From Fimbriimonadaceae bacterium (GTDB lineage Bacteria; Armatimonadota; Fimbriimonadia; Fimbriimonadales; Fimbriimonadaceae), in contig CP075366.1 in NCBI GenBank assembly GCA_019454145.1, positions 1,033,564 through 1,097,563 on the forward strand: a stretch of 64,000 bases of DNA, given 5' to 3'. The notes beneath the pieces were generated by a model. The model had not been told where the DNA came from. It made no database searches and saw only the letters and a program-made list of their open reading frames with translations. Of this stretch, positions 1 to 64,000 are shown piece by piece. Position 1 is the stretch's first letter. Each line of letters opens with the position of its first letter. The position numbers were made by a program, and so were the translations under genes.

Positions 1-3
1 GCC

Positions 4-486
4 TTGCGCGAACGGCTTGATACGCAAACCCCAAACCTCACCCCTGGCGAATTCGTTTTCGCGCCCTCTACCGACGGAAAACTATACGTAGCAGAAGTCA
101 AATCATCTGGCTCAAACACCACCACGGTTCAGTTCCTCATTGGTAGCGAACTTTCCGTCCCATCGAGCCAAATCCAACCCGCCGTTTTTCTCCCTGGATC
201 CAAGGTCAAAGCGAATTGGCCGCATTGGGGTTGGTGGACTTGCACCGTGCTCAGCTTCGATAAACCCAACCGCCTGGTTCGCCTTTCCGATGGCTGGGGC
301 ACAGAAAAAACTTTCCCGCTGACTGAAATCCGACTTGATCCTCCCCAAGTTGCGACTGGAAATACTACTTTCGCCAAAATTAAAAAATTCTTAGATGCAA
401 ATCCACCAGTCAAATACATTGCTTTTGGATTAAGCGTAATTTTCGCGATTCAGCTCGTCAGATTATTTGTTGAGATGGTTCGTTGA
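4..486 (+). CDS. Tudor/agenet-like protein with C-terminal membrane anchor (possibly 5' partial)
   Basis: A 160-residue reading frame opens with TTG at the very edge of the window and has no stop upstream, so the true start may lie outside. Two similar beta-rich segments (about residues 17-60 and 65-115) carry Trp and aromatic residues of the kind seen in Tudor/agenet-like SH3 barrels; this fold is a guess from pattern. Residues 137-159 form one hydrophobic transmembrane helix, so the protein is probably tail-anchored with its soluble part in the cytoplasm. Its TGA overlaps the TTG start of the next gene, so the two are probably co-translated. Function is unknown. Confidence 0.6.
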   Translation: MRERLDTQTPNLTPGEFVFAPSTDGKLYVAEVKSSGSNTTTVQFLIGSELSVPSSQIQPAVFLPGSKVKANWPHWGWWTCTVLSFDKPNRLVRLSDGWGTEKTFPLTEIRLDPPQVATGNTTFAKIKKFLDANPPVKYIAFGLSVIFAIQLVRLFVEMVR

Positions 487-1235
487 CCCAAATCCCTCCA
501 GGGGTCTTGGACTTCGCTCGGTTGAACACCTTTCCCCTCGACCAAGAACTTCCGCCTGGTTACTGCTCACGCATTTTTCGCCACAACGACCGCATCCTCA
601 AGTTTCCGTTCCAAGGCGAAGAGCAAACCACCGGGTTCCACGCGGCATATCAACTCGAACAAATCGGCGGCCCCAAAATCTATGCGGGACACGAACCAAC
701 CGGATCGCTCATCATGGAATTCATCCCCAGCGGAACGAGCTTGGCCACATCTGGTCAACCTGATGAGCCGACGTTTATCCAGCTCGCTCGCCAGATGCAG
801 AATCTATCTACTGAGCACTGCCTATCGCTGGAAAGCTACTACCAATATCTCCCTGATTTCGGCAAAGATCTCCTTGCCACAACCACCAATCCAGTTTTCC
901 TGCACGGCGACTTGCACCACTCCAACATCCTGCTCGACGAACGAACCAACGAGTTTCGCCCAATCGACCCTAAGGGTTTGGTCGGCGATGCGGCATTTGA
1001 ATGTGTCGCCTTTCTGCGAAACCCTATCGATACTCTCCCACTCCGGGACGACCTTTTTGAGTTCACAGTCGGGCGAATCGAACGTCTTTCTCAAGCTCTC
1101 ACGCTCGACCCCGCGCTCATCGCCGCGTGGACTTATATAGATCGGGCTTTTGATGAAGACTTAGAACCCTCCAGCCCTTGGCGCAAGGTCATCCCCACGT
1201 TTGAGCGCGTTTATAATTACTTCAAGGAAAAATAG
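483..1235 (+). CDS. Aminoglycoside/hydroxyurea phosphotransferase family kinase (APH(6)-like)
   Basis: This 250-residue protein has the eukaryotic-kinase-like APH fold. The catalytic loop HGDLHHSN starts at H141 (catalytic Asp143, Asn148), followed by the metal-binding IDPKG segment and a downstream GD. The IDPKG-GD spacing matches the streptomycin 6-kinase / hydroxyurea phosphotransferase family (PF04655), which phosphorylates small hydroxylated substrates with ATP in the cytoplasm. The start is TTG at 483, sharing bases with the TGA of the upstream gene, which indicates coupling. Real resistance activity cannot be claimed; many chromosomal members have unknown substrates. Confidence 0.8.
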   Translation: MTQIPPGVLDFARLNTFPLDQELPPGYCSRIFRHNDRILKFPFQGEEQTTGFHAAYQLEQIGGPKIYAGHEPTGSLIMEFIPSGTSLATSGQPDEPTFIQLARQMQNLSTEHCLSLESYYQYLPDFGKDLLATTTNPVFLHGDLHHSNILLDERTNEFRPIDPKGLVGDAAFECVAFLRNPIDTLPLRDDLFEFTVGRIERLSQALTLDPALIAAWTYIDRAFDEDLEPSSPWRKVIPTFERVYNYFKEK

Positions 1236-1238
1236 TAC

Positions 1239-1840
1239 ATGTCTCACAAATCACCATTTACTGATGATATTTATATTGAGTGGGAATTCCTTGCCATGAG
1301 CCCATATAGGGAGCCAATACCTGAAGAGGAACTCGTAACCCGAAGCATCGCCTTATACGAAGCATGCTTCTCTAATGATAAGTGGCTAGTTCACCCCTTA
1401 GATGCTAGTTTGGTGACGAATTTGCGATTTGGTCAGCTTGCAACAGAAGGGGATTATTCAGGAGCCCTTGAGATTTGTGAGAATTTCCTGAATCATCCTG
1501 ACCTATCTTCAGAGGTACACAAAATTGAATACATAACGATTAAAAATAACTTTCATAGTATGCAGTTTTTAGTTGGTCAAGTAGAAGTAAGTATTCTAGG
1601 TTTTAGCGAATTTCTCACTGACGACAAAATTGATATTGTTCACCTTAGAAACAGCATTTTGGGAATACTAAGAAGCCTCCAGCGGATGAAACTGCAAACC
1701 CATTGCTTCTAAAACTGACGATTGATTTATTAGCTGTGTTAGAACTTCAACCAACCTTAGTATTGTCGGCGAGCACAAATATCGAATTGGATCAAGCGAT
1801 AATTAATACCCTCTTTCCGGACGATGAAAAGAACTCTTGA
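1239..1840 (+). pseudogene. Hypothetical protein gene interrupted by a frameshift
   Basis: The frame opened by ATG 1239 (with an AAGGA ribosome site before it) ends at 1712 after a short, unnatural-looking tail. A second frame, open from about 1649 to a TGA at 1838-1840, reads as ordinary protein beginning GNTKKPPADETANPLLLKLT. Joining the two at the TTTTGGG run around 1654-1662 gives one protein of about 200 residues. The product is acidic and soluble-looking and is not recognised. Base composition is AT-richer than both neighbours, which fits recent acquisition. A single-base sequencing or assembly error, true decay, or a programmed shift are all possible; nothing here proves a programmed one. 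Confidence 0.6.
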
Positions 1841-1843
1841 TTT

Positions 1844-1882
1844 CCCTCCCCAAGCTTGGGGAGGGTTAGGGAGGGGTTGAAA
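1844..1882. repeat. REP-like palindrome, copy 1
   Basis: A perfect 22-bp palindrome, CCCTCCCCAAG joined to CTTGGGGAGGG (1844-1865), is followed directly by a third, imperfect copy of the right arm (TTAGGGAGGGGTTGAAAG). The same plan, a hairpin plus a trailing GGGG-rich arm, recurs at 14639, 14731, 15511 and 15556. This is the architecture of REP-type elements mobilised by RAYT (Y1) transposases; no such transposase lies in the window. It may also act as a transcription stop between the frameshifted gene and the lipoprotein gene. Confidence 0.75.
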
Positions 1883-1957
1883 GATCCGAAACAATAAAAA
1901 CCTTCGCCGGGAACCATAACACCCACTTCACACGTTTAGCCAACCAGAAGGTTCGCC

Positions 1958-2587
1958 ATGAAGCACTCATTTCTGCTGATTTCACTCGCCGTGCTGGCAC
2001 TCGCCGCGTGCGCACTGACCCCAAAACAAGAGAAAAGCGAACTCCCCCTCGCCAGCACTAAAGAACTGCCCGCAATTGATATCAGCGGTTACAAATCTTG
2101 GACGAAGGCCACCAAAGAACCACATCTAACAAATGGTCAACTTAGTATGAGCTGCGTAGCAGTACCAGTACCCGACGACCCGCATAGCCCCGCACCAGCC
2201 GCCAATGGCGTTGAGTTTGAATCAGAACAGGGCAAACTTAAATTATCCACTTATGCATACATAACTATTTATGTCAACGAAATCGGCGAACCCTCCCTGC
2301 TCAAGGATGCAAGACCCAACTTCCCCGAGGGCTCAATCATTGTCAAAGAACGCCATTCATCTTGGGAATCAAAAACCGCTGACTACATCACCGTCATGCG
2401 CAAGCTCCCCGCCGGAACAAAACCCGAAACCGGCGACTGGCAGTACCTCGTTTACGCTCAAGATGCCAAAACTGAACTCAAAAAGCACAATCTTCCCGAT
2501 TGTATGAGCTGCCATGCTAAGTGGAAAGATACAGATTACGTCAGCCGCGAATATCTAACTCAAGAACAGCTAGCTGCTCTTAAATAG
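1958..2587 (+). CDS. Cytochrome P460-like lipoprotein with CxxCH haem site
   Basis: The 209-residue product starts with a lipoprotein signal peptide whose lipobox LAAC ends near residue 18, so it should be anchored on the outside of the inner membrane or in the outer membrane. A C-terminal CMSCH (C182, C185, H186) is a covalent haem-c binding motif. The overall layout (beta-rich middle, Lys/Glu-rich segment, CxxCH near the end) matches the cytochrome P460 family, whose members oxidise small nitrogen compounds or act as electron carriers. An AGAAGG ribosome site stands 6 nt before the ATG. It appears monocistronic. The exact substrate is not predictable. Confidence 0.75.
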   Translation: MKHSFLLISLAVLALAACALTPKQEKSELPLASTKELPAIDISGYKSWTKATKEPHLTNGQLSMSCVAVPVPDDPHSPAPAANGVEFESEQGKLKLSTYAYITIYVNEIGEPSLLKDARPNFPEGSIIVKERHSSWESKTADYITVMRKLPAGTKPETGDWQYLVYAQDAKTELKKHNLPDCMSCHAKWKDTDYVSREYLTQEQLAALK

Positions 2588-2600
2588 AAAGTGGATTGGC

Positions 2601-3020
2601 TCAGCAATCGTTAGGAAATCGATTCCGAAACCCTTTCGTCATCCAACGATCCTGCACCGTCGAAGTCTCAAATCCGTACTTTTCGTATAGCCCGTGCGCA
2701 TCGCGAGTCCCTAACATCCACCGAACCGATGCGTAATCCTCACACGCCATGATCGCATCCATGAGTGCAGTCGAAACCCCTCGACCTCTAAACTCCTCAC
2801 CCACATAAACATCGCAAAGCCAGGCAAAGGTCGCCCGATCGGTAATCACGCGTGCAAATCCGACCATGACGCCATCTTCAAATGCACTCCAGCACTCGGA
2901 ATTCTCAATTGACTGATCAATCACATCTTGCGTCCGTTCGTCCGCCCAATACGACTCTTTCATCCACTGGTAAATGCGCTCCCGGTCAAGCCGCTTGCGG
3001 TCGCGTGATATCTCAATCAT
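2601..3020 (-). CDS. GNAT family N-acetyltransferase
   Basis: This is a 139-residue single-domain protein of normal GNAT length. The acetyl-CoA pyrophosphate-binding loop is present as RGRGVSTALM (about residues 78-87) after the beta-4 strand WLCDVYV, and the C-terminal YEKYGFE is the usual beta-5/alpha-4 segment. It transfers acetyl from acetyl-CoA to an unknown amine. A GATAAT box ends 7 nt before the ATG and points to leaderless transcription, back to back with the promoter of the beta-helix gene. Confidence 0.85.
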   Translation of the reverse strand: MIEISRDRKRLDRERIYQWMKESYWADERTQDVIDQSIENSECWSAFEDGVMVGFARVITDRATFAWLCDVYVGEEFRGRGVSTALMDAIMACEDYASVRWMLGTRDAHGLYEKYGFETSTVQDRWMTKGFRNRFPNDC

Positions 3021-3027
3021 AAAGGGA

Positions 3028-3054
3028 ATTATCCCTCGGTTTCCGGCATATAAT
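3028..3054. promoter_or_regulatory. Overlapping divergent leaderless promoters
   Basis: On the plus strand TATAAT at 3049-3054 ends 6 nt before ATG 3061. On the minus strand GATAAT at 3033-3028 ends 7 nt before the GNAT ATG at 3020. Only 40 bp separate the two start codons, so both transcripts would begin at or within a base or two of the start codon, and the polymerases would compete. No clear -35 element is visible for either. Confidence 0.6.
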
Positions 3055-3060
3055 CACTAT

Positions 3061-4209
3061 ATGCTTGCTGCATTTGTCGCGCTTCTGTTTGTCTCTCAAG
3101 AAGTTCGCGTATCCACCGATGCCGAGTTGCAGAAAGCACTAAAAGATGCAAGGCCCGGGGTTACGATTCTCATAGCACCCGGTGACTATCAAGGCGGAAT
3201 TTTCCAATCGAATTTGCAAGGAACGGCTGAGAAACCGATCACGATTTCTGGAGTTGACCCAGACCGCCGTCCTGTTTTTACTGGCGGTAATTCAGGAATC
3301 CACATCATTCAGCCTGCCCACCTCAATATTAGAAACATCGTCATCCGTAACGTAAAAGGAAACGGATTGAACATAGATGACGGAGGCGCAGTTCTCAAGC
3401 CAGCCCACCATATCAATCTCGCAAAAATCACGGTTTCTGGAACCCCTGCCGGCAACAACGATGGCATCAAGCTCTCGGGAATCAAAGACTTCTCGGTCAA
3501 TAACTGCGACATCAGCAACTGGGGCGGCTCTGCGATTGATATGGTTGGCTGCCACAACGGAATCATTAAAGACTCTCACTTTGAAAATGGAGGCGACAAT
3601 GCCATCCAAACCAAAGGCGGTTCAAGCGGCATTACGATTGAAACTTCCACTTTTCTCAATGCAGGCGAAAGGCCGGTCAACTTAGGTGGAAGCACAGGTA
3701 GAGAATTTTTCCGACCACCCGTCAACTCCATAAAGGCTGGTCAGAGAACCGAAGCAACCGCAATTACAGTTCAAGGTTGTACGATTCAGGGCGGAACCGC
3801 AGGAATTGCTTTTGTTGGTGCGACATATTCAGCCGCTCGATTCAACACCATTTATGCTCCTAAACGTTGGGCTTTCCGCATCCTGCAAGAAACCAATGCC
3901 ACTGACTTCCTCCCTTGCGGAAACAACGCCGTCGAATCCAACCTCATCGTCTACCAGTCGCAGAATTGGGGTGAGCAAGGCATCAATATCGGATCCGGAA
4001 CCCAACCCAAATCTTTCAAGTTCGTTGATAACTTTTGGTACTGTTTGGATGCTCCAAACTCAACTCGCGCCAATCCTAATATCGAGGAATCAAACGCAAT
4101 ACGGGGCATCCACCCGCACCTCGAGCCGCTAACCAGTTTCACTTTCAAAGTCGCTCCATCTAGCCCCGCCGCAAAAGTCGGAGCACACGCCTTCCCAATA
4201 AAACCATGA
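3061..4209 (+). CDS. Secreted right-handed parallel beta-helix protein (chondroitinase-B/pectate-lyase-like)
   Basis: The product, 382 residues from ATG 3061, starts with a short signal peptide (MLAAFVALLFVSQ). After it come a DAELQKALKDARPG opening and TILIAPGDYQ, the classic start of polysaccharide-lyase-like beta-helices, then many short repeats rich in G, N and I (for example GNGLNIDDGG and GGDNAIQTKGG). The likely role is binding or cleaving an acidic polysaccharide outside the cell; no catalytic residues are assigned. A further in-frame ATG at 2974 is rejected because it overlaps the GNAT gene and the TATAAT box sits 6 nt before 3061. The stop overlaps the next ATG by 4 nt, so it is translationally coupled to the amidohydrolase. 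Confidence 0.8.
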   Translation: MLAAFVALLFVSQEVRVSTDAELQKALKDARPGVTILIAPGDYQGGIFQSNLQGTAEKPITISGVDPDRRPVFTGGNSGIHIIQPAHLNIRNIVIRNVKGNGLNIDDGGAVLKPAHHINLAKITVSGTPAGNNDGIKLSGIKDFSVNNCDISNWGGSAIDMVGCHNGIIKDSHFENGGDNAIQTKGGSSGITIETSTFLNAGERPVNLGGSTGREFFRPPVNSIKAGQRTEATAITVQGCTIQGGTAGIAFVGATYSAARFNTIYAPKRWAFRILQETNATDFLPCGNNAVESNLIVYQSQNWGEQGINIGSGTQPKSFKFVDNFWYCLDAPNSTRANPNIEESNAIRGIHPHLEPLTSFTFKVAPSSPAAKVGAHAFPIKP

Positions 4210-5663
4210 TCCTCTCATCCCTTCTCGCAATCGCCATCGCCCCGACCAGCATTCTCATCCAAGGCGGAACCATCGTAGATGGCACGGGCAAACCGGGCTA
4301 CCGAGCCGATCTCCGAATCGAAGGCACTCGGATCATCGAAATCAAACCCAACCTTGCCCAACGACCAGGCGAAAAACTTCTTGATGCCAAAGGCTTCGTT
4401 GTCAGCCCGGGATTCATTGATGCCCACTCCCACGCCAGTGGCGGAATCATGTCCGAACCAACTGCGATCTCTCAACTCACTCAAGGAATCACCACCGCTG
4501 TTGTTGGTCAGGATGGCGGATGGAGCAAACCCATAAAACAAGCATTTGCCGATTACGCCAGCGTCAAACCCGCGATCAACTTTGCGTCGTTTTCCGGCCA
4601 CGGCGGAATCCGCGCCGCCATCATGGGCAACGATTACAAACGTCCCGCCACCGCCAGCGAAATCTCTCGAATGCAAGCACTGGTCGAACAAGATATGAAA
4701 GATGGCGCTCTCGGCGTGAGCAGTGGGCTTGAGTACGATCCCGGCTACTATAGCAACACCGAAGAACTCATTGCTCTCAACAAAATCGCCGCCAAATATC
4801 AGGGAATGTATATCTCTCACATGCGTGATGAAGGCGATTCTGTTTTCAAGGCAATCGCCGAACTTCAGGAAATCTCTAACAAAGCAAACATTCCGGCTCA
4901 AATTTCTCACGTTAAGCTCGCCACGTTTGCGGTTTGGAACCGCGCCAACGAAGTCAACCGCATCACCGCAAATCCTCCCTTCACCGCGGACGTTTACCCC
5001 TACCTGTACTGGCAGTCCACCATCGCTGCCCTCACTCCGAGCCGCGACTGGAAGGATCGTAAAATCTGGGAAAAAGGGCTAGCCGATGTCGGTGGCCCGC
5101 AAAATGTCCGCCTCTCAACATACATCCACAATCCCGCATGGGCTGGCAAAACTCTCGATGTTATCGCCAAAGAAACGGGCAAGGATGCGATCTCCATCAT
5201 TCAGGAAATACTTGAAAAAACTCAAGGCGAAGGTGGCGAATCGGTAGTCGTCACCGCGATGACCGAACCCGATTTGGAAGCATTCATCCGCTCCGCCCGT
5301 ACCATGTTCTGCAGTGATGGCAACATAGGCGGTTCCCACCCCCGCGGTGCGGGAGCATTTCCCCGGGTTCTCGCCCGTTACGTGCGCGAGCGCAAAACCA
5401 TTTCGCTTGAAGAAGCCATCCGCAAAATGACGGCCCTCACCGCCCGAACCTTTCAACTCAAAGAACGCGGCGAACTCAAGCCCAACTATATCGCCGATAT
5501 CACAATCTTCGACCCAAAAACAATCCAAGATCACGCGACTCCCACCGATCCCACCAAACTCAGCACCGGCGTCAAAGCCGTCATTGTGTCTGGGCAGATC
5601 ACCATGCGTAATGGCTACTTAACTGGGGCGAGAAACGGAAAAATGATCCTGCGTGGCCGGTAA
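4206..5663 (+). CDS. N-acyl-D-amino-acid deacylase family amidohydrolase (secreted)
   Basis: The 485-residue protein has a hydrophobic N-terminus, then the composite amidohydrolase beta-sandwich start (ILIQGGTIVDGTG) and the metal-binding HSH at residues 74-76 (FIDAHSHASGG). Further likely ligand segments are SGHGGIR, ISHMRDEGD and QISHVKLA, and FCSDG near the C-terminus carries the catalytic-type Asp. This set matches D-aminoacylase / dihydroorotase-like members (COG3653), which hydrolyse N-acyl-D-amino acids or related amides. ATG overlaps the TGA of the beta-helix gene (ATGA), suggesting a shared extracellular degradation function. Confidence 0.85.
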   Translation: MILSSLLAIAIAPTSILIQGGTIVDGTGKPGYRADLRIEGTRIIEIKPNLAQRPGEKLLDAKGFVVSPGFIDAHSHASGGIMSEPTAISQLTQGITTAVVGQDGGWSKPIKQAFADYASVKPAINFASFSGHGGIRAAIMGNDYKRPATASEISRMQALVEQDMKDGALGVSSGLEYDPGYYSNTEELIALNKIAAKYQGMYISHMRDEGDSVFKAIAELQEISNKANIPAQISHVKLATFAVWNRANEVNRITANPPFTADVYPYLYWQSTIAALTPSRDWKDRKIWEKGLADVGGPQNVRLSTYIHNPAWAGKTLDVIAKETGKDAISIIQEILEKTQGEGGESVVVTAMTEPDLEAFIRSARTMFCSDGNIGGSHPRGAGAFPRVLARYVRERKTISLEEAIRKMTALTARTFQLKERGELKPNYIADITIFDPKTIQDHATPTDPTKLSTGVKAVIVSGQITMRNGYLTGARNGKMILRGR

Positions 5664-5683
5664 TCACTCGCCATAATCTGGCT

Positions 5684-6061
5684 ATGTTAATTCAGTTCAT
5701 CCAGCCCGATTCATTCCCAAAACCCGCAGGACATTACAGCCCCGCCGTGGTTCACAATGGAACGGTTTATGTCTCAGGTCAACTTCCTATGGTGGACGGC
5801 GTTGCCCAACTCGGCCCGATTGATGAACAAACCAATATCAGCCTCACTAACCTCGAAACCGTCCTCATCGCCGCTGGCTCCGACCGCAACCACATCCTCA
5901 AGCTCAATGTCTTCCTAGCCGACATCGCCGACTGGGCCGTGGTGAATGCCACTTTGGCGGAATGGTTCGGCGACTACCGTCCCGCCCGCGCCATCATCCC
6001 TTGCGGAACCCTCAATCGAGGTTGCGGCATCGAAATTGACTGCATCGCCGCCGTAAAGTAA
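5684..6061 (+). CDS. ridA: RidA/YjgF family protein
   Basis: A 125-residue protein of standard RidA length. It contains the family pattern VYVSGQLPMVDG near residue 28, the middle NLETVLIAAGS helix, and the signature segment PARAIIPCG followed by the buried IEIDCIAAVK strand. RidA proteins are trimeric enamine/imine deaminases that remove reactive 2-aminoacrylate made by PLP enzymes. The arginine contacting the substrate carboxylate is likely the R in PARAI. CATAAT (5672-5677) ends exactly 6 nt before the ATG, indicating an own leaderless promoter despite the 20-bp gap to the amidohydrolase. Confidence 0.85.
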   Translation: MLIQFIQPDSFPKPAGHYSPAVVHNGTVYVSGQLPMVDGVAQLGPIDEQTNISLTNLETVLIAAGSDRNHILKLNVFLADIADWAVVNATLAEWFGDYRPARAIIPCGTLNRGCGIEIDCIAAVK

Positions 6062-6064
6062 ATA

Positions 6065-6337
6065 CTATCTGCCCCGGCGCTGTAAATCCTGCGAAAGCTG
6101 TTCAATTGCGGGACGCAACGCTTCAATACCTTTAAGAGGTTTGATTAACCATATTATCGTACTCACAAGGATAGATGCACCTACTGCGAAGGAAAACCCC
6201 TGTACTAATCCGTTACGAACCTGCACCCGCCAGTTGCGACCAAACTTCAACTGTTTTTCAAGCAAAATATTCTGCTGACGAATTTGCTCCGCCAACTCCT
6301 TTGCCCAGTCTTCAGTTTTGCCTTCTTCGTCCGCCAT
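6065..6337 (-). CDS. Small membrane protein with DUF5665-like segment
   Basis: A 90-residue protein with an acidic, helical N-terminus (residues 1-38, coiled-coil-like), one transmembrane helix about 49-66 (FSFAVGASILVSTIIWLI) and an amphipathic C-terminal helix. The arrangement, a short helix followed by a NGLVQGFSFAVGASI stretch, resembles DUF5665 proteins of unknown function. It ends 3 bp from the RidA stop (convergent). No Shine-Dalgarno sequence is seen; CATAAT lies almost on the ATG, so the start may be slightly different. Confidence 0.6.
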   Translation of the reverse strand: MADEEGKTEDWAKELAEQIRQQNILLEKQLKFGRNWRVQVRNGLVQGFSFAVGASILVSTIIWLIKPLKGIEALRPAIEQLSQDLQRRGR

Positions 6338-6445
6338 GCATTATGTCCATACGAAACAACTCTCATAACTGACGCAAAAAAGTGCCGCGCTAGGGCAAGC
6401 GCGGCCATTTCAATGACTGTCAAACGGGGTTAGAAAAGTCGTAAT

Positions 6446-6871
6446 CTAGTGGTGTTCGCCCGGTGAACCGTCTTCGTCCACTTTATCAATAGCTTGCACT
6501 GCGGCGGCTGAACCTGCACCACCTAGCGCACCGCCGATTGCCGCTCCGCCGACTGCTCCGCCTGGCCCAAGTGCCGCACCCGCGATTCCGCCAACTACTG
6601 CACCCGCGATAGCTCCGCCCTTGAGAGCCGAATCTGCGTCGTTGCTTAAACCGAACCAGTTATGGCGATCAATTTGACATTCGTCAACAAAGTGGTTCAC
6701 TTCGGTTTCCGCCTGTTCAAGAGTCATCGCATAGCGCGATTGCAAAAATCCTACAAGCTGGTCTCGGCGACCCTGGATTTGATCAAAGTCGTCATCAGTC
6801 ATGCGACCCCATCGCGTTTTTGCTTTACCTTTCAGTGTTGTCCAATGTCCTTCAATCTCGTTCCATTTCAT
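6446..6871 (-). CDS. CsbD family stress protein with glycine-zipper C-terminus
   Basis: Starting at ATG 6871 the protein is 141 residues. An AAGGAG Shine-Dalgarno lies 9 nt before this ATG, which decides the start over an upstream in-frame ATG. The N-terminal half (MKWNEIEGHWTTLKGKAK followed by GRRDQLVGFLQ) is a CsbD domain, a small helical stress-induced domain. The C-terminal half is a Gly/Ala-rich glycine zipper of GxxxG repeats, typical of membrane-inserting or oligomerising segments, then an acidic His tail. The fusion of CsbD with a glycine zipper suggests an envelope-associated stress role. Confidence 0.8.
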   Translation of the reverse strand: MKWNEIEGHWTTLKGKAKTRWGRMTDDDFDQIQGRRDQLVGFLQSRYAMTLEQAETEVNHFVDECQIDRHNWFGLSNDADSALKGGAIAGAVVGGIAGAALGPGGAVGGAAIGGALGGAGSAAAVQAIDKVDEDGSPGEHH

Positions 6872-6970
6872 TTTGTTGTTCTCCTTGTAGATTCCCTCTA
6901 CTGTTATTCGATCATACGATTTAGCTTGTAAAGGCAGAATAAAGAGGGGCGTGGAGAGCATAAAGGAAAA

Positions 6971-7004
6971 GCCCCTATTTCCGATTTGAACCGGAAATAG
7001 GGGC
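6971..7004 (-). terminator. Rho-independent terminator of the triple amidohydrolase gene
   Basis: A perfect 13-bp stem (GCCCCTATTTCCG at 6971-6983 and its complement at 6992-7004) with an 8-nt loop. On the minus strand it is followed by TTTTCCTTTA, so it ends transcription coming from the amidohydrolase gene at 7025. Confidence 0.8.
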
Positions 7005-7024
7005 CGATTTGAGATGGTTTGCGC

Positions 7025-10000
7025 TTATGGCAACCCAGGAATCGGGCGAGCTTTGTATTTGTCGTACAGCCGTGTTTGTCTGCTGGCAAGATCAACTTCC
7101 CGACCCTGAATCCAGGCTCGAAGAACCTTTGTTCTCGTTTCCAGCAAGTCGCCGTCCGTGAGGATCACGGTTCCATCTAGCCCAACCTGAATCGAACCAA
7201 GGCGATCTTCAATTCCCATCACTTGAGCCGTCCAGTAAGTGATGCTTCTCACCGCATCTTCGTGATTCATGCCATAAGCCGCCGCCCATCCAGCTTGGTC
7301 GCGTAGCTGGCGGGTGTCTTTGTCATCGTTTGTTGTCAAGCAGAACTTCACCCCTGCCTTTGCCAGTCGGGCTGGCAAGTTGTAGAAGTAATCCACCGGT
7401 TGATCAGTCCGTGGCATACCGAATACCGCCGCCAGGCAGATCGGAACTTGCTTCTCAGCTAACCATTCCGCGATTTCTCCAGCTCCGGAACAACCGTACA
7501 GCATGATCCGAACGTTTTCTTTTTCTGCCCAGGCCACGCAAGCTTTGATATCCGCCGCTCCGTTAGCACTGATCAGAACCGGAAGTTCGCCGTTCACAAC
7601 TTTCAACATCGCTTCTTGCCGTTGGTCAACCGCCACGGGCTTTTCAGCGGTTGCTTCGGCGCGAGACTTTGCGTAATCGCGAGCATCTTGCAGTTGTCGA
7701 GAGAGGCCGTCCATCGAACTTCCACCGCCTTGCTGAATCTCCGCGAGTTCCTTACCAGAGGTCATTTCCTCATCGTCGTAGGCATCGTGATCGTGTCCGG
7801 CAACATCAAAGTCTCCGCAACACTTGCTGTCGTCGAATCGAATTTCTCCGAATCGTCCACCACCGCCACCGACCGTGTAAGTCAAGGCAAGTCCGCCTTG
7901 AATTGTCATGTCTTCCCACGTATAACCTTCCGTATGAATCAATGCCGCCTGGCCTGGGATTCCTCCGCCGCCGGGCTTAACTACAACCGTCAGCACGCCT
8001 TGATTCCGAGCAACCGCGATGGTTTCCCATTCAGGGTTGATTGCCCGCTCGACTCGATAGTCAGGGTGGAAGTTCCCGCGTTCTGACGAGTCATCGCTTG
8101 CCGGAACTTGACCGATTTCATTCAGGCCGATTCCTGTCGCCGGGTCAATCATGCCTGGGTAAAGGTGTTTGCCCGTTCCGTCAACTCTAACCAAGCCACT
8201 GCTTGGAGCCTCTAGCACTTTGCCTACGGCAATGATCTTCCCGTCTGCGCCGATCAGCACATCTCCGATGAACGGATCCTTCGCCATAGGGTGAACGGTT
8301 GCGCCAGAAATCAATACTGCTTGGCGTGGATACCGGGCGGTTCCTGGCTGACCAAGCAATGGGCCAACTCCGAACTTCGCCGTAGATGCACCACTCGTCG
8401 CATCTACGTTTGCATTAGCGTTTGATTCTCCGCCAGTTGTGAATGGACTGTTCGGATCAACCTTCGGAGCATCTAATCCAAGTGCCGTTTTCGCCTCCAG
8501 GATTTCCTTTTCCCTGGCCACTCGTTGTGCCGCATCATTAGCGCGGTCAAAGCGTTTAATACCGTCAATATAGGTTTCCAAACAAACGGAGTAAATGCTG
8601 GTCGGATCATCCGACCAAACTGCCATGTCGGCATCTTTACCAACCTCCAGCGAACCTGTGTGGTCAGCAATTCCGAGCTGTTTGGCTGGCTCAATGGTGA
8701 CAAAACTCAGGGCTTTTTCCGCCGAAACTCCGCCATACCGCATGGACTTTGCACCTTCAATATTAAGCCTCCGAGCGTGGTTGTCGCTATCGCTGTTCAC
8801 GCTGACCGAAACCCCACGGGCATCCATCAGGGCCGCGTTAAACGGAATCGCGTCGTAGGCTTCCAGCTTGTAACCCCACCAATCAGAGAAGGTAGAACCG
8901 CCGACTCCTGCTTCAACCATTTCGTCTGCGATTTTGTACCCTTCCAAAACGTGTTGCAAAGTTGCTAAGTGAGCACCATATTCTTTGGTGACCCGTATCA
9001 GCATCAACATTTCGTCGGCACGGTAACCGTGGCTATGAACCCACCGCTTTCCAGAAACGATCTCACCTAAACCTTCAAGCTGCAGATCACGCCGTGGCTG
9101 AACCTTTGTCTTGCCACTGCGGAAATCTGCCCAAGCCTGGTTGTATTCCTTGCCAAGTTGCAGCGCGCGGCGGATAGATTCTTCAACTCCCATTCGGGTA
9201 CGCGGTCGGAACGTAAGCAATGTCCCACCAACTGGAGGCTGAGTGCCGCCCGTCGCATCTTCCCGAATCGGGTTTTGACCGAGCGCGAACTTCACGCCTT
9301 CCGGTGCTCCCGCAACCGGGAAATCAGTTGGCCTCAGACCCCAGCGCCACTTAACAACGCTGTTCTGACCACCAATTGCATTTGCTGAACCATGAAGCTG
9401 GTTTGCGCCAACCGTTCCGCCTGAAAGTTGAATGTATATGTTTTGGTCGGTCGGATCAATAACATCTCGAATCCGGCACTCAACCGTTACCATGTTCGAG
9501 CCTTCATTTACCGATCCGCTGATTCCCGTATGGCTGTGCGCATCCCAAATGCCTGGTGAAATATGTTTACCCGTCGCATCGACCACTTGGCATCCGCGAG
9601 GAGCTTCCAATTTCTGCCCAACCTGGATGATCTTGCCCGCTTGAATAAGAACGTCGCAGTTTTCGATCTTGCCTTTTGGCCCTTGAGTCCAAACCGTTGC
9701 GTTACGATAAAGTCGAAACGCTTGGGTGGATTCCGCTGGTTTTGGGAACAGCTCGTAATTCGGCTTCGGCAGCTTCATCACCGAATCTGGCTTCAAATCT
9801 TCCGCCTTCTTCTTTTCCGGCATCTTGAAATCCACCCGTTCGCCGTCGACAAAGGTTGCCATCACCTGACTGCTGGAATCAAAAACGTCGCCCTGCACCA
9901 GAGTGATATTTGCCCGTTTGCCAGCTTCGATTGTCCCGACATCGCTTAAGCCCAACACCGCGGCTGGTTCGGTTGTAACCGAAGCCAAAGCCGCATCTTT

Positions 10001-11098
10001 ACTGAGCCCGCCTTGAACATAACTTCTCAGTCCGTCAAGTGGGGTAATCGTTGTCGCGGGAGCGTAGCTAAAGCCTATCTTCGCTCTTTCCAAAGTTGCC
10101 CCGGCTTGCATTTCGTTGATGTAGCTACGCACCCCGTTGATCGAAACTGTTTCTAAATCTGCGCCAATTGTTGGTTTGCTTGGTACCGAACCACGCAGGA
10201 AAACCTTCGCGCCATTCACCTTGACGAGATCAAGCACCGACCCAACATCGCCCCGGAAACTGTAAATTGGCTTAAGAGCAAATTCCTTGGCAACTAACTG
10301 CGCCTGGAAGAAAGTAACGCCGTTCACATCTTCGAACAGAGCTAACTTGTCGCCTTTGGCAACCGCCGCGAGTTTAGAAATCGCGGGATCGTCCGTCCCC
10401 GCCTTGAAATCCTTTGCATCCGCCAACGCCTGACGGGTGAACGCAATCACACCCATCGTCGAGTTGGGGTAACCGCCGAAACCACGTGCACCCAGCCGGA
10501 ACGAAATCATCCCTGCATCCGCACCCTTAGTCATATCTGGCTTGTTTGATGCGGTGGAATAGATTAGGGATTCGCTACCGATAATTCCGCCAGTCGCACT
10601 AAGATTTGCGAGCGCATAGCCCGACTTTGCCAAGTCGCTCATCGCCGCAACTTCTACTTCCTTGGCTTCTTTTACCGAGAATTGCAAAAGCATATTGCGC
10701 GCCTTGCCGAACGGATCTTCGTCTCGTTCTTTCTGCGCCGCCGCCTGTTCCGCCGCAGTTTGCGTAGAACCGAATCCGCCGCCTCCGCGACCACCACCGC
10801 CCGTTGTAGGAGAAACTCCGTTAATCCGCGCCGAAAGCTGGGGATGGATAAAAGCCGCGTAAGCAGTCATTCCTGTTCCATCGATGATCTTAGACCCCGG
10901 CCCGGGAGCGACTTTCGCCCCCACCGAGACGATTTTGCCCCCGCTCAAGACAATGTTTCCACGCTCAACCGTAGTGCCCGGCTTGACCACGATCTTCACA
11001 TTCTGAATGACAACTTCGCGCGATTGAGGAACTGAAACCCCCGCTTTCGCCCCGTCAACCCCGGTCGACACCAATGCAACTAACGCCAAAAATGACAT
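7025..11098 (-). CDS. Giant secreted protein with three tandem amidohydrolase-like domains
   Basis: From ATG 11098 the product is 1357 residues with a signal peptide (MSFLALVALVSTGVDG). Three successive modules each open with the amidohydrolase beta-sandwich signature: about residues 25-440 (VVIQNVKIV and ISVGAK), 455-860 (ATVWTQG) and 920-1345 (VLISGATVHP). Only the middle module keeps the metal-binding HSH (residues 521-523, WDAHSHTG); the first has AFIHPQ and the third MIDPATG there, so they are probably inactive. Gly-rich linkers join them. The start at 11098 is preferred over ATG 11173 because the latter leaves only 10 bp to the divergent ABC gene, and AATACT lies 7 nt before 11098. Substrate unknown; a peptide or cyclic amide is plausible. 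Confidence 0.8.
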   Translation of the reverse strand: MSFLALVALVSTGVDGAKAGVSVPQSREVVIQNVKIVVKPGTTVERGNIVLSGGKIVSVGAKVAPGPGSKIIDGTGMTAYAAFIHPQLSARINGVSPTTGGGGRGGGGFGSTQTAAEQAAAQKERDEDPFGKARNMLLQFSVKEAKEVEVAAMSDLAKSGYALANLSATGGIIGSESLIYSTASNKPDMTKGADAGMISFRLGARGFGGYPNSTMGVIAFTRQALADAKDFKAGTDDPAISKLAAVAKGDKLALFEDVNGVTFFQAQLVAKEFALKPIYSFRGDVGSVLDLVKVNGAKVFLRGSVPSKPTIGADLETVSINGVRSYINEMQAGATLERAKIGFSYAPATTITPLDGLRSYVQGGLSKDAALASVTTEPAAVLGLSDVGTIEAGKRANITLVQGDVFDSSSQVMATFVDGERVDFKMPEKKKAEDLKPDSVMKLPKPNYELFPKPAESTQAFRLYRNATVWTQGPKGKIENCDVLIQAGKIIQVGQKLEAPRGCQVVDATGKHISPGIWDAHSHTGISGSVNEGSNMVTVECRIRDVIDPTDQNIYIQLSGGTVGANQLHGSANAIGGQNSVVKWRWGLRPTDFPVAGAPEGVKFALGQNPIREDATGGTQPPVGGTLLTFRPRTRMGVEESIRRALQLGKEYNQAWADFRSGKTKVQPRRDLQLEGLGEIVSGKRWVHSHGYRADEMLMLIRVTKEYGAHLATLQHVLEGYKIADEMVEAGVGGSTFSDWWGYKLEAYDAIPFNAALMDARGVSVSVNSDSDNHARRLNIEGAKSMRYGGVSAEKALSFVTIEPAKQLGIADHTGSLEVGKDADMAVWSDDPTSIYSVCLETYIDGIKRFDRANDAAQRVAREKEILEAKTALGLDAPKVDPNSPFTTGGESNANANVDATSGASTAKFGVGPLLGQPGTARYPRQAVLISGATVHPMAKDPFIGDVLIGADGKIIAVGKVLEAPSSGLVRVDGTGKHLYPGMIDPATGIGLNEIGQVPASDDSSERGNFHPDYRVERAINPEWETIAVARNQGVLTVVVKPGGGGIPGQAALIHTEGYTWEDMTIQGGLALTYTVGGGGGRFGEIRFDDSKCCGDFDVAGHDHDAYDDEEMTSGKELAEIQQGGGSSMDGLSRQLQDARDYAKSRAEATAEKPVAVDQRQEAMLKVVNGELPVLISANGAADIKACVAWAEKENVRIMLYGCSGAGEIAEWLAEKQVPICLAAVFGMPRTDQPVDYFYNLPARLAKAGVKFCLTTNDDKDTRQLRDQAGWAAAYGMNHEDAVRSITYWTAQVMGIEDRLGSIQVGLDGTVILTDGDLLETRTKVLRAWIQGREVDLASRQTRLYDKYKARPIPGLP

Positions 11099-11189
11099 GA
11101 ATTTCAGTATTACTAAAACCGACCCAAAAAATACTCTTTTATTTTGAAATTGTCGTCTGTCCGATTTTTCCATGCCACGATAAATGAAC

Positions 11190-12977
11190 ATGCCCGAACC
11201 CCACCAGCCCCCCGCCCAAGCCGGATTGAAGTGGCTCTGGCATTTTGCAAAACCCCACCGACCAAAAATTATCCTTGCTAGTACTTGGACAACTCTCGGC
11301 AAGGTGATGGATGTCGTCCCCGAAATCCTGATCGGCGCGGTCATTGATGTCATAGTTCGCGGGCAAGACAGCTTCATGTCCACGGCGTTCGGCATCACCG
11401 ACCGTTGGAACCAACTCATCGTCCTCGCAATCCTCAACGCATTTGCCTGGATTTTCGAGAGCACCTTCGGATACCTCAGTGCTCTCAGCTGGCGAAACCT
11501 CAGCCAGACCATCGAACACGAACTCCGCACCAAGGTCTACTCGCATGTCCAGTCGCTCGAAGTTGCCTGGTTCGAAGACACCACTTCCGGAGGACTCCTC
11601 AGCATCCTCAACGACGACATCAACCAGCTTGAAAGGTTCCTCGATGACGGCACCGCGTCCCTCATCACCCTGTTCTGGAACGTTGTGCTCGTCGGAGCCG
11701 TGTTCTATCTCAGTTCCCCGCTCGTGATGGTTCTTGCATTCCTGCCCATCCCCATCATCATTACCGGATCAATCCTTTACCAAAAAAAGCTCAAACCTCG
11801 ATACGCAAAGGTACGCGAAGCCGTCGCCGAACTCAGCTCCACAATCTCCACCAACCTCGGTGGGATCACCACCATCAAAGCCTTCACCGCCGAACCGCGT
11901 GAAGCCGCCCGCATCACCCGAGTTTCCGATGACTACCGCCTCGCTAACCGCGATGCCATTCGGTTCTCCGCTGCGTTTGTCCCCCTGATTCGCATGGCGA
12001 TCCTCACAGGATTCTCCTGCACGCTAGTCGTTGGCGGATGGCTCGTTCTCAACAACCGCATGGAAGTCGGTATCTATTCCGTGCTTGTCTTCATGACCCA
12101 GCGGCTCCTGTGGCCCCTCACCCGCCTTGGTGAAACTCTCGACCAGTTCCAGCGATTCCTCGCCAGCACCACCCGCATCAACGGGCTGTTGCAGACCAAG
12201 CCCGTCATGCAAGAAGGCGTTCAAGCTCTGCCCACCCCGGCCCGAGGCGACGTGGAGTTCCGCGATGTCACCTTCGGTTATGCCGATGGGCCAGACATCA
12301 TCAAAGGTATTTCCCTCAAAATCCCCGCCGGAGAAACCCATGCTATTGTCGGCGCGACTGGCTCCGGAAAGTCTACAATCATCCGCCTTCTTCTGCGGTT
12401 CCACGACCCTCGCACGGGGGAAATTTCCATTGATGGGCACGACCTCAAAACTCTCAGTTATTCTGGAATGAGGGGCGTCATCGGCTACGTCAGCCAAGAT
12501 GTGTTCCTCTTTCACGGAACCGTGCGCGACAACATCGCCTACGGCAAAACCGACGCCACGGCCGAAGAAATCGAAGCCGCCGCACAAGCCGCCGAAGCCC
12601 ACGAATTCATCCTCCAACTCCCCAACGGCTACGATACAGTGGTCGGCGAACGGGGACAAAAACTCTCCGGCGGACAACGCCAGCGCATCTCCCTCGCCCG
12701 TGCGATTTTGCGCAACCCCGCGATTTTGGTTCTGGATGAAGCCACCTCCGCCGTGGATAACGAAACCGAAGCCGCCATTCAACGCTCGCTTTCGGTGGTC
12801 ACCAAAGATCGCACTTCGCTAGTCATTGCCCACCGGCTGTCAACGGTTAGAGATGCCCATCGGATTTGGGTTTTGGAAGCAGGCAAGGTGATTGAGTCTG
12901 GCACTCACGACGTACTGGTCAACGCGGGGGGTTTGTATGCCGCTCTATGGCGTGTTCAGACTGGGGTGTCTAATTGA
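11190..12977 (+). CDS. ABC exporter, fused permease-ATPase (half transporter)
   Basis: The protein is 595 residues from ATG 11190; ATG 11184 two codons upstream is an alternative. The N-terminal 330 residues are a type-I exporter membrane domain with about six helices. The nucleotide-binding domain has Walker A GATGSGKST (from residue 388), signature LSGGQRQR (from 492), Walker B ILVLDEATSA and the H-loop IAHRLSTV. This is an MsbA/lipid-or-drug-type exporter acting as a homodimer in the inner membrane; substrate unknown. GATAAA just upstream (5 nt from 11190) fits a leaderless start. It is divergent from the amidohydrolase gene. Confidence 0.9.
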   Translation: MPEPHQPPAQAGLKWLWHFAKPHRPKIILASTWTTLGKVMDVVPEILIGAVIDVIVRGQDSFMSTAFGITDRWNQLIVLAILNAFAWIFESTFGYLSALSWRNLSQTIEHELRTKVYSHVQSLEVAWFEDTTSGGLLSILNDDINQLERFLDDGTASLITLFWNVVLVGAVFYLSSPLVMVLAFLPIPIIITGSILYQKKLKPRYAKVREAVAELSSTISTNLGGITTIKAFTAEPREAARITRVSDDYRLANRDAIRFSAAFVPLIRMAILTGFSCTLVVGGWLVLNNRMEVGIYSVLVFMTQRLLWPLTRLGETLDQFQRFLASTTRINGLLQTKPVMQEGVQALPTPARGDVEFRDVTFGYADGPDIIKGISLKIPAGETHAIVGATGSGKSTIIRLLLRFHDPRTGEISIDGHDLKTLSYSGMRGVIGYVSQDVFLFHGTVRDNIAYGKTDATAEEIEAAAQAAEAHEFILQLPNGYDTVVGERGQKLSGGQRQRISLARAILRNPAILVLDEATSAVDNETEAAIQRSLSVVTKDRTSLVIAHRLSTVRDAHRIWVLEAGKVIESGTHDVLVNAGGLYAALWRVQTGVSN

Positions 12978-12978
12978 G

Positions 12979-13893
12979 CTAATCGTTCATCCAATAACTC
13001 TCATAATCGGATCTTAAATCCGAAATGTAATTATCGTATATATCGTCCCCAAATTTTTCGGACACAGTTGTTGTCTCGCAATAATTAAATTTGCCAGGCA
13101 AATCCGCAACCGAAATTTCAAAATTACTAAATAATTCCAAATCACACACCCAACAATGAAATTTAGAAGCGCGGACAAGATATGTTTCAGTTATAATTCC
13201 ATCTTCATCAACTTCGGAACCTACATATTCGGCTGACTCACCTGACATTCGGCCATTATTGTGGCAAGATGGACATACATGTATCTTAGAAAATCTGACT
13301 GGTCTAGCTACAGCTTTTAGCTGACCATTCTTAACCTTCTCCAGTTGTTCCAAATCGATCAAGTCAGCAAACGAATTTCGACACTCAGAGATTCGCTTTT
13401 TAACTATATTTTCGACATTATTATCTAATTCTGAAATTAAATCATGAACCCTCTGGTAATCGCTACTATAAAATTCTTCTAGGTTGATACCACAAAATTC
13501 AATTAAAGCTGAAACCAGCTTGAGTGCGCGAGCTTCCCACATACTACCAGGCGCAGGGAAATACTCAGAATGTAAAAATTCGTTTCTGCAACTCATTATT
13601 TCATTCCATATTGATTCATTATCTTTCAATTCGGGATGAAATGTTTTTACTAAATGCCAAGCCTCACCGATAGGCCGAGTTCTTTCCTTCACTCTATTTC
13701 GCTCATGGTAATTATACTGACTCTCAGGGCGTGTATCCGAATTCAATAGTTCATTCTTACTAACAAGCAACAATCTTACAAGCAATTCTGCAGAAATTCC
13801 CACATATGCAGCTTGCAAAGCTACCGTATCATTAGTTGAATACTCAAGATAGAAATACTTGGATTTTGCTAATAATTCATCGAATCGGCTCAT
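12979..13893 (-). CDS. HEPN-like protein with C-terminal zinc ribbon
   Basis: The 304-residue protein is all-helical in its first two thirds and carries R103-N-E-F-L-H108, the Rx4H pattern of HEPN ribonucleases, at the end of a helical bundle. A C-terminal module has two Cys pairs (C207/C210 in CPSC and C247/C250 in CWVC), suggesting a zinc ribbon with a long insert. HEPN domains are RNases common in toxin-antitoxin, abortive-infection and RNA-processing systems; here catalysis is inferred only from the motif. The start codon overlaps the stop of the dioxygenase gene by 4 nt, so the two are coupled. The sequence is much AT-richer than the flanking ABC transporter, a sign of horizontal transfer. 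Confidence 0.6.
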   Translation of the reverse strand: MSRFDELLAKSKYFYLEYSTNDTVALQAAYVGISAELLVRLLLVSKNELLNSDTRPESQYNYHERNRVKERTRPIGEAWHLVKTFHPELKDNESIWNEIMSCRNEFLHSEYFPAPGSMWEARALKLVSALIEFCGINLEEFYSSDYQRVHDLISELDNNVENIVKKRISECRNSFADLIDLEQLEKVKNGQLKAVARPVRFSKIHVCPSCHNNGRMSGESAEYVGSEVDEDGIITETYLVRASKFHCWVCDLELFSNFEISVADLPGKFNYCETTTVSEKFGDDIYDNYISDLRSDYESYWMND

Positions 13894-14507
13894 TTCCAGT
13901 TTCCCACCTTACGAAGGATTCTTCTGTCACTACTTTCTTCAGCAACAGCCCCTCTTCCATGAAGGCAGCACCAGTTATCAATAAGCAATATCTGGCCCTT
14001 GCTTAGCCTCACGAGTGTTGGTTTAATGTCGTCTAGGAAATGGTCAAAAATAACCTTGGAATATCTACCCATCGGACTCATTGCATGCTTTTCATACCTC
14101 AACAATAATTCTCCCTTTGAGTTTGAAACAACAGATGAAGTAAAATTGCCATTTCGTGTCCTCACTTCACAAATACAATCAAGTAATTTCTTTCTTTCTT
14201 TCAATTCCATTAAAGGCATCACTAATGTTGGAGTCAGCATCTTTCCAGGATCAATGCAAATTAGTGCGAGTACTCTAGGAGGAACCCTTTCCTCCGCGAA
14301 ATCGGTGTGCAACGGGAACTCCGATAATCCATACTGTCCACTGTAAGATTGAGCCCCATTGGCCCTCTTAGGGCTCAGCATGTCATCTTTCTTGGTCCAG
14401 GTTATGTAGTGTCCTAGACAGTCAATGGCGTTTTGTCCTAACGGATCTGAAACAATTCCAAATCCTGTCGCTTTTGCAAGATTAACAGCAATTTCCACGC
14501 TAGACAC
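13890..14507 (-). CDS. TauD/TfdA-like Fe(II)/2-oxoglutarate dioxygenase
   Basis: A 205-residue protein with a complete facial triad: H67-T-D69 in EFPLHTDF, H183 in CCLHGRG, and R195/R196 about 13 residues later to bind 2-oxoglutarate. This spacing matches the TauD/TfdA (clavaminate-synthase-like) family; such enzymes hydroxylate or oxidise a substrate using O2. It is somewhat short for the family (usually 250-300), missing part of the N-terminal lobe. The start is GTG with TAAGAT ending 6 nt before it, a leaderless promoter. It is the first gene of a two-gene unit with the HEPN protein; the substrate is unknown. Confidence 0.75.
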   Translation of the reverse strand: MSSVEIAVNLAKATGFGIVSDPLGQNAIDCLGHYITWTKKDDMLSPKRANGAQSYSGQYGLSEFPLHTDFAEERVPPRVLALICIDPGKMLTPTLVMPLMELKERKKLLDCICEVRTRNGNFTSSVVSNSKGELLLRYEKHAMSPMGRYSKVIFDHFLDDIKPTLVRLSKGQILLIDNWCCLHGRGAVAEESSDRRILRKVGNWK

Positions 14508-14638
14508 GAAGGCATCTTACCCCCCTACTATCTATGGCATTATGAACGAAATTTTAAGCTATCCATTTTCCCATCATTTGCAAATAGAACGCCCCGCATT
14601 GCCTCGCATTCTGAGTTGAGTTCATCTGAATCTCCTCA

Positions 14639-14666
14639 CCAACCTTTTGCGAAGGTTGGGGCAAGG
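14639..14666. repeat. REP-like palindrome, copy 2
   Basis: CCAACCTT and AAGGTTGG form an 8-bp stem with a 5-nt loop, followed by the trailing arm GGCAAGG. The same plan as copy 1 at 1844, with a diverged stem. It lies in the 298-bp gap between the dioxygenase and nucleotidyltransferase genes, which otherwise holds only copy 3. Confidence 0.55.
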
Positions 14667-14730
14667 ATCGATTATAAGAAGTTCAAACGGAGCCAGCCGA
14701 CGCAAAACACGAAACAAAATCTCCAACAAA

Positions 14731-14769
14731 TTCCACTCCCCATTTCTGGGGAGGCTTAGCGTGGGGTTC
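14731..14769. repeat. REP-like palindrome, copy 3
   Basis: CTCCCC (14736-14741) and GGGGAG (14748-14753) form the stem; the trailing arm CTTAGCGTGGGGTTC matches TTAGGGAGGGGTT of copy 1. The stem of this copy is shorter than that of copy 1. Confidence 0.65.
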
Positions 14770-14805
14770 AAAAACAAAAAAACTCTGGAAAAGCCAATGT
14801 CCGCG

Positions 14806-15273
14806 CTAATCCCCCGGCAACGAACCCAACTGCTCTCGAAGCAACTCCAAATCTAACAAATCCTTCGGACGGCCCGAAGCCCGCTTAGTCAAAACATAGT
14901 CTTCTAACGAAAGAACTTTCACTGCCAACCCAGAAAGTTCGCCTTTCATTGCCCGACCATGCGCGGTGCTCCAATCGCACCCATCCAAAAAGGTAAGGAT
15001 ATCAATTCGGCGCGGAGCGACCCCGAGTTGCAATATCTTCCGATCTTTGGTAAAGTCCTTCGCCGCATCGTTCGAAACCCCCACCCCGAACTCTGCCAGA
15101 GCCGCACTCACCCGCTCAGAATTTTCCTGAGTGCGGGAAATCCATAAATCTATATCTTCGGTATAGCGTGGCCTTCCATGAAAGGCCAAGGCATGCGAGC
15201 CAACGAGCAAAAACTCAGCTTCGTGGGCAATCAATAACTCGATAAGTTCGCGAAATTCGCCCGGAATCTCCAT
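14806..15273 (-). CDS. Nucleotidyltransferase-fold protein (AbiEii/DUF6036-like)
   Basis: From ATG 15273 the protein is 155 residues (an in-frame ATG at 15297 adds 8). It opens with a helix, then FLLVGSHALAFHGRPRYTEDIDLWI, which contains the nucleotidyltransferase signature GS plus D-x-D (the DID pair). The short C-terminal KRASGRPKDLLDLELL helix is also typical of these minimal nucleotidyltransferases, which often act as toxin-like or AMP/NMP-transferring enzymes in two-gene units. It overlaps the upstream small gene by 59 nt, arguing for coupled expression and a toxin-antitoxin-like pair; activity is untested. Confidence 0.75.
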   Translation of the reverse strand: MEIPGEFRELIELLIAHEAEFLLVGSHALAFHGRPRYTEDIDLWISRTQENSERVSAALAEFGVGVSNDAAKDFTKDRKILQLGVAPRRIDILTFLDGCDWSTAHGRAMKGELSGLAVKVLSLEDYVLTKRASGRPKDLLDLELLREQLGSLPGD

Positions 15274-15418
15274 CGTTTGTCCACCCCGAAATGGCAAACG
15301 CCATCGCGATTCTTTCTTCGCCCGTCATCCGCCGCAACGCTTCCCGATTCGCCGCATCTGCCGCCTCCGGCGAATCAAAAATCTGAACCGTGACTTCCCT
15401 TTCTCGCCGCGATTTCAT
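15215..15418 (-). CDS. Small protein paired with the nucleotidyltransferase (antitoxin-like)
   Basis: The 67-residue charged protein has a VQIFDSPEAADAANREALRRMTGEER core. This resembles the short proteins often encoded directly upstream of minimal nucleotidyltransferases (an EAxxAxRE and M/LTxxER pattern), a resemblance judged from memory. TAAAAT ends exactly 6 nt before the ATG, matching the leaderless-promoter pattern of this window and supporting a real start. Its last 59 nt overlap the nucleotidyltransferase gene in another frame, an unusually long overlap. Confidence 0.55.
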   Translation of the reverse strand: MKSRREREVTVQIFDSPEAADAANREALRRMTGEERIAMAFAISGWTNDGDSGRISRTYRVIDCPRS

Positions 15419-15510
15419 AATTGAATTTTACCCGTTTTCAGTTCAAAACGTCAGATATTCACGGGTTGCGCTTCGCTTATCCCGTGCCCCCAGAACTGAG
15501 CATCCGAGTT

Positions 15511-15546
15511 CCCTCCCCAAGCTTGGGAGGGCGGGGCGGGGTTGAC
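15511..15546. repeat. REP-like palindrome, copy 4
   Basis: CCCTCCCCAAG / CTTGGGAGGG is nearly identical to copy 1 (one G fewer in the right arm), followed by the trailing arm CGGGGCGGGGTTGAC. It is immediately followed by copy 5, forming a pair like a bacterial interspersed mosaic element. Confidence 0.75.
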
Positions 15547-15555
15547 ACAATAAAA

Positions 15556-15595
15556 CCCCCTCTCCGTGTAAATGGAGAGGGGGCAGGGGGTGAGG
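15556..15595. repeat. REP-like palindrome, copy 5
   Basis: A perfect 10-bp stem CCCCCTCTCC / GGAGAGGGGG with an 8-nt loop is followed by the trailing arm AGGGGGTGAGG. It ends only 8 bp from the stop of the beta-propeller lipoprotein gene and could also serve as its terminator. Confidence 0.75.
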
Positions 15596-15602
15596 TATCG
15601 CC

Positions 15603-16433
15603 TTAGTCAATTACGTCGGGGCCGGATTCTCCCACGCCAACTTGATCAAAAAACACCGCCATCGAACCACCCGTATCCGTCATGCTCCAGATTCCGTTCC
15701 CGATGACGTACGAGTAAAGGAGAGTTCCATCCGCCCGGTAAACCACACTGTTAATACTAGTTCCCGTGGTCACGATCCCGGTAAGTCCAGTGCCATCTGC
15801 GTTCACCGTATACACGCCCGGAGAACCTAAAAATACCAACTTCGTGCTTGTTGCATTAAATCGGGCATCGCTGGAGTGGATACCGTTCGCAGTTAAGAAA
15901 TTCTGATTCCCGCCCGCTGTATCCATAGAAAGTAGCCTCAACCAACCCGATGGCCCGTAGGTAACAACCATTGTGTTTCCGGTCGGTGCAACATCAATTC
16001 CTAAGATTCCTGAACCGGCACTACCATCAAAAATATCAGCCGAAACTCCGGTTCCATCGGGGTTCATTGAACGAATCTTGTTATCTGTTCCCACCGCAAA
16101 TATCTTCGTGCCGTCCGCGCTCCAATCACCATATTTGTATCCGGTGAGCTGCAAAACCCCGGTACCGTTTACATTCGCAACGAACAAATTGTTGTTGTCG
16201 ATGTACAGAATTTGACTCTGATCTGGGCTAAGCCGCAAGTTCGATAATACGTTGAGCGAAACAATAATCGGCGTTCCAACCCCACCGCTCAGCGGTCGTT
16301 TGACAATGGTCACCCCGTCTTCTACATAAACAAAAAACGGCCCGCTTCCACCGCTACCACCTCCACAGGCAGAAATTCCTCCCAAAACGGTCGCCGCTAC
16401 AACGCCAAGCAATAAAGATCGAAATATCTTCAT
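15603..16433 (-). CDS. Lipoprotein with TolB-like beta-propeller repeats
   Basis: A 276-residue protein with a signal peptide ending in GISAC (lipobox), then a Gly/Ser linker. The rest consists of repeated strands with the TolB/WD40-like motif, for example LSPDQSQILYI, WSADGTKIFAV, VNGTGVLQL and MNPDGTGVS, about five blades. Such propellers usually bind partners at the cell surface or in the periplasm. The -10 box TAGTAT ends 6 nt before the ATG. Five or six blades is short for a closed propeller, so it may be open or degenerate. Confidence 0.8.
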   Translation of the reverse strand: MKIFRSLLLGVVAATVLGGISACGGGSGGSGPFFVYVEDGVTIVKRPLSGGVGTPIIVSLNVLSNLRLSPDQSQILYIDNNNLFVANVNGTGVLQLTGYKYGDWSADGTKIFAVGTDNKIRSMNPDGTGVSADIFDGSAGSGILGIDVAPTGNTMVVTYGPSGWLRLLSMDTAGGNQNFLTANGIHSSDARFNATSTKLVFLGSPGVYTVNADGTGLTGIVTTGTSINSVVYRADGTLLYSYVIGNGIWSMTDTGGSMAVFFDQVGVGESGPDVID

Positions 16434-16495
16434 ACCGTAATACTACTGGCATATCGAGATGATGCCAACAAGAATTGCATAAAGAAGTTGCTTCT

Positions 16496-17161
16496 TTATT
16501 TTAGAGCTTGAACAAGAAATTCGTTCATCGGCCAAGCGGTGCGGATGTGATCCATCACAAAATCTGGCAGATCATCCCGCAGGAGAGTTTCCGAACCGTG
16601 CTCCGACCACATATAGAACTGCTTGTTGAACACGTATGGATTTTCGACCGCCGCATCCTTGAATTCAGCCGGCAGAACCTTGTTCTTTTCGCCCCGAATT
16701 TCGCCAAATTTGGTGGCAAAATCTTTGTTTTTCAGGAGTTTGTTGAACTCCTTGCGGTTTTCGATGATATGCCGACGCATTGCCGCAAGTTGCGCTGGCT
16801 CTAAGTGATAGCACCCGGTCGCAACGCCCATGCTTTTCGCATCACCATGAAAATACAATCCGGGCGTGGCGAAATCGGTTTTGCCGCCAGATGAAATGGA
16901 GACTCCGAAGTTGGTTTTGTACGGCGTTTTATCCTTACTGAACCGTGTGTCGCGATAGATACGGAAAACACATTTCTTAGGCTCGACATCAATCGCTGGA
17001 TCAAGCTCTTTCATTCGCGAAATCATTTCCGCCGCGAACGCTTCCGCCGGTTTCTTAACCGAATTTTCGTACCGCTTTTTGTTCGCCTCAAACCACTCTT
17101 TGTTGTTATTCAGTTCTAGTTCGGCAAAAAACTGGATCGCGTCGTCGGTAAACCAAGCCAT
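16496..17161 (-). CDS. DUF2461 family protein
   Basis: The 221-residue protein matches the DUF2461 (TIGR02453) pattern along its whole length: FFAELELNNNKEWFEANK at the start, FRIYRDTRFSKDKTPYKTN in the middle and GLYFHG before the second half. Molecular function is not established for this widely conserved cytoplasmic family. TAGAAT ends 7 nt before the ATG. It is divergent from the DUF1272 gene, with 75 bp between the starts. Confidence 0.9.
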   Translation of the reverse strand: MAWFTDDAIQFFAELELNNNKEWFEANKKRYENSVKKPAEAFAAEMISRMKELDPAIDVEPKKCVFRIYRDTRFSKDKTPYKTNFGVSISSGGKTDFATPGLYFHGDAKSMGVATGCYHLEPAQLAAMRRHIIENRKEFNKLLKNKDFATKFGEIRGEKNKVLPAEFKDAAVENPYVFNKQFYMWSEHGSETLLRDDLPDFVMDHIRTAWPMNEFLVQALK

Positions 17162-17236
17162 GTCACCAATTCTATACGTATTGGCATACTTATATCGTCA
17201 CCCGTTTTTTGTTGACTCAGCCGGTAATCTATTTTC

Positions 17237-17470
17237 ATGCTTAAACTTCGCCCTAATTGCGAATTGTGTGATTGTGATCTCCCGCCCGATTCTAAAATCG
17301 CAATGATCTGCACCTTTGAATGCACGTTCTGCGCGGATTGCGTGGGATCCAAGCTCAACGGAACCTGCCCGAACTGTGGCGGCAATTTTGTTCCTCGTCC
17401 AATCCGACCGGCTCGGCTATTAAAGCGATACCCAGCCTCAACCGAGCGAGTTGTTAAAACATCTCCATGA
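17237..17470 (+). CDS. DUF1272 zinc-finger-like protein
   Basis: A 77-residue protein of full family length. It has four Cys-rich clusters: CELCDCDLPP, CTFECTFCADC and CPNCGGNF, plus the conserved LRPNCE opening and RPIRPARLL tail that define DUF1272 (PF06906). It probably binds two zinc ions; the function is unknown. TAATCT ends exactly 6 nt before the ATG (leaderless). Its TGA overlaps the ATG of the VOC gene, so the two form an operon. Confidence 0.9.
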   Translation: MLKLRPNCELCDCDLPPDSKIAMICTFECTFCADCVGSKLNGTCPNCGGNFVPRPIRPARLLKRYPASTERVVKTSP

Positions 17471-17949
17471 TTCCATCAGAAATGCCGCCTATCCTCGGGA
17501 TCGCCGAAGTCGTGCTCAATGTCCGTGATCTGCCCAAAATGAAAGCCTTTTACCAACAGGTTCTTGGCTTTTCGCTCGTCAGCGAAGGCAATTACGAAGA
17601 TCCGCCCAACCCTAACGCCGACCCAACAATTACCTTTCTTCAAATCCAGCCGACCTCGACCCCACTTGGTCAAAACGGGCATCCGGTTTTGCTTGCACTG
17701 ATTGATTCCGCACGGCACGCCGCCGCAAAAGCCAGATTCAAAGTGCTCAAAATCGAGCATTCTACGCTGAACCATCTTGCGTTTGAAATCCCACCCGAAA
17801 CGTACCAAGCGCACTTAAATCGCCTCGCAGAACTTGGGCTGAATCCTGTAGAAGCCGAGTTCAAAAATATGCTTGCAAAAGCGATGTTTTTCCGTGACCC
17901 AGAAGATAACAGCATCGAACTAATCTGCCATCACCCGGCAGCCACCTAA
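17467..17949 (+). CDS. VOC (glyoxalase/bleomycin-resistance) family protein
   Basis: The 160-residue protein has two beta-alpha-beta-beta-beta modules: the first with VVLNVRDLPKMKAFYQQVLGF, the second with LNHLAFEI and FFRDPEDNSIELI. Likely metal ligands are the His in LNHLAF and the Glu in SIELI, plus an acidic or His position in module 1 that is less clear. VOC enzymes include glyoxalases, dioxygenases and antibiotic-binding proteins; the substrate is unknown. Translation is coupled to the DUF1272 gene by ATGA. Confidence 0.85.
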   Translation: MIPSEMPPILGIAEVVLNVRDLPKMKAFYQQVLGFSLVSEGNYEDPPNPNADPTITFLQIQPTSTPLGQNGHPVLLALIDSARHAAAKARFKVLKIEHSTLNHLAFEIPPETYQAHLNRLAELGLNPVEAEFKNMLAKAMFFRDPEDNSIELICHHPAAT

Positions 17950-17988
17950 ACCTTTCTTAACAATCTTCGCTGGTAACATTCGGCAAGC

Positions 17989-19569
17989 ATGTTCCGGCGC
18001 GATTTTCTCAAAGGCACTGCCGCTGTTTTGGGCGGACTGACCCTCACCAAGCCATCGTTTGGCAACCTGATTCCCAGCGCGCAGAACGTGCGATATGTCG
18101 AAGGCTACGTGTTCCACGACCGCAACGGGAACGGCAAACGGGAACCGGGCGATGAAGGAATCGCCAACGTTTGTGTCTCCAATGGATTAGAGGTTGTCGA
18201 AACTGACCGTACAGGAAAATATCGCCTCCCGATTACAGACGATTCGATCATCTTTGTCATCAAACCCAGCGGATACAGTGTTCCCGTAGACAAGAACAAT
18301 CTTCCCCAGTACCACTACGTCCACAAACCAAACGGCTCGCCCGCCACAAAACATGAAGGTGTCAAGCCCACTGGGCCACTTCCCAAAGAAGTGAACTTTG
18401 CCCTGCGCCAACAAAAGGAAGACAACAAGTTTAGAGCGATTTTATTCGGCGATCCTCAGCCTCGCAACCAAACTGAGATCGATTATATGTCGCACGACGT
18501 GATTGAACAATGCGCTCGAGATGCCGCCGCCGTTGACGCCAAATTCGGCATTAGCTTGGGCGACGAAATGTTCGATAATCTCCAGTTTTATGATGCTCTC
18601 AACAGCTCTATCGCCACAATCGGATTGCCTTGGTACAACACAGTCGGCAATCACGACATGAATTACGATACGCCGAATGACCTTGCTTCTACCGAGACAT
18701 TCCAGCGAATCTACGGCCCGACTTACTATGCGTTCAACTATGCCAAGGTTCACTTTATCGTTCTTGATGACGTTGTTTTTCACGGTCAGGAGCAAACTGG
18801 CTACCACGGCGAGATCACCCAAAAGCAACTTGATTTCGTCAAAAACGACCTTGCCTATGTCCCGACGGACAATCTTGTTGTCGTGGCAATGCACATCCCA
18901 ATTCTCGACGTCAACAATTGCGAAGCATTATTCAGACTCTTGGAAAATCGTCCACACTGTTTCTCGATGAGCGCACACACTCACGTACAGCAAAACCTAT
19001 TTATTGGAGCGGATAAAGGTTGGCGCGGAAGCAAACCTCACCATCATCTTAATCACGCGACCGTTTGCGGCTGTTGGTGGGGCGGTGCCCCAGATGAGCG
19101 AGGTATTCCCCACGCTACGATGTCGGATGGTGCCCCTAATGGTTATTCGATTGCGGAATTCGATGGCAACAAATACACGGTCACTTTCCGCCCGGCAAGC
19201 CGACCCGAAAACGAGCAGATGGCGATCTTCATTCCGGAGACTGTCAAGTCTGGTGAATCAGCCGACGTGATGATCAATATCTTTGCTGGATCAACTCGTT
19301 CAAAAGTCGAAATGCGGTTGAATAAAGGCAATTGGCAAGAGGTTCCTCACTCTCCCGCCCAAGACCCCTATATGCTCAAAATCCGCGATCTTGAAATTAG
19401 CGAAACCCCACCGCCAGGTCGCAAAACCCCAAGCCCAAGCGTTGTAGACCATATGTGGAAGGGTTCCTTGCCGACAAACCTCGGAGTGGGTCTACACCTT
19501 GTGGAAGTCCGCACTACCGATATGTACGGGCAAACCTATTCCGATCAGCGAACCTTCCGTGTGGAATAG
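17989..19569 (+). CDS. Tat-exported calcineurin-like phosphoesterase
   Basis: This 526-residue protein begins with a twin-arginine signal (RRDFLKG followed by a hydrophobic stretch). Next comes an SdrD/Cna-B-like segment (VEGYVFHDRNGNGKREPGDEG, residues about 37-57), the metallophosphoesterase N domain. The catalytic core has FGDPQP, SLGDEMFD, VGNHDMN, MHIP and SAHTHVQ, which give the metal ligands Asp, Asp, Asn, His, His and the catalytic His pair. A C-terminal beta domain (about 405-526) follows. It should hydrolyse phosphoesters in the periplasm or outside the cell, as a cofactor-containing enzyme would explain Tat export. Confidence 0.9.
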   Translation: MFRRDFLKGTAAVLGGLTLTKPSFGNLIPSAQNVRYVEGYVFHDRNGNGKREPGDEGIANVCVSNGLEVVETDRTGKYRLPITDDSIIFVIKPSGYSVPVDKNNLPQYHYVHKPNGSPATKHEGVKPTGPLPKEVNFALRQQKEDNKFRAILFGDPQPRNQTEIDYMSHDVIEQCARDAAAVDAKFGISLGDEMFDNLQFYDALNSSIATIGLPWYNTVGNHDMNYDTPNDLASTETFQRIYGPTYYAFNYAKVHFIVLDDVVFHGQEQTGYHGEITQKQLDFVKNDLAYVPTDNLVVVAMHIPILDVNNCEALFRLLENRPHCFSMSAHTHVQQNLFIGADKGWRGSKPHHHLNHATVCGCWWGGAPDERGIPHATMSDGAPNGYSIAEFDGNKYTVTFRPASRPENEQMAIFIPETVKSGESADVMINIFAGSTRSKVEMRLNKGNWQEVPHSPAQDPYMLKIRDLEISETPPPGRKTPSPSVVDHMWKGSLPTNLGVGLHLVEVRTTDMYGQTYSDQRTFRVE

Positions 19570-19571
19570 GA

Positions 19572-19847
19572 TTGAAACTCCTCGTTCATATCACGATTCC
19601 GGAAGACGGAATCAGCGCGTACCGGGAGTACGAATCCATTGTGCTCGCACTACTTGTAGAGCATGGCGGAACTCTATTAGGCCACTATAGAAACGAAACT
19701 GGCACGGAAGAGTTCCACATCGTTGAATTCTCAACTGAATCTGATTTCGACAATTTCGGTCAAGATCCGCGAAGAATTGCCGCAAAGTCGCTCTGGGATG
19801 AGTCTGGAGCGACCAGTACGATTACTGAAATATTTGACGTTGACTAA
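19572..19847 (+). CDS. Small DUF1330-like protein
   Basis: A 91-residue ferredoxin-like protein starting at TTG 19572, only 2 nt after the stop of the phosphoesterase gene. Upstream in-frame ATG 19455 lies inside that gene and is rejected. The pattern YREYESIVLALLVEHGGTLLG followed by EEFHIVEFST resembles the dimeric alpha-beta barrel of DUF1330/YciI-type proteins. It probably shares the mRNA of the phosphoesterase. The stop codon converges with that of the next gene with a 4-bp overlap. Confidence 0.65.
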   Translation: MKLLVHITIPEDGISAYREYESIVLALLVEHGGTLLGHYRNETGTEEFHIVEFSTESDFDNFGQDPRRIAAKSLWDESGATSTITEIFDVD

Positions 19848-20554
19848 TCAGAGTTCTTTGAGAACTCTTGCCACAATTCGTCCGCAGTTTTTCCGGTTAA
19901 TCGTTTGAAGACCGGCATGGCATCTTCCCCGCTACGCAATGCTTTATCTAAGCATGGAACGAGGCGCATATCGTATTTGCGACTTGTCCAAGCGAGCCAC
20001 TTACCAGTTGTGCGGTAGGCGTCGGTGTACTTTGCTTTTGAAAAATCAATCTTAGTGCGCCCGGTTGTCGCGTGAAGTTCCGGCTCATAGCGCCACCAAC
20101 GAATGTAGTCAGCAATGCCTTCGGTTAACCAACCGGGAGTGTTCGGGCCGCGATACTGCTGAATCACATGTGTGAGTTCGTGAACCATCATGCCCAGATC
20201 ATCTGGATGCCCGGTGATCCATTTTCCGCTCACTGTGATCTCCCCGCCGGCCGCCCAAGCTGGGGCCGAAATTTCCTTTTTGAATGTGAGTTTGATTACT
20301 TTGTACGGTTCGTAAGCTCTGCCTTTTTCCCCTGTAACTGGATCGATTCCATTTGTAGCGAGCATAGATGTCAACGGCCCGTACCATTGCTGAACGACAG
20401 CCTTGGCTTTTTCTGCCCATGCTTTGCCCTCAGGAAATTCGCTGACATCAATCTCAACAGGAGGGCAAGTCAATGCAGGTGCCATGGGATAAACGTGCTT
20501 GTCCAGGTCATCATTGAGCAAGGTGTAGGTTAAAATGGCGGCAACAAAACTCAT
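19844..20554 (-). CDS. Plant basic secretory protein (BSP) family putative metallopeptidase
   Basis: A 236-residue exported protein (short hydrophobic N-terminus MSFVAAILTYTLL). The zinc motif HELTHVIQQY has H125, E126 and H129, followed by PGWLTEGIADYIRW, the usual BSP continuation that supplies the third ligand region. The family is PF04450, named from plant pathogenesis-related proteins and predicted to be aminopeptidase-like; the substrate is unknown. TAAAGT ends exactly 6 nt before the ATG. Confidence 0.85.
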   Translation of the reverse strand: MSFVAAILTYTLLNDDLDKHVYPMAPALTCPPVEIDVSEFPEGKAWAEKAKAVVQQWYGPLTSMLATNGIDPVTGEKGRAYEPYKVIKLTFKKEISAPAWAAGGEITVSGKWITGHPDDLGMMVHELTHVIQQYRGPNTPGWLTEGIADYIRWWRYEPELHATTGRTKIDFSKAKYTDAYRTTGKWLAWTSRKYDMRLVPCLDKALRSGEDAMPVFKRLTGKTADELWQEFSKNSD

Positions 20555-20628
20555 TGAATCACTTTACCGGCCCAGGAATATATTGTGTCGACTATCAATG
20601 TTTAATAGCCACAATTCAGAATCATGAA

Positions 20629-20970
20629 ATGATTCGCAAAGTGTTTCAGACCGTGGTTTTGCTTGCTCTCTCAAATTTCTTTATGAACATGGCCTGGTAT
20701 GGGCATCTTAAGTTTAAAGAAAAGCCCCTCCTTGTGGTCATCCTAGCAAGTTGGGGAATAGCACTCCTGGAATATTGCTTGCAAGTTCCTGCAAATAGAA
20801 TAGGAAACGAAGTCCTCACTGTAACCCAGCTCAAAGTCATTCAGGAGGTTTTATCTCTTGCGACATTTGGGTTATTTGCAATTTTCATGTTCAGGGAAAA
20901 ATTCAACTACAATCATGCCATTTCTTTCGTCTTGTTAATCGGTGCCGTTTACTTCGCTACCAAAAAGTAA
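20629..20970 (+). CDS. DUF486 (DMT-like) small membrane protein
   Basis: From ATG 20629 the protein is 113 residues, the usual DUF486 length. It has four hydrophobic helices: about 5-20, 29-49, 65-87 and 92-110. The family signatures SNFFMNMAWYGHLKF and EVLSLATFGLFAIFMF are visible. DUF486 proteins are related to the drug/metabolite transporter superfamily; the substrate is unknown. CAGAAT lies 6 nt before this ATG, which supports it over an in-frame upstream ATG at 20554. Confidence 0.85.
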   Translation: MIRKVFQTVVLLALSNFFMNMAWYGHLKFKEKPLLVVILASWGIALLEYCLQVPANRIGNEVLTVTQLKVIQEVLSLATFGLFAIFMFREKFNYNHAISFVLLIGAVYFATKK

Positions 20971-21005
20971 GGTAGCAAGTACTAATATAAGTTAACGAGC
21001 TTTGC

Positions 21006-21986
21006 ATGGATGAAGTTAAATTGAACTCAGAACCCAATAAGAAACGAATACCCATTCTTACCATCCTTACAGCTATCTATTTAGTAACTGTGCTTCTATC
21101 TCCATATAGTCCTTCTAACAACATTTTTCATTCGTTATTCAACTATTGCCCTCCGTTCATACTCTGCATTCCATTTGTTCCGGCGTTAGCCGTTTTAATC
21201 TATCAGCTGTTTCGTAAACGAATCCTAAGATTTGACGCCATCTTGCTTGCAGCGATTATCTCGTCTATTCCGATTATCTTCACCTACGAGATTCCCTATT
21301 CGAAAAATTCGACCAGTGGGCATTGGGTGAGAGTGCTGACCCACAATGTGAATTTTGAGTCTCGTGAAATGCCTGAACTCCGCAATTACATCATTGAAAA
21401 CAAAATTGACCTCGTTTATCTTCAGGAAGTCAAAGGTGGCGATGAATCCCCAGCTAGCTACCTGCAGAAAAACTTGCCTGGCTGGTATATGATCACCGAG
21501 CGAGAAACCGCTATCCTGTCCCGATTTGAACTAACAGATATCAAATCTATTCCACTAGGCTCGTTACCGCAGAGAGTCGTACTGAGCGCTACGGTCAACG
21601 CCCCCACTCCCTTTCGAGCAATGACCTGTCATTGGAGCGTTCCCCAATTCCGTAAGAAGCTATTGCGAGCCAACTTCCCTGATCAACACTCCGATTACGA
21701 AACGACCTTGCAAGCTATACAGGAATCAGAACTCCCAATTATTCTGGGCGGGGATTTCAACTGCACTCCACGGCACGGCTTAATGCGCTCTCTGTCTAAC
21801 AAATTACAAAATGCCTTTACCTCGGTTGGCTCTGGTTCAGGCTTAACGTTTAGTGCCCGCAATTTACTTGTACGGATTGATCATCTGTTCTCATCAAAAG
21901 GAATCCGCCCCGCAAAATGCGTTGTTGAACCTTCCTTTGGTTCTGACCACCACGCTCTTTTTGCAGAATTCGCACTTGAAAATTAA
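21006..21986 (+). CDS. Membrane-anchored endonuclease/exonuclease/phosphatase (EEP) family protein
   Basis: The 326-residue protein has three transmembrane helices (about 18-34, 49-67, 76-92) followed by an EEP domain. Catalytic motifs are LTHNVNF, LQEVKGG (metal-binding Glu), CHWSVP, GGDFNCTP (Asp and Asn) and the C-terminal GSDHHA (Asp-His pair). Fusion of three helices to EEP is common in putative phospholipid or polyphosphate phosphodiesterases facing the periplasm; it could also be a nuclease. A strong terminator follows. Confidence 0.85.
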   Translation: MDEVKLNSEPNKKRIPILTILTAIYLVTVLLSPYSPSNNIFHSLFNYCPPFILCIPFVPALAVLIYQLFRKRILRFDAILLAAIISSIPIIFTYEIPYSKNSTSGHWVRVLTHNVNFESREMPELRNYIIENKIDLVYLQEVKGGDESPASYLQKNLPGWYMITERETAILSRFELTDIKSIPLGSLPQRVVLSATVNAPTPFRAMTCHWSVPQFRKKLLRANFPDQHSDYETTLQAIQESELPIILGGDFNCTPRHGLMRSLSNKLQNAFTSVGSGSGLTFSARNLLVRIDHLFSSKGIRPAKCVVEPSFGSDHHALFAEFALEN

Positions 21987-22015
21987 TTAGCCGCCGAATT
22001 TTTCGGCGGCTAATT
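21985..22015. terminator. Bidirectional hairpin terminator
   Basis: A perfect 14-bp stem (AATTAGCCGCCGAA and its complement) around a TTT loop lies between two converging genes. The stem overlaps the last codon of the EEP gene. No long U-run follows on either side, so efficiency is uncertain. Confidence 0.65.
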
Positions 22016-22035
22016 CAGGCTATTTAGTAGTCGGC

Positions 22036-22881
22036 TTACCCTCTGCCTTTACCTTTTCCTTTGTTAGAAGAACTCTTCTTTGCACCAGAGTTCCCTTTAC
22101 TCTTTTGCGCGGAATTGCCTTTTGACTTAGCAGTTGCCTGTCCTTTGCTTGAGTTACTCTTAGCCGTATTCGAGCTTCGATTTTTGCTCGTTGCAGGGGG
22201 TGACTGCTTACTCTTACTGGAAGCTGTAGCCCGTCTTTTATTAGTTGCTGGTGGAGTTTGCTTAGCTCGGCTTGGGCCTTGAATTGCCTCTCGCTTTTCG
22301 TATGCGCCCGAGGTTTTGCTCTGAGAAGGTTTATAGTTATTCCAAGATTTCTTCTTGGCACTTTCCTTAGCCCGCGAGTAGTTTCCACGTTCAGCTACTG
22401 AAGCATAAATAATCTGGTTGGGTGTGTAGCCAGATCGGCGGAAACTAGTCCATTGATTTGCGTTCCAGCCATAGCGGTCATGTGCGCAATTCATCCAAAT
22501 GTACTCATCTATCCCGTAGTTACCCTTAACTCGGAGCTTATTGAAATCGCTTGGGTGCATTCCGCATTCTTTAGCAACGTTGCCCCACCCTTTGCCCTTG
22601 CGATAACTTCGCCAAACTTGTGGCAGAGGACGGTGAGATTCTCTACTCATAATCCAAACTGGGCCAAGAATAGACGGCCGGGTGCCGTAATTGCGACTCG
22701 TCGAAACCACGAAGTCGGCATCTAAGTTCAGGGCATCAGCAATCACAATCGCTGCCGCCGCTTCCAACGCGGATAAATTGTGGTCTCGAATGATTGCGGT
22801 CATGCTCACATCCGCCTTTGCTTGAGTCGCGAATGCTAACGATGCAAATGCGATCAGCGGGATCGTTTTCCAATGTCTCAT
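22036..22881 (-). CDS. Secreted hypothetical protein with Ser/Lys-rich low-complexity tail
   Basis: From ATG 22881 the protein is 281 residues with a clear signal peptide (cleavage after ATQAKA). Residues about 25-155 form a compact domain with conserved-looking Trp and Cys residues (GKGWGNVAKECGMHPSDFNKL). From about 170 onward it is a repetitive, strongly basic tail of SK, TPPAT and GKG motifs, probably disordered and possibly DNA- or polysaccharide-binding. The family is not recognised. No Shine-Dalgarno or clear -10 is seen, so the start is moderately certain. Confidence 0.65.
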   Translation of the reverse strand: MRHWKTIPLIAFASLAFATQAKADVSMTAIIRDHNLSALEAAAAIVIADALNLDADFVVSTSRNYGTRPSILGPVWIMSRESHRPLPQVWRSYRKGKGWGNVAKECGMHPSDFNKLRVKGNYGIDEYIWMNCAHDRYGWNANQWTSFRRSGYTPNQIIYASVAERGNYSRAKESAKKKSWNNYKPSQSKTSGAYEKREAIQGPSRAKQTPPATNKRRATASSKSKQSPPATSKNRSSNTAKSNSSKGQATAKSKGNSAQKSKGNSGAKKSSSNKGKGKGRG

Positions 22882-23033
22882 ACAAGCCAAAACGTTTCTT
22901 TCAGCTCAAAACATCGTTGTTATGACCTCTACGCTTGAATCTTTAGAAATTCTTTATGGCAATAGGTTCACCAGTCGTCGGGTGTAAACATTCGTTAATG
23001 AACCTCCAGGTACGATATGCTTTTAGAATCTCA

Positions 23034-23672
23034 ATGAAGTCTCTGCCAAACATCTTTAAGCAAAACCAGGAATGGGCGGAAAAAATCCGCACCGAAGATC
23101 CGAACTTCTTCGCGATGAGCGCTCATCAGCAAACACCGAAATATCTTTGGATCGGATGTAGCGACAGTCGGGTTCCAGCTAACCAGATCATGGGTTTGCG
23201 TCCGGGCGACGTGTTTGTGCACCGCAACATTGCCAACGTTGTTGTTCACACAGACTTCAATTGCCTCTCCGTGATTCAGTATGCGGTCGAAGCTCTGAAA
23301 GTTGAGCACATTATCGTATGCGGCCATTACGGGTGCGGCGGAGTGAAAGCTTCCCTTAATCCGCCTAAACTTGGAATCATTGATAACTGGCTCCAACACA
23401 TTGAGGATATCTACACAAAGTTTGAATCTCAAATGGCTCACCTCTCAGAGCCAGAAAAATTTGATCGCCTCTGCGAGCTGAATGTGATTGAGCAGGTTTA
23501 CAACGTATGCCGCACCACAGTGGTTCAGAAGGCTTGGAATTCAGGGCAATCTCTATCTATCCACGGCTGGATTTATGCGTTGCACGACGGCCTCCTCCGA
23601 GATCTGCAGATCACTTGCGATAAACCAGGCGAGGTCAACGAAATGTATCAGCAGGCGACAAAAAAGAAATAA
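23034..23672 (+). CDS. can: Beta-class carbonic anhydrase
   Basis: From ATG 23034 the protein is 212 residues. Zinc ligands and dyad are C42-S-D44-S-R46 and H98-x-x-C101, the same residue numbers as in E. coli Can, which supports this start over an upstream in-frame ATG at 22956. It interconverts CO2 and bicarbonate in the cytoplasm. TAGAAT ends 4 nt before the ATG, a near-leaderless start. The following gene begins 4 bp after the stop and probably shares the transcript, although its function looks unrelated. Confidence 0.95.
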   Translation: MKSLPNIFKQNQEWAEKIRTEDPNFFAMSAHQQTPKYLWIGCSDSRVPANQIMGLRPGDVFVHRNIANVVVHTDFNCLSVIQYAVEALKVEHIIVCGHYGCGGVKASLNPPKLGIIDNWLQHIEDIYTKFESQMAHLSEPEKFDRLCELNVIEQVYNVCRTTVVQKAWNSGQSLSIHGWIYALHDGLLRDLQITCDKPGEVNEMYQQATKKK

Positions 23673-23676
23673 GTCA

Positions 23677-24183
23677 ATGGTTGAGTGGCAACTTTTTCCG
23701 AAATCAAGGCAAGCGTCGCCAATATTGGTTCAAATTGCCAACATATTCGAAACTTCCACCGAGCATATTGCCTCCCAAAATCACAATTTGAGCAGCAACG
23801 AAGTATTAAGCAAGATTTCTATGCGCCTCCAAACGCTCGGGTTTGAGGTGGAGTCTGGCAAAAAAGCTGACAATAAGATTTCCGTTCCCGTTCTATTTGG
23901 AAAGAATGGGGCTATTTTTAAGTCTTTCGATGCTGATGCTTTTCACAAGGAGCTGGGGATAGTCTTGGAAGTCGAGGCTGGACGCGCCGTGGCAAACAAT
24001 CAGTTTTTGAAGGACTTGTTCCAAGCTTGCATGATGCAAGAAGTTCAAACACTCTGTGTTGCGGTAAGGAAGAATTATCGAGGAGGCAACGATTTTGATA
24101 CAGTTTGCAAATTTTTTGAAACGCTTTATGCAAGCAACCGACTTTCTCTCCCTTTGAAGGAAATCCTCATTATTGGATACTGA
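23677..24183 (+). CDS. PD-(D/E)XK nuclease-like protein (solitary, BglII/BstYI-like)
   Basis: From ATG 23677 the protein is 168 residues. The segment SFDADAFHKELGIVLEVEAGRAVANN gives D85/D87 and E98-V-E100, a PD-(D/E)XK-type arrangement with Glu in the Lys position, as in some type II restriction enzymes. FLKDLFQACMMQEVQTLCVAV follows as the expected helix and strand. No methyltransferase is adjacent, so it is not a standard restriction-modification pair; it lies 4 bp downstream of carbonic anhydrase. Activity and target are unknown. Confidence 0.65.
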   Translation: MVEWQLFPKSRQASPILVQIANIFETSTEHIASQNHNLSSNEVLSKISMRLQTLGFEVESGKKADNKISVPVLFGKNGAIFKSFDADAFHKELGIVLEVEAGRAVANNQFLKDLFQACMMQEVQTLCVAVRKNYRGGNDFDTVCKFFETLYASNRLSLPLKEILIIGY

Positions 24184-24330
24184 CTTTTGACAAGCTTTAT
24201 TTTCGATACGAAACGTCTCATAATTTGAAAAAGGTGCACTATTTCTTGAACCTCTGCCGTAATAAACGAAAAAGGAGTCGGTGGCGAGGGCTGAATACGC
24301 AACGGAGCCGACCCTAGCAAGGAATTCTTT

Positions 24331-24786
24331 ATGTCAGAAACAAATTCGAAATTCTCATTGAAATCGCTTTTTGCGGTTCCCGACATTAGCACACCTGGAA
24401 GCATTGGATTGCTTCTTCTGCGCTTAGTGGGCGGAAGTGCTTTCATGATTCACGGGCAATCAAAAATTCAAAACCCAACGGGATGGATGGGGCCACAGGC
24501 TGATATTCCTGGTTTCTTTCAAGCATTGGCCGCAATTTCGGAGTTTGGAGGTGGGCTTGCCTGGGTTCTAGGATTACTTGTGCCTCTCGCTTCTCTCGGT
24601 ATCTTTTTCACAATGGCAGTTGCCGTATACACACACGCGATTAAGATGGGAGATGCGTTCGTTGCAACTGGCCCTAACCAAGGCTCTTATGAACTTGCCG
24701 CACTCTACTTGAGCATTGCGGTAATGATGATGTTTGTGGGGCCGGGAAGATTCTCGCTCGACCGCGTAATCTTTAAAGCCAAATAA
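24331..24786 (+). CDS. DoxX family membrane protein
   Basis: The 151-residue protein has four transmembrane helices. It shows the DoxX signature LLLLRLVGGSAFMIHGQSKI followed by GFFQALAAISEFGGGLAWVLGLLVPLASLGIFFTM. DoxX proteins are quinone-linked redox or terminal-oxidase subunits in some organisms, and uncharacterised membrane proteins in most. An AAGGA ribosome site stands 7 nt upstream of the ATG. The 147-bp upstream gap contains no gene. Confidence 0.9.
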   Translation: MSETNSKFSLKSLFAVPDISTPGSIGLLLLRLVGGSAFMIHGQSKIQNPTGWMGPQADIPGFFQALAAISEFGGGLAWVLGLLVPLASLGIFFTMAVAVYTHAIKMGDAFVATGPNQGSYELAALYLSIAVMMMFVGPGRFSLDRVIFKAK

Positions 24787-24807
24787 GCGCAAATTTAACT
24801 TGACTTG

Positions 24808-24838
24808 AAAGCAGTCCGATCTTCGGACTGCTTTTTTT
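24808..24838 (+). terminator. Rho-independent terminator of the DoxX gene
   Basis: AAAGCAGTCCGA and TCGGACTGCTTT form a 12-bp stem with a TCT loop, followed by a run of T. This is a textbook intrinsic terminator. Confidence 0.92.
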
Positions 24839-24848
24839 ATTTGCCCCC

Positions 24849-24906
24849 TTGACAGACTAAATATCGCCTGGTATATTACCAATTAGTTAATTAACTTAAC
24901 AGTTAA
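24849..24906 (+). promoter_or_regulatory. Promoter and ArsR-type operators of the regulator/SRPBCC operon
   Basis: TTGACA (24849-24854), a 17-nt spacer and TATATT (24872-24877) make a near-consensus promoter, the strongest in the window. Downstream are two palindromes: AGTTAATTAACT (24885-24896) and TTAAC-A-GTTAA (24896-24906). They lie between the -10 box and the ATG at 24911, where an ArsR-family dimer would block transcription. Autoregulation by the first gene is the natural inference. Confidence 0.75.
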
Positions 24907-24910
24907 ATAA

Positions 24911-25258
24911 ATGCAAGCCGATCAACTCAGTGCCACGTTTTCTGCTCTCGCCGATCCCACTCGGCGAGCCATATTGGCGCGGCTCTCCAGTGGAGAAGCA
25001 TCAGTAACCGAACTCGCCCAACCGTTCGATATGACTATGCCCGCCATAACTAAGCACCTGAAAGTGCTTGAAAACGCAGGCCTCATATCACGCGGACGCG
25101 AGGCTCAATGGCGACCTTGCAAGATCGAAGCGGAGCCATTAAAAGCCGCCACCGATTGGATTGAGCAGTATCGCCAACATTGGGAAGAACGATTCGACCG
25201 CCTGGGCGAATATCTCAAAGAAATTCAGCAAAACGAAAAAGATAAGGACACAAAATGA
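24911..25258 (+). CDS. ArsR-family (SmtB-like) winged-helix regulator
   Basis: A 115-residue winged helix with the ArsR-family start (FSALADPTRRAILARLSSGEASVTELA) and recognition helix MPAITKHLKVLENAGLI. No metal-binding Cys cluster is present, so it belongs to the metal-free subgroup usually found upstream of AHSA1/SRPBCC genes. It likely represses its own operon through the TTAA palindromes at 24885-24906. Its stop overlaps the ATG of the first SRPBCC gene (ATGA). Confidence 0.92.
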   Translation: MQADQLSATFSALADPTRRAILARLSSGEASVTELAQPFDMTMPAITKHLKVLENAGLISRGREAQWRPCKIEAEPLKAATDWIEQYRQHWEERFDRLGEYLKEIQQNEKDKDTK

Positions 25259-25740
25259 CCAGTACTCACAAACTTGAAATCACACTTCCGTCGGATACGG
25301 AAATTCTCTTAACACGCAAATTCGATGCCCCGCGCGATTTAGTTTATCGTTGCTTCGCAGATGGATCTACTCACAAACATTGGGTCGGGTGCGGATTTGG
25401 TAGCGTCACCGAATCATTTGGCAAGCCCGAAATAAGCGAGCCTTGGAGCTTTAAGATGGACATGGGCGATCAGGGCAATTTTCATTGCTTTGGTCAGTGC
25501 CTGGAAGCAATTTCCGGAGAGCGGTTTGTCCGCACTTTCATCTTCAATGTGCCTGATATTCGCGAATGGGCTTCTGTGGAGTGTGCAACGTTTGAGGAAG
25601 AAAACGGCGTCACCACAGTTAAGATCATGGTTCGACATCTCAATAAAACTGCACGCGACGGTCACTACGAATCCGGCATGGAACAAGGTGCCGCAGCGAG
25701 TTACGATGCTCTCGACCGCTATCTTTCGGAGCATAGTTAA
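25255..25740 (+). CDS. SRPBCC (AHSA1-like) protein 1
   Basis: A 161-residue START/Bet v1-fold protein with the AHSA1 opening ILLTRKFDAPRDLVYRCFADGSTHKHWVG. This helix-grip fold has a hydrophobic ligand cavity. It is the first of three SRPBCC paralogs cotranscribed with the ArsR regulator; the function of such pairs is not established, although stress or ligand sensing is suspected. Confidence 0.9.
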   Translation: MTSTHKLEITLPSDTEILLTRKFDAPRDLVYRCFADGSTHKHWVGCGFGSVTESFGKPEISEPWSFKMDMGDQGNFHCFGQCLEAISGERFVRTFIFNVPDIREWASVECATFEEENGVTTVKIMVRHLNKTARDGHYESGMEQGAAASYDALDRYLSEHS

Positions 25741-26180
25741 TGACCCAAACGACGGTAGTTATTGAACGGGAATTGAATGCGCCACTACACCTCGTGTTTC
25801 GTGCATTTGCTGACCAAAAGATGGCGCAAAAGTGGATGGCGCCGGATGGCTTTACTTGCCCTGAGCTCGTATTTGAGCCAAAGCAAGGCGGTCAAATGCT
25901 GACCGTATTTGACGACCAGACTGGGGTGAGATCTTATGCAAAAGGAACGATCACAGACTTTGAACAAGATACGTACATTGCATACGATTTCGGAGTCGAG
26001 TACGGCGAATTTCAGATGAAAGACATGAGAACTGAAATCAGGTTTACCGCTCATGGTGAAAAAACCTTGGTAACAGTTTCACTCACCGTGCCAAGTGAAG
26101 ATTTCGCTGAAGGATGCAAGATTGGCTGGAGTCAAAGTTTCGATAATCTGGAAGACCTGTTGAAGAAGGAAGTGAACTAA
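25740..26180 (+). CDS. SRPBCC (AHSA1-like) protein 2
   Basis: A 146-residue paralog of the preceding gene, opening VIERELNAPLHLVFRAFADQKMAQKWMAP and ending with GWSQSFDNLEDLL. The ATG uses the last A of the previous TAA (TAATG), implying tight translational coupling within the operon. Confidence 0.9.
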   Translation: MTQTTVVIERELNAPLHLVFRAFADQKMAQKWMAPDGFTCPELVFEPKQGGQMLTVFDDQTGVRSYAKGTITDFEQDTYIAYDFGVEYGEFQMKDMRTEIRFTAHGEKTLVTVSLTVPSEDFAEGCKIGWSQSFDNLEDLLKKEVN

Positions 26181-26181
26181 G

Positions 26182-26679
26182 GTGAATTCCGAGTTTACGA
26201 TCACCCGGATTTTCAATGCTCCCCAAGATTTGATGTTCAAGCTTTGGTCAGACCCCAACCATCTTGACAAGTGGTTTGGCCCAAGTGGCTCTCAAATCAC
26301 GCAATCGAAAATGGAGGCTCGACCAGGCGGCTTCTACCACTACCGCTTAGAAATGGCAGATGGTATGGAGATTTGGGGACGGTTCCAATATCAAGAACTT
26401 AGTCCAAACGACCGCCTCATTTGGATTGCTTCTTTTTCAGACGAAAACGCTGGAATTACTCGCCACCCAATGGCTCCAGATTGGCCGGCTGAGATGATGA
26501 CTATTGTCACTTTTCAACCTGAAAATGAAGGCAAAACAAGAGTCACCGTGTCTACAACCCCTCATAACTCGACCCAGCTAGAAACTGATACCTTCATCAA
26601 GGCTATGGATAGTTTGGATCAAGGTTGGGGCGGCACGCTCGACCGGCTTGAGCAATATATCGCTCAGGTAAGAATATAA
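26182..26679 (+). CDS. SRPBCC (AHSA1-like) protein 3
   Basis: A 165-residue third paralog that begins at GTG 26182, one base after the previous stop. It opens TITRIFNAPQDLMFKLWSDPNHLDKWFGP and has the C-terminal MDSLDQGWGGTLDRLEQYI helix. It closes the four-gene operon (ArsR plus three SRPBCC). The three paralogs differ clearly from each other, so this is not a recent duplication. Confidence 0.9.
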   Translation: MNSEFTITRIFNAPQDLMFKLWSDPNHLDKWFGPSGSQITQSKMEARPGGFYHYRLEMADGMEIWGRFQYQELSPNDRLIWIASFSDENAGITRHPMAPDWPAEMMTIVTFQPENEGKTRVTVSTTPHNSTQLETDTFIKAMDSLDQGWGGTLDRLEQYIAQVRI

Positions 26680-26728
26680 AATCACGAACTAGATTTCGTG
26701 GCCCGTAGTTTGATTTAAGTAGGATTAC

Positions 26729-27562
26729 ATGCAAATCACCACTCTCCATGATGGATGTGGCAACATATCCATCATGGATTCAGTGATTACCTGGGATTCA
26801 TTTAAGCACGGTGCTCGAGTGAAACTATCTGATTATGTGCACTCAGAAATGAATGATGGGCATCTACCTCTTTGGAAATACATGGGATTCCCGGCATTTG
26901 TGGATTTATTAAACCGGTCAACATTATTTTTTGCGAATCCAAGCCTGTTAATGGACGTCCTTGAGGGTACTTACCCACAAGGTAACTACGACAAAGCAAA
27001 GGTAGAAGAACGCAAACGCTCCGAAAGCTATCAATTCCTCAGTCTGCCTAACCGAGAGCGGCTATATCGACAAGCGGCTGCGATTTCTTGTTGGACAACT
27101 TGGGAACGAGAAAACACGGGTATGTGGGAGATCTATTCTGACGTTTCAACGGGAATAGCTATAAAAACATCGCTTAGCAGTCTAGCAAACTCTTTTCCAA
27201 GTCAAATCCAAAAATCAATCAGAGCTGGCTGTGTTACTTACATGAACTATGAGGAAAGCACAATCAATGAAGGCAATCAAGCGAGACCTTACTTTTTTAA
27301 AACACCTGCTTACGCTCATGAACGCGAGTTCAGATTATATTACAGCCGCCTTCATCTTTCAAATCAAATACCAGAAGGAGTAAATTATATTAGAGAAGGG
27401 GTCACATTATCGGTAGATTTAAAAATCCTAATTGAAAAAATTGTTTGTCCACCAAAAGCAGATATCTGGTTTATCGAACTTGTGAAATTGCTCGTTGATA
27501 ATTTAGGTTTAGAGTGCCCAGTGGAGAACTCTGAAGTCTTCCGATCAGATTGGAAGAAATAG
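26729..27562 (+). CDS. DUF2971-like protein
   Basis: The reading frame gives 277 residues. From LPLWKYMGFPAFVDLL it follows the DUF2971 pattern (a YK-like opening, then LFFANPSLLMDVLEG), with AISCWTTWERENTGMWEIYSD and AYAHEREFRLYY later on. DUF2971 is of unknown function and is often found in accessory or defence contexts. The start is uncertain: alternatives are ATG 26774 and ATG 26849. The region is AT-rich. An 11-bp inverted repeat (26746-26777) lies over the first codons. Confidence 0.65.
   Translation: MQITTLHDGCGNISIMDSVITWDSFKHGARVKLSDYVHSEMNDGHLPLWKYMGFPAFVDLLNRSTLFFANPSLLMDVLEGTYPQGNYDKAKVEERKRSESYQFLSLPNRERLYRQAAAISCWTTWERENTGMWEIYSDVSTGIAIKTSLSSLANSFPSQIQKSIRAGCVTYMNYEESTINEGNQARPYFFKTPAYAHEREFRLYYSRLHLSNQIPEGVNYIREGVTLSVDLKILIEKIVCPPKADIWFIELVKLLVDNLGLECPVENSEVFRSDWKK
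26746..26777 (+). repeat. Inverted repeat over the start of the DUF2971 gene
   Basis: CCATGATGGAT (26746-26756) and ATCCATCATGG (26767-26777) form a perfect 11-bp stem with a 10-nt loop. The right arm contains the candidate ATG 26774. The structure could hide that start codon in the mRNA or be a protein-binding operator. Confidence 0.6.
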
Positions 27563-27613
27563 AAAAAATTTAATTAACAAATCATTTTCAAAATCCTCCT
27601 GCATAATGAGTGC

Positions 27614-28288
27614 ATGAAGAGGCCAATACTATTCGATTTAGTAGTGCTTACCGTCGCCGCAAGTGCTCTTGCAATCCAAGCCAACCAAAAACTCGTGATC
27701 AACGGCAAATCGGTTGAAGGAAAAACAATCGTGTCAAACGGACAAACCTATGTTCCGGTGAGCGCACTCAAAGCAGGCGGGGCGGTGGTTACAAGCAAGG
27801 ATGGCACTCTCACAATAACCATTGCTGCACCCGGTGGAGCCAATCAGCTCGGTGCCCTGGAAGGTGGTCTAAACGAATGGCTTTTCAATGGCATCTGGCG
27901 ATTCCGAGTTCTTGCAGTTAACCCACTAGAAGGCGACCGACCAGGCTGGAAGGTGGACGTGGAACTTCGCAACGGAACCACTGCCGACAACATGGCTCTG
28001 GATGGCACTGGGTTCCAAAGTGTGCAGTTGGTGATGGAAGATCAAAACATTATTTCTGCGCCCTACAACATCACAGAATTCAATCGCCCGGTTGGCCAAG
28101 GCTCTACTATTAAGGAGTCACTCATCTACTTCGATGATGAAGGCAACGGCCGCAAGCCAATCAAGATGATTGTACGAATCACCCCGGATGATCCGACAAA
28201 AGCGTTTCTCAAGCGAATGGGTGCCGTGTATTCGGTGCCCGACCCGAGTTTTAGAATCAATCTGGTTCCAAAAGAGAGCGGAAAATGA
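27614..28288 (+). CDS. Secreted protein with copper-amine-oxidase-N-like stalk domain
   Basis: A 224-residue exported protein whose signal peptide ends near ALAIQ. Residues about 25-75 (VINGKSVEGKTIVSNGQTYVPVSALKAGGAVV) match the copper amine oxidase N-terminal/stalk-like repeat that many bacteria use as a cell-wall or scaffold domain. The C-terminal part is a beta-rich domain, similar to those regulating stalk proteins in related genomes; it has no recognised catalytic residues. CATAAT ends 6 nt before the ATG (leaderless). Confidence 0.75.
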   Translation: MKRPILFDLVVLTVAASALAIQANQKLVINGKSVEGKTIVSNGQTYVPVSALKAGGAVVTSKDGTLTITIAAPGGANQLGALEGGLNEWLFNGIWRFRVLAVNPLEGDRPGWKVDVELRNGTTADNMALDGTGFQSVQLVMEDQNIISAPYNITEFNRPVGQGSTIKESLIYFDDEGNGRKPIKMIVRITPDDPTKAFLKRMGAVYSVPDPSFRINLVPKESGK

Positions 28289-28323
28289 GGAACTGAAAAG
28301 CATATATTCCTGGTAAGGAGCTT

Positions 28324-28968
28324 ATGCTTTTACCCATAGCATTTCATGCAGCAATCTCAAGTTCTATTGTGATCCCAAGATCCGTTGTAAGAGCAGACGG
28401 AAAAGTGACTGCAGAAGAATACGAAGGTAGCTGGAAAGCGGTAAATCCTTGTGGAACAGTGTACGCATGTTTCGACAACGATCGGCTCTATATAGGTTTC
28501 TCTCCAAAAGAATCCGGTATCGCGTCTGTGTTCTTACTCAATGGAAATACTTTGACCGTGCTTCATGCATCGGCAGCTTTAGGCACTGCCACATATAGAA
28601 TTAGTAATCAGAGCGCGAAATGCGTAAAAAAGTTTGATTGGCAAGCAAGGCCAACTCCCGCATCCGACTACAGCAAAAAATTAGATGCTTTTTGGAGATT
28701 GGAAAAATGGAGTGCTAACTCAATCGATGACCCCAAGGCACAGAACAATGATCGAGAATTCCAAGTTTCATTAGACCTTATTCAAAGTCAATCGACCAAA
28801 ATCTTCTTAATTTATGATTCAACAATGAATAGCTCCGTGACATTCACATTTCCTCAGTTTCGTCAGATTTCATCTCAATGGGTCGAACTCAGTCGCGGAA
28901 ACGAAGTTGACTTAAACCTATTAGATTTTTCAGATTGGCCCGTTATTGAGTTGAAGCAAACTTTCTAA
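28324..28968 (+). CDS. Secreted CBM9/DOMON-like hypothetical protein
   Basis: A 214-residue protein with an export signal. RADGKVTAEEYEGSW followed by VYACFDNDRLYIGF resembles the opening of carbohydrate-binding module 9 / DOMON domains, which bind sugars or haem outside the cell. The remainder is beta-rich. A TAAGGAG ribosome site is present but only 3 nt from the ATG, which is tight. It follows the stalk-domain gene at 35 bp and may be co-transcribed. Confidence 0.55.
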   Translation: MLLPIAFHAAISSSIVIPRSVVRADGKVTAEEYEGSWKAVNPCGTVYACFDNDRLYIGFSPKESGIASVFLLNGNTLTVLHASAALGTATYRISNQSAKCVKKFDWQARPTPASDYSKKLDAFWRLEKWSANSIDDPKAQNNDREFQVSLDLIQSQSTKIFLIYDSTMNSSVTFTFPQFRQISSQWVELSRGNEVDLNLLDFSDWPVIELKQTF

Positions 28969-28969
28969 T

Positions 28970-29695
28970 TTATTTACTTCGCAAAATTTCGTCGGCCCAA
29001 GTCCACGGGGCGACCGTATCTTTATGTCGACAGAACACAAAGCAGTCCTTCCCTTTCTCAATCAACCCTCGAAAATACTCGGCCCATTTCTTAAGTTCCT
29101 CATCTGAATAAGTCAACTTTCTGAGCCTCACATAAGCAAACTGTTGAGCAGACTGACGGAGTTGAGCTTGCTCATCGTCAGTTTCCACCGCCGCCCAAGC
29201 AACGTTATGTTTTGCAAGAATTGACTCGACTTTATCCGAATTCCAAGAATCATTACGGAATTCTATCGCCCACCTGAGGGTTTCTCTGTGCGGAATGTTC
29301 GCCAAAAATTCAGCCAGCAAATCGTCGTTCCGTTTGAAATTCGGAGGAAGCTGAATGAGTATCGGCCCGAGTTTGCCTGACTTCTCCAGAGGTTCTAGGG
29401 GTTTAACAAATTCAGAAACGATATCGTAGCCTTCTGGCTTGAGCCGCTTAAAATGGGTAACTGATTGATGCATTTTCGGTGAATAGCAAAAGCCTTCCGG
29501 GAACTCTGTGTTCCACTTGGCAACTGCCGAATCGCTAGGCATCCGGCGAAACGTTCCATCAGATTCCAAAGCATTGTATCGCGAAACATAGTAATTGAGA
29601 AATTGTGACTTCTTGAGGCTAGGCGGATAGAGTAATCCTTCCCCTTGCCACTCAGGATATGAATATCCCGAAAGTCCGATATATAGCTTTGACAT
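28970..29695 (-). CDS. DUF72 family TIM-barrel protein
   Basis: The 241-residue protein matches DUF72 over its full length: IGLSGYSYPEW at the start, FLNYYVSRYNALESDGTFRRMP, FPEGFCYSPKMHQSVTH, GPILIQLPPNF and RWAIEFRNDSW. The family is widely conserved and of unknown function. GATACT ends exactly 6 nt before the ATG. Confidence 0.92.
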   Translation of the reverse strand: MSKLYIGLSGYSYPEWQGEGLLYPPSLKKSQFLNYYVSRYNALESDGTFRRMPSDSAVAKWNTEFPEGFCYSPKMHQSVTHFKRLKPEGYDIVSEFVKPLEPLEKSGKLGPILIQLPPNFKRNDDLLAEFLANIPHRETLRWAIEFRNDSWNSDKVESILAKHNVAWAAVETDDEQAQLRQSAQQFAYVRLRKLTYSDEELKKWAEYFRGLIEKGKDCFVFCRHKDTVAPWTWADEILRSK

Positions 29696-29721
29696 ACTTC
29701 AAGTATCGCAGAAAAGCAAAA

Positions 29722-29749
29722 AAATCTCCTCCAAAATTGGAGGAGATTT
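29722..29749 (-). terminator. Terminator of the PEP-CTERM gene
   Basis: AAATCTCCTCCAA and its complement form a 13-bp stem. On the minus strand the hairpin is followed by TTTTTTT, so it ends transcription from the PEP-CTERM gene. Confidence 0.88.
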
Positions 29750-29768
29750 AGAGTTTGGCTAAATTAAA

Positions 29769-30389
29769 TTAGCTCTTTCGTCGTCGCTTTGCAGCGAGAC
29801 CAAGCGCGCCGAGTCCAAGAGCAACCATCGAGAATGGCTCAGGTACTGCGTTTGCAGTTCCGAGGATAATGTGGTCAGCTTGTACCCAGTTGTTGGTGAT
29901 TTGAGGGTTAGCAACGCTCAAAGTTACACCAGTTACTGCTGAAGCACCGGTCCAGCCGAGGAATCCTTCGGTGGTGGTAGCAAGGTTTTGGGTGTCGCCA
30001 TTGGACATCAAAACGGTTGCGGTTCCAGCAATGAAAGCACCAGTGATATCGGTGTTACCAATGTTCAAGCCAAATGCGGTCACAGGAGCACCGGTGAAGG
30101 TCAATGTGATAGCAGTGTTAGCCAGGTTGGTTGACAAGGAAGAAACGTTTGAGTAAAGACCACCTGCTTCTGCAGCGGTAAAACCAAAGCCGTTTGCTCC
30201 AGGAGCAACCCAGCTGGTTTGCGAACCATTCAATGGGGTTCCAAAAGTCCAACCAGTGAAATCTTCCACATAGGTAGGGCCGGTGGTTGCCGCCAAGAAT
30301 GATGCTTCGCTGGTGTACCAGGCTGCTTGAGCAGAACCTGCCACAACCACGCTAGCAGCGATGATCATGAGTTTTCCAAAATTTTTCAT
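29769..30389 (-). CDS. PEP-CTERM sorting-signal protein
   Basis: A 206-residue exported protein. It has a signal peptide (cleavage after AQA) and a C-terminal VPEP motif followed by a hydrophobic helix and the basic tail KRRRKS. This is the PEP-CTERM signal recognised by exosortase/archaeosortase-type transpeptidases, which usually sort proteins to the surface or extracellular matrix. The middle is a Gly/Thr-rich beta domain. A GGAG ribosome site is present 8 nt from the ATG. No exosortase gene lies in the window. Confidence 0.92.
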   Translation of the reverse strand: MKNFGKLMIIAASVVVAGSAQAAWYTSEASFLAATTGPTYVEDFTGWTFGTPLNGSQTSWVAPGANGFGFTAAEAGGLYSNVSSLSTNLANTAITLTFTGAPVTAFGLNIGNTDITGAFIAGTATVLMSNGDTQNLATTTEGFLGWTGASAVTGVTLSVANPQITNNWVQADHIILGTANAVPEPFSMVALGLGALGLAAKRRRKS

Positions 30390-30593
30390 TAATCCACTCC
30401 TAAGCTAGATAGCTGTATACCCATTGGTAACTGAACCTAGCTCAATTCAATCATTAACTTACCACGACTTTGACCAAATGAGCAAATCTATTCTGAACTT
30501 TTGCTGAATCTAGTAATTGTGCCTGGTGAAAAATGAACTAATGCTACTCACTTGCCCAGATTATGGGCAAACACGTTAAACTAACGCACTCAC

Positions 30594-31568
30594 ATGAAAG
30601 TCCTCTTCATCGGCGGAACCGGCATCATCTCCTCGGCGTGCAGCGAACTCGCGGTCAAACAGGGCATTGACCTCCACCTGCTCACCCGTGGACAATCCTC
30701 CCGGCCCATCCCCGAAGGCGCAAAAACCATCACTGGCGATATCAATAACGCCCAAGACCTTCTCAAAGACCACTACTGGGACGCCGTTGTCAACTGGATC
30801 ATCTTCACACCGGACCAGATCGAACGCGACCTCGACCTTTTCCGCGGCAAAACCAACCAATACATTTTCATCAGCAGCGCGTCCGCCTACCAAACCCCGC
30901 CGAGCATCCTGCCCGTCCGCGAATCATGCCCCCTCGATAACCCCTACTGGGAATACTCGCGCAACAAAATCGCCTGCGAAGAACGCCTCACCCGCGCCTA
31001 CCGCGAAGAGAAATACCCCGTCACTATTGTCCGCCCCTCCCACACCTACGATAAAACCCTGCTCCCGTTCGATACCGGCTACACCATCCTCCACCGCATC
31101 CTCAACAACCAACCGGTCTGCGTACCGGGCGACGGCACCTCCCTCTGGACGCTCACCCACCACACCGACTTCGCCAAAGGCTTCAACGGCCTGCTCGGCC
31201 ATAGCGGCGCCATCGGCGAGAACTTCCACATCACCAGCGACGAATGGCTAACCTGGAACCAAATCTACGACTTGCTCGCCCTCGCCGCCGCCACCCTCAC
31301 CGGCCGCGATATCAAATGTAAAAAAGTGTTCGTCCCCAGCACAAAAATTGCCGAAATCCATCCCGAACGCGGGCCAGGTTTGTTAGGGGATAAGTCCAAC
31401 AGCATGGTGTTCGATAACTCAAAGATCAAATCCTTTGTCCCCGATTTCCGCTGTACCACCCCCTTCTCCCGCGGCGCAATGGAGATCGTCGGGTACTACT
31501 TGGCGAACCCTGGCATGGTTGATGAAAAGCTGAATGCGATTGAGGACAAACTTTGTTCGCTTGGCTAA
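30594..31568 (+). CDS. NAD(P)-dependent epimerase/dehydratase (extended SDR)
   Basis: The 324-residue protein has the Rossmann motif GGTGIIS at residues 7-13 and the catalytic YxxxK as YSRNK, with the Ser of ISSASAYQ in the expected place. Family pattern resembles nucleotide-sugar epimerases, including GTSLWTLTHHTDFAKG. Its codon use is GC-rich at third positions compared with the upstream region. TAACGC ends 6 nt before the ATG, a weak -10 box. Confidence 0.88.
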   Translation: MKVLFIGGTGIISSACSELAVKQGIDLHLLTRGQSSRPIPEGAKTITGDINNAQDLLKDHYWDAVVNWIIFTPDQIERDLDLFRGKTNQYIFISSASAYQTPPSILPVRESCPLDNPYWEYSRNKIACEERLTRAYREEKYPVTIVRPSHTYDKTLLPFDTGYTILHRILNNQPVCVPGDGTSLWTLTHHTDFAKGFNGLLGHSGAIGENFHITSDEWLTWNQIYDLLALAAATLTGRDIKCKKVFVPSTKIAEIHPERGPGLLGDKSNSMVFDNSKIKSFVPDFRCTTPFSRGAMEIVGYYLANPGMVDEKLNAIEDKLCSLG

Positions 31569-31589
31569 TTTTCTGATCTTGGGTCAAAC

Positions 31590-32210
31590 GTGGAATTAGA
31601 AAACCAAACTATTCGCAGGATCACTGCTGCTGAGTTAAATGAGGCGGTAATTGTGGTCGGTAGAGCTATGGAAACAAACCCGATTACTGTTGCAGCACTC
31701 GGGTCGAGATCAGAGCAAAAACCAGAAGCTCTGGACAACTTCTTCCGATTGGCCCTACAGGGAGTTGGGAGTCGAGGTGTGGTTTTAGGTGCATTTGATT
31801 CCGATGATCAAATCGTCGGGGTATGCGGAATCACCCACCCCGGCAAGTGCCAGCCAACATCAAAAGAAAAGCTTGTAGTTGCGCGGGTGTTGCTACAAAA
31901 CTATTCGTTGAAAACGATGTTCAAGGTTCTTGGTTGGGTAAGGGAATGGTCGAAGCACGACCCGAAAACTCCCCACTGGCACCTTGGCCCGCTCGCCGTG
32001 CATCCAAATCACCAAGGCAAGGGCGTTGGTGATCTGCTTCTGACCGAGGTTTGCAAACTCGCTGAGGATAGCGGTGCACCTGTGTACTTAGAAACTGATC
32101 GCAAATCCAATGTGGGATTTTACGAAAAACGCGGGTTTAGGGTGATCGGGCAATCTACTATTCTTGGTATTGAAAACTGGTACATGATTTTTGATCAAGT
32201 TAAGAACTAA
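31590..32210 (+). CDS. GNAT family N-acetyltransferase
   Basis: A 206-residue protein starting at GTG, 21 bp after the epimerase gene. The acetyl-CoA-binding loop is HQGKGVGDLLL after LGPLAVHP, and the C-terminal YEKRGFRVIGQ is also typical. This is a standard GNAT with a longer N-terminal helical region. It is probably co-transcribed with the epimerase. Confidence 0.88.
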   Translation: MELENQTIRRITAAELNEAVIVVGRAMETNPITVAALGSRSEQKPEALDNFFRLALQGVGSRGVVLGAFDSDDQIVGVCGITHPGKCQPTSKEKLVVARVLLQNYSLKTMFKVLGWVREWSKHDPKTPHWHLGPLAVHPNHQGKGVGDLLLTEVCKLAEDSGAPVYLETDRKSNVGFYEKRGFRVIGQSTILGIENWYMIFDQVKN

Positions 32211-32240
32211 GAGTTTTATTATTAAACGCCATGTTTGCCC

Positions 32241-32246
32241 TATAAT
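32241..32246 (+). promoter_or_regulatory. Leaderless -10 box of the selenoprotein gene
   Basis: Consensus TATAAT with 6 nt (CAAACC) to ATG 32253. No Shine-Dalgarno sequence lies in between, which supports transcription starting at the start codon. Confidence 0.7.
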
Positions 32247-32252
32247 CAAACC

Positions 32253-33443
32253 ATGATCTTCACTCTGCTCACGATGCTCACCACGCAGGTTGCCAGCGGC
32301 CCGAACCACACGCCGACCGCGCAGAACTTCCGTGATTACCTGGCGTTCATCCAGCCAGATGCCAGCGAGCAGAGATACAAGGAAATCCCTTGGCGCAACC
32401 AGTTTTGGCCCGCCGTGCAAGAAGCAAAACGCCTCGGCCGGCCCATTCTGTTTTGGACAATGAACGGGCACCCACTGGGCTGTACGTGAAACAATGGCGT
32501 CCGCGGACGACAATTGGTCTGGTCAGACCAAGAAATTATTAGACTCAGCGCCCAGTTCGTCACCGTTGCCGACGAAGTTTATATGCTCTACCCGGAAGAT
32601 CCGGGCAACCTCAACCGGGTAAAGGATGATCCTGCCCATCTCTTCTTCAAGAAATTTGGCGAAAGCATGCCGCCCGGCGATTGGAACCACCCGGGCACCA
32701 AGCAAGGCATTTACATGATGGGGCCGAACGGGGAATATCTAGAAGGCAAATTCGCCGCCGCATCTAACCCCGCCGATATTCAAGCGCGGCTGAGGCGAGC
32801 CATTCAACGCTGGGATGCCCTGCGCCAATCCAAGGGTTATGCCAATTCCCCAATTCCTGCGGTGAAAGCTACATACCCGCCGGATGTGAGCGGTGAACTC
32901 ATCTTCCGTGTGAATTCTCGCGATCTGCCGCGTGGAGCCGGCGACCGTTCGGGTCGCAGAATCACCGAAGCCGAACGCACTTCCAACGCATTTATGGATT
33001 TCACCAAATGGGCGTGGAACGAAACCTGGGTGGGCGTTGCCAAAACCCAATCGTTTGTCCCGGATTCGGGCGGCACAGGCGCGGTTCCGATTTCAGTCGC
33101 GCGGAGCATTGCGAGAATCGCGTTGCTTGATAACGTGCGCGGTCAAAACCCAGAATGGCGCGACCAAGATATCAAGAACATTGCGATTCGTATGAAAGTG
33201 GTTCGTGATTCAAATGGTAGTCAGGTGATTGAATACACGGGCTCGGCACAAATTACCGACGGTAACAAATCGTTTTCCGCTACATGCTACGGTGAAGGGG
33301 TTTACGATTCCAAGGCTGGTAAGTTCTCGCGGCTCGATTTGGTATGGCTCGGTATGCGCGGTGGAGCGGCTCAGTTCAATCAGCGGGCCAACGATCGCGG
33401 CCCAGCTCCAATGGGAGTTACAATGAGTTTGTTTAATGAATAG
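32253..33443 (+). CDS. Putative thioredoxin-fold selenoprotein with in-frame UGA (Sec79)
   Basis: One frame runs 396 residues from ATG 32253 to 33443 with a single internal TGA at 32487-32489. The N-terminus is a signal peptide (MIFTLLTMLTTQVA). Around the TGA the frame reads MNGHPLGCT-U-NNGVRGR, putting the TGA in a C77-T-U79 redox position after a thioredoxin-like strand (RPILFWTM). Coding quality is equally good on both sides, with no other stop. A SECIS-like hairpin follows (see 32487-32531). It would be translated with selenocysteine by SelB; selA/selB are not in the window. The C-terminal 300 residues are unrecognised. A plain nonsense mutation is the alternative. Confidence 0.8.
32487..32531 (+). 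promoter_or_regulatory. UGA codon with bacterial SECIS-like hairpin
   Basis: After the TGA (32487-32489) a perfect 7-bp stem TTGGTCT/AGACCAA (32514-32520 and 32525-32531) holds a GGTC tetraloop that begins 31 nt after the TGA. A G at the start of the loop and a distance of about 16-37 nt fit the bacterial SECIS consensus; the E. coli fdhF loop also reads GGUC. A second, weaker hairpin (CGTC-CGCG-GACG, 32498-32509) lies closer. Confidence 0.7.
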
Positions 33444-33449
33444 CGAAAT

Positions 33450-33845
33450 CTACATCTGCTGAATCCACTGCCGAATAATGGATTCTAGCGATTCGCGTTT
33501 GGCTTCCAAATCAGCCATATCCTGCAACGTCAACATACACCGATCTTTCGCAAGCCACTTCATCGTGCCGTACGGATCATCTATCTCCAGACCTTCTGTG
33601 GCACTTGCTTTCACCTTGGCTCCTGTATGGAAGATTGCTTGAATCTTATCGGTTGAACGCAGGTTAAAGGTCGCGAAGTAGTCGCGGTAGAAAAAACTAG
33701 GTGCGTTCCACTTGATGCCTTCTTCTATGCCTGAATCCACTGCCATTATCAACGCCCGCAGAGCAGAGAGTTCGGCATGGAGAGGGTGCTCTAACATACG
33801 CATAAAATCATCTACTTCTTGCGAGCTCAGCGTAGATTTTGCCAT
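33450..33845 (-). CDS. DUF1801 family protein
   Basis: A 131-residue protein with the DUF1801/YdhG pattern: LSALRALIMAVDSGIEEGIKWNAPSFFYRD and a C-terminal KWLAKDRCMLTLQDM. Function is unknown, with a fold related to frataxin-like proteins. TAAGAT ends exactly 6 nt before the ATG. It converges on the selenoprotein gene with 6 bp between stops. Confidence 0.85.
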   Translation of the reverse strand: MAKSTLSSQEVDDFMRMLEHPLHAELSALRALIMAVDSGIEEGIKWNAPSFFYRDYFATFNLRSTDKIQAIFHTGAKVKASATEGLEIDDPYGTMKWLAKDRCMLTLQDMADLEAKRESLESIIRQWIQQM

Positions 33846-33859
33846 TAGATAATCTTATC

Positions 33860-34456
33860 TCACCCGAATCTTATCGGCGGTTTGGATTTGCTAATCAATC
33901 CATCAAAGTAGCTTCCCCCCACATAAAACCACGGTTTAGAATTCATCAAATCTACCGCACTATCTACGGTCACCATTTTCTTTTCATAAGCGGAAATCGG
34001 GCATTCATACCAACGCCCGGATGCTGTGACTGCCTCATTTTCATAAAAATATCGAAGCCAAAGTTGACCGCACTGAGGGCACTTTAGAACCGAAACTTCC
34101 CCAGAGCTTTTATCCATACCAAGATGTGATTCGACCATCAGGCTACTTTGGTGTTGTTCCAAACAAGAACAAGGGTTTGCCGCCATCGCCTGATCAAAAC
34201 GGTCGCTAAGCTTCACAAACTCATTGCCCCAGCCGCTGCTCAGGCTCACTTCCTGCATCGGGCCAGTTGGGGCAAGCAAAACATTCAAAACCGTGGGCGG
34301 CGGGTCGCCTAATAGTAACTGGCGGATAATCTCATCAATTTCTGCGAGCGCTGCCCGATCGTCTTCCCACGATGACCACGAATAGTCGCCTTCCCCCTTT
34401 TGAAGGTATGACCGCGCCTCGCGCAAAATGTTGATCAGCTCAGGAATGTCTGCCAC
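33860..34456 (-). CDS. Hypothetical protein with zinc-ribbon Cys pairs
   Basis: A 198-residue protein starting at GTG 34456, with TAAGAT ending exactly 6 nt before it. The N-terminal half is helical and acidic. The second half has CSC near residue 95, then LKCPQCGQLWLRYFYE, a zinc-ribbon-like knuckle, and WYECP. The likely role is a metal-binding soluble protein. The family is not recognised. Confidence 0.6.
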   Translation of the reverse strand: MADIPELINILREARSYLQKGEGDYSWSSWEDDRAALAEIDEIIRQLLLGDPPPTVLNVLLAPTGPMQEVSLSSGWGNEFVKLSDRFDQAMAANPCSCLEQHQSSLMVESHLGMDKSSGEVSVLKCPQCGQLWLRYFYENEAVTASGRWYECPISAYEKKMVTVDSAVDLMNSKPWFYVGGSYFDGLISKSKPPIRFG

Positions 34457-34483
34457 GAATCAATCTTAGCTAGTAGAGTGTCT

Positions 34484-34981
34484 TCAATCCGAATCTCGCC
34501 ACAGACCCCAAACGTTCTTTTCTTCCCAATCTTGTGCGGGTTCTGCTCCACCTTGCCGCAATGCCAAGTGGAGCATGCCAAAGTGGTAGCCCTCATGCCA
34601 AAGCTGATGCTGAAGATAAAACAACGGATGGTCATACGGGCCGCACTTTTGTTTTCCGGCGGCGATTGCCTCACGAACCCATTTGTCAACTGCCGCTTCG
34701 CTCGCTTCTAAGCAAGCACGGATTTTAGTGAGATCGGTGACAAACAGCCATCCGTCGCCTTCTTCGTACCATAAGTCTTCCAATTCAGACCAAGGTTCGC
34801 CGCTTGCCGCTCGGAGCCATTCCACCCGGCACCCGTGGATATCTGCAAAGTGTCCAGCCGCCCGAACACTGTCCTCTGCTGGCTTGACGTTGATTAAATG
34901 ATCATCAAATAGCGTCAGCAGATTCTTGGTCATCTGAGCTTGCCGATGCCAGGATTCTAAAATTGTCTCCAACAGTTCCAT
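34484..34981 (-). CDS. DinB family protein
   Basis: The 165-residue four-helix-bundle protein has the DinB layout, with likely metal ligands in HFADIHG near the start and in the HQLWHEGYHFGMLHLALRQ helix. DinB-like proteins are metal-dependent and include thiol S-transferases and hydrolases of unknown substrate. TAACGT ends 6 nt before the ATG. Confidence 0.85.
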   Translation of the reverse strand: MELLETILESWHRQAQMTKNLLTLFDDHLINVKPAEDSVRAAGHFADIHGCRVEWLRAASGEPWSELEDLWYEEGDGWLFVTDLTKIRACLEASEAAVDKWVREAIAAGKQKCGPYDHPLFYLQHQLWHEGYHFGMLHLALRQGGAEPAQDWEEKNVWGLWRDSD

Positions 34982-35022
34982 AAATAAACGTTACCAGACA
35001 TTTATCTACTTGTCAAGGTTGG

Positions 35023-35505
35023 TTAATTTTCATCATACGGATTGATGCCGTACGCCCACAGGTACGAAACAAGCTGCCCGGAATGATACGATTCGTGTCG
35101 CGCTATAAACCGCAGCATTTCAGAAACGATGGGTTGATCAAGCTCAAGCCATGAAGCAAAATCCTTTGAGGTCTCCACGGGTCGTGCAAGCTCCCTTTCA
35201 TCTGCTGAATTTAAAATATCTAAAGTTTGCTTTCGTACTTCATCAAGCTTTTCAATCAGGCCAGCAACGGTTTTGATTTCCAAGAAACAGTCTTCAAGTT
35301 CAGGATATGAGATGCGCTCTTCCCCACGAATGCGCTTAATGATGGTGGTCTCGGTGCTTAATATCTCGGCGAACTGACCATGAATTGTCCGCATTCCCCC
35401 CTTTGGGGCATAGCCCAGCATTTCGTCAGTGATATGAGGAAACGACTCGGCCAACTCATTGCGAACGGAGGAAAGTTGAGCACGGATTAGAGCGGCAGAA
35501 TCCAT
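35023..35505 (-). CDS. DinB family protein
   Basis: A 160-residue DinB-type bundle: the first helix has LAESFPHITDEMLGYAPKGGMRTIHGQFAEIL and the last FIARHESYHSGQLVSYLW, carrying the conserved HxxxH-type ligands. TAGAGT ends exactly 6 nt before the ATG. It is one of several DinB paralogs in this window; they are too diverged to be a recent array. Confidence 0.85.
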   Translation of the reverse strand: MDSAALIRAQLSSVRNELAESFPHITDEMLGYAPKGGMRTIHGQFAEILSTETTIIKRIRGEERISYPELEDCFLEIKTVAGLIEKLDEVRKQTLDILNSADERELARPVETSKDFASWLELDQPIVSEMLRFIARHESYHSGQLVSYLWAYGINPYDEN

Positions 35506-35526
35506 AAAACAACTCTACCCTCGGAT

Positions 35527-36573
35527 TTAAGACTCAACAGAATTCGCAAACAAGGCTACAAACCGGTCAACAACTTGCGGATCGAAATGCTTGCCGCTCT
35601 GAGCAACGATTTCTGCAATTGCGTCTTCATGCGACCAAGCCTGCTTGTAAGGCCTTTCGTGGGTCAAAGCATCATAAACGTCAGCAACGGCAACGATTCG
35701 AGCCGCAAGTGGAATTTGTTCACCTTTCAGCCCTCGCGGATATCCGGTGCCATCCCACTTTTCGTGATGTGATATCACAATTTCAAGAGAAAGTTTCATT
35801 GTTGGAGATTCCAAACCAGAAAGCATTTGTGCTCCAATTTGCGTGTGCTTCCGCATAGTCTCCAATTCGTCTGAATCTAGCTTCCCCGGTTTGAGAAGGA
35901 TTCGATCTGGAATGCCTATCTTTCCTAAATCATGCAGCGGAGCCGCTAAACGAATGGATTGAACAAACTCAGCTGGTGTCCCCAGACTCCTAGCAATCTG
36001 TGCACTCAACTCTCCAACTCTGTTGGTGTGCTCTCCGGTCGCATCGTCTCTGGCTTCAGCAACTTTCGCCAGCACTCGCAATGCGTCTTCTCTCGCCGAA
36101 ATCAACTCTCCCGTTCTTAGTTTGACTTCGTCTTCAAGACTTCTCGCTCTATCAATAAGCTCTAAATGAAATTTACGAGTCTGCAAGAAATTTCGAACCC
36201 GTAATAGAATCTCTACGGGATCCCCGGGCTTAGTAAGGAAATCTGATGCCCCGCAGTCAAGAGCACGCTTGCGGGTTTCCGGAGTCGCATCTGCGGTAAA
36301 TACGAGCACAGGGGTAAAGCTTGTTGATGATGAATTCTCAGCTAATTTTTTCAGGATCGTAAAGCCATCGGGTTGCGGCATTTGCAGATCAAGCAAAATT
36401 ATGTCGGGCAATTCTTCATCAAGTGATGCCATTGCCGCCTGAGAATCCGTCATGATTCGCACATTAAAATATCCCGCAAAGTTTAGAATCCGCTGAATAA
36501 GCGTAACATTTTCTTCACAGTCATCTATTGCAAGAATTCTTGCATCCAGAAAATCATGCTTAATTTCGTTCAT
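35527..36573 (-). CDS. Response regulator with HD-GYP phosphodiesterase output
   Basis: From ATG 36573 the protein has 348 residues; TTG 36585 is an alternative start. An N-terminal receiver domain (about 12-130) has DD, phospho-acceptor Asp in ILLDLQMP and Lys in FLTKPGDP. A helical linker follows, then HD-GYP with HTNRVG, LHDLGKIGIPD and HHEKWDGTGYPRGLKGEQIPL. It should hydrolyse cyclic di-GMP when phosphorylated. An AGGAGG lies upstream. The neighbouring hybrid kinase 70 bp upstream is the probable partner. Confidence 0.92.
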   Translation of the reverse strand: MNEIKHDFLDARILAIDDCEENVTLIQRILNFAGYFNVRIMTDSQAAMASLDEELPDIILLDLQMPQPDGFTILKKLAENSSSTSFTPVLVFTADATPETRKRALDCGASDFLTKPGDPVEILLRVRNFLQTRKFHLELIDRARSLEDEVKLRTGELISAREDALRVLAKVAEARDDATGEHTNRVGELSAQIARSLGTPAEFVQSIRLAAPLHDLGKIGIPDRILLKPGKLDSDELETMRKHTQIGAQMLSGLESPTMKLSLEIVISHHEKWDGTGYPRGLKGEQIPLAARIVAVADVYDALTHERPYKQAWSHEDAIAEIVAQSGKHFDPQVVDRFVALFANSVES

Positions 36574-36654
36574 CCTTGTTTTCAACTGCCTCCTGCTAAT
36601 CTATTCTCGGTTCATTTCAAGTAATGTCAACCTATATTCCTGAATTAAATTCAT

Positions 36655-38583
36655 TTATCTTTCCGATTCCAAGTAAATATCCAACACGCGATATAAATCC
36701 TCTAGATCAATTGCTTTTGTGAGATATTCCACAGCTCCAATTTGCCTCAGTGTTTTTATCTGCCTCTTTGTTGCATCCGCGCTTAGAATAACTACCGGAA
36801 TGTGCGCGGTCTTGGGGTTTTCCTTGAGTTTTCTCAGCACCTTCTCTCCATCTAAATCGGGCAAATGCAGATCCAGCAGTATCAAGTTTGGCGAATGTTC
36901 CTCGGCGAGATTGATTCCAAGATTGCCCTGCATTGCTGAAATAAGTTTTATTCCCTCGCATTTCTCAAACAGAAGTTCAATTAATCTGAGGTTAGCTAAA
37001 TTGTCCTCTATATACAGAATAGTTCCACGTAAGGCATTCCAACGATCGAACGAAGAATCTTGCGGTGAAGATGTCATTTTTTCATACGAAGGAGCTTCAG
37101 TTAATGAAATTTCCATAAAAAATGTTGATCCTTTTTCAGATGATTCTGCCAGTGTAAGAGTGCCACCCATTTGATGCATGAACCTTTGCGAGAGAGCCAA
37201 TCCAAGACCTGTTCCATCAATGCCCGAATCACCAAATCTCTGAAATGGTTGAAACAAAAGTTGATGATTTTCAGGAGCTATTCCAAATCCAGTATCAATT
37301 ACCTCAATACGCCAGTTGCCGTTATGGGCATCAAGACATCTTACAATTACACTTCCCCCTGTGCGGTTATATTTAATCGCATTACTCAGCAAATTAATAA
37401 GAACTTGCAATATTCTTTGTCGGTCAGCCATAACGTACTGATCGCAACTTTCTTCATCTTCTACTGACAAGGTAATGCTGGACTTCTCTGCGATCGGTTT
37501 AAGAATATCAATTGCTTGGCTAACTACACCTCCGATCACAACTGGTTCCAAGGAAATCGCAAGTTGTCCCGTCTCTATTCTAGAGAGATCCAGCACTTCG
37601 TCAATCATCTTAAGCAGATGTTTCCCACCTCGAATAATTGCGCCAGTTGCTTCAATAATATTTGGATCGCTGTACTGCATTTCAAGCAATTGAGCGAAAC
37701 CCAAAACTGAATTCATCGGAGTCCGCAATTCATGGCTCATTCGCGACAAAAACTCGCTCTTGGCTTGATTCGCCCTCTCAGCATCGGCCTTCGCCTGACG
37801 CAAATCTAATTCCATCTGCTTCTGATCAGTAACGTCGCGGGCAGCCGCGTACATAAGGCCCCCTTCTTGTGGCACTGATTTCCAAGAAAGCACTCGGTAC
37901 GATCCATCCCTGTGTAGATAACGATTCTCAAATTGTAAAATAGGCTCTCCATCGGCAATCTGTTTTTCCACTGCGGCAATCGTTTTAGGCAAATCATCTG
38001 GGTGGACGAAGTCAATGTAAGGACGAGCTAGCATTTCTTCGATTTGCCAACCAAGTACGTGACTGAAAGCGGGGCTCAACCGCTTAAAATATCCGTCGTG
38101 ACTTGAGATGCAAAGCATGTCTAGAGTCACGTTGAAAAACCTGTCTAACTCAGCCGCATACGCTGCTTGAGCGTTTTTAAGCGTAACCGTTTCCGTAACA
38201 TCCTCTACGCGGTGAATAATGAGCTTTACGTTCCCGGAGTGATCAAGTACGGGTGTGTTGATCGGATCCCAATAGCGAGCCTCAAACCCTCCCCCTTCTT
38301 CACTCGGCAGTCGAATGTCGTACTTTTGAGTCGCCATTTGATGCGTTGCTTTTGTTTCCAATACCGTCATTAACGAACGGCGCAAGTTATTCACACCCGT
38401 CGCGTCTGGATCATCGGGGTTATCTGGAAATACCTCAAACAAACCACGACCAACAACTTCGTTCCGCCGAGTCTTTGTGGCGAATAAGTAAGCATCCGTC
38501 GCATCTTGAATAACAAAATCCGGAGATAGAATTAGTAGTAATCCGGGAGCCGCTTCAAATAGTTCCTGATAGTCAACAGTCAC
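36655..38583 (-). CDS. Hybrid sensor histidine kinase (PAS-PAS-HisKA-HATPase-REC)
   Basis: A 642-residue soluble kinase starting at GTG. Two PAS domains (about 5-125 and 145-260) precede the phospho-acceptor H284 in SHELRTPMN. The ATPase domain has the N-box NLLSNAIKYN and G-boxes DTGFGI and GTGLGLAL. A receiver domain (about 520-640) carries ILLDLHLPD. No transmembrane helix is present, so it senses a cytoplasmic signal. It is co-oriented with the HD-GYP regulator downstream; a phosphorelay from H284 to its own receiver and to that regulator is likely. Confidence 0.93.
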   Translation of the reverse strand: MTVDYQELFEAAPGLLLILSPDFVIQDATDAYLFATKTRRNEVVGRGLFEVFPDNPDDPDATGVNNLRRSLMTVLETKATHQMATQKYDIRLPSEEGGGFEARYWDPINTPVLDHSGNVKLIIHRVEDVTETVTLKNAQAAYAAELDRFFNVTLDMLCISSHDGYFKRLSPAFSHVLGWQIEEMLARPYIDFVHPDDLPKTIAAVEKQIADGEPILQFENRYLHRDGSYRVLSWKSVPQEGGLMYAAARDVTDQKQMELDLRQAKADAERANQAKSEFLSRMSHELRTPMNSVLGFAQLLEMQYSDPNIIEATGAIIRGGKHLLKMIDEVLDLSRIETGQLAISLEPVVIGGVVSQAIDILKPIAEKSSITLSVEDEESCDQYVMADRQRILQVLINLLSNAIKYNRTGGSVIVRCLDAHNGNWRIEVIDTGFGIAPENHQLLFQPFQRFGDSGIDGTGLGLALSQRFMHQMGGTLTLAESSEKGSTFFMEISLTEAPSYEKMTSSPQDSSFDRWNALRGTILYIEDNLANLRLIELLFEKCEGIKLISAMQGNLGINLAEEHSPNLILLDLHLPDLDGEKVLRKLKENPKTAHIPVVILSADATKRQIKTLRQIGAVEYLTKAIDLEDLYRVLDIYLESER

Positions 38584-38722
38584 ATGTATTCCCAGGCTAC
38601 TAATTGGCTTTATTATGTGGCATCAGCCCAATAATTTCTCGTGCAACCATCCACAAATAAACATACCTCTAGATCATGTCAAAAATACTGGTTAGTGGCT
38701 CAACAAGAACAAAACGCGCAAT

Positions 38723-39205
38723 TTATCTACTCATACCTACCCAATCAGTATCAATCTCGTGCGCCATTAAAAGTTCGGAAAGCTGACCGACATGCCCCTG
38801 AATGTGCCGGAGGCTCATTATCTGGTGGTCAAGCTTGGTCATGTTTTTGTACCAAGGAAAACCTGTTTCTGAACTTTCAAGATTCAGTGCGTCAACCCAT
38901 TTATCTATCTGGCGATCAATAAAGTCGAGATATTCTAATAAGTCACTCTGTGAGTACGGTTCTACTACGGGCGGGGATTCCCAAAGGCAGTCCACATCCT
39001 TCCTTGTCTTCTCCCAAGCTACAAAATGCTCGTGAGTTGGCATAGCGTACAAGTGCGCATAAAACAGGGCATGGTATGCAATTCGCCAATAACTCCGAGG
39101 ATGCGTTCCGGCAAGCCAAACCTCTGAGGGGCAATTTTCAATGCATTGCCTCAGCATCTTCAAAGAGGCATGATATTGCCCTTTTAAAGCTGATTTAACA
39201 TTCAC
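38723..39205 (-). CDS. DinB-like protein
   Basis: The 160-residue protein starts with an ALKGQYHASLKMLRQCIE helix and ends with the MSLRHIQGHVGQLSELLMAHE helix that carries likely ligand histidines. WRIAYHALFYAHLY in the middle supplies another. The start follows a GAGGTGAG ribosome site, and it lies 17 bp downstream of the TPR-protein gene, suggesting one transcript. Confidence 0.8.
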   Translation of the reverse strand: MNVKSALKGQYHASLKMLRQCIENCPSEVWLAGTHPRSYWRIAYHALFYAHLYAMPTHEHFVAWEKTRKDVDCLWESPPVVEPYSQSDLLEYLDFIDRQIDKWVDALNLESSETGFPWYKNMTKLDHQIMSLRHIQGHVGQLSELLMAHEIDTDWVGMSR

Positions 39206-39222
39206 TTCTCACCTCTCCATGC

Positions 39223-42024
39223 CTATTGGATCATCGGAGATATCAATCTGTAGATGCCAGTTGACATCAAGTATTGAGACGGTCTGTTTTGGACGGATAC
39301 TGATGACCAACCAGACATTTCTCCAGAAACCAGTGCGTTCTTTTTGAGTTTGAACACAGAAGCAGACTTCTTACTTAGGCTTTCACCAAGCCGATATGCT
39401 TGCTCAAAACTAGATGTTTCAAGGCTGGAATATAGCTGGAGCAACTGTTCCTCTTTACTTGGATCAATTTTTGCCAACTGTGCCGAAATTTGCTTGAGTT
39501 CTTCGGCGGAGAGAATGCCTTCTCCAACCTGACCTAATCTTCTCCACGCATTGAGGTACTTACTATCAAGTTCGACGGCACGTTTATAGTGGGTCACCGC
39601 TTCATCTAGTCGTCCCTGGGTTTCTCTTAGATATCCCAGCAAGTAATGAATTTGCGGCTTATTTGGCCTTTCGTGGGCGATCCGATTGAATACCTCTTCC
39701 GCGATCTGCTGTTGAGTTTCCCCTTCAAATGCGAGTTCGCATCCAAAGCAGTGAGTTTCAACGTAACCAAAGCTATCGGCCATTAGCTCGTAGGCTCGCC
39801 GATAGTGCACTACGGCCTCATCCATGCGGCCTGACTGAGCAAGATAAATCGCGAGTCGCGACTGAATGCAGTATGCATCCGAAAAAACGGATAGAGCATC
39901 GTCATATTTTTTGATCGCTCGCTTCACAAGCCCCGCCTCTAAAAGTTGATCTGCTTTCTCGGCGATGCGAATAGCCCGAACGGCACTTCGATACAACTCG
40001 GACTGATCGGCATCGCCTTTCTTTGCCAATATATCCGCGTATACCGTGTACACATACATTCGTCGTCCATTGTGTTGCTCCCCGTCAGAAGGATCAACGG
40101 CAATCGCCTCCTTGATAACAGTTTCCGCTTCGTCTAACTTTCCTTGGTCAAAAAGTAACTTTGCCTTCCAAATGAGTGGACGCTCCTCGTATGGATTAGC
40201 ACTATACATTTGGTCAAGGTCGCTCATGATTTGCGGGGAATTCAGACTCAGTAGGAATTCGTAGCCCGCATCCTCTCCTGGCTTAGCTTTAATCAATTGC
40301 AAAGCAATTTGGTGCGCTTCTTCCTTTCTTCCAACTTTGTTCAAAGCCTTAGCTAAATTGATTGCGAGTTGTTGAGCTTCCTCACCCATAAATCGCATCA
40401 CTTCGCTCACTTGGCTTAAGTCATCTGATTCCCAAATAGCGGCTTCCGCTACCTTGACGACATCGGCTGGGCGACCAGCTTCAGAATAAATGCTAATTAG
40501 TTCCGCCCCTATATTGTCTCCTGAGTAAGAAAGCTCGGCACCACTGGTTTCTGCAACCGCCATTTCCCGTTCAACAAGCGAGCCGGACTTTTCAGGTTGG
40601 TCTTCTTCAGAATGAAGTGCTGTCTTCATTCGTTGGACTTCAGCTATTAAGGCTTTATCCTCTAACAGTAAAGCAATTCTTTCAAGGCGCGTAATCGCTG
40701 AGTAATAACCGCTATATCCTGAGTACTTTTTGCTTTCGATTACATGTCGTGCCTTCATAACAGCAACCGCTTCGTTCACACGATCAAAGAAGAGTAACGC
40801 CGATTCCCGGCTTGTGAGTACTGATACTTTTGCGCCCTCAGCAAGATTTTTTCGTTTCAACACTTCATCGGTTGTAACTAAAACCTGATCCATCTTACCG
40901 ATCAGCATGCTACTAGCCGAATACTGATCCCAGAGATCAGCGGTTGAGTTTGCAACCAATACCTGCCGCAAGAATTCATTTACATTTTTGTCAGCTAATA
41001 ATTCGTGAAACTGGCTGATGGATTTCAGAATATTTCCATCGCCCGCCCCCTGAACCGCACGCGCCACCGCTCCGCTTTTGGCTAGTGCGTAGAGGTAGTA
41101 ACCTCGAGCAGCCATCCCATCGCTAGTGCTGGCTGAACCTTTTTTTGCGGTAGCTGGCCATGGCTTGTAAGGATTAAACTTCTTAGCAATCGCTTCATAA
41201 GCATCCTTATTGCCAAAGTTATGTATAGCCCCCCAGTGAGGTGCTTTGTGGTCACCCGCTGTACGGATGACGATCTTATTAAGCATTTCCTCAATCGGCC
41301 CCAAAGTGCCGTAATTTGAATAAACGATTGGAGCTTTTGAAGTTCTAAAAAGCTCGGTTAAGAAAGACTCTTTTTCACTGCCCAGCGCAGCAAACAGTTC
41401 GGCGGTTAAGTTCACTTTGGCATTCGGATTCTTAGCTGCATCAAGTACGGCCTTTTTGGTGTTTTGAGCCTTGCCAGAACTGAATGAAAGTAGCTTCAGT
41501 TGATTCAAACTATCAATGGCAATTGGAGCTAACTTATCTTTCGACGCAGAAAGAATTGTAATGCTCTTATCAATCACTTCAGCCTGAGCGCTGGCATCAT
41601 TGCCCAAAAACGTTCCAAAAACATTAAGCCCAACCCCTTTAATGGAGGTTTTCTTTTCCATTCTCGCCTTCATCGCCGGACGGATATATTCCCACGATTC
41701 GGGGGATGGAAGATATTGTACTAACGAATACATCGGAAGCTCCAATGTCAAACTCTCATCAAGTAATCCAACCCATTGGGCAGCCGCCGTGCGTGGCGGC
41801 AACGACTTCATAGAATCGCCAAATTCATTCAGCTTCTTTTGGAATTTTATATACTTTCCGTAACCCTCATCTTGGTATGAACCCATCTCTTCGTTCATAG
41901 ACTTGAGGTAGCTCGTTTCAGCGGATTTCAGTCTTTTCAGCACCTCATCGGCCCCAAGGAGATTTTGGTTCTGCGCAGATTTAACGGCAGGCGCAAATAC
42001 AAGCAAAGCAACAACTAAATTCAT
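39223..42024 (-). CDS. Large secreted TPR-repeat protein
   Basis: A 933-residue exported protein (signal peptide MNLVVALLVFAPAVKS). The N-terminal half has irregular helical repeats. From about residue 520 onward come clear tetratricopeptide repeats, for example AYEFLLSLNSPQIMSDLDQMY, AIRIAEKADQLLEAGLVKRA and GRLDEAVTHYKRAVELDSKYL. TPR arrays are protein-protein scaffolds. TATAAT (42036-42031) ends exactly 6 nt before the ATG, a consensus leaderless promoter. A DinB gene follows in the same direction. Confidence 0.85.
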   Translation of the reverse strand: MNLVVALLVFAPAVKSAQNQNLLGADEVLKRLKSAETSYLKSMNEEMGSYQDEGYGKYIKFQKKLNEFGDSMKSLPPRTAAAQWVGLLDESLTLELPMYSLVQYLPSPESWEYIRPAMKARMEKKTSIKGVGLNVFGTFLGNDASAQAEVIDKSITILSASKDKLAPIAIDSLNQLKLLSFSSGKAQNTKKAVLDAAKNPNAKVNLTAELFAALGSEKESFLTELFRTSKAPIVYSNYGTLGPIEEMLNKIVIRTAGDHKAPHWGAIHNFGNKDAYEAIAKKFNPYKPWPATAKKGSASTSDGMAARGYYLYALAKSGAVARAVQGAGDGNILKSISQFHELLADKNVNEFLRQVLVANSTADLWDQYSASSMLIGKMDQVLVTTDEVLKRKNLAEGAKVSVLTSRESALLFFDRVNEAVAVMKARHVIESKKYSGYSGYYSAITRLERIALLLEDKALIAEVQRMKTALHSEEDQPEKSGSLVEREMAVAETSGAELSYSGDNIGAELISIYSEAGRPADVVKVAEAAIWESDDLSQVSEVMRFMGEEAQQLAINLAKALNKVGRKEEAHQIALQLIKAKPGEDAGYEFLLSLNSPQIMSDLDQMYSANPYEERPLIWKAKLLFDQGKLDEAETVIKEAIAVDPSDGEQHNGRRMYVYTVYADILAKKGDADQSELYRSAVRAIRIAEKADQLLEAGLVKRAIKKYDDALSVFSDAYCIQSRLAIYLAQSGRMDEAVVHYRRAYELMADSFGYVETHCFGCELAFEGETQQQIAEEVFNRIAHERPNKPQIHYLLGYLRETQGRLDEAVTHYKRAVELDSKYLNAWRRLGQVGEGILSAEELKQISAQLAKIDPSKEEQLLQLYSSLETSSFEQAYRLGESLSKKSASVFKLKKNALVSGEMSGWSSVSVQNRPSQYLMSTGIYRLISPMIQ

Positions 42025-42095
42025 ATCCGCATTATAGAGCAGTCGCTAAATCTACATACAAGTAATCGTATTGATAAAGTCAAAAACTTTTGCGT

Positions 42096-42122
42096 GAGCG
42101 TGCAGTTAAAAACTGCCCGCTC
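42096..42122 (-). terminator. Hairpin terminator of the copper-storage gene
   Basis: GAGCGTGCAGTT and AACTGCCCGCTC pair over 12 positions with one mismatch and an AAA loop, 16 bp beyond the stop of the Csp gene on the minus strand. A T-rich stretch (AAAGTTTTT on that strand) follows only after about 10 nt, so it is a moderate terminator. Confidence 0.55.
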
Positions 42123-42137
42123 ATGGCTAACTAAGCA

Positions 42138-42467
42138 TCAGCTAGCCGATTTTGCCGACTCTCGGCAAACTTCTGTACATTTACGACAAGTCTCCGCACA
42201 TTTACGCGTGAAATCGTATTTGTGTTTCTCGCATTCAACTACACAACGCTCGCAAACTTGAGCACAGTGTGCACATTCGGAGTGTGAACCACTTTTCATT
42301 GTCTCAACGGTTCGGTCGCATTGATCTGCACACTCGTTACAGATGCGAGCACATTCGGATAAATCTTCTCCGACTTTGTTCATGCAATCTGTAGCACAAC
42401 TGCGACATTCGCTAGCGCAGTCTGTGCAAGATTCAATACATTTGTCCATTACTGCCGTGTTCTTCAT
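42138..42467 (-). CDS. Four-helix-bundle copper-storage protein (Csp/DUF326)
   Basis: A 109-residue protein with about 18 Cys spaced mostly as CxxC or CxxxC along four helices (CIESCTDCASECRSCATDC, CARICNECADQC, CAHCAQVCERCVVEC, CAETCRKCTEVC). This is the hallmark of the Csp family (cytosolic Csp3 type, no signal peptide), whose members store many Cu(I) ions inside the bundle. An AGAGA/GGAGAG ribosome site precedes the ATG. It is divergent from the ArsR/SRPBCC pair. Confidence 0.92.
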   Translation of the reverse strand: MKNTAVMDKCIESCTDCASECRSCATDCMNKVGEDLSECARICNECADQCDRTVETMKSGSHSECAHCAQVCERCVVECEKHKYDFTRKCAETCRKCTEVCRESAKSAS

Positions 42468-42571
42468 AATTCTCTCCGTCCCCCTTTTTGTTGTCCTAAC
42501 GCTGGAGAGCTGGTTACTATTCGGGTCTTCACGAAATCAACAGACCAGCAGTCAATAAATTTATGTGGCTC

Positions 42572-42608
42572 TTGACATTGTCACCACAAATTAAGAATAC
42601 TTAGGCAA
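42572..42608 (+). promoter_or_regulatory. Promoter and ArsR-like operator of the second ArsR/SRPBCC pair
   Basis: TTGACA (42572-42577), an 18-nt spacer and AATACT (42596-42601) form the promoter, with 7 nt to the ATG at 42609. The -35 box lies within TGAC-ATT-GTCA, a small palindrome (42573-42583) that may be the operator, and TGTGG / CCACA flank it further out. Confidence 0.55.
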
Positions 42609-42950
42609 ATGCCTAATGAAACTCAATCTCTCGATCAAGTGTTTCGGGCGTTATCTCACGCAACACGGAGAGATGTAATCGAACAACTTGGTCGGGGGCC
42701 AGCTTCTATGACCGCCCTTGCCGAGCCGCATGACATGGCCCTTCCCTCCTTTTTGCAACATCTTCAAGTATTAGAAGATGCAGGGATGATCAGTTCACAG
42801 AAGGAAGGCAGAGTGCGGACGTTCCAGCTAGAGGCTCCCGCACTAATTTCCGCCGAACACTGGATCGACGCTCGACGCCGCGAATGGGAAAAGCGACTCG
42901 ACCAGCTTGACAATCTCCTTATTTCACTGAATGAAAAACAAAAAACATGA
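42609..42950 (+). CDS. ArsR-family winged-helix regulator
   Basis: A 113-residue regulator with the ArsR-family opening ([28 protein letters not shown]) and recognition helix [17 protein letters not shown]. It lacks metal-binding cysteines. Its stop overlaps the ATG of the SRPBCC gene (ATGA). Same plan as the operon at 24.9 kb, but a separate lineage. Confidence 0.92.
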
Positions 42951-43459
42951 ACACTCCAATCCAACACACTCCTGATCCTTCATTAGACCTTTTGCTTGAG
43001 CGCACCGTTGATGTTCCCGTAGAGCTGGTTTGGCAAGCCTGGACAACTCCCGAACTCTTAATGAAGTGGTTTACACCTGTACCATGGAAAACCATCGCCT
43101 GCAAAATGGATGTTCGCCCGGGAGGAATTTTTGCTACGACTATGCAATCTCCGGAAGGTGATGAATTCCCTGGCGAAGGATGTTTCTTGGAAGTAGTGGA
43201 AAACCGCAAGCTGGTGTGGACATCAGCCTTGCTTCCTGGCTATCGCCCTCAACCGCCACAAGCCGCCGCGAATGAGCAGGGAGGATTCTTGTTTACGGCT
43301 GTAATCTCCATGGAGCCGACCGACTCAGGAACCAAATATTCTGCTCTTGCAATCCACGCAGACGAAGAAGCGAAAAAGCAACATGAAGCTATGGGATTCG
43401 AATCGGGCTGGGGGACTGCGCTGGAGCAGCTAGTTGCTATGATCAAAGCTAATCTCTAA
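42947..43459 (+). CDS. SRPBCC (AHSA1-like) protein
   Basis: A 170-residue START-fold protein: [30 protein letters not shown] opening, then [28 protein letters not shown]. It is coupled to the ArsR gene by a 4-nt overlap. Confidence 0.9.
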
Positions 43460-43486
43460 CTTGAGAATTCGTTGAGTGGTTTGCTC

Positions 43487-44896
43487 CTATGCTGTTGTCA
43501 CAGGAGCTTTTCCTTTGTAGATGTACTTCACGTACAGAGCAAACCCAACCGCTACCACGATTGCCGCACCCACCCAAATTGGGCCAATGGCATCGTAAAG
43601 CAGGTAGATATTGAGAGCAGAAATCACCACTCCCATCACATATCCTGCCGCCTTCGCCCAGGTTGGGTTCACAAACTCACCCATCTTCTTCTTGTCGCTC
43701 GTCACCATGATCAGTGGGAAGATCGCAAACGGAAGTTGCATAGAGAGGACAACCTGCGAAAGCACGAGCAACTGGACAGTATCTTTGCCTCCACTCAGAT
43801 GAATCAAAAGAATTGCGGGAATAATCGCGAGGCCCCGCGTAATCAATCGGCGGATCCACGGAGCTACTTTCCAGCGCATGAATCCTTCCATAACGATTTG
43901 ACCTGCTAGCGTTCCAGTTATCGTTGAGGATTGCCCCGAAGCAAGAAGCGCGACCGCGAACACGGTTGCTGAGCCAGTTCCTAACGTCAGACGAAGGAGT
44001 TCATGCCCTTGTTGTAGTTCTTCGACGACAATTCCTGATTTCCAGAACACTGCCGCCGCAAGAACTAGGATTGCTGCGTTGACAAAAAAGGCGAGACTAA
44101 GCGCAACAATCGTGTCTATCGTGTTGTATTTGATCGCGGACTTCAGATCCTTCTTCTCGCCGCCAAGTTTTCTTGTTTGTACGATGCTGGAGTGCAAATA
44201 CAAGTTATGCGGCATAACCGTAGCCCCCAGGATTCCAACTGAGATCAAGAGCGCATCCATGTTCGGAATACTTGGTAAGAAAGTTCCCTTCGCTGCAAGT
44301 CCCCAGTTCGGATTTGCAACCACCATCTCGTACATAAAGCATCCGAAAATGGTGAGAACCAACGTCACGATGATTGCTTCGATTTTGCGGAATCCAAACT
44401 TCATGAAGCCGAGCAAGAGAAGAACGTCAAGCCCCGTTATGAGAACCCCAAGTTCTAGCGGTATGCCGAACAAGATATTGAGGGCTACGGCGGAGCCAAC
44501 GACTTCCGCAAGGTCGCAAGCAATAATTGCGATTTCGCACAAAATCCACATGGCAATTGCGGCTGGTCGCTTGTAATAATCGCGGCAAGCCATCGCCAAG
44601 TCTTTGCCCGTTACCAATCCCATCCGTGCGCACAGCACTTGAAGAAACTGCGCCATGATGTTCGAAACAAAAATAACCCATAAAAGCGCATAGCCATACT
44701 TAGAACCACCCGCTAAGTCCGTTCCCCAGTTGCCCGGATCCATGTAACCAACGCTGACTAAAAATCCTGGCCCTGCAAACGCCAAAAAGCGACGAACCCA
44801 GTTCTGTTTTCCTTTAGTTTCAATAGATTGGTGCGCCTCTGGAAGCGACCGAAACGATTCTTCTGTGCTGGCCAATTTCTCCGCGTCAACGCTCAT
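43487..44896 (-). CDS. mntH: NRAMP-family manganese transporter MntH
   Basis: From ATG 44896 the protein is 469 residues with 11-12 transmembrane helices. The metal-binding DPGN motif occurs in GYMDPGNWGTDLAGGS (helix 1) and the partner motif in MPHNLYLHSS (helix 6). It takes up Mn2+ (and possibly Fe2+) with protons. ATG 44923 gives nine more residues, but that codon sits in the centre of a palindromic operator; TATCGC 5 nt before 44896 favours the shorter form. It is divergent from mntR. Confidence 0.93.
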   Translation of the reverse strand: MSVDAEKLASTEESFRSLPEAHQSIETKGKQNWVRRFLAFAGPGFLVSVGYMDPGNWGTDLAGGSKYGYALLWVIFVSNIMAQFLQVLCARMGLVTGKDLAMACRDYYKRPAAIAMWILCEIAIIACDLAEVVGSAVALNILFGIPLELGVLITGLDVLLLLGFMKFGFRKIEAIIVTLVLTIFGCFMYEMVVANPNWGLAAKGTFLPSIPNMDALLISVGILGATVMPHNLYLHSSIVQTRKLGGEKKDLKSAIKYNTIDTIVALSLAFFVNAAILVLAAAVFWKSGIVVEELQQGHELLRLTLGTGSATVFAVALLASGQSSTITGTLAGQIVMEGFMRWKVAPWIRRLITRGLAIIPAILLIHLSGGKDTVQLLVLSQVVLSMQLPFAIFPLIMVTSDKKKMGEFVNPTWAKAAGYVMGVVISALNIYLLYDAIGPIWVGAAIVVAVGFALYVKYIYKGKAPVTTA

Positions 44897-44914
44897 AAGT
44901 TGCGATACCAAGAA

Positions 44915-44930
44915 TGTAGCCATGGCTACA
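44915..44930. promoter_or_regulatory. Palindromic candidate MntR operator at mntH
   Basis: The perfect palindrome TGTAGCCATGGCTACA (20 bp with flanking AA/TT, 44913-44932) lies just upstream of the preferred mntH start 44896, over the -35/spacer region for the TATCGC -10 box. DtxR/MntR regulators bind such inverted repeats. The half-site GCTACA recurs at the mntR promoter. Confidence 0.75.
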
Positions 44931-44973
44931 TTTCAGAATTATGATGCCTCGTTGCTGAAATTGTCAAGGTTCT

Positions 44974-45000
44974 GCTACAATTTTAAGCAATGGCTACAAA
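44974..45000 (+). promoter_or_regulatory. mntR promoter with direct half-sites
   Basis: TACAAT (44976-44981) lies 8 nt before ATG 44990; TTGCTG with an 18-nt spacer may be the -35 box. GCTACAA at 44974-44980 and GGCTACAAA at 44992-45000 repeat the half-site of the mntH operator, so mntR is probably autoregulated. Confidence 0.55.
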
Positions 45001-45409
45001 TGAAAGCCACGCTCACCGGTTTGAACGAACCCGAGAAGCCCACCGCACTGAACTAGCGCAGGACTATGTTGAAGTCATTTTGGACTTGATAGATGAGCAG
45101 GGCGAAGCAAGGATGACGGAGGTTGCCGGGCGTTTGGGCGTCGCCCATCCAACCGTGGCAAAAGCACTACGCCGACTCCAAACTGACGGACTTGTAGACC
45201 TTAAACCATACAGAGCGATAAAACTGACCGAAGAGGGAGAACTGCTTGCGCGCAAGTGTCGAGCCAGACACCAGACAGTTGCTGCATTCTTGGTCGCGCT
45301 TGGTCTTGATGAAGCAACGGCAGAAGCAGAGGCAGAAGGCATCGAACATCATGTCGGGCAGAAAACTCTCACGTTAATGTCTGAATTTGCAAAAGCATCG
45401 AAACCATAG
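44990..45409 (+). CDS. mntR: Manganese-responsive regulator MntR (DtxR family)
   Basis: A 139-residue DtxR-type protein. The N-terminal helix-turn-helix (RMTEVAGRLGVAHPTVAKALRRLQTDGLV) is followed by the metal-binding dimer domain (GELLARKCRARHQTVAAFLVALG then AEAEAEGIEHHVGQKTL), which has the conserved ligand pattern of E. coli MntR. It represses mntH when Mn2+ is bound. Divergent transcription and shared half-sites link it to mntH. Confidence 0.93.
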   Translation: MATNESHAHRFERTREAHRTELAQDYVEVILDLIDEQGEARMTEVAGRLGVAHPTVAKALRRLQTDGLVDLKPYRAIKLTEEGELLARKCRARHQTVAAFLVALGLDEATAEAEAEGIEHHVGQKTLTLMSEFAKASKP

Positions 45410-45442
45410 TCGCAATCTAGCCAAAACCAGTATCATTTCTTT

Positions 45443-47230
45443 GTGGATAGCAACCGAATTGAGCTTGATCTATTCGGTGAATTCTCTCTTACAGTTAAAG
45501 GTGAAAGTCGTTCGATTCCTCTAGCTTCGGCAAAAAAACTCTTAGTCCTGCTCTTTCTCCAAAATGGCAAACCTGCCTCACGAGCAAGGATTGCTGAAAA
45601 AATATGGCCCGGAGAACCAGAAAATGCGACGTTGCCACGGTTGCGTACTGCACTCACCGCACTGAGAACCGCTCTAAAACCTTTCGACCCTATTCAGGGC
45701 GACAAAACATCTTTTGTGCTCCAAAGTGACTCCATAATCTCCGATGTAGAAAAAGCTAAAAGCATCTACACCCAAAGCCACCTTTTGCCTTCTGAGCATG
45801 ATGAAGTGGAGGCTCTCGTTACTTTTCTTTCTTTAGCCAACCGCCCGTTTTGCTCTGATTTTGCTGATCCGTGGGCCGCGGAAATCCGCACGGAGTATCA
45901 AGCGATGGCGCGGGAGGCAAAACTCAAAATCATTCGACTCACTCAAGTCACTGGAGATTGGAGTCTTGGCCAAAAATGGGCGGATGATTTAGTAGAGCAA
46001 GCTCATGACGATGAGGAAGCATGGTTCAGTTACTTTCTTTTGGCTATCCATTTTAAGAAAAGTGATGCGTTATTAAAAAAATTCCGGAAAGCTCAAGAAT
46101 CGCAAGCTGTTAATAATCTTTCCACGGTCAGTCGATCATTCGTTAAGCAAATCGACCAACTCCTTTCTTCTGTAGATTCTATCGGCACCCTTTCTAACGA
46201 TCAAGTTACGATAGTCGGGCGTGTGATCGAAAAGCTAATTGCAACTTCCCCAGAAGAAGCCCTAACTTTTCTTGGCAGTGTGGCTTTTCGAGACGAAATA
46301 TTTTTGCATCCCGAATCTGCGGGCGAACTATGTTTGCGCGTATTGGATGCAACGGATGGCTATAGCGAAGACCGTCAGAAATGCATCACTAACTTACTTG
46401 TTGCTGCGAACTCTATGCATCACTACGATCAAGTTCTCTTTTGGGCAACAAAACTACTAGAAAACTCATCCAGCATCCAACGTAAGCGAGGGAGTTCCAG
46501 TGTTATCGCCAACCTCCAATTTGAAAGAGGCATGTATGAACAATCGTTTGAAAGTTTACAGCTAAGTTTGGACTATGCAAATGAACTGGGGGATCAGGAT
46601 GGAATTACTATTGCTCAGGGCCAAATTGGATTGTTTTATTTACGAATAAATGATTTTCAAACAGGAGAGCCACTGGTCAGACAAGCAATACAAAAACTTG
46701 AAGGCTCAGAGGTCGTCCAAAGCCAAATAGCGTGTGGAATATTGTTGAAGGAGCTCGGTTGGGTCAAATACTCACACCAAAAGTACGACGAAGCAAAAGA
46801 GAACTCTAATGCAGCCCTGAAGGTTGCTCGGGTTGCTGGAACCCAGGTGCTGGTAGCAGAATGTCTGTGCCAACTTGGAGTTATTCAGTTAACTCAAAAT
46901 GACCGTAAAGCTGGTTTAGAATCGCTGGCCCGATCCGCAGTCATCATCTATCGGAATGGTGAAAAAAATAAGCAAGTGGAGGTGATAGAAAAAATGGCTA
47001 TTGCAATGAGTTTATTGCACCGCCCGGCCGAGGCACGCGCGATTGTTGAACTGACAGAGAAATATTACAAGGAAAGCGGGCGCACAATTTATCCTCTCAA
47101 TCAAAACCTGCGTAAGGCAGTTATGGAGTCTTCCGCAAACACAAAGCCTTTAGCGGAGTGGCTCGGTCACGAAAGCTGGCAAACTATTCTCTCTGCCGTT
47201 TCTCGGATATTCCTCACAAACTCCGCCTAG
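45443..47230 (+). CDS. SARP/BTAD-type regulator with TPR repeats
   Basis: A 595-residue protein starting at GTG 45443, with TATCAT ending exactly 6 nt before it. An OmpR-like winged helix (about residues 20-90: SAKKLLVLLFLQNGKPASRARIAEKIWPG) is followed by a bacterial transcriptional activation domain-like helical region (about 100-245) and tetratricopeptide repeats (about 330-560). This combination is typical of SARP-family activators of accessory gene clusters. Targets are unknown; no biosynthetic cluster is adjacent. Confidence 0.85.
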   Translation: MDSNRIELDLFGEFSLTVKGESRSIPLASAKKLLVLLFLQNGKPASRARIAEKIWPGEPENATLPRLRTALTALRTALKPFDPIQGDKTSFVLQSDSIISDVEKAKSIYTQSHLLPSEHDEVEALVTFLSLANRPFCSDFADPWAAEIRTEYQAMAREAKLKIIRLTQVTGDWSLGQKWADDLVEQAHDDEEAWFSYFLLAIHFKKSDALLKKFRKAQESQAVNNLSTVSRSFVKQIDQLLSSVDSIGTLSNDQVTIVGRVIEKLIATSPEEALTFLGSVAFRDEIFLHPESAGELCLRVLDATDGYSEDRQKCITNLLVAANSMHHYDQVLFWATKLLENSSSIQRKRGSSSVIANLQFERGMYEQSFESLQLSLDYANELGDQDGITIAQGQIGLFYLRINDFQTGEPLVRQAIQKLEGSEVVQSQIACGILLKELGWVKYSHQKYDEAKENSNAALKVARVAGTQVLVAECLCQLGVIQLTQNDRKAGLESLARSAVIIYRNGEKNKQVEVIEKMAIAMSLLHRPAEARAIVELTEKYYKESGRTIYPLNQNLRKAVMESSANTKPLAEWLGHESWQTILSAVSRIFLTNSA

Positions 47231-47240
47231 CTAGTCTCCT

Positions 47241-47795
47241 TTACTTCATCACCGCAGAAATCGTGATTTGTTCTCCAAATAGGTTAGAAAAGTGCTTAGC
47301 TTGGTCGTAAGCAAGGCGAACATTTTCAAAGTAAGGCTCTCCGTCGTTGAGACCATCCACACCAGTTACTGAATAAGGATAAACCGGATTGATCAGCGCA
47401 TACGTTTCGCTATCTAACATGAATAGGCCCGAACCTGCATAAACCGGAGATCCTACTTCAAATACCTTCAAATCCCTTGGCTTCAATATTTTCGTGTTAA
47501 CGAACTCAGGTATGGGCTGTTCAAAGATATTACTTGGCCAAAAATAAACATTCTGCGAGTTTTTGTCGAGCTGTTTGTAAGTCTTTGCACATGGAAACTT
47601 TTGCCATGAAAAGATTGAGTAGAAGTTTATAGTTTGAACCCCAGCAACAGATTTTATGGGTTGCGTGACCGCCGTTGAAATAAATAATGGGAGTGGTACT
47701 TCGAGTTCATGAACTAACTCGTGTATTCTCGTTGGAGAATTTGACGCGATCCTATCATCCTGAACGACTAATTGGCTGGCCTGCAGTTTGTACAT
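47241..47795 (-). CDS. Hypothetical protein
   Basis: A 184-residue protein with no recognised domain. It is rich in aromatic residues in beta-like strands (INFYSIFSWQKFPC, FWPSNIFEQPIPEF, SGLFMLDSETYALINPVYPYSV). The N-terminus has no export signal. It converges on the SARP-like gene at 10 bp. The start is not well supported by a ribosome site or by the 6-nt -10 pattern. Confidence 0.45.
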   Translation of the reverse strand: MYKLQASQLVVQDDRIASNSPTRIHELVHELEVPLPLFISTAVTQPIKSVAGVQTINFYSIFSWQKFPCAKTYKQLDKNSQNVYFWPSNIFEQPIPEFVNTKILKPRDLKVFEVGSPVYAGSGLFMLDSETYALINPVYPYSVTGVDGLNDGEPYFENVRLAYDQAKHFSNLFGEQITISAVMK

Positions 47796-47805
47796 GGCTG
47801 ATCAA

Positions 47806-47841
47806 AATCAGCGCACCAACACTAAAATCGGTGCGCTGATT
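47806..47841 (-). terminator. Hairpin terminator of the DUF1579 gene
   Basis: AATCAGCGCACC and GGTGCGCTGATT form a perfect 12-bp stem with a 12-nt loop, 75 bp past the stop of the DUF1579 gene on the minus strand; TTTTGATC follows on that strand. Confidence 0.65.
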
Positions 47842-47915
47842 AAACGATAGTTTTTGTCCGCTCCGGCTAAGACTTGCTACTGAGTGCCAACTATTAACGA
47901 ATTATTTGCGGTTGT

Positions 47916-48425
47916 TCAAACCCTGGTGTAATGCGACTTCATAAACTGTTGCCACTCGCCTTTGTCGTCTTGACCATAAGAAGTCATTGTTCGGTTGTTG
48001 CTGTCAATCAGTTCAATCACGTCGCGGTAATTGGCCGTTTCGCCATCCACAACCATGCTCGGCCCTTCACAATCCAGAGTCATCGTCTTCCCATCATCGC
48101 TGAGCTTGCCGACATACTTCCACAAATGCGACGACATATCGCCGTAAAAGCATCCGCGGTATTCGTTAAATGAAACATCGTAGCCAAGAACCGTGTAGCT
48201 TGTTGCCCTCATACCGCCTGGCATTTCTCCGTTATTTTCAGCAATCGACCACAATCCGCCTAAGCTTCGGACAGTCTCAGTACTCTCACATGTGACTTCT
48301 GGTTCTCCCGGAGCCATGATCATTGAAGTAGTCACTTTCCATTCTCCCAAAAGATTTTCTAACCACTTGTGTTGTTCAATAGGCTTTGTTGGTTGTGGTT
48401 CGGTTTGTTCAGTTTGTGTACTCAT
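47916..48425 (-). CDS. DUF1579 family protein
   Basis: A 169-residue protein matching DUF1579: HKWLENLLGEWKVTTSM, RSLGGLWSIAENNG, YTVLGYDVSFNEYRGCFYGD and LIDSNNRTMTSY. It is a beta-barrel (lipocalin-like) family of unknown function. An AAGGAG ribosome site lies 8 nt before the ATG. Confidence 0.92.
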   Translation of the reverse strand: MSTQTEQTEPQPTKPIEQHKWLENLLGEWKVTTSMIMAPGEPEVTCESTETVRSLGGLWSIAENNGEMPGGMRATSYTVLGYDVSFNEYRGCFYGDMSSHLWKYVGKLSDDGKTMTLDCEGPSMVVDGETANYRDVIELIDSNNRTMTSYGQDDKGEWQQFMKSHYTRV

Positions 48426-48480
48426 TTATCGCTCTCCTTACCAAGTGTAACTTAACCAAAGATTTATTGGCGTAAGGAAT

Positions 48481-49344
48481 TCAAGAAGATTGTGGCATTG
48501 CTGATTTCTGGTTTTTCACCAGTACCGCCAAGCCAACGCCGCCGAGCATAAGTGTCGAAGCAATCAAGATTCTTCCGGTGAACTGCTCCGCCAAAATAAT
48601 AACTCCAAGGATTGCAACGATCGCCGGAACTGCAAGCTGAGTAATCGCTGCCCGCGTTGCCGATAAGTGGGGCAAAACGGAATACCAGAGCACGTAGCCA
48701 CATCCTGAGGTGACCGCACCGGAAACGACCGCCAATGCAATTCCGTAACCAGAAGATTTGAATTGAGGCAGAGTGGCAACCGCGAGAATCACGGCAAACG
48801 GCACAGAACGAATGAAGTTATCAGCGGTGGCTAAGGTCGAATCTTTCACCAACTTGCCGCGCAGCGAATATCCGCCCCACGAAAGCCCTGCAATGACCAT
48901 CAAAAATGAACCGATTGGCGATGGCGCTTGAACTCCCGGGGCTACAAGAATAATCAAGCCGATGAGTGCGGTAATCAATCCTAACCACTCCATCATTGAT
49001 GGGCGTTCGCCACGGTAGATTCCAACTCCAATCATCGTGAACTGCACAGTTCCAAACAGCAACAATCCACCTGTTCCCGCCGAGAGATTGATGTATGCGA
49101 AAGAGAACCCAACCGCATAGCTGAATAAAAAAGCAGCGGAAAGCCAGTTCCCACTTCCCAGCGGTGACTTTCTTTTTGCAACTCCAGAAATAATCAGGAG
49201 AGCAACCGCTCCCGATACGAGTCTGACCACCGTGAACAATCCAGCATCAATAGTATTGCCCGCAAGTGCAAGCCGGCAAAGAATTGAGTTCGATGCAAAC
49301 GCAAACAACGTGAACAGAGTCAGGAGCGCAATTCTCGGGGTCAA
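48481..49344 (-). CDS. EamA/DMT superfamily transporter
   Basis: A 287-residue integral membrane protein with ten hydrophobic helices in two EamA halves; the first ends near residue 140 and the second opens IGSFLMVIAGLSWGGYSLRGKL. Such proteins export metabolites or amino acids; the substrate is unknown. It starts at TTG 49344. Confidence 0.88.
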   Translation of the reverse strand: MTPRIALLTLFTLFAFASNSILCRLALAGNTIDAGLFTVVRLVSGAVALLIISGVAKRKSPLGSGNWLSAAFLFSYAVGFSFAYINLSAGTGGLLLFGTVQFTMIGVGIYRGERPSMMEWLGLITALIGLIILVAPGVQAPSPIGSFLMVIAGLSWGGYSLRGKLVKDSTLATADNFIRSVPFAVILAVATLPQFKSSGYGIALAVVSGAVTSGCGYVLWYSVLPHLSATRAAITQLAVPAIVAILGVIILAEQFTGRILIASTLMLGGVGLAVLVKNQKSAMPQSS

Positions 49345-49436
49345 GCGAACAGATTACTTGAGTGGAATGACTCGCGAAGAGCAGTTGTCGCATTCTTCAG
49401 GCATACGGCTTTGCAGACCAACGATATACTGACCAA

Positions 49437-49736
49437 GTGATCCTTGAATTTGAAGGTGAAGCTATTGAATGGCGCGGACCCGCTCCATTCGTGTTTGTTC
49501 CCGTGCCCGAAGAACTCTGTGCAGACATTAAGTCTATTTCTGCGCAAGTCACTTACGGTTGGGGAGTTATCCCGGCAATTATTCGAGTTGGCGACACGGA
49601 GCTAAAAACTTCTCTCTTCCCTAAGAACGGGGGTTACCTGGTGCCGATCAAAGTGGCAATTCAACGGGCTGAAAATGTTGCCGTTGGTGACCACGTTGCT
49701 ATTCGTGTAGAAATCCCTTTTGAACCGAATTTCTAA
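49437..49736 (+). CDS. DUF1905 family protein
   Basis: A 99-residue protein of full family length: FEGEAIEWRGPAPFVFVPVPEELCADIK opening and WGVIPAIIRVGDTELKTSLFPKNGGYLVPIKVAIQRAENV. The start is GTG 49437, with TATACT ending exactly 6 nt before it (leaderless). Function unknown. Confidence 0.9.
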   Translation: MILEFEGEAIEWRGPAPFVFVPVPEELCADIKSISAQVTYGWGVIPAIIRVGDTELKTSLFPKNGGYLVPIKVAIQRAENVAVGDHVAIRVEIPFEPNF

Positions 49737-49741
49737 TTATC

Positions 49742-50080
49742 TTAATGGAAAGGACGCACTTCAACGGGAGCACGGCAAGCGATAACCGCTTTGCGCCCCC
49801 ATTCCACTGCCTCCTCCATATCAGCAGTGTCAAGAATCCAAAAACCACCGATATGTTCGTTCCCCGGCAGGTAAGCACCTTCAGACACTGCGACGCTTCC
49901 ATCAGGTTGTGCACGGAGTGACTTCGACTTGATAGGCGATTGGAGTCCCATCGCGAGAATCCTCACTCCTGCCGCCTGCATTTCGTCATTGAGGTCATCA
50001 ATATCCTGATGCATCTGGGCATCTTCTTTTGAGCCATCGTAATCATCTGGGTGGTGGATCGCAACTAAAAACTTCGCCAT
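49742..50080 (-). CDS. YCII-related (DGPF) protein
   Basis: From ATG 50080 the protein is 112 residues; an upstream in-frame ATG would add 12 unlikely residues. It opens MAKFLVAIHHPDDYDG and contains ALGPFIDG-like features: GGFWILDTADMEEAVEWGRKA and PVEVRPFH at the end. It forms a ferredoxin-like dimer; the family is related to muconolactone isomerase-like enzymes, function unknown. It converges on DUF1905 with 5 bp between stops. Confidence 0.88.
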   Translation of the reverse strand: MAKFLVAIHHPDDYDGSKEDAQMHQDIDDLNDEMQAAGVRILAMGLQSPIKSKSLRAQPDGSVAVSEGAYLPGNEHIGGFWILDTADMEEAVEWGRKAVIACRAPVEVRPFH

Positions 50081-50207
50081 GGCGGAAAAAAGGATACTCG
50101 TAAATCGACCATACACATACCCAGATAGCGGGCACGGCAGTCAGCCTGTCACGCTGTTTCTATGAAGATAATTCACGAAAAGACTATAATGCGGCTGCAT
50201 TTTAGAG

Positions 50208-50564
50208 CTAAGCCAAAGGGTTTGAACCAAACCACAGGATATTGCCATCATAATCGAGTGCCCGAAATTCGTACGCCCATGGCTGATTGGTTGGCTCCTG
50301 AACAATAGTGGCATTTGCCTTGGTCAATGCTTCATATATGAGAACGATGTCTTCGACCCCAATCCAGCAAGTCATACCGCTTTTTTCGGACGTGGAAAAC
50401 ATGATCCCCTTACCGTCTCTTTGCAGGCTGCCAATAAAGGCCCCCTCCTCAAATCCCCAAGCGACTTCAAATCCTAGCAGATCGATATAGAATTTCCTGG
50501 CTGCGCCTAGAGAACTGACACCGAGCACAGGACAAACATTTTCTATTCGAATCAACTCCGACAT
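50208..50564 (-). CDS. VOC/bleomycin-resistance-like protein
   Basis: A 118-residue VOC-fold protein with two modules: VCPVLGVSSLGAARKFYIDLLGFEVAWG and GMTCWIGVEDIVLIYEALTKANATIVQEP, ending in FRALDYDGNILWFG. The second-module ligand Glu is replaced by Trp-type residues, so it may bind rather than convert its ligand. Confidence 0.85.
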   Translation of the reverse strand: MSELIRIENVCPVLGVSSLGAARKFYIDLLGFEVAWGFEEGAFIGSLQRDGKGIMFSTSEKSGMTCWIGVEDIVLIYEALTKANATIVQEPTNQPWAYEFRALDYDGNILWFGSNPLA

Positions 50565-50668
50565 AATGCTATAGATACTACAGCTTTTGGCGCAGTAAAT
50601 TCAGATAAGCTATAAATTGCGACTTCTTGCCTCTGGCTTGCACTGACAGTAAACTTCTTCCCAATACG

Positions 50669-51016
50669 ATGAAAGAGTTTGCTGAGAATTGGATTGCTGA
50701 CTGGAACAGCCGCGACCTTGACCGGGTTCTCAGCCATTACGCTGAGGAGATCGTGTTCACCTCACCTCGTGCCTTAGCCCGACTTCCGAAAACGGAGGGA
50801 ACGATTCGTGGAATCGAACAACTCCGCGATTATTGGGCACCTCTTGCGGAGATTAGGCCCAACCTTAAATTCTCATTGAAAGCAGTTTTGGAAACCGTGA
50901 ACGGCTGTACTGTTTTGTACACAGATGAAAGTTCCCTACTCGTAGCAGAAACGATGCTGTTCGGAGCCGATGGCAAAGTCATTCAAGGAGTCGTGAGCCA
51001 CGCTATCGTCGCTTGA
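50669..51016 (+). CDS. SnoaL-like (NTF2-fold) protein
   Basis: From ATG 50669 the protein is 115 residues. MKEFAENWIADWNSRDLDRVLSHYAEEIVFTSP and GTIRGIEQLRDYWAPL show the SnoaL-type NTF2 fold. Such proteins include polyketide cyclases, isomerases and unknown ligand-binding proteins. The frame is open further upstream from TTG 50627, which lacks support. Confidence 0.85.
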   Translation: MKEFAENWIADWNSRDLDRVLSHYAEEIVFTSPRALARLPKTEGTIRGIEQLRDYWAPLAEIRPNLKFSLKAVLETVNGCTVLYTDESSLLVAETMLFGADGKVIQGVVSHAIVA

Positions 51017-51027
51017 ACACTCAGTTT

Positions 51028-51504
51028 TTATCCTCGGCGGGCGGCATCTATTTTCGCCACTTCGATTTTATGCATATTCATCATAGCCTCAAACGCACGC
51101 TTCGCTTCATCACCGCCTGCCGCCATCGCTTCAGTCAAAGTTCGCGGAGTGATTTGCCACGAAACGCCCCACTTATCCTTACACCAACCGCACATGCTTT
51201 CTTCCCCGCCGTTATTGACAATGGCGTTCCAATACCGATCCGTTTCTTCTTGGTCATCCGTCGCAATCTGGAACGAAAACGCCTCGGACTGGGCAAACAC
51301 AGGGCCACCATTCAAGCCGATACATGGAATTCCGCAAACTGTAAATTCAACCGTAAGAACATCACCTTTACTCCCGCCAGGAAAATCGCTTGGTGCCTCA
51401 AAAACTCCAGTGACTTCGCTATTCGGAAATGTTTCGGCGTAAAACTTCGCCGCTTCTAGAGCATCTTTGTCATACCAAATGCAAATCGTGTTCTTGGCTT
51501 TCAT
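51028..51504 (-). CDS. VOC family protein, PhnB/UbiG-C type
   Basis: A 158-residue protein with the 3-demethylubiquinone-9 3-methyltransferase-like domain: ICIWYDKDALEAAKFYAETFPNSEVTG, GDVLTVEFTVCGIPCIGLNGGPVF and DRYWNAIVNNGGEESMCGWCKDKWGVSWQITPRTL. It is a VOC-fold protein with no methyltransferase motif, so the usual name is misleading; the substrate is unknown. Confidence 0.9.
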   Translation of the reverse strand: MKAKNTICIWYDKDALEAAKFYAETFPNSEVTGVFEAPSDFPGGSKGDVLTVEFTVCGIPCIGLNGGPVFAQSEAFSFQIATDDQEETDRYWNAIVNNGGEESMCGWCKDKWGVSWQITPRTLTEAMAAGGDEAKRAFEAMMNMHKIEVAKIDAARRG

Positions 51505-51582
51505 GCGATTGGATTCCTATTAGTGGATTCTACGGCACACATAACCGACTTTGCGACACATCCATAACTAAGTACATAATAA

Positions 51583-52308
51583 ATGCAGAAATTTATGAGC
51601 ATGACCGCCGCGCAGATCATTTCAGAAATAGAACCACTCGGCACGGAGGGGTATCGCAAGATTTTACGCAATCACGGCATCACTGGCCCGCTCTTCGGGG
51701 TCAAAGTTTCCGAACTCAAAAAGTACGAAAAGGCGATCAAGAAAGATTATCAGCTCGCGCTTGACTTGTACGATACAGGCATTTACGACGCGATGTACCT
51801 GGCTGGCTTGATCGCCGACGAATCCAAAATGACCAAGGATGATCTTCGCGGTTGGCTAGATAAAGCAACGAGCGACAATGTTGCTGAATTCGCGGTTGCG
51901 TGGGTCGCAGCCGATGGGCCGCACGGATGGGATCTCGCACTTGAGTGGATAGATTCGCCGGACGAGAAATATGCGGTGATCGGTTGGGGAACCCTTTCTA
52001 GTTGGGTAGCCGTGAAAAAAGATGAGGATTTAGATATTTCTGCGCTTGCCCAATTACTTGAGCGAGTGCAAAACACCATCCATTCTCAGCCCAATCGGGT
52101 GCGATACAAAATGAATAACTTTATCATCGCCTTAGGTAGCCACGTGCCCGAGTTTACAAATTCCGCTCTCCATGCCGGAGAGAAAATCGGTGAAGTAAAG
52201 GTAAATATGGGCAACACCGATTGCAAAGTTCCTTTTGCGCCGGATTACATTCGCAAGGCAGAATCAAAAGGCAGCATCGGCAAAAAACGCAAATCGGCGC
52301 GATGCTAA
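51583..52308 (+). CDS. DNA alkylation repair (AlkD-like HEAT) protein
   Basis: A 241-residue all-helical protein with HEAT-like pairs: LRNHGITGPLFGVKVSELKKYEKAI (opening), LYDTGIYDAMYLAGLIADE, SDNVAEFAVAWVAADGPHGWDLALEWI and YAVIGWGTLSSWVAVK. It fits the DNA alkylation repair family (PF08713), whose members excise or bind alkylated bases. The C-terminus ends in KKRKSA, a basic tail. ATG 51595 is an alternative start. Confidence 0.85.
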   Translation: MQKFMSMTAAQIISEIEPLGTEGYRKILRNHGITGPLFGVKVSELKKYEKAIKKDYQLALDLYDTGIYDAMYLAGLIADESKMTKDDLRGWLDKATSDNVAEFAVAWVAADGPHGWDLALEWIDSPDEKYAVIGWGTLSSWVAVKKDEDLDISALAQLLERVQNTIHSQPNRVRYKMNNFIIALGSHVPEFTNSALHAGEKIGEVKVNMGNTDCKVPFAPDYIRKAESKGSIGKKRKSARC

Positions 52309-52318
52309 GCAGAATCCT

Positions 52319-52801
52319 ATGAATCCACTTATTGAATCCCACAAGAAAGCCGCAATCAACGGCATGGAAATGTTTCTGCGAAATTTCTCGCACGTGCCCG
52401 ATGAAAAACTGACCTGGCAAGCCACTCCCACCGCTAAGTCCCCCATCAGAATTGCCGCCCACACTGCCCTATATGCGGGGAGGTTTGCGAAAATGATCCG
52501 AGATCGAAAAACTCCTGCGCCGGAGAACTTGGAAGAATGGCTTGCCCAGCGCGACGCCGAAGAAATCGCTCTCACCGATCGCAAGGAAGTCGAACGAATC
52601 TTCCGCGAAGGCACAGCGGAAGTCATCGCGGCATTAGATTCCCTTTCACCCGAAGAAGCAGAAATGACCATCGATTCTGGTCAGGGATGGACAATGCCTA
52701 TGTCGTTTTTAATGAGCTTGCCCGGTTTCCATGCAACTCTCCACATGGGGCAGATTGACTTCCTTCAGACCTGTTGGGATGATCAGCAAGTGTACGTCTG
52801 A
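52319..52801 (+). CDS. DinB family protein
   Basis: From ATG 52319 the protein is 160 residues; upstream in-frame codons fall in the preceding gene. It opens NPLIESHKKAAINGMEMFLRNFSHVPDEKLTWQ and has PIRIAAHTALYAGRF and LPGFHATLHMGQIDFLQ with likely metal-binding His. It starts 10 bp after the AlkD-like gene and is probably co-transcribed. Confidence 0.85.
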   Translation: MNPLIESHKKAAINGMEMFLRNFSHVPDEKLTWQATPTAKSPIRIAAHTALYAGRFAKMIRDRKTPAPENLEEWLAQRDAEEIALTDRKEVERIFREGTAEVIAALDSLSPEEAEMTIDSGQGWTMPMSFLMSLPGFHATLHMGQIDFLQTCWDDQQVYV

Positions 52802-52847
52802 TATGCATAAATTCCCTTGGCACTATTTCCTCGATAATATCTGCTGG

Positions 52848-53693
52848 TTAATGCCTATACTTTTCACGAAACTGGTGTAATGCTCTTTGCGTATCTTCGT
52901 CCCGAATAGCAATATTCTTTAGATGATTCAAAAGGTATTCCTCACGGATGACGTCAATAACAGTAGTTGCAGGAAATTCTTCAGAGTGCCAGTTAAACTC
53001 CAGTTGCCCGAAATCCAATTCGGTCAAACCTAATTCACCATTCGTGTCCGTCTCCAATGCGAGGAGATCGCCACTCAGGACAAGGCAGGGTCGCCAAAAG
53101 AACAGTCTCCAATATTTGTCATTCTCGATATTGCGGGATTCCCAATACCGTAACTCGTTTGCCACATACTCGGCAAGTTTCAAAAAAGACGTATAGATAT
53201 CGTCAGGATGGTATGCCATAAAATCTTTGCTAGATTTCTTTCGTGTAATACCGCAGTATTGAGAAAATAGCTTATCTGCTACTGGTTGTTTCTCCTCGTA
53301 CCAATCTCCTATCTGATCCTCGAATGAGTTAGGTTTAGGCGTGGTTACATATTGAACATAACTGTCTGTCGGAGACTGAGGCGTCCATATTCGTCGGCTC
53401 AAGAGGACGAAGGGAAAGGGGTTATTGACGGCTTCAATAGGAAAAAATGTCTTAACACAACTACCTGGTGCTGATGCTGCCTCTCTATTATAATACTCGG
53501 CAATCAGGTCAATCTCCCTTGATTTGCCCGTACGGGGATCTAGAGTGACTTGGTTCGGTTCGACAAAAAAGCCATCATTGCTTAAGGATTGAATCAATCT
53601 TGATTCCAACACATAACCTGACCTTGTTAAGCATTCCAGTATTTCACTCTGAGTAAGTTTGGGAAGTCCCTTATTTTCAGGCGAATTTGTCAT
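52848..53693 (-). CDS. PD-(D/E)XK-fold-like hypothetical protein (degenerate active site)
   Basis: A 281-residue AT-rich gene. Residues 20-100 read as a restriction-endonuclease-like core: a helix then RTGKSREIDLIAEYY (E60, D62) and FFPIEAVNNPFPFVLL (E87-A-V), where the expected Lys of the ExK is a Val. A long helical C-terminal part follows. The fold is inferred from the strand order and motif positions; nuclease activity is doubtful. CATAAT ends 7 nt before the ATG. Recent transfer is likely. Confidence 0.5.
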   Translation of the reverse strand: MTNSPENKGLPKLTQSEILECLTRSGYVLESRLIQSLSNDGFFVEPNQVTLDPRTGKSREIDLIAEYYNREAASAPGSCVKTFFPIEAVNNPFPFVLLSRRIWTPQSPTDSYVQYVTTPKPNSFEDQIGDWYEEKQPVADKLFSQYCGITRKKSSKDFMAYHPDDIYTSFLKLAEYVANELRYWESRNIENDKYWRLFFWRPCLVLSGDLLALETDTNGELGLTELDFGQLEFNWHSEEFPATTVIDVIREEYLLNHLKNIAIRDEDTQRALHQFREKYRH

Positions 53694-54022
53694 ATATTCT
53701 ATTATGGTTATTCTCCCTACTGCTTCCGCATAAGCTATCGAGTTCCGGTGAAATTAAGCCAGTAAATGAGGCAAGGCAAAATTTACTTGAGCTAGTAGTT
53801 GAACTTTTGCGGAACCGGATCTCAAGATATGTTCAGTCGGTTGCCTACAGGAACTTGCCGCCACGAATGTCAATATGAATCACCGGGCACCCTACGTGAG
53901 CCGTAGCACAAACCTCGCTGACCACCCATGGAAAACTGAATGCCCTAGTTTCGACTTGAAGAGTACTAATCCAAAATAAGTCGGTCGCAACCAGTGAAAA
54001 TAAGCCGCCGTATACTCTGCGC
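53694..54022. other. Intergenic stretch with no confirmed gene
   Basis: The 329-bp gap contains an open frame at 53687-53878 (63 residues) that lacks a plausible ribosome site or family resemblance. The only recognisable element is the TATACT box at 54011-54016 that belongs to the next gene. Nothing else convincing is seen. Confidence 0.4.
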
Positions 54023-54775
54023 ATGGCTAGGTTATCATGGGTGCGGCTGACTCGACGTCTGACGGGATTAGTTCGTCAACCAGAGCTTACCAATCTGGAG
54101 AAATTGATTGATAGGGAGGCGACTCGCCAACCTGCTTACAATTACTTTATTCTTTCGTGTGCTATTCCCGCTGGAATTGCAACGATTGGTGGCCTGAGCG
54201 TATTTGTAGCTTGGATCGCAGGAAACACCGGGCTTCCTTTGGCATGGGGTGCTGCGCTTACGGTGCTCCTGTCTGCGGGCGCTTGGTTCACCTTCTTCCG
54301 CCTTTACCAAGCCGTCCCTCCTGCCCAGAGGCATCTTCGAAAACTCATTTCCAAATTCTCAGAAAGATATGCGAGTTTTGGCAATATCATTCTGGGCGAG
54401 CAGATTCTCTCCGACCAATTTGCGACTTTGCTCGACGAAGTCGTGGGAATATATCTTCCGTATAGCTCACCCGATAGAACCCCTTTCACCGAAGCTCCTA
54501 GCAAAGCTCTAAATGCAATCGAAGATGCCATGTCAAAGCTAATGGAGGTTGCCCTACTCAAAGACCATGACGCTCAGGATCGGGCGCTCACCTGGGCTCA
54601 ACCAATGTTAGAGGAACTGCGCTTGCTCAACCAATCTCTTATTGAACAACAAACTGTGACCCCACGCAGTCTTGGCTTGGAAGATCCGCTTGCCCAATTG
54701 CGTGAGGCCCGATCCGAGTTAGAAACCGGAAATGCTGCTATTCAAGAACTAGACCATCACTTGGATGCTCATTAA
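54023..54775 (+). CDS. Two-helix membrane protein with coiled-coil tail
   Basis: A 250-residue protein with two transmembrane helices (about 41-67 and 71-91) and a long cytoplasmic helical C-terminus (about 100-245). The tail is rich in L, E and Q with DPLAQLREARSELETGNAAIQELDHHL, coiled-coil-like. TATACT ends exactly 6 nt before the ATG. Family not recognised. Confidence 0.65.
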   Translation: MARLSWVRLTRRLTGLVRQPELTNLEKLIDREATRQPAYNYFILSCAIPAGIATIGGLSVFVAWIAGNTGLPLAWGAALTVLLSAGAWFTFFRLYQAVPPAQRHLRKLISKFSERYASFGNIILGEQILSDQFATLLDEVVGIYLPYSSPDRTPFTEAPSKALNAIEDAMSKLMEVALLKDHDAQDRALTWAQPMLEELRLLNQSLIEQQTVTPRSLGLEDPLAQLREARSELETGNAAIQELDHHLDAH

Positions 54776-54801
54776 TGACGTTCCGCGTAATCGCGGGTTA
54801 G

Positions 54802-55227
54802 TCAGGAATGAGGCGCAAACCCAAACCGAATCGCAGACTCTAGTACATCAAGATTGATATTCATGATTGACTTGAACTTGATGCAATAGCCTGTCACGCT
54901 CGCCTTGCCCAGCTTTTCTCCATAAGTTTTTGCTAGATACGTTTTGTCTTCAAGCCCAAGAATGTAAACCGAAATCCCTGCAGTATTTGCACTCAGGCCA
55001 ATTCTGTCGAACTCTTTTGTCGATCCATCTGCGTACCGGATTGTATAAGAGCCATATCCGATGTTAGGGTTGGCAATTACCTTCCCTGCCTCGTTTTTTC
55101 CATCTGTAAACCACAACTTTGCGTTTGGATTTACCTTGAGAACTAGATCGTGCAATGTTTGCATTTCGCCGCGTTTTGGTTCGGGCTGGCTGGCGATATA
55201 GTTATCAATTTCTTCTAGAACATTCAT
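54802..55227 (-). CDS. DUF1801 family protein
   Basis: A 141-residue protein: NYIASQPEPKRGEMQTLHDLVLKVNPNAKLWFTDG and KASVTGYCIKFKSIMNINLDVLESAI match DUF1801. It begins 12 bp after the DinB gene upstream and has a GAAGGA ribosome site, so it is probably the second gene of a two-gene unit. Function unknown. Confidence 0.85.
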   Translation of the reverse strand: MNVLEEIDNYIASQPEPKRGEMQTLHDLVLKVNPNAKLWFTDGKNEAGKVIANPNIGYGSYTIRYADGSTKEFDRIGLSANTAGISVYILGLEDKTYLAKTYGEKLGKASVTGYCIKFKSIMNINLDVLESAIRFGFAPHS

Positions 55228-55238
55228 ATTTCCTTCGA

Positions 55239-55751
55239 CTAGTTTTCTGGTGTTTCTTCGCCCAGCAAGTGCCGAACCGTGTAGATTTGCCCCGCATGGT
55301 AACCCACATGGTAGGCAGCGATTCGGAGACGGTCACGTACCGATGTCACTCGATCCCACCCATCCTGAAACTCGTAATCCGCGGATAAATCCAGAGTGAG
55401 AGCCAATTTGTAACACTTTTCGTGGTGGTTCAAGTACTCGGCGGTAAGTTCTTCTAGCCCCATAGCCGCAAGATCAGCATCCACTGGCGATTCAAGCATT
55501 GTTGGGGGCCATCCAAAGATCGGCTTGGTCAGAACCTTGTTCGCCCATTCCGAATCTTCTTGCCGGGCCAGGTATCGGCAGACTATGGAAGCCTCTGACC
55601 GAACGACATGGGCTAGGTGCTCGCTGATGGAAAGGAGGTTCGGCGCCGGGCGTCGGTGCAGGTTCTCAGCTTTAACCCCGCCTAGCACAAGATCGGTTTC
55701 GAAATACATCCAATGCCATGCTTCGATAAGGTGGCGAACTTCGTTGTCCAT
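55239..55751 (-). CDS. DinB family protein
   Basis: A 170-residue four-helix DinB protein: LIEAWHWMYFETDLVLGG, SEHLAHVVRSEASIVCRYL and RIAAYHVGYHAGQIYTVRHLLG supply the likely His ligands. TAGAAT ends exactly 6 nt before the ATG (leaderless). Confidence 0.88.
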   Translation of the reverse strand: MDNEVRHLIEAWHWMYFETDLVLGGVKAENLHRRPAPNLLSISEHLAHVVRSEASIVCRYLARQEDSEWANKVLTKPIFGWPPTMLESPVDADLAAMGLEELTAEYLNHHEKCYKLALTLDLSADYEFQDGWDRVTSVRDRLRIAAYHVGYHAGQIYTVRHLLGEETPEN

Positions 55752-55905
55752 GGGATGATTCTAGCGTGATTAGTAAAGGAATCAACGCAGTTTCGTAAAG
55801 AATCAAAAAACTGCTTTTGAAATTACGTGTTATCCTCTAGTTATCCTGACTTCTGATACTCCTCTCCGATCCAAGTCGAAAAGAGCATGGCTCAAAAAGA
55901 ACGCA

Positions 55906-56448
55906 GTGCCGATAGTTATCGGAACACTGATGCTCACGTTTGTGTTTGCGCCATTCCCATTCGGAATGGGAATGATCTATCCCATCAAAGACAGCCTACG
56001 AGGACACCCAGAAGGTGCGCACGGCACCCAACCATCAAATTTCGTGGGCTTGTGGATTCGTGATGAATCCATCATGTTTGATTTTGTCGGAGAAGTGTTC
56101 TATTTAATGCCCGATGGAAGATTCGCTGGGAAAATGGGAATGACAAGTAGGAGTTGGCACTTTGATGACAACACCCTTTATGTGGACTCTGTTTCACGTT
56201 GCGGAAATTGTTATAGTGGGAATGTGACGACTTCTTTCAATACTCAGTTTGTTGGCACTAATGAGTTATTGATCACAAGCCAAGACCCGAGCTCACAGAG
56301 AGGAATTGGAGGCACTTACCGCCGTTTCGAAATTACGGAAGCACTCAAATCACAACTCAAACGGGAGATGGAATCAGACAACGAGGCGGAAAGCTTCAAA
56401 GCTCGATCGGTGCTTGATGTGATTGAGAAGTATGAAGAAACCTACTAA
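55906..56448 (+). CDS. Membrane-anchored hypothetical protein (start uncertain)
   Basis: The frame from GTG 55906 gives 180 residues with an N-terminal hydrophobic segment (VIGTLMLTFVFAPFPF). The same frame is open upstream, encoding basic residues RSKSKRAWLKKNA directly before that segment, as expected in a signal or anchor. TATCCT (55831-55836) ends 6 nt before an in-frame ATC at 55843, which would be the start if the leaderless rule holds. The rest is beta-rich (FVGLWIRDESIMFDFVG, CGNCYSGNV) with a C-terminal charged helix. Function unknown. Confidence 0.65.
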   Translation: MPIVIGTLMLTFVFAPFPFGMGMIYPIKDSLRGHPEGAHGTQPSNFVGLWIRDESIMFDFVGEVFYLMPDGRFAGKMGMTSRSWHFDDNTLYVDSVSRCGNCYSGNVTTSFNTQFVGTNELLITSQDPSSQRGIGGTYRRFEITEALKSQLKREMESDNEAESFKARSVLDVIEKYEETY

Positions 56449-56523
56449 GCTAAAGGATGAGTTGGATGGCCCAAATTAGGAAGCACAGTGCAACCGGCAG
56501 GATACTTTTCTAGCTAATCAAAT

Positions 56524-57432
56524 ATGGACGACAACGAATCCTTACGTAGCGAAAGACTTCCAGAAGAGTATCTTGAGCACTCTATCTTCGGTGATTTAGT
56601 CCAGACTGAGGAATTCTACGAATTTTTGTCCGACCTGATTTGGCCACAGATTTCTCCCACGCGTAATCTACTTGGTAATTTGGATTCAAGTTTTTTTGAT
56701 TCTCTGGCAGGAACAGTAGAGTCAATGCGAGCTATTTTGCTCACTGGCAGAATAACTGATGCATACACTTTGCTTAGGAAGTTTAACGAATCGACTTTGC
56801 TACAGATATATACAATGCTCTGTTTTGAAGAGAAAATTGCTGAATTAAGAGATACTTCCCCGAAAATTGAATTAATGGATCAAGAAAAATTCGTCCAGTA
56901 TTTAGAGCATGTATTCAAGCAAGGAATCTATGTTGAGGAGATTGAAGACTGGCTAACTGGCGATAAGTCGTTACCTAATCTGAGAATCATATCGCCAAAA
57001 GTCGCCTCATTTTCAACCACAAGCCAATTAGACGCGCTGTTTGACTCCCAGAAATATAAGCAAATTTCAGAAAGATGTAATGACCACGTTCATACAAATT
57101 ACTACAAGCATTTAGTATTGAACCAAAGACACCTTAAAAACGAGACTCTAATCGTCAGCCTGAAGCAATTTGCTCAGGATTTCCGTGACCTATTAACAAA
57201 ACATATTACATTCGTACTTTTCCTTCATCCTGAATACATGCGATCAAGTGATTACGTTGACCATTTAGAATGTGGATTAGTCCCTGAACACGGATCTGAA
57301 TACTGGATTGCGCCCTTTATTAAAGACTTCTTCAATAATGTGATCACTCCGTTAAGACCCGAGGTAGTCGAATTTATTGTCAGCAAAAGCGGCATGATCA
57401 TTATTGAACGCGATGATGATATGGAAATCTAA
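56524..57432 (+). CDS. AT-rich hypothetical protein with HEPN-like Rx5H motif
   Basis: A 302-residue, mostly helical, acidic protein. The segment ISERCNDHVHTNYYKHLVLN contains R184-C-N-D-H-V-H190, compatible with the HEPN RNase motif (R, Asn, then H). The helices around residues 60-105 (VESMRAILLTGRITDAYTLLRKFNES) could form the preceding bundle. This is a pattern-based suggestion; the family is not recognised. It borders the defence-like island at 57.8 kb and is transcribed toward it. Confidence 0.5.
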   Translation: MDDNESLRSERLPEEYLEHSIFGDLVQTEEFYEFLSDLIWPQISPTRNLLGNLDSSFFDSLAGTVESMRAILLTGRITDAYTLLRKFNESTLLQIYTMLCFEEKIAELRDTSPKIELMDQEKFVQYLEHVFKQGIYVEEIEDWLTGDKSLPNLRIISPKVASFSTTSQLDALFDSQKYKQISERCNDHVHTNYYKHLVLNQRHLKNETLIVSLKQFAQDFRDLLTKHITFVLFLHPEYMRSSDYVDHLECGLVPEHGSEYWIAPFIKDFFNNVITPLRPEVVEFIVSKSGMIIIERDDDMEI

Positions 57433-57485
57433 AGTTACGAGCCCGAAAAGCTTTGCTTTTGCCGGCTTCTCAATCAGTCGCTACT

Positions 57486-57531
57486 CCAAAGCAAGAAGCC
57501 ACACTCTGAAAAGTGTGGCTTCTTGCTTTGG
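57486..57531. terminator. Long perfect hairpin between convergent genes
   Basis: A 20-bp perfect stem (57486-57505 and 57512-57531; CCAAAGCAAGAAGCCACACT and its complement) with a CTGAAA loop. It lies between the converging HEPN-like gene and the methyltransferase gene. There is no clear U-run on either side, so it may be a bidirectional terminator or another structured element. Confidence 0.55.
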
Positions 57532-57734
57532 TACTGGTGGCTGAGGCGAGTTGGAACACTCCTGACCGGAGAAGAGGCGGCTTGAACCTCACTTCACTGG
57601 GACAGGCCCCCCCTGCCCGAGTGGGAAGGGCTTGGCCCATCGGCTGGAATGGGGTGCATAGCCTCACGGAATGCTTAAGCCATTCTTCCATCTGGCATAC
57701 ACAGTATAAATACGGGCACTGGAGAATTTAACAC

Positions 57735-57755
57735 GTTTGAAAAATCAAACGACTT
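57735..57755 (+). repeat. Left 21-bp direct repeat flanking the island
   Basis: GTTTGAAAAATCAAACGACTT matches 63290-63310 at 19 of 21 positions in the same orientation. With the C before it, the left copy also contains a small palindrome (CGTTTGA-AAAA-TCAAACG). Together they bracket the island at 57.8-63.3 kb. Confidence 0.5.
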
Positions 57756-57797
57756 TGTATCGATCATATTGATCCGAAGTCAACTCCGAAGCCCTTT

Positions 57798-59129
57798 CTA
57801 CTCTCCTTTCTTCCTAAGCGTACTCTTGCCTTTTTCTGGGTTCCACTTAGGATCGGCTTCCACTATGACGACTGACTCTCTGAGCTGAACAGGATCGTAA
57901 CAACCTGAAACGCCTCTCAGCGTATGTTGACTCGAACTTCGCAACCTGCGAACAACAGAAACTTGCTTCAATAGCCAGCCTCTCGAAGATGCCATTTCAG
58001 CCAGTATCAAGTCCACCGGAATTTCGACTCCGGCATAGGCGGATGTGGACACAACAATCCAAAATTGGCACTTCGATGAGCTTTTTGCACGAACTGCTGT
58101 AAGCAGATTCGACATATCTTCAAAGTAAGCACGAATCATGAGCGGAAGTCTTCGATCCCAGAGAGAAGATTCTCTACTTGTAACCGCAGAGAAAGCATCC
58201 GAGTACAAGTGTCCAAACATTGATTCCTGCGGGTCTTCCCACTTGGCCTGTACATGCGATCGAAGAGTTTTCAAGCGCAATTTCATCAATTCGTCGTTGT
58301 TCTTTACAAAACCGCCAAGGAAAAGTTCTGGCCTGTACACATCAGAGTAGTCAAAGGAATTGAGATAAGGAGGTGAGGTTAATACAAGATCGAAGGGCTG
58401 TGATTCCAGGCCCTTAATTTGTGCTCTAACATCACCCTCCACAATCGAGCAATCAGACGCATCCAATGTGTCCGTGCTCAAATCATGCTTAATCATCTGT
58501 ACTCTGTGATCGAGAAAATCAAAAAAATCTGCTCTTGTTGATTCGTTTTCAGCCCAATTACGTTTGTATCTTAGACATTTTCCATCCTTAAAGGCATTAC
58601 AGCAATCCATGACCGCGCCAAGTAACGCAACCTTCATAAGGTCTGATTCAGCACTTGAGTTACCTTCCAGAGATGCCAATCCAGACATTACTGCTCGCAA
58701 TGGCTTCAAAGGAAAAAGCCACTTATCTCGTCCACTCTTTGAACTAAAAGTAGAAAACTTTTCGAGTTCACAGACTTGATCTGAATCTGAAGCCAAACGA
58801 ACAGACTCATAAGCTTTAAGAAACATGTCGGGAGTACAAGTCGTCAGTTTAGTCTTGCCAAGAAACGCTAGAAACGGATTAACTTCTGTTGCTTTCGCCT
58901 TAAAACCATTTTGAGCCGCAGACAAGCAAACCGTACCACTCCCAGAGAAAGGGTCAAACAAGGTTGATCCTTTCTCAATATTTGATTCATTGCATGCATG
59001 CTTGACTAGCTCTGGAGAAAAGGCCTCCTTTACTGCATACCAGCGGTGTCGCGGTACGGTCAGGCTTTGAGTTGCGCTTGAAAAGCCCGAATCTCGAAGG
59101 TTTGCATCCTCAGTCAGATACAATCTCAT
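57798..59129 (-). CDS. SPPY-type DNA methyltransferase
   Basis: A 443-residue protein. The SAM-binding motif I is LFDPFSGSGTV (DPFSGSG at 59-65), followed by the acidic motif II region TEVNPFLAFLGKTK. The catalytic motif IV is LVLTSPPYLNSFDY (TSPPY at 251-255), the form found mainly in N4-cytosine DNA methyltransferases. About 185 residues lie between motifs I and IV, room for a target-recognition domain. It is the last gene of the four-gene operon; its start overlaps the nuclease stop by 4 nt. It likely marks self DNA for the adjacent nuclease system. Confidence 0.85.
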   Translation of the reverse strand: MRLYLTEDANLRDSGFSSATQSLTVPRHRWYAVKEAFSPELVKHACNESNIEKGSTLFDPFSGSGTVCLSAAQNGFKAKATEVNPFLAFLGKTKLTTCTPDMFLKAYESVRLASDSDQVCELEKFSTFSSKSGRDKWLFPLKPLRAVMSGLASLEGNSSAESDLMKVALLGAVMDCCNAFKDGKCLRYKRNWAENESTRADFFDFLDHRVQMIKHDLSTDTLDASDCSIVEGDVRAQIKGLESQPFDLVLTSPPYLNSFDYSDVYRPELFLGGFVKNNDELMKLRLKTLRSHVQAKWEDPQESMFGHLYSDAFSAVTSRESSLWDRRLPLMIRAYFEDMSNLLTAVRAKSSSKCQFWIVVSTSAYAGVEIPVDLILAEMASSRGWLLKQVSVVRRLRSSSQHTLRGVSGCYDPVQLRESVVIVEADPKWNPEKGKSTLRKKGE

Positions 59130-60211
59130 CTCTTACCCGCCCTAGACCCGACCTCTCCAAGCTTAGGTCTAATAAACATCCTTAGCGGTGTAGTGAAATC
59201 GCTTCGCTTCAGAACATCAATGTCTCCAAAATCAATTTCTACATTCTCGAAATGCAATAACTCATCATCACTGTAATCGTTTCGCCCTACCTTCAAACCT
59301 CTACGTCTTCCATCAAATATAACGTAGTAACCCACCGATGAGATGTGAGGTGCCTGTTCAAGGTTGGCATCTAAATAGGTTCCTAGCTGGCGCGCACCTT
59401 CTATAGCTTTAGCATCTCGATGACTCACGGTGCTATCAGTCCCCAATTTATTCATTGAGTCGCCAAGCCATTTGACTTCAATTATCATCACTCTCGGTTG
59501 CAACTGCTTTGTTACTTTGATGTCAGTGGGATGGGAACTATCCATGTTTTGCTCAGCCCTGACTTCAAAATCTGGATCATAGCCTGCCGACAAATGCACA
59601 TCAAGAAAATGTTTTAATGAATCTCTAAGCGTAGCCTCAGGTTCCGCTTTGAAATACGTTCGAGTATCGTCAAACCATGCGGATGATAGCGTCGGACATT
59701 TACATGGGTATGCATACTTACGAGCGTATTCCTGCAATGCCAAACTAATATCAAAAAATGTCCTTCCGCAAAATTGACTGTCTGCATTTGGATCAGTGGC
59801 AGGGACTACGTAGTCATTTGAATTAAACCAAAACAAATCAGTTCTATTCTTGTATTCGTAGACCAAAGCCGACTCGCTCTCAGTTTTTGCATCGAATGTC
59901 GCCCCATCAAAGTAAAACAGCCGCCTGTTTACGTGAAGCTCAAACACCAAGGACTCGACTGGCCTACCTACAAAGATACTCATATCTGTAACTTCACTTC
60001 CTCGAATAGTAGAGTTCTGAGGTGCATTCCGGAGAAAAAGCGAGCCAGATACAAAATGAGGGTCAATGCTCGAAAAAATTGTCTTTCTCAAATATTCGAT
60101 AGTTGAGAGAACTTCGGATAAGTCACAATCATTAAGCACACTTTGAAGTTGAGATGCGAGGACGATCTCAGTCGCACGACTTACCACCTCCTTAAAATTG
60201 GCTGTCGTCAA
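59126..60211 (-). CDS. PD-(D/E)XK nuclease, putative effector
   Basis: A 361-residue protein. The nuclease core lies about 190-310: FEVRAEQN (E220), HPTDIKV (D230) and VMIIEVKWLG (E245-V-K247), the canonical D-(X)n-ExK arrangement, with a following helix DAKAIEGARQLGTYLDA. The N-terminal 180 residues are a separate domain of unknown type. Overlaps of 4 nt at both ends place it between the small middle protein and the methyltransferase, as expected for the cutting subunit. Confidence 0.8.
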   Translation of the reverse strand: MTTANFKEVVSRATEIVLASQLQSVLNDCDLSEVLSTIEYLRKTIFSSIDPHFVSGSLFLRNAPQNSTIRGSEVTDMSIFVGRPVESLVFELHVNRRLFYFDGATFDAKTESESALVYEYKNRTDLFWFNSNDYVVPATDPNADSQFCGRTFFDISLALQEYARKYAYPCKCPTLSSAWFDDTRTYFKAEPEATLRDSLKHFLDVHLSAGYDPDFEVRAEQNMDSSHPTDIKVTKQLQPRVMIIEVKWLGDSMNKLGTDSTVSHRDAKAIEGARQLGTYLDANLEQAPHISSVGYYVIFDGRRRGLKVGRNDYSDDELLHFENVEIDFGDIDVLKRSDFTTPLRMFIRPKLGEVGSRAGKR

Positions 60212-60798
60212 ACAACTGCCCCCAGACGTTTGGTCTCATAGAGCGAGCTAATCCAAAGAACACTCGAGGCTCGAAGGTCTTCCATTCTTGGAAGCCTTTC
60301 CTTTATGAACTGGAAATGAAAATACAGAGATTCTAAGCCCTCTTCAATCAGAAGTTTTCTTTGAGTTCCTGCACTCCTTGCTCTACGTAACTCGGGTTCC
60401 TGTTCAAGTGCTTCACGTACAATTCCAGAGCCAAAGTAACAGATGCTTGCCATACTCCCTGAAACACAAGCTCTTCGATGGGCGAACGCTTCCAATGTTG
60501 AAATGGCAGTGGCGACCCTGCTTAGGTGAGGCAGGGCAATAAAACTTTCGCCTTTCGGAATAATTGATCCCGCATCGACAAGAGATTGAAATGCACTTTC
60601 TAGTTCATCGCTAAATGGCGCGCCATCTTCTGTGCCGTAAAATGTGTATCCCCAATCCGAAACGCTACCCCCATCATAAAGGTGCAAAAGGCAAGACATA
60701 TAGGCAAGCAGATGAAGCTCCCCGCGCATCATCTGGCTGTTTTGCGACATCAACGCATCAATAATCAAGATGCAGTCAGCTTGTGGTTCAGAATGCAT
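60208..60798 (-). CDS. Middle component-like winged-helix protein (ABC-3C/LmuC type)
   Basis: A 196-residue protein. Helices at 15-45 (MRGELHLLAYMSCLLHLYDGG) lead to a winged-helix-like segment WGYTFYGTEDGAPFSDELESAFQSLVDAGSII with a two-strand wing (GESFIALPHL). A helical C-terminus follows. Short proteins of this pattern between an ABC ATPase and an effector are the middle components of ABC-three-component systems such as Lamassu. Assignment rests on gene position and layout. The ATG lies 2 nt after the ATPase stop; the stop overlaps the nuclease start. Confidence 0.65.
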   Translation of the reverse strand: MHSEPQADCILIIDALMSQNSQMMRGELHLLAYMSCLLHLYDGGSVSDWGYTFYGTEDGAPFSDELESAFQSLVDAGSIIPKGESFIALPHLSRVATAISTLEAFAHRRACVSGSMASICYFGSGIVREALEQEPELRRARSAGTQRKLLIEEGLESLYFHFQFIKERLPRMEDLRASSVLWISSLYETKRLGAVV

Positions 60799-60800
60799 GC

Positions 60801-62780
60801 TTACTGCGCCTGTGAAAGGGCCTCCACGATCTGATGCATTGCATCATCGAATAAAGCTGACTCTTCCTGTTGCACTGAGCTAAGAACCGCCCAGTTCATA
60901 ATAGGAATCAAGGACATTTTCGATTCACCACACTCTCTCGCTAAAGCAAGTAGTAGATGTGAGCTATTCAAATTTGCAGACATCAGAACACGATTACTTC
61001 TGCTAACAAAACTAGCCAACATAACTCCTGCCCTCTTTTCATAGGCTATATCCAGGGAACCTTCAGGTGTATCTAGGATCAGAGTCGAGGGAGGATTATC
61101 GGTAGAAACAAATTGTAGAAGAGACATTCTGAAAGCGATGTCGAGAAAGAATTTCTGGCTTTCTGAAAGTGCAAACTCTTCTCTTCTATTTGATCCTCGA
61201 ACAGAAATAATAAGGCGTACAGTATCGCTACCACTGTCATCCAGCCGAATGCCAATATCAACGCCTAAGAAAGTGTGAGCTAACTCCCGAAAGAGAGGAA
61301 CGAACTTATCTTCCAACTCCAAGAATTGAGTCCGCAATTTACGACGCAACTCAGAAAGGCGCTCTCGCACTTCTGTCCTGCTTTTTTCAGCCGAGGTTTT
61401 TTCTGCTTGAAGTATTTGAATCAATTGCTGATCTTCTGCCGCATCAACGGCATTAGGTTCAGTAGGCGAGCTAAGAGAATTTCGTAACGCAGATAGAGTC
61501 GTCAAAGATTTCGCTTCAAATTCATGAATTTGCTCTTGGATTTCAATGACCGAACGATCTAGTACCTTAACTTCATCTTGCTCCCGCAAGAGAGCATTTG
61601 CAGTATCCCTAGTTGCTTTTCTAGTCTGGGAAAGTTCCTTGTCAAGCTCCTGGAGCGAAGCAAGAAGCTGGTCATCGACTGTATTACTATCCGGCAGAGT
61701 AGATTCGCAAACTGGACATTGGTTACTGTTGGCTAGTTTAATAGCCTTTTGCTTCAAAGATTCAGAGTGAACTCCGCAAAGAAAACACAGACCATCATTA
61801 AGCATTTTGATTGTGGCTGGTTGTTCTCGCACATCAGGTCTAACTTGGGATACAGAACTCATTACACGTGAAAATTCATCTCGAAGGGTAGCCTCCTTTG
61901 CAGAAAGTTGCGCTAGCTCAAGAGTGAGATCATCAAGCTTTCCACGAGTGTTATCTCTTAGAATTGATCGCTCTGAATGTGCAGTTTGTAGTTCCTTATA
62001 AACCCCTTCAAGTTCTGCCAATTCAGATTGCCAATCGCTCATGCTATCGGCACGTATCTTTGCTTCGTTTATTCTCTTTAGGTTTTTAGTTATCTCCCAT
62101 TGAATATTGCGCACTTGCGAGTCATATTTCTCCTCACTTCTGCGAAGCGCATCAATTTCCACAGCAAGAGCAGGTTCAAGAAGAAATACCGTATTTAGAA
62201 CTTGTTCAACAAGCTTATTACTGTAGAGCAGTAGTGTTCTTTTCTCATCAAATGTGCATACGAAGTGTTGGAAGCAAGCAAACTGACTAAACGATGAAAA
62301 CCCAGAATCCTGACATATTAACTGCTCAAATGAAAGTTGCTTATCGCGCCTCGTGATTGCAGGATTGTCTTGAGTAGCGTTAAGAGCCTCAAGAGATTCT
62401 GCCGTGACAAATTCTTCTAATTCTCCTGCATCAAAGAGCTTTCGAGTAATGCGATAAAATTTGGAAGCACATTCAAAAGTAAGAGTTATCGAAGCGGTGT
62501 CTCTGTCCGATTCCACAATGCGCCCTGAAAAATATCGATTGGCGTAAGGAAGACACCTAGCGTAATACTCGTCAAAAGACTTGAAGGAGCGGCTTGGATC
62601 AGGAACAATTCCCGTTAGCGCATATGAAATTGCATTTAGCAGGGTAGATTTGCCAACACCATTTGCGCCGACAAGACATGTCACACCCTCGGAACAAATG
62701 AAGCCTGCATTGGGTTCTCCCTGGTAGAGAGAGAAAGCCTGAAGCTGAACTGAGATGAGCTTGGGAAGTTTGAGCTTCAT
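60801..62780 (-). CDS. Rad50/SMC-like ABC ATPase with zinc-hook hinge
   Basis: A 659-residue protein. Walker A is GANGVGKST (38-46), the signature region SESQKF (from 539) and Walker B LILDTPEGSLD (D570, E573), framing two long coiled coils (about 205-310 and 365-490). The hinge has two pairs, C332-F-L-C335 and C355-P-V-C358, so it may be a four-Cys zinc site, not the single CxxC of Rad50. It should dimerise and act on DNA ends or branched DNA. First gene of the four-gene operon. No leaderless -10 or ribosome site is visible, so it may depend on the XRE gene promoter upstream. Confidence 0.88.
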   Translation of the reverse strand: MKLKLPKLISVQLQAFSLYQGEPNAGFICSEGVTCLVGANGVGKSTLLNAISYALTGIVPDPSRSFKSFDEYYARCLPYANRYFSGRIVESDRDTASITLTFECASKFYRITRKLFDAGELEEFVTAESLEALNATQDNPAITRRDKQLSFEQLICQDSGFSSFSQFACFQHFVCTFDEKRTLLLYSNKLVEQVLNTVFLLEPALAVEIDALRRSEEKYDSQVRNIQWEITKNLKRINEAKIRADSMSDWQSELAELEGVYKELQTAHSERSILRDNTRGKLDDLTLELAQLSAKEATLRDEFSRVMSSVSQVRPDVREQPATIKMLNDGLCFLCGVHSESLKQKAIKLANSNQCPVCESTLPDSNTVDDQLLASLQELDKELSQTRKATRDTANALLREQDEVKVLDRSVIEIQEQIHEFEAKSLTTLSALRNSLSSPTEPNAVDAAEDQQLIQILQAEKTSAEKSRTEVRERLSELRRKLRTQFLELEDKFVPLFRELAHTFLGVDIGIRLDDSGSDTVRLIISVRGSNRREEFALSESQKFFLDIAFRMSLLQFVSTDNPPSTLILDTPEGSLDIAYEKRAGVMLASFVSRSNRVLMSANLNSSHLLLALARECGESKMSLIPIMNWAVLSSVQQEESALFDDAMHQIVEALSQAQ

Positions 62781-62940
62781 AACGAATCAGCCGAAGTATG
62801 TCCTGAAGACGTTTCAGGATACCCATTTGATGTTCCAAAAGCCGCATTTGGGTTCATTTTCACCTTGCAGATTCAATCGACTCAGGAATGCTTGTTGCTG
62901 AATCGACCCGAATTCGTAGAACCCATCTACCTCACCGTGC

Positions 62941-63290
62941 TCAAGCCCTGACGGTGCGGCCCCTTGCCTCTTGACCTTCTTTGGTCAAGCGGAAAAGATA
63001 GCTCACCGGGTTCACCGATGCTTGAACTTCGACATGGTGGCATTCCAATCCGGTCGGAGTTGGGCGCATAGCAAGCAAGTCCATCTCGTGAACTCCAAGT
63101 CTTACTCCGCGAATGTGAAGAACCCGGCACGGTTCAACCACTCTGGAACAAGCTCTCCCGCAAGTAGGGCCATGAGTCTGAGGCTACCTGGCGAACGTGA
63201 CTGCCTCTCGGAACGATTAAAATCGTTGCTGGGGCTCTTGTGTGACCATGGGCCGGGGAAACCACGCAGGACGCACCAAGAGCAGGTGTG
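62941..63290 (-). pseudogene. Decayed PD-(D/E)XK-like gene (frameshifted)
   Basis: Two frames together read as one protein. The first gives RLMALLAGELVPEWLNRAGFF and TFAE up to a TAA near 63112. One base shift later it continues GVRLGVHEMDLLAMRPTPTG followed by LECHHVEVQASVNPVSYL to a TGA at 62941. EMDLL and VEVQ resemble the D and ExQ of a PD-(D/E)XK core. The start and any segment beyond 62941 are lost, so this is most likely a pseudogene remnant lying between the XRE gene and the ATPase gene. An assembly error is a weaker alternative. Confidence 0.55.
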
Positions 63291-63310
63291 TTCGAAAAAT
63301 CAAACGTCTT
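63290..63310 (+). repeat. Right 21-bp direct repeat flanking the island
   Basis: GTTCGAAAAATCAAACGTCTT matches the left copy at 57735-57755 with two mismatches. It overlaps the stop codon of the XRE gene. Confidence 0.5.
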
Positions 63311-63578
63311 CTGAGCTGTAGACTTCAGGATGGAGCCGCTTCACTTCTTCAAGCAGTTCACCGGGATTGAATCCGATTGCAATAGAAAGGTTCAAAAACT
63401 CAAGAGCGTCCAAACGTCGGTCGCCCTTTTCGATGGTCCAAAGCGTGGCTTGAGGGAGTTTGACCCGACGGGCAACTTCCCGTTGCCCTAAGCCAGATTC
63501 CAAGCGTTTTTCAACGATCAAACGGATTAGGGTCTTGTATTCGTCACGATGAATCGTGATCGTTTCTTGCCGACCCAT
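63300..63578 (-). CDS. XRE-family helix-turn-helix regulator
   Basis: A 92-residue protein with an XRE HTH at about 30-80: LGQREVARRVKLPQATLWTIEKGDRRLDALEFLNLSIAIGFNP, including the recognition helix QATLWTIEKGDR. TACCGT ends 6 nt before the ATG. It is co-oriented with the island operon and lies at its upstream edge, a natural place for a controller of the restriction-like genes. Confidence 0.88.
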   Translation of the reverse strand: MGRQETITIHRDEYKTLIRLIVEKRLESGLGQREVARRVKLPQATLWTIEKGDRRLDALEFLNLSIAIGFNPGELLEEVKRLHPEVYSSEDV

Positions 63579-63624
63579 TAGGAGACGGTAGCGAAAATGT
63601 GTGACTAGATGATAAAGTCAGTGA

Positions 63625-64000
63625 ATGCCATGCACTTGCCTCGCTAGACTCAAACATGCTGGAATCTGGCTGGCGTCCTTGGCTTTGCTTCTTACTGTGG
63701 CAGGTTGTAGTTCCCGCGATCCCATTCAAGCTACGTGGATTGAGCAAGAGTCAGGTTCGGTGCTGGAGTTTCATCCAGATCGAGCAATTGAAATTGACCA
63801 ACTGGGGCAAGGTGGAGCCGCTGGACGCCAAAGTTCCGGGAGTTGGAGCAAATCCGGCGAAGGACTATATGCGATCACAGCAGGCATTGCTCCTGCTTTC
63901 ACGCTCAGCCTGACATCCGAGGACCAGGGAAACCGTGCAAAGGTTAGTTCACCGGACGGCAACATCACCCGCACCTGGGTTCAGACAACTCTGTCGGGGC
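63625..64000 (+). CDS. Lipoprotein, 3' truncated by the window edge
   Basis: From ATG 63625 a frame with no stop runs to the window end (125 codons). Its N-terminus is a lipoprotein signal with lipobox LTVAGC (Cys about residue 29) and a positively charged start (ARLKHAG). TAAAGT ends exactly 6 nt before the ATG. The mature part (RDPIQATWIEQESGSVLEFHP, then SWSKSGEGLYAITAG) is beta-like with no recognised family. An overlapping frame from 63656 is a shadow. Confidence 0.8.
   Translation, partial: MPCTCLARLKHAGIWLASLALLLTVAGCSSRDPIQATWIEQESGSVLEFHPDRAIEIDQLGQGGAAGRQSSGSWSKSGEGLYAITAGIAPAFTLSLTSEDQGNRAKVSSPDGNITRTWVQTTLSG

Follow-up and report, generated by a model that had tools for sequence, protein, structure and literature searches.

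According to the accessible part of a 2026 catalogue, prokaryotic selenoproteins fall into 119 families, and CxU motifs occur there only in families other than the one described here, namely rhodanese, UshA-like, ferredoxin-thioredoxin reductase and PF13192 thioredoxin-like proteins (PMC13188914). The VPGUxxT thioredoxin-like selenoproteins (NF041382, NF041383; OS_HP5) have a thioredoxin-like N-terminal domain, one selenocysteine (Sec) and a long C-terminal part. The Trx7/PDZ selenoprotein (NF041199) carries Sec in a Thioredoxin_7-type domain, within a CxxU motif, and has a PDZ domain. DsbD gamma, AGR2 and DsbH of the Thioredoxin_7 class are built without Sec. Human SELENOF (Sep15), as described in the available portions of two reports (PMC9304195, PMC6266307), combines a thioredoxin-like domain and a C-x-U motif in the secretory compartment, and depends on a eukaryotic SECIS and machinery.

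The window, which is the whole stretch of 64,000 nucleotides that was analysed, contains a gene that very probably encodes a selenoprotein with Sec at residue 79, as judged from the sequence. Its protein (P0001) matched no model of Pfam, NCBIfam or PHROGs. No such motif with this architecture appears in the accessible part of the catalogue of 119 families (PMC13188914), and no description of the family turned up in the open-access literature on selenoproteins or selenocysteine in Armatimonadota (Armatimonadetes, Fimbriimonad-), supplementary tables aside. The best reading is that the protein belongs to a new family, one not found in the catalogues searched, of secreted oxidoreductases of the CxU type. 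The earlier note had judged that the protein looks undescribed; the claim is supported against these collections and falls short of proof.

The gene could instead be a genuine selenoprotein that belongs, as a divergent member, to the VPGUxxT or Trx7/PDZ family. This explanation conflicts with ours only on novelty, and it is improbable. Weak N-terminal matches of distant members speak for it, to NF041383 (best E 4e-6, with scores well short of the 275-350 bits that the curated cut-offs require) and marginally to NF041199 (E 1e-3, from one non-Sec homolog only). However, the window protein gave no match to NF041382 or NF041383 at E 10, and the NF041383 cut-off was passed in 0 of 151 relative genomes. 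The window protein also lies outside NF041199, whose membership is defined by a curated cut-off and a PDZ domain. Moreover, the motif (GCTUNNG, against VPGU and CxxU) and the C-terminal domain differ. The link to both families looks like shared thioredoxin ancestry. With DsbD gamma, AGR2 and DsbH the window protein is predicted to share the N-terminal fold, whereas those proteins lack this kind of C-terminal beta-rich domain. PF13899 (Thioredoxin_7) did not match the window protein, and the distant member L072 reached 19.9 of the 27 bits of its gathering cut-off. The likeness to SELENOF is a mechanistic analogy only.

Reading frame and conservation of the in-frame UGA

The frame comprises 396 codons from the ATG at 32253 to the TAG at 33441-33443, and its only internal stop is the TGA of residue 79, in the context NGHPLGCT-U-NNGVRGR (Table 1). 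The continuous frame, the single TGA, the coordinates and the motif given by the earlier note were thus borne out.

Table 1. Features of the Sec-type locus, in window coordinates.
Feature	Position	Strand	Basis
Selenoprotein gene (TGA read as Sec), very probable	32253..33443	+	Open frame with TGA as U; relatives in 54/291 genomes of the phylum
Probable signal peptide, MIFTLLTMLTTQVASG	32253..32300	+	Hydrophobic N-terminus in the sequence
Predicted thioredoxin-fold domain, residues 19-205	32307..32867	+	AlphaFold2 pLDDT 82.8; Foldseek matches to AGR2, DsbD-gamma, 3f9u, DsbH
Cys77, putative partner thiol in the C-T-U motif	32481..32483	+	Conserved wherever Sec has the CTU form
In-frame UGA, predicted Sec79	32487..32489	+	Same column in every TGA-bearing homolog read out
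bSECIS-like hairpin (7-bp stem; GGTC loop, 32521-32524)	32514..32531	+	Sequence; inner part near-invariant in the clade
C-terminal beta-rich domain (predicted), no recognised relative	32868..33440	+	AlphaFold2 model of the whole protein; PDB fold and Pfam/NCBIfam searches without match

Relatives were found in 54 of 291 genomes searched in the phylum Armatimonadota, and almost every match has exactly one in-frame TGA. A 37-row profile reached 64 genomes, and the TGA was present in 71 of the 76 strongest matches, as counted by hand from the table of profile matches. In every TGA-bearing locus that was read out, the TGA occupies the identical position of the motif GHPLGCTUNNG. Up to six family matches occur in one genome. 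The closest named relative found belongs to a Fimbriimonadaceae MAG (JAHBTE010000001; 95% protein identity), which places the source genome in the Armatimonadota. Further relatives occur in Planctomycetota MAGs and two other MAGs at 49-53% identity and in a Pirellulaceae MAG at 32%, and the UGA motif is nearly identical across phyla. The comparison of homologs at this site, which the earlier note had proposed, thus shows a retained UGA in place of a mere stop or an arbitrary residue.

The TGA would be a real stop if the locus were the product of a nonsense mutation, a sequencing error or pseudogene decay, leaving a fragment of 78 residues and, downstream, an ORF unrelated to it. ORF calling with table 11 indeed splits the locus in this manner (32235-32489 and 32514-33443). 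However, the same TGA is found in dozens of species, the frame is open and conserved on both sides of it, and the constraint on synonymous sites peaks at the TGA, so that a real stop is hardly conceivable.

A second member of the family lies in the source genome at C1:585349-586506 (-) (locus L063), with the motif NGHPTGCTUNNGQADK. Its SECIS-like hairpin is a different one (GGACAAG-CGTGA-CTTGTTC), with the loop 21 nt after the TGA.

Nothing resembling a Shine-Dalgarno sequence is seen ahead of the ATG, and a promoter scan reported no promoter at 32241-32252. A TATAAT lies in this interval, six bases 5' of the start codon, which would be compatible with a leaderless mRNA. In a comparison of gene neighbourhoods among relatives, nothing was shared beyond the nearest species; hence no operon partner can be assigned.

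Selenocysteine machinery and the downstream hairpin

The source genome is complete and consists of a single contig of 2,758,789 bp. The selenocysteine machinery, whose presence the earlier note had proposed to check, was found in full: tRNA-Sec with the anticodon UCA (72.3 bits; ARAGORN also calls a tRNA-SeC), SelB (334.5 bits), SelA (435 bits) and SelD (338 bits; C1:1998921-1999835 (+), locus L018). SelD carries its own in-frame TGA in the active site (NCAGUASKLGP) and is probably itself a selenoprotein. Across the phylum, selA exceeded the cut-off in 43/48 of those genomes in which a TGA-bearing member occurs, compared with 95/243 of the rest (Fisher p 5.5e-11, with genomes treated as independent despite shared ancestry). 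The five genomes with a TGA-bearing member and without selA over the cut-off are MAGs of 73-97% completeness. Among the planctomycete-type hosts mentioned above, selA was over the cut-off in five of six.

The published rule for a bSECIS demands a loop of 3-9 nt with G in the first two positions, a distance of 16-37 nt from the UGA, a stem of 4-16 bp and a minimum free energy of -7.5 kcal/mol or lower (PMC13188914). Hairpins were scored with a script that uses the published constraints of bSECISearch. The window hairpin, TTGGTCT-GGTC-AGACCAA, fits in its 7-bp stem, its loop, its first loop base (G) and its spacing of 31 nt from the TGA to the loop start, and has an energy of -7.2 kcal/mol in isolation. 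A SECIS-type hairpin at least as good follows 85 of the 2513 TGA triplets of the window (3.4%), and one as good arose in 24 of 2000 shuffles. The hairpin alone is therefore weak evidence.

Relatives were divided into clade A (the window's own clade, 19 sequences) and clade B (10 sequences). For each, the fraction of sequence pairs with the same codon was determined among conserved residues in windows of 14 codons. In both clades this fraction is the highest of the whole gene in the window that starts at the UGA: clade A reaches 0.72 there, where the mean is 0.48 (135 windows), and clade B 0.64, where it is 0.42 (118 windows). The conservation of the TGA in dozens of relatives, together with this local peak of synonymous conservation, is far beyond chance.

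In clade A, the inner 5 bp and the loop are nearly invariant (GTC, TCA and GAC are fixed in 18 of 19 members) though protein identity to the window drops to 41-70%. Covariation is uninformative there because the hairpin hardly varies. The stem is mostly 5 bp long in these relatives, with about -4.7 kcal/mol in many, which is weaker than the -7.5 rule. Thus the hairpin of the earlier note stands as to its stem, GGTC loop, leading G and 31-nt spacing, but it is mostly shorter in relatives and its energy alone does not suffice for a SECIS. A nearer hairpin of clade A (GGCGTCC...GGACGCC) was considered as a SECIS and rejected, as its loop lies about 12 nt from the UGA, below the minimum of 16 nt.

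Clade B was also analysed together with four paralogs and a single divergent member. In this set, the hairpin differs in sequence from that of clade A and lies about 8-9 nt nearer to the UGA. It is paired in 96.2% of cells, against 11-39% in slid versions, and both sides have changed in pairs 24-32 and 26-30. Its loops start with G in nearly all members (GTC, GGC, GGTCT, GTT), and most clade B hairpins are at or below -7.5 kcal/mol.

Taking the conserved sequence and the complete machinery together, we infer that the ribosome reads UGA-79 as selenocysteine, guided by the hairpin that follows at about 31 nt and served by SelB and Sec-tRNA. An alternative is recoding without Sec, either by readthrough that inserts Trp or Cys or by a regulatory stop that gives two products. 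The residue inserted at position 79 is inferred and the clade A hairpin is short, which leave some room for it. Nevertheless, it is very improbable: the full Sec machinery is in the genome and is associated with TGA-bearing members, bSECIS-type hairpins with G at the loop start are found in several clades, a Cys stands two residues from the site and replaces the site itself in the homolog L066, and the SelD of the same genome also has a Sec-type UGA.

Predicted fold and the C-T-U site

The AlphaFold2 model of the whole protein shows two domains (pLDDT 81.2). Foldseek related the N-terminal domain, modelled separately, to the thioredoxin folds of AGR2, DsbD-gamma, 3f9u and DsbH type (E 3e-4 to 3e-2). 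In the model, the CTU loop comes after the first core strand and before the next helix, which is the place of CxxC in this class; the pLDDT of the loop itself is under 50. A profile search of PDB sequences returned only 3f9u (E 0.56). The earlier note had located the TGA at a thioredoxin-fold redox position, and the predicted fold agrees with this, although C-T-U is a CxU motif unlike the usual CxxC spacing. Its view of the C-terminal domain as novel is in line with the searches made: the full-length model gave no significant match in the PDB fold search, and no PDB fold, Pfam or NCBIfam match was found for that domain. N-terminal hydrophobicity recurs across most members despite the diverged sequence and suggests that the window protein and most members are exported.

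Replacement of Sec by Cys is rare. The substitution that the earlier note had asked for is present in one full-length homolog, L066, which has CDDC with Cys in the Sec column. The four other non-Sec members (L064, L065, L067 and L068, all Fimbriimonadaceae) have Ser or Asp at the site, have lost Cys77 as well and form one supported clade. In their genomes, selA is found in G109, G110 is listed without it, and G144 and G145 are absent among the genomes with a match. On the tree, two switches between Sec and another residue suffice. That Cys77 and Sec79 disappeared together is what one would expect of a redox pair. The position of the partner Cys varies elsewhere, with adjacent HCU and RCU in paralogs and MTU in one member.

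In a paralogous Fimbriimonadaceae clade (L073, L074, L076, L082), Cys and Sec stand next to each other (GDPRGHCUQNG), and the TGA is followed at 23 nt by the hairpin CCAGACA-GTT-TGTCTGG. Related proteins from other families of the phylum (L097, L098, L106, L112, L113 and L081) show GRCUGGAF with an in-frame TGA; a NCBIfam scan of L081, L097 and L106 brought none near a cut-off, and these proteins are possibly a further undescribed selenoprotein family. The sister proteins L105 and L108 have CUTNARTLRA with an in-frame TGA, and L100-L104 are their Cys counterparts (PCANARTLRA or PCANARTMRA), a Sec/Cys pair of another, apparently unmodelled family.

The mature exported protein would have a DsbD-gamma/AGR2-type thioredoxin fold, in which Cys77 and Sec79, located outside the cytoplasm, may join reversibly in a selenenylsulfide. 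Through this bond the protein would act as a thiol/selenol oxidoreductase. A redox role is quite probable from fold and motif, and extracytoplasmic thiol/selenol oxidoreduction is the most likely function. The exact reaction can be named with low confidence only; reduction or isomerisation of disulfides, or reduction of peroxides, would be candidates. As a guess, the beta-rich C-terminal domain may bind a substrate or partner.

Meaning for the family and the phylum

Tentatively, and with somewhat less than even confidence, we propose that these proteins are exported oxidoreductases of a new and ancient family, almost obligate in its use of Sec, and that their C-terminal domain is of a kind not seen before. 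The family would add to the roughly 119 families of prokaryotic selenoproteins in the catalogue. Without a family model, annotation pipelines are expected to split these genes into two false ORFs, so that members in the Armatimonadota and in some Planctomycetota would be misread. The family also points to the use of selenium in a phylum that has received little study. The near-absence of Cys substitution and the abandonment of the whole active site in the Sec-less clade suggest a reaction that needs selenium. The natural series of Sec, Cys, Ser and Asp at one site lets one ask why selenium is kept.
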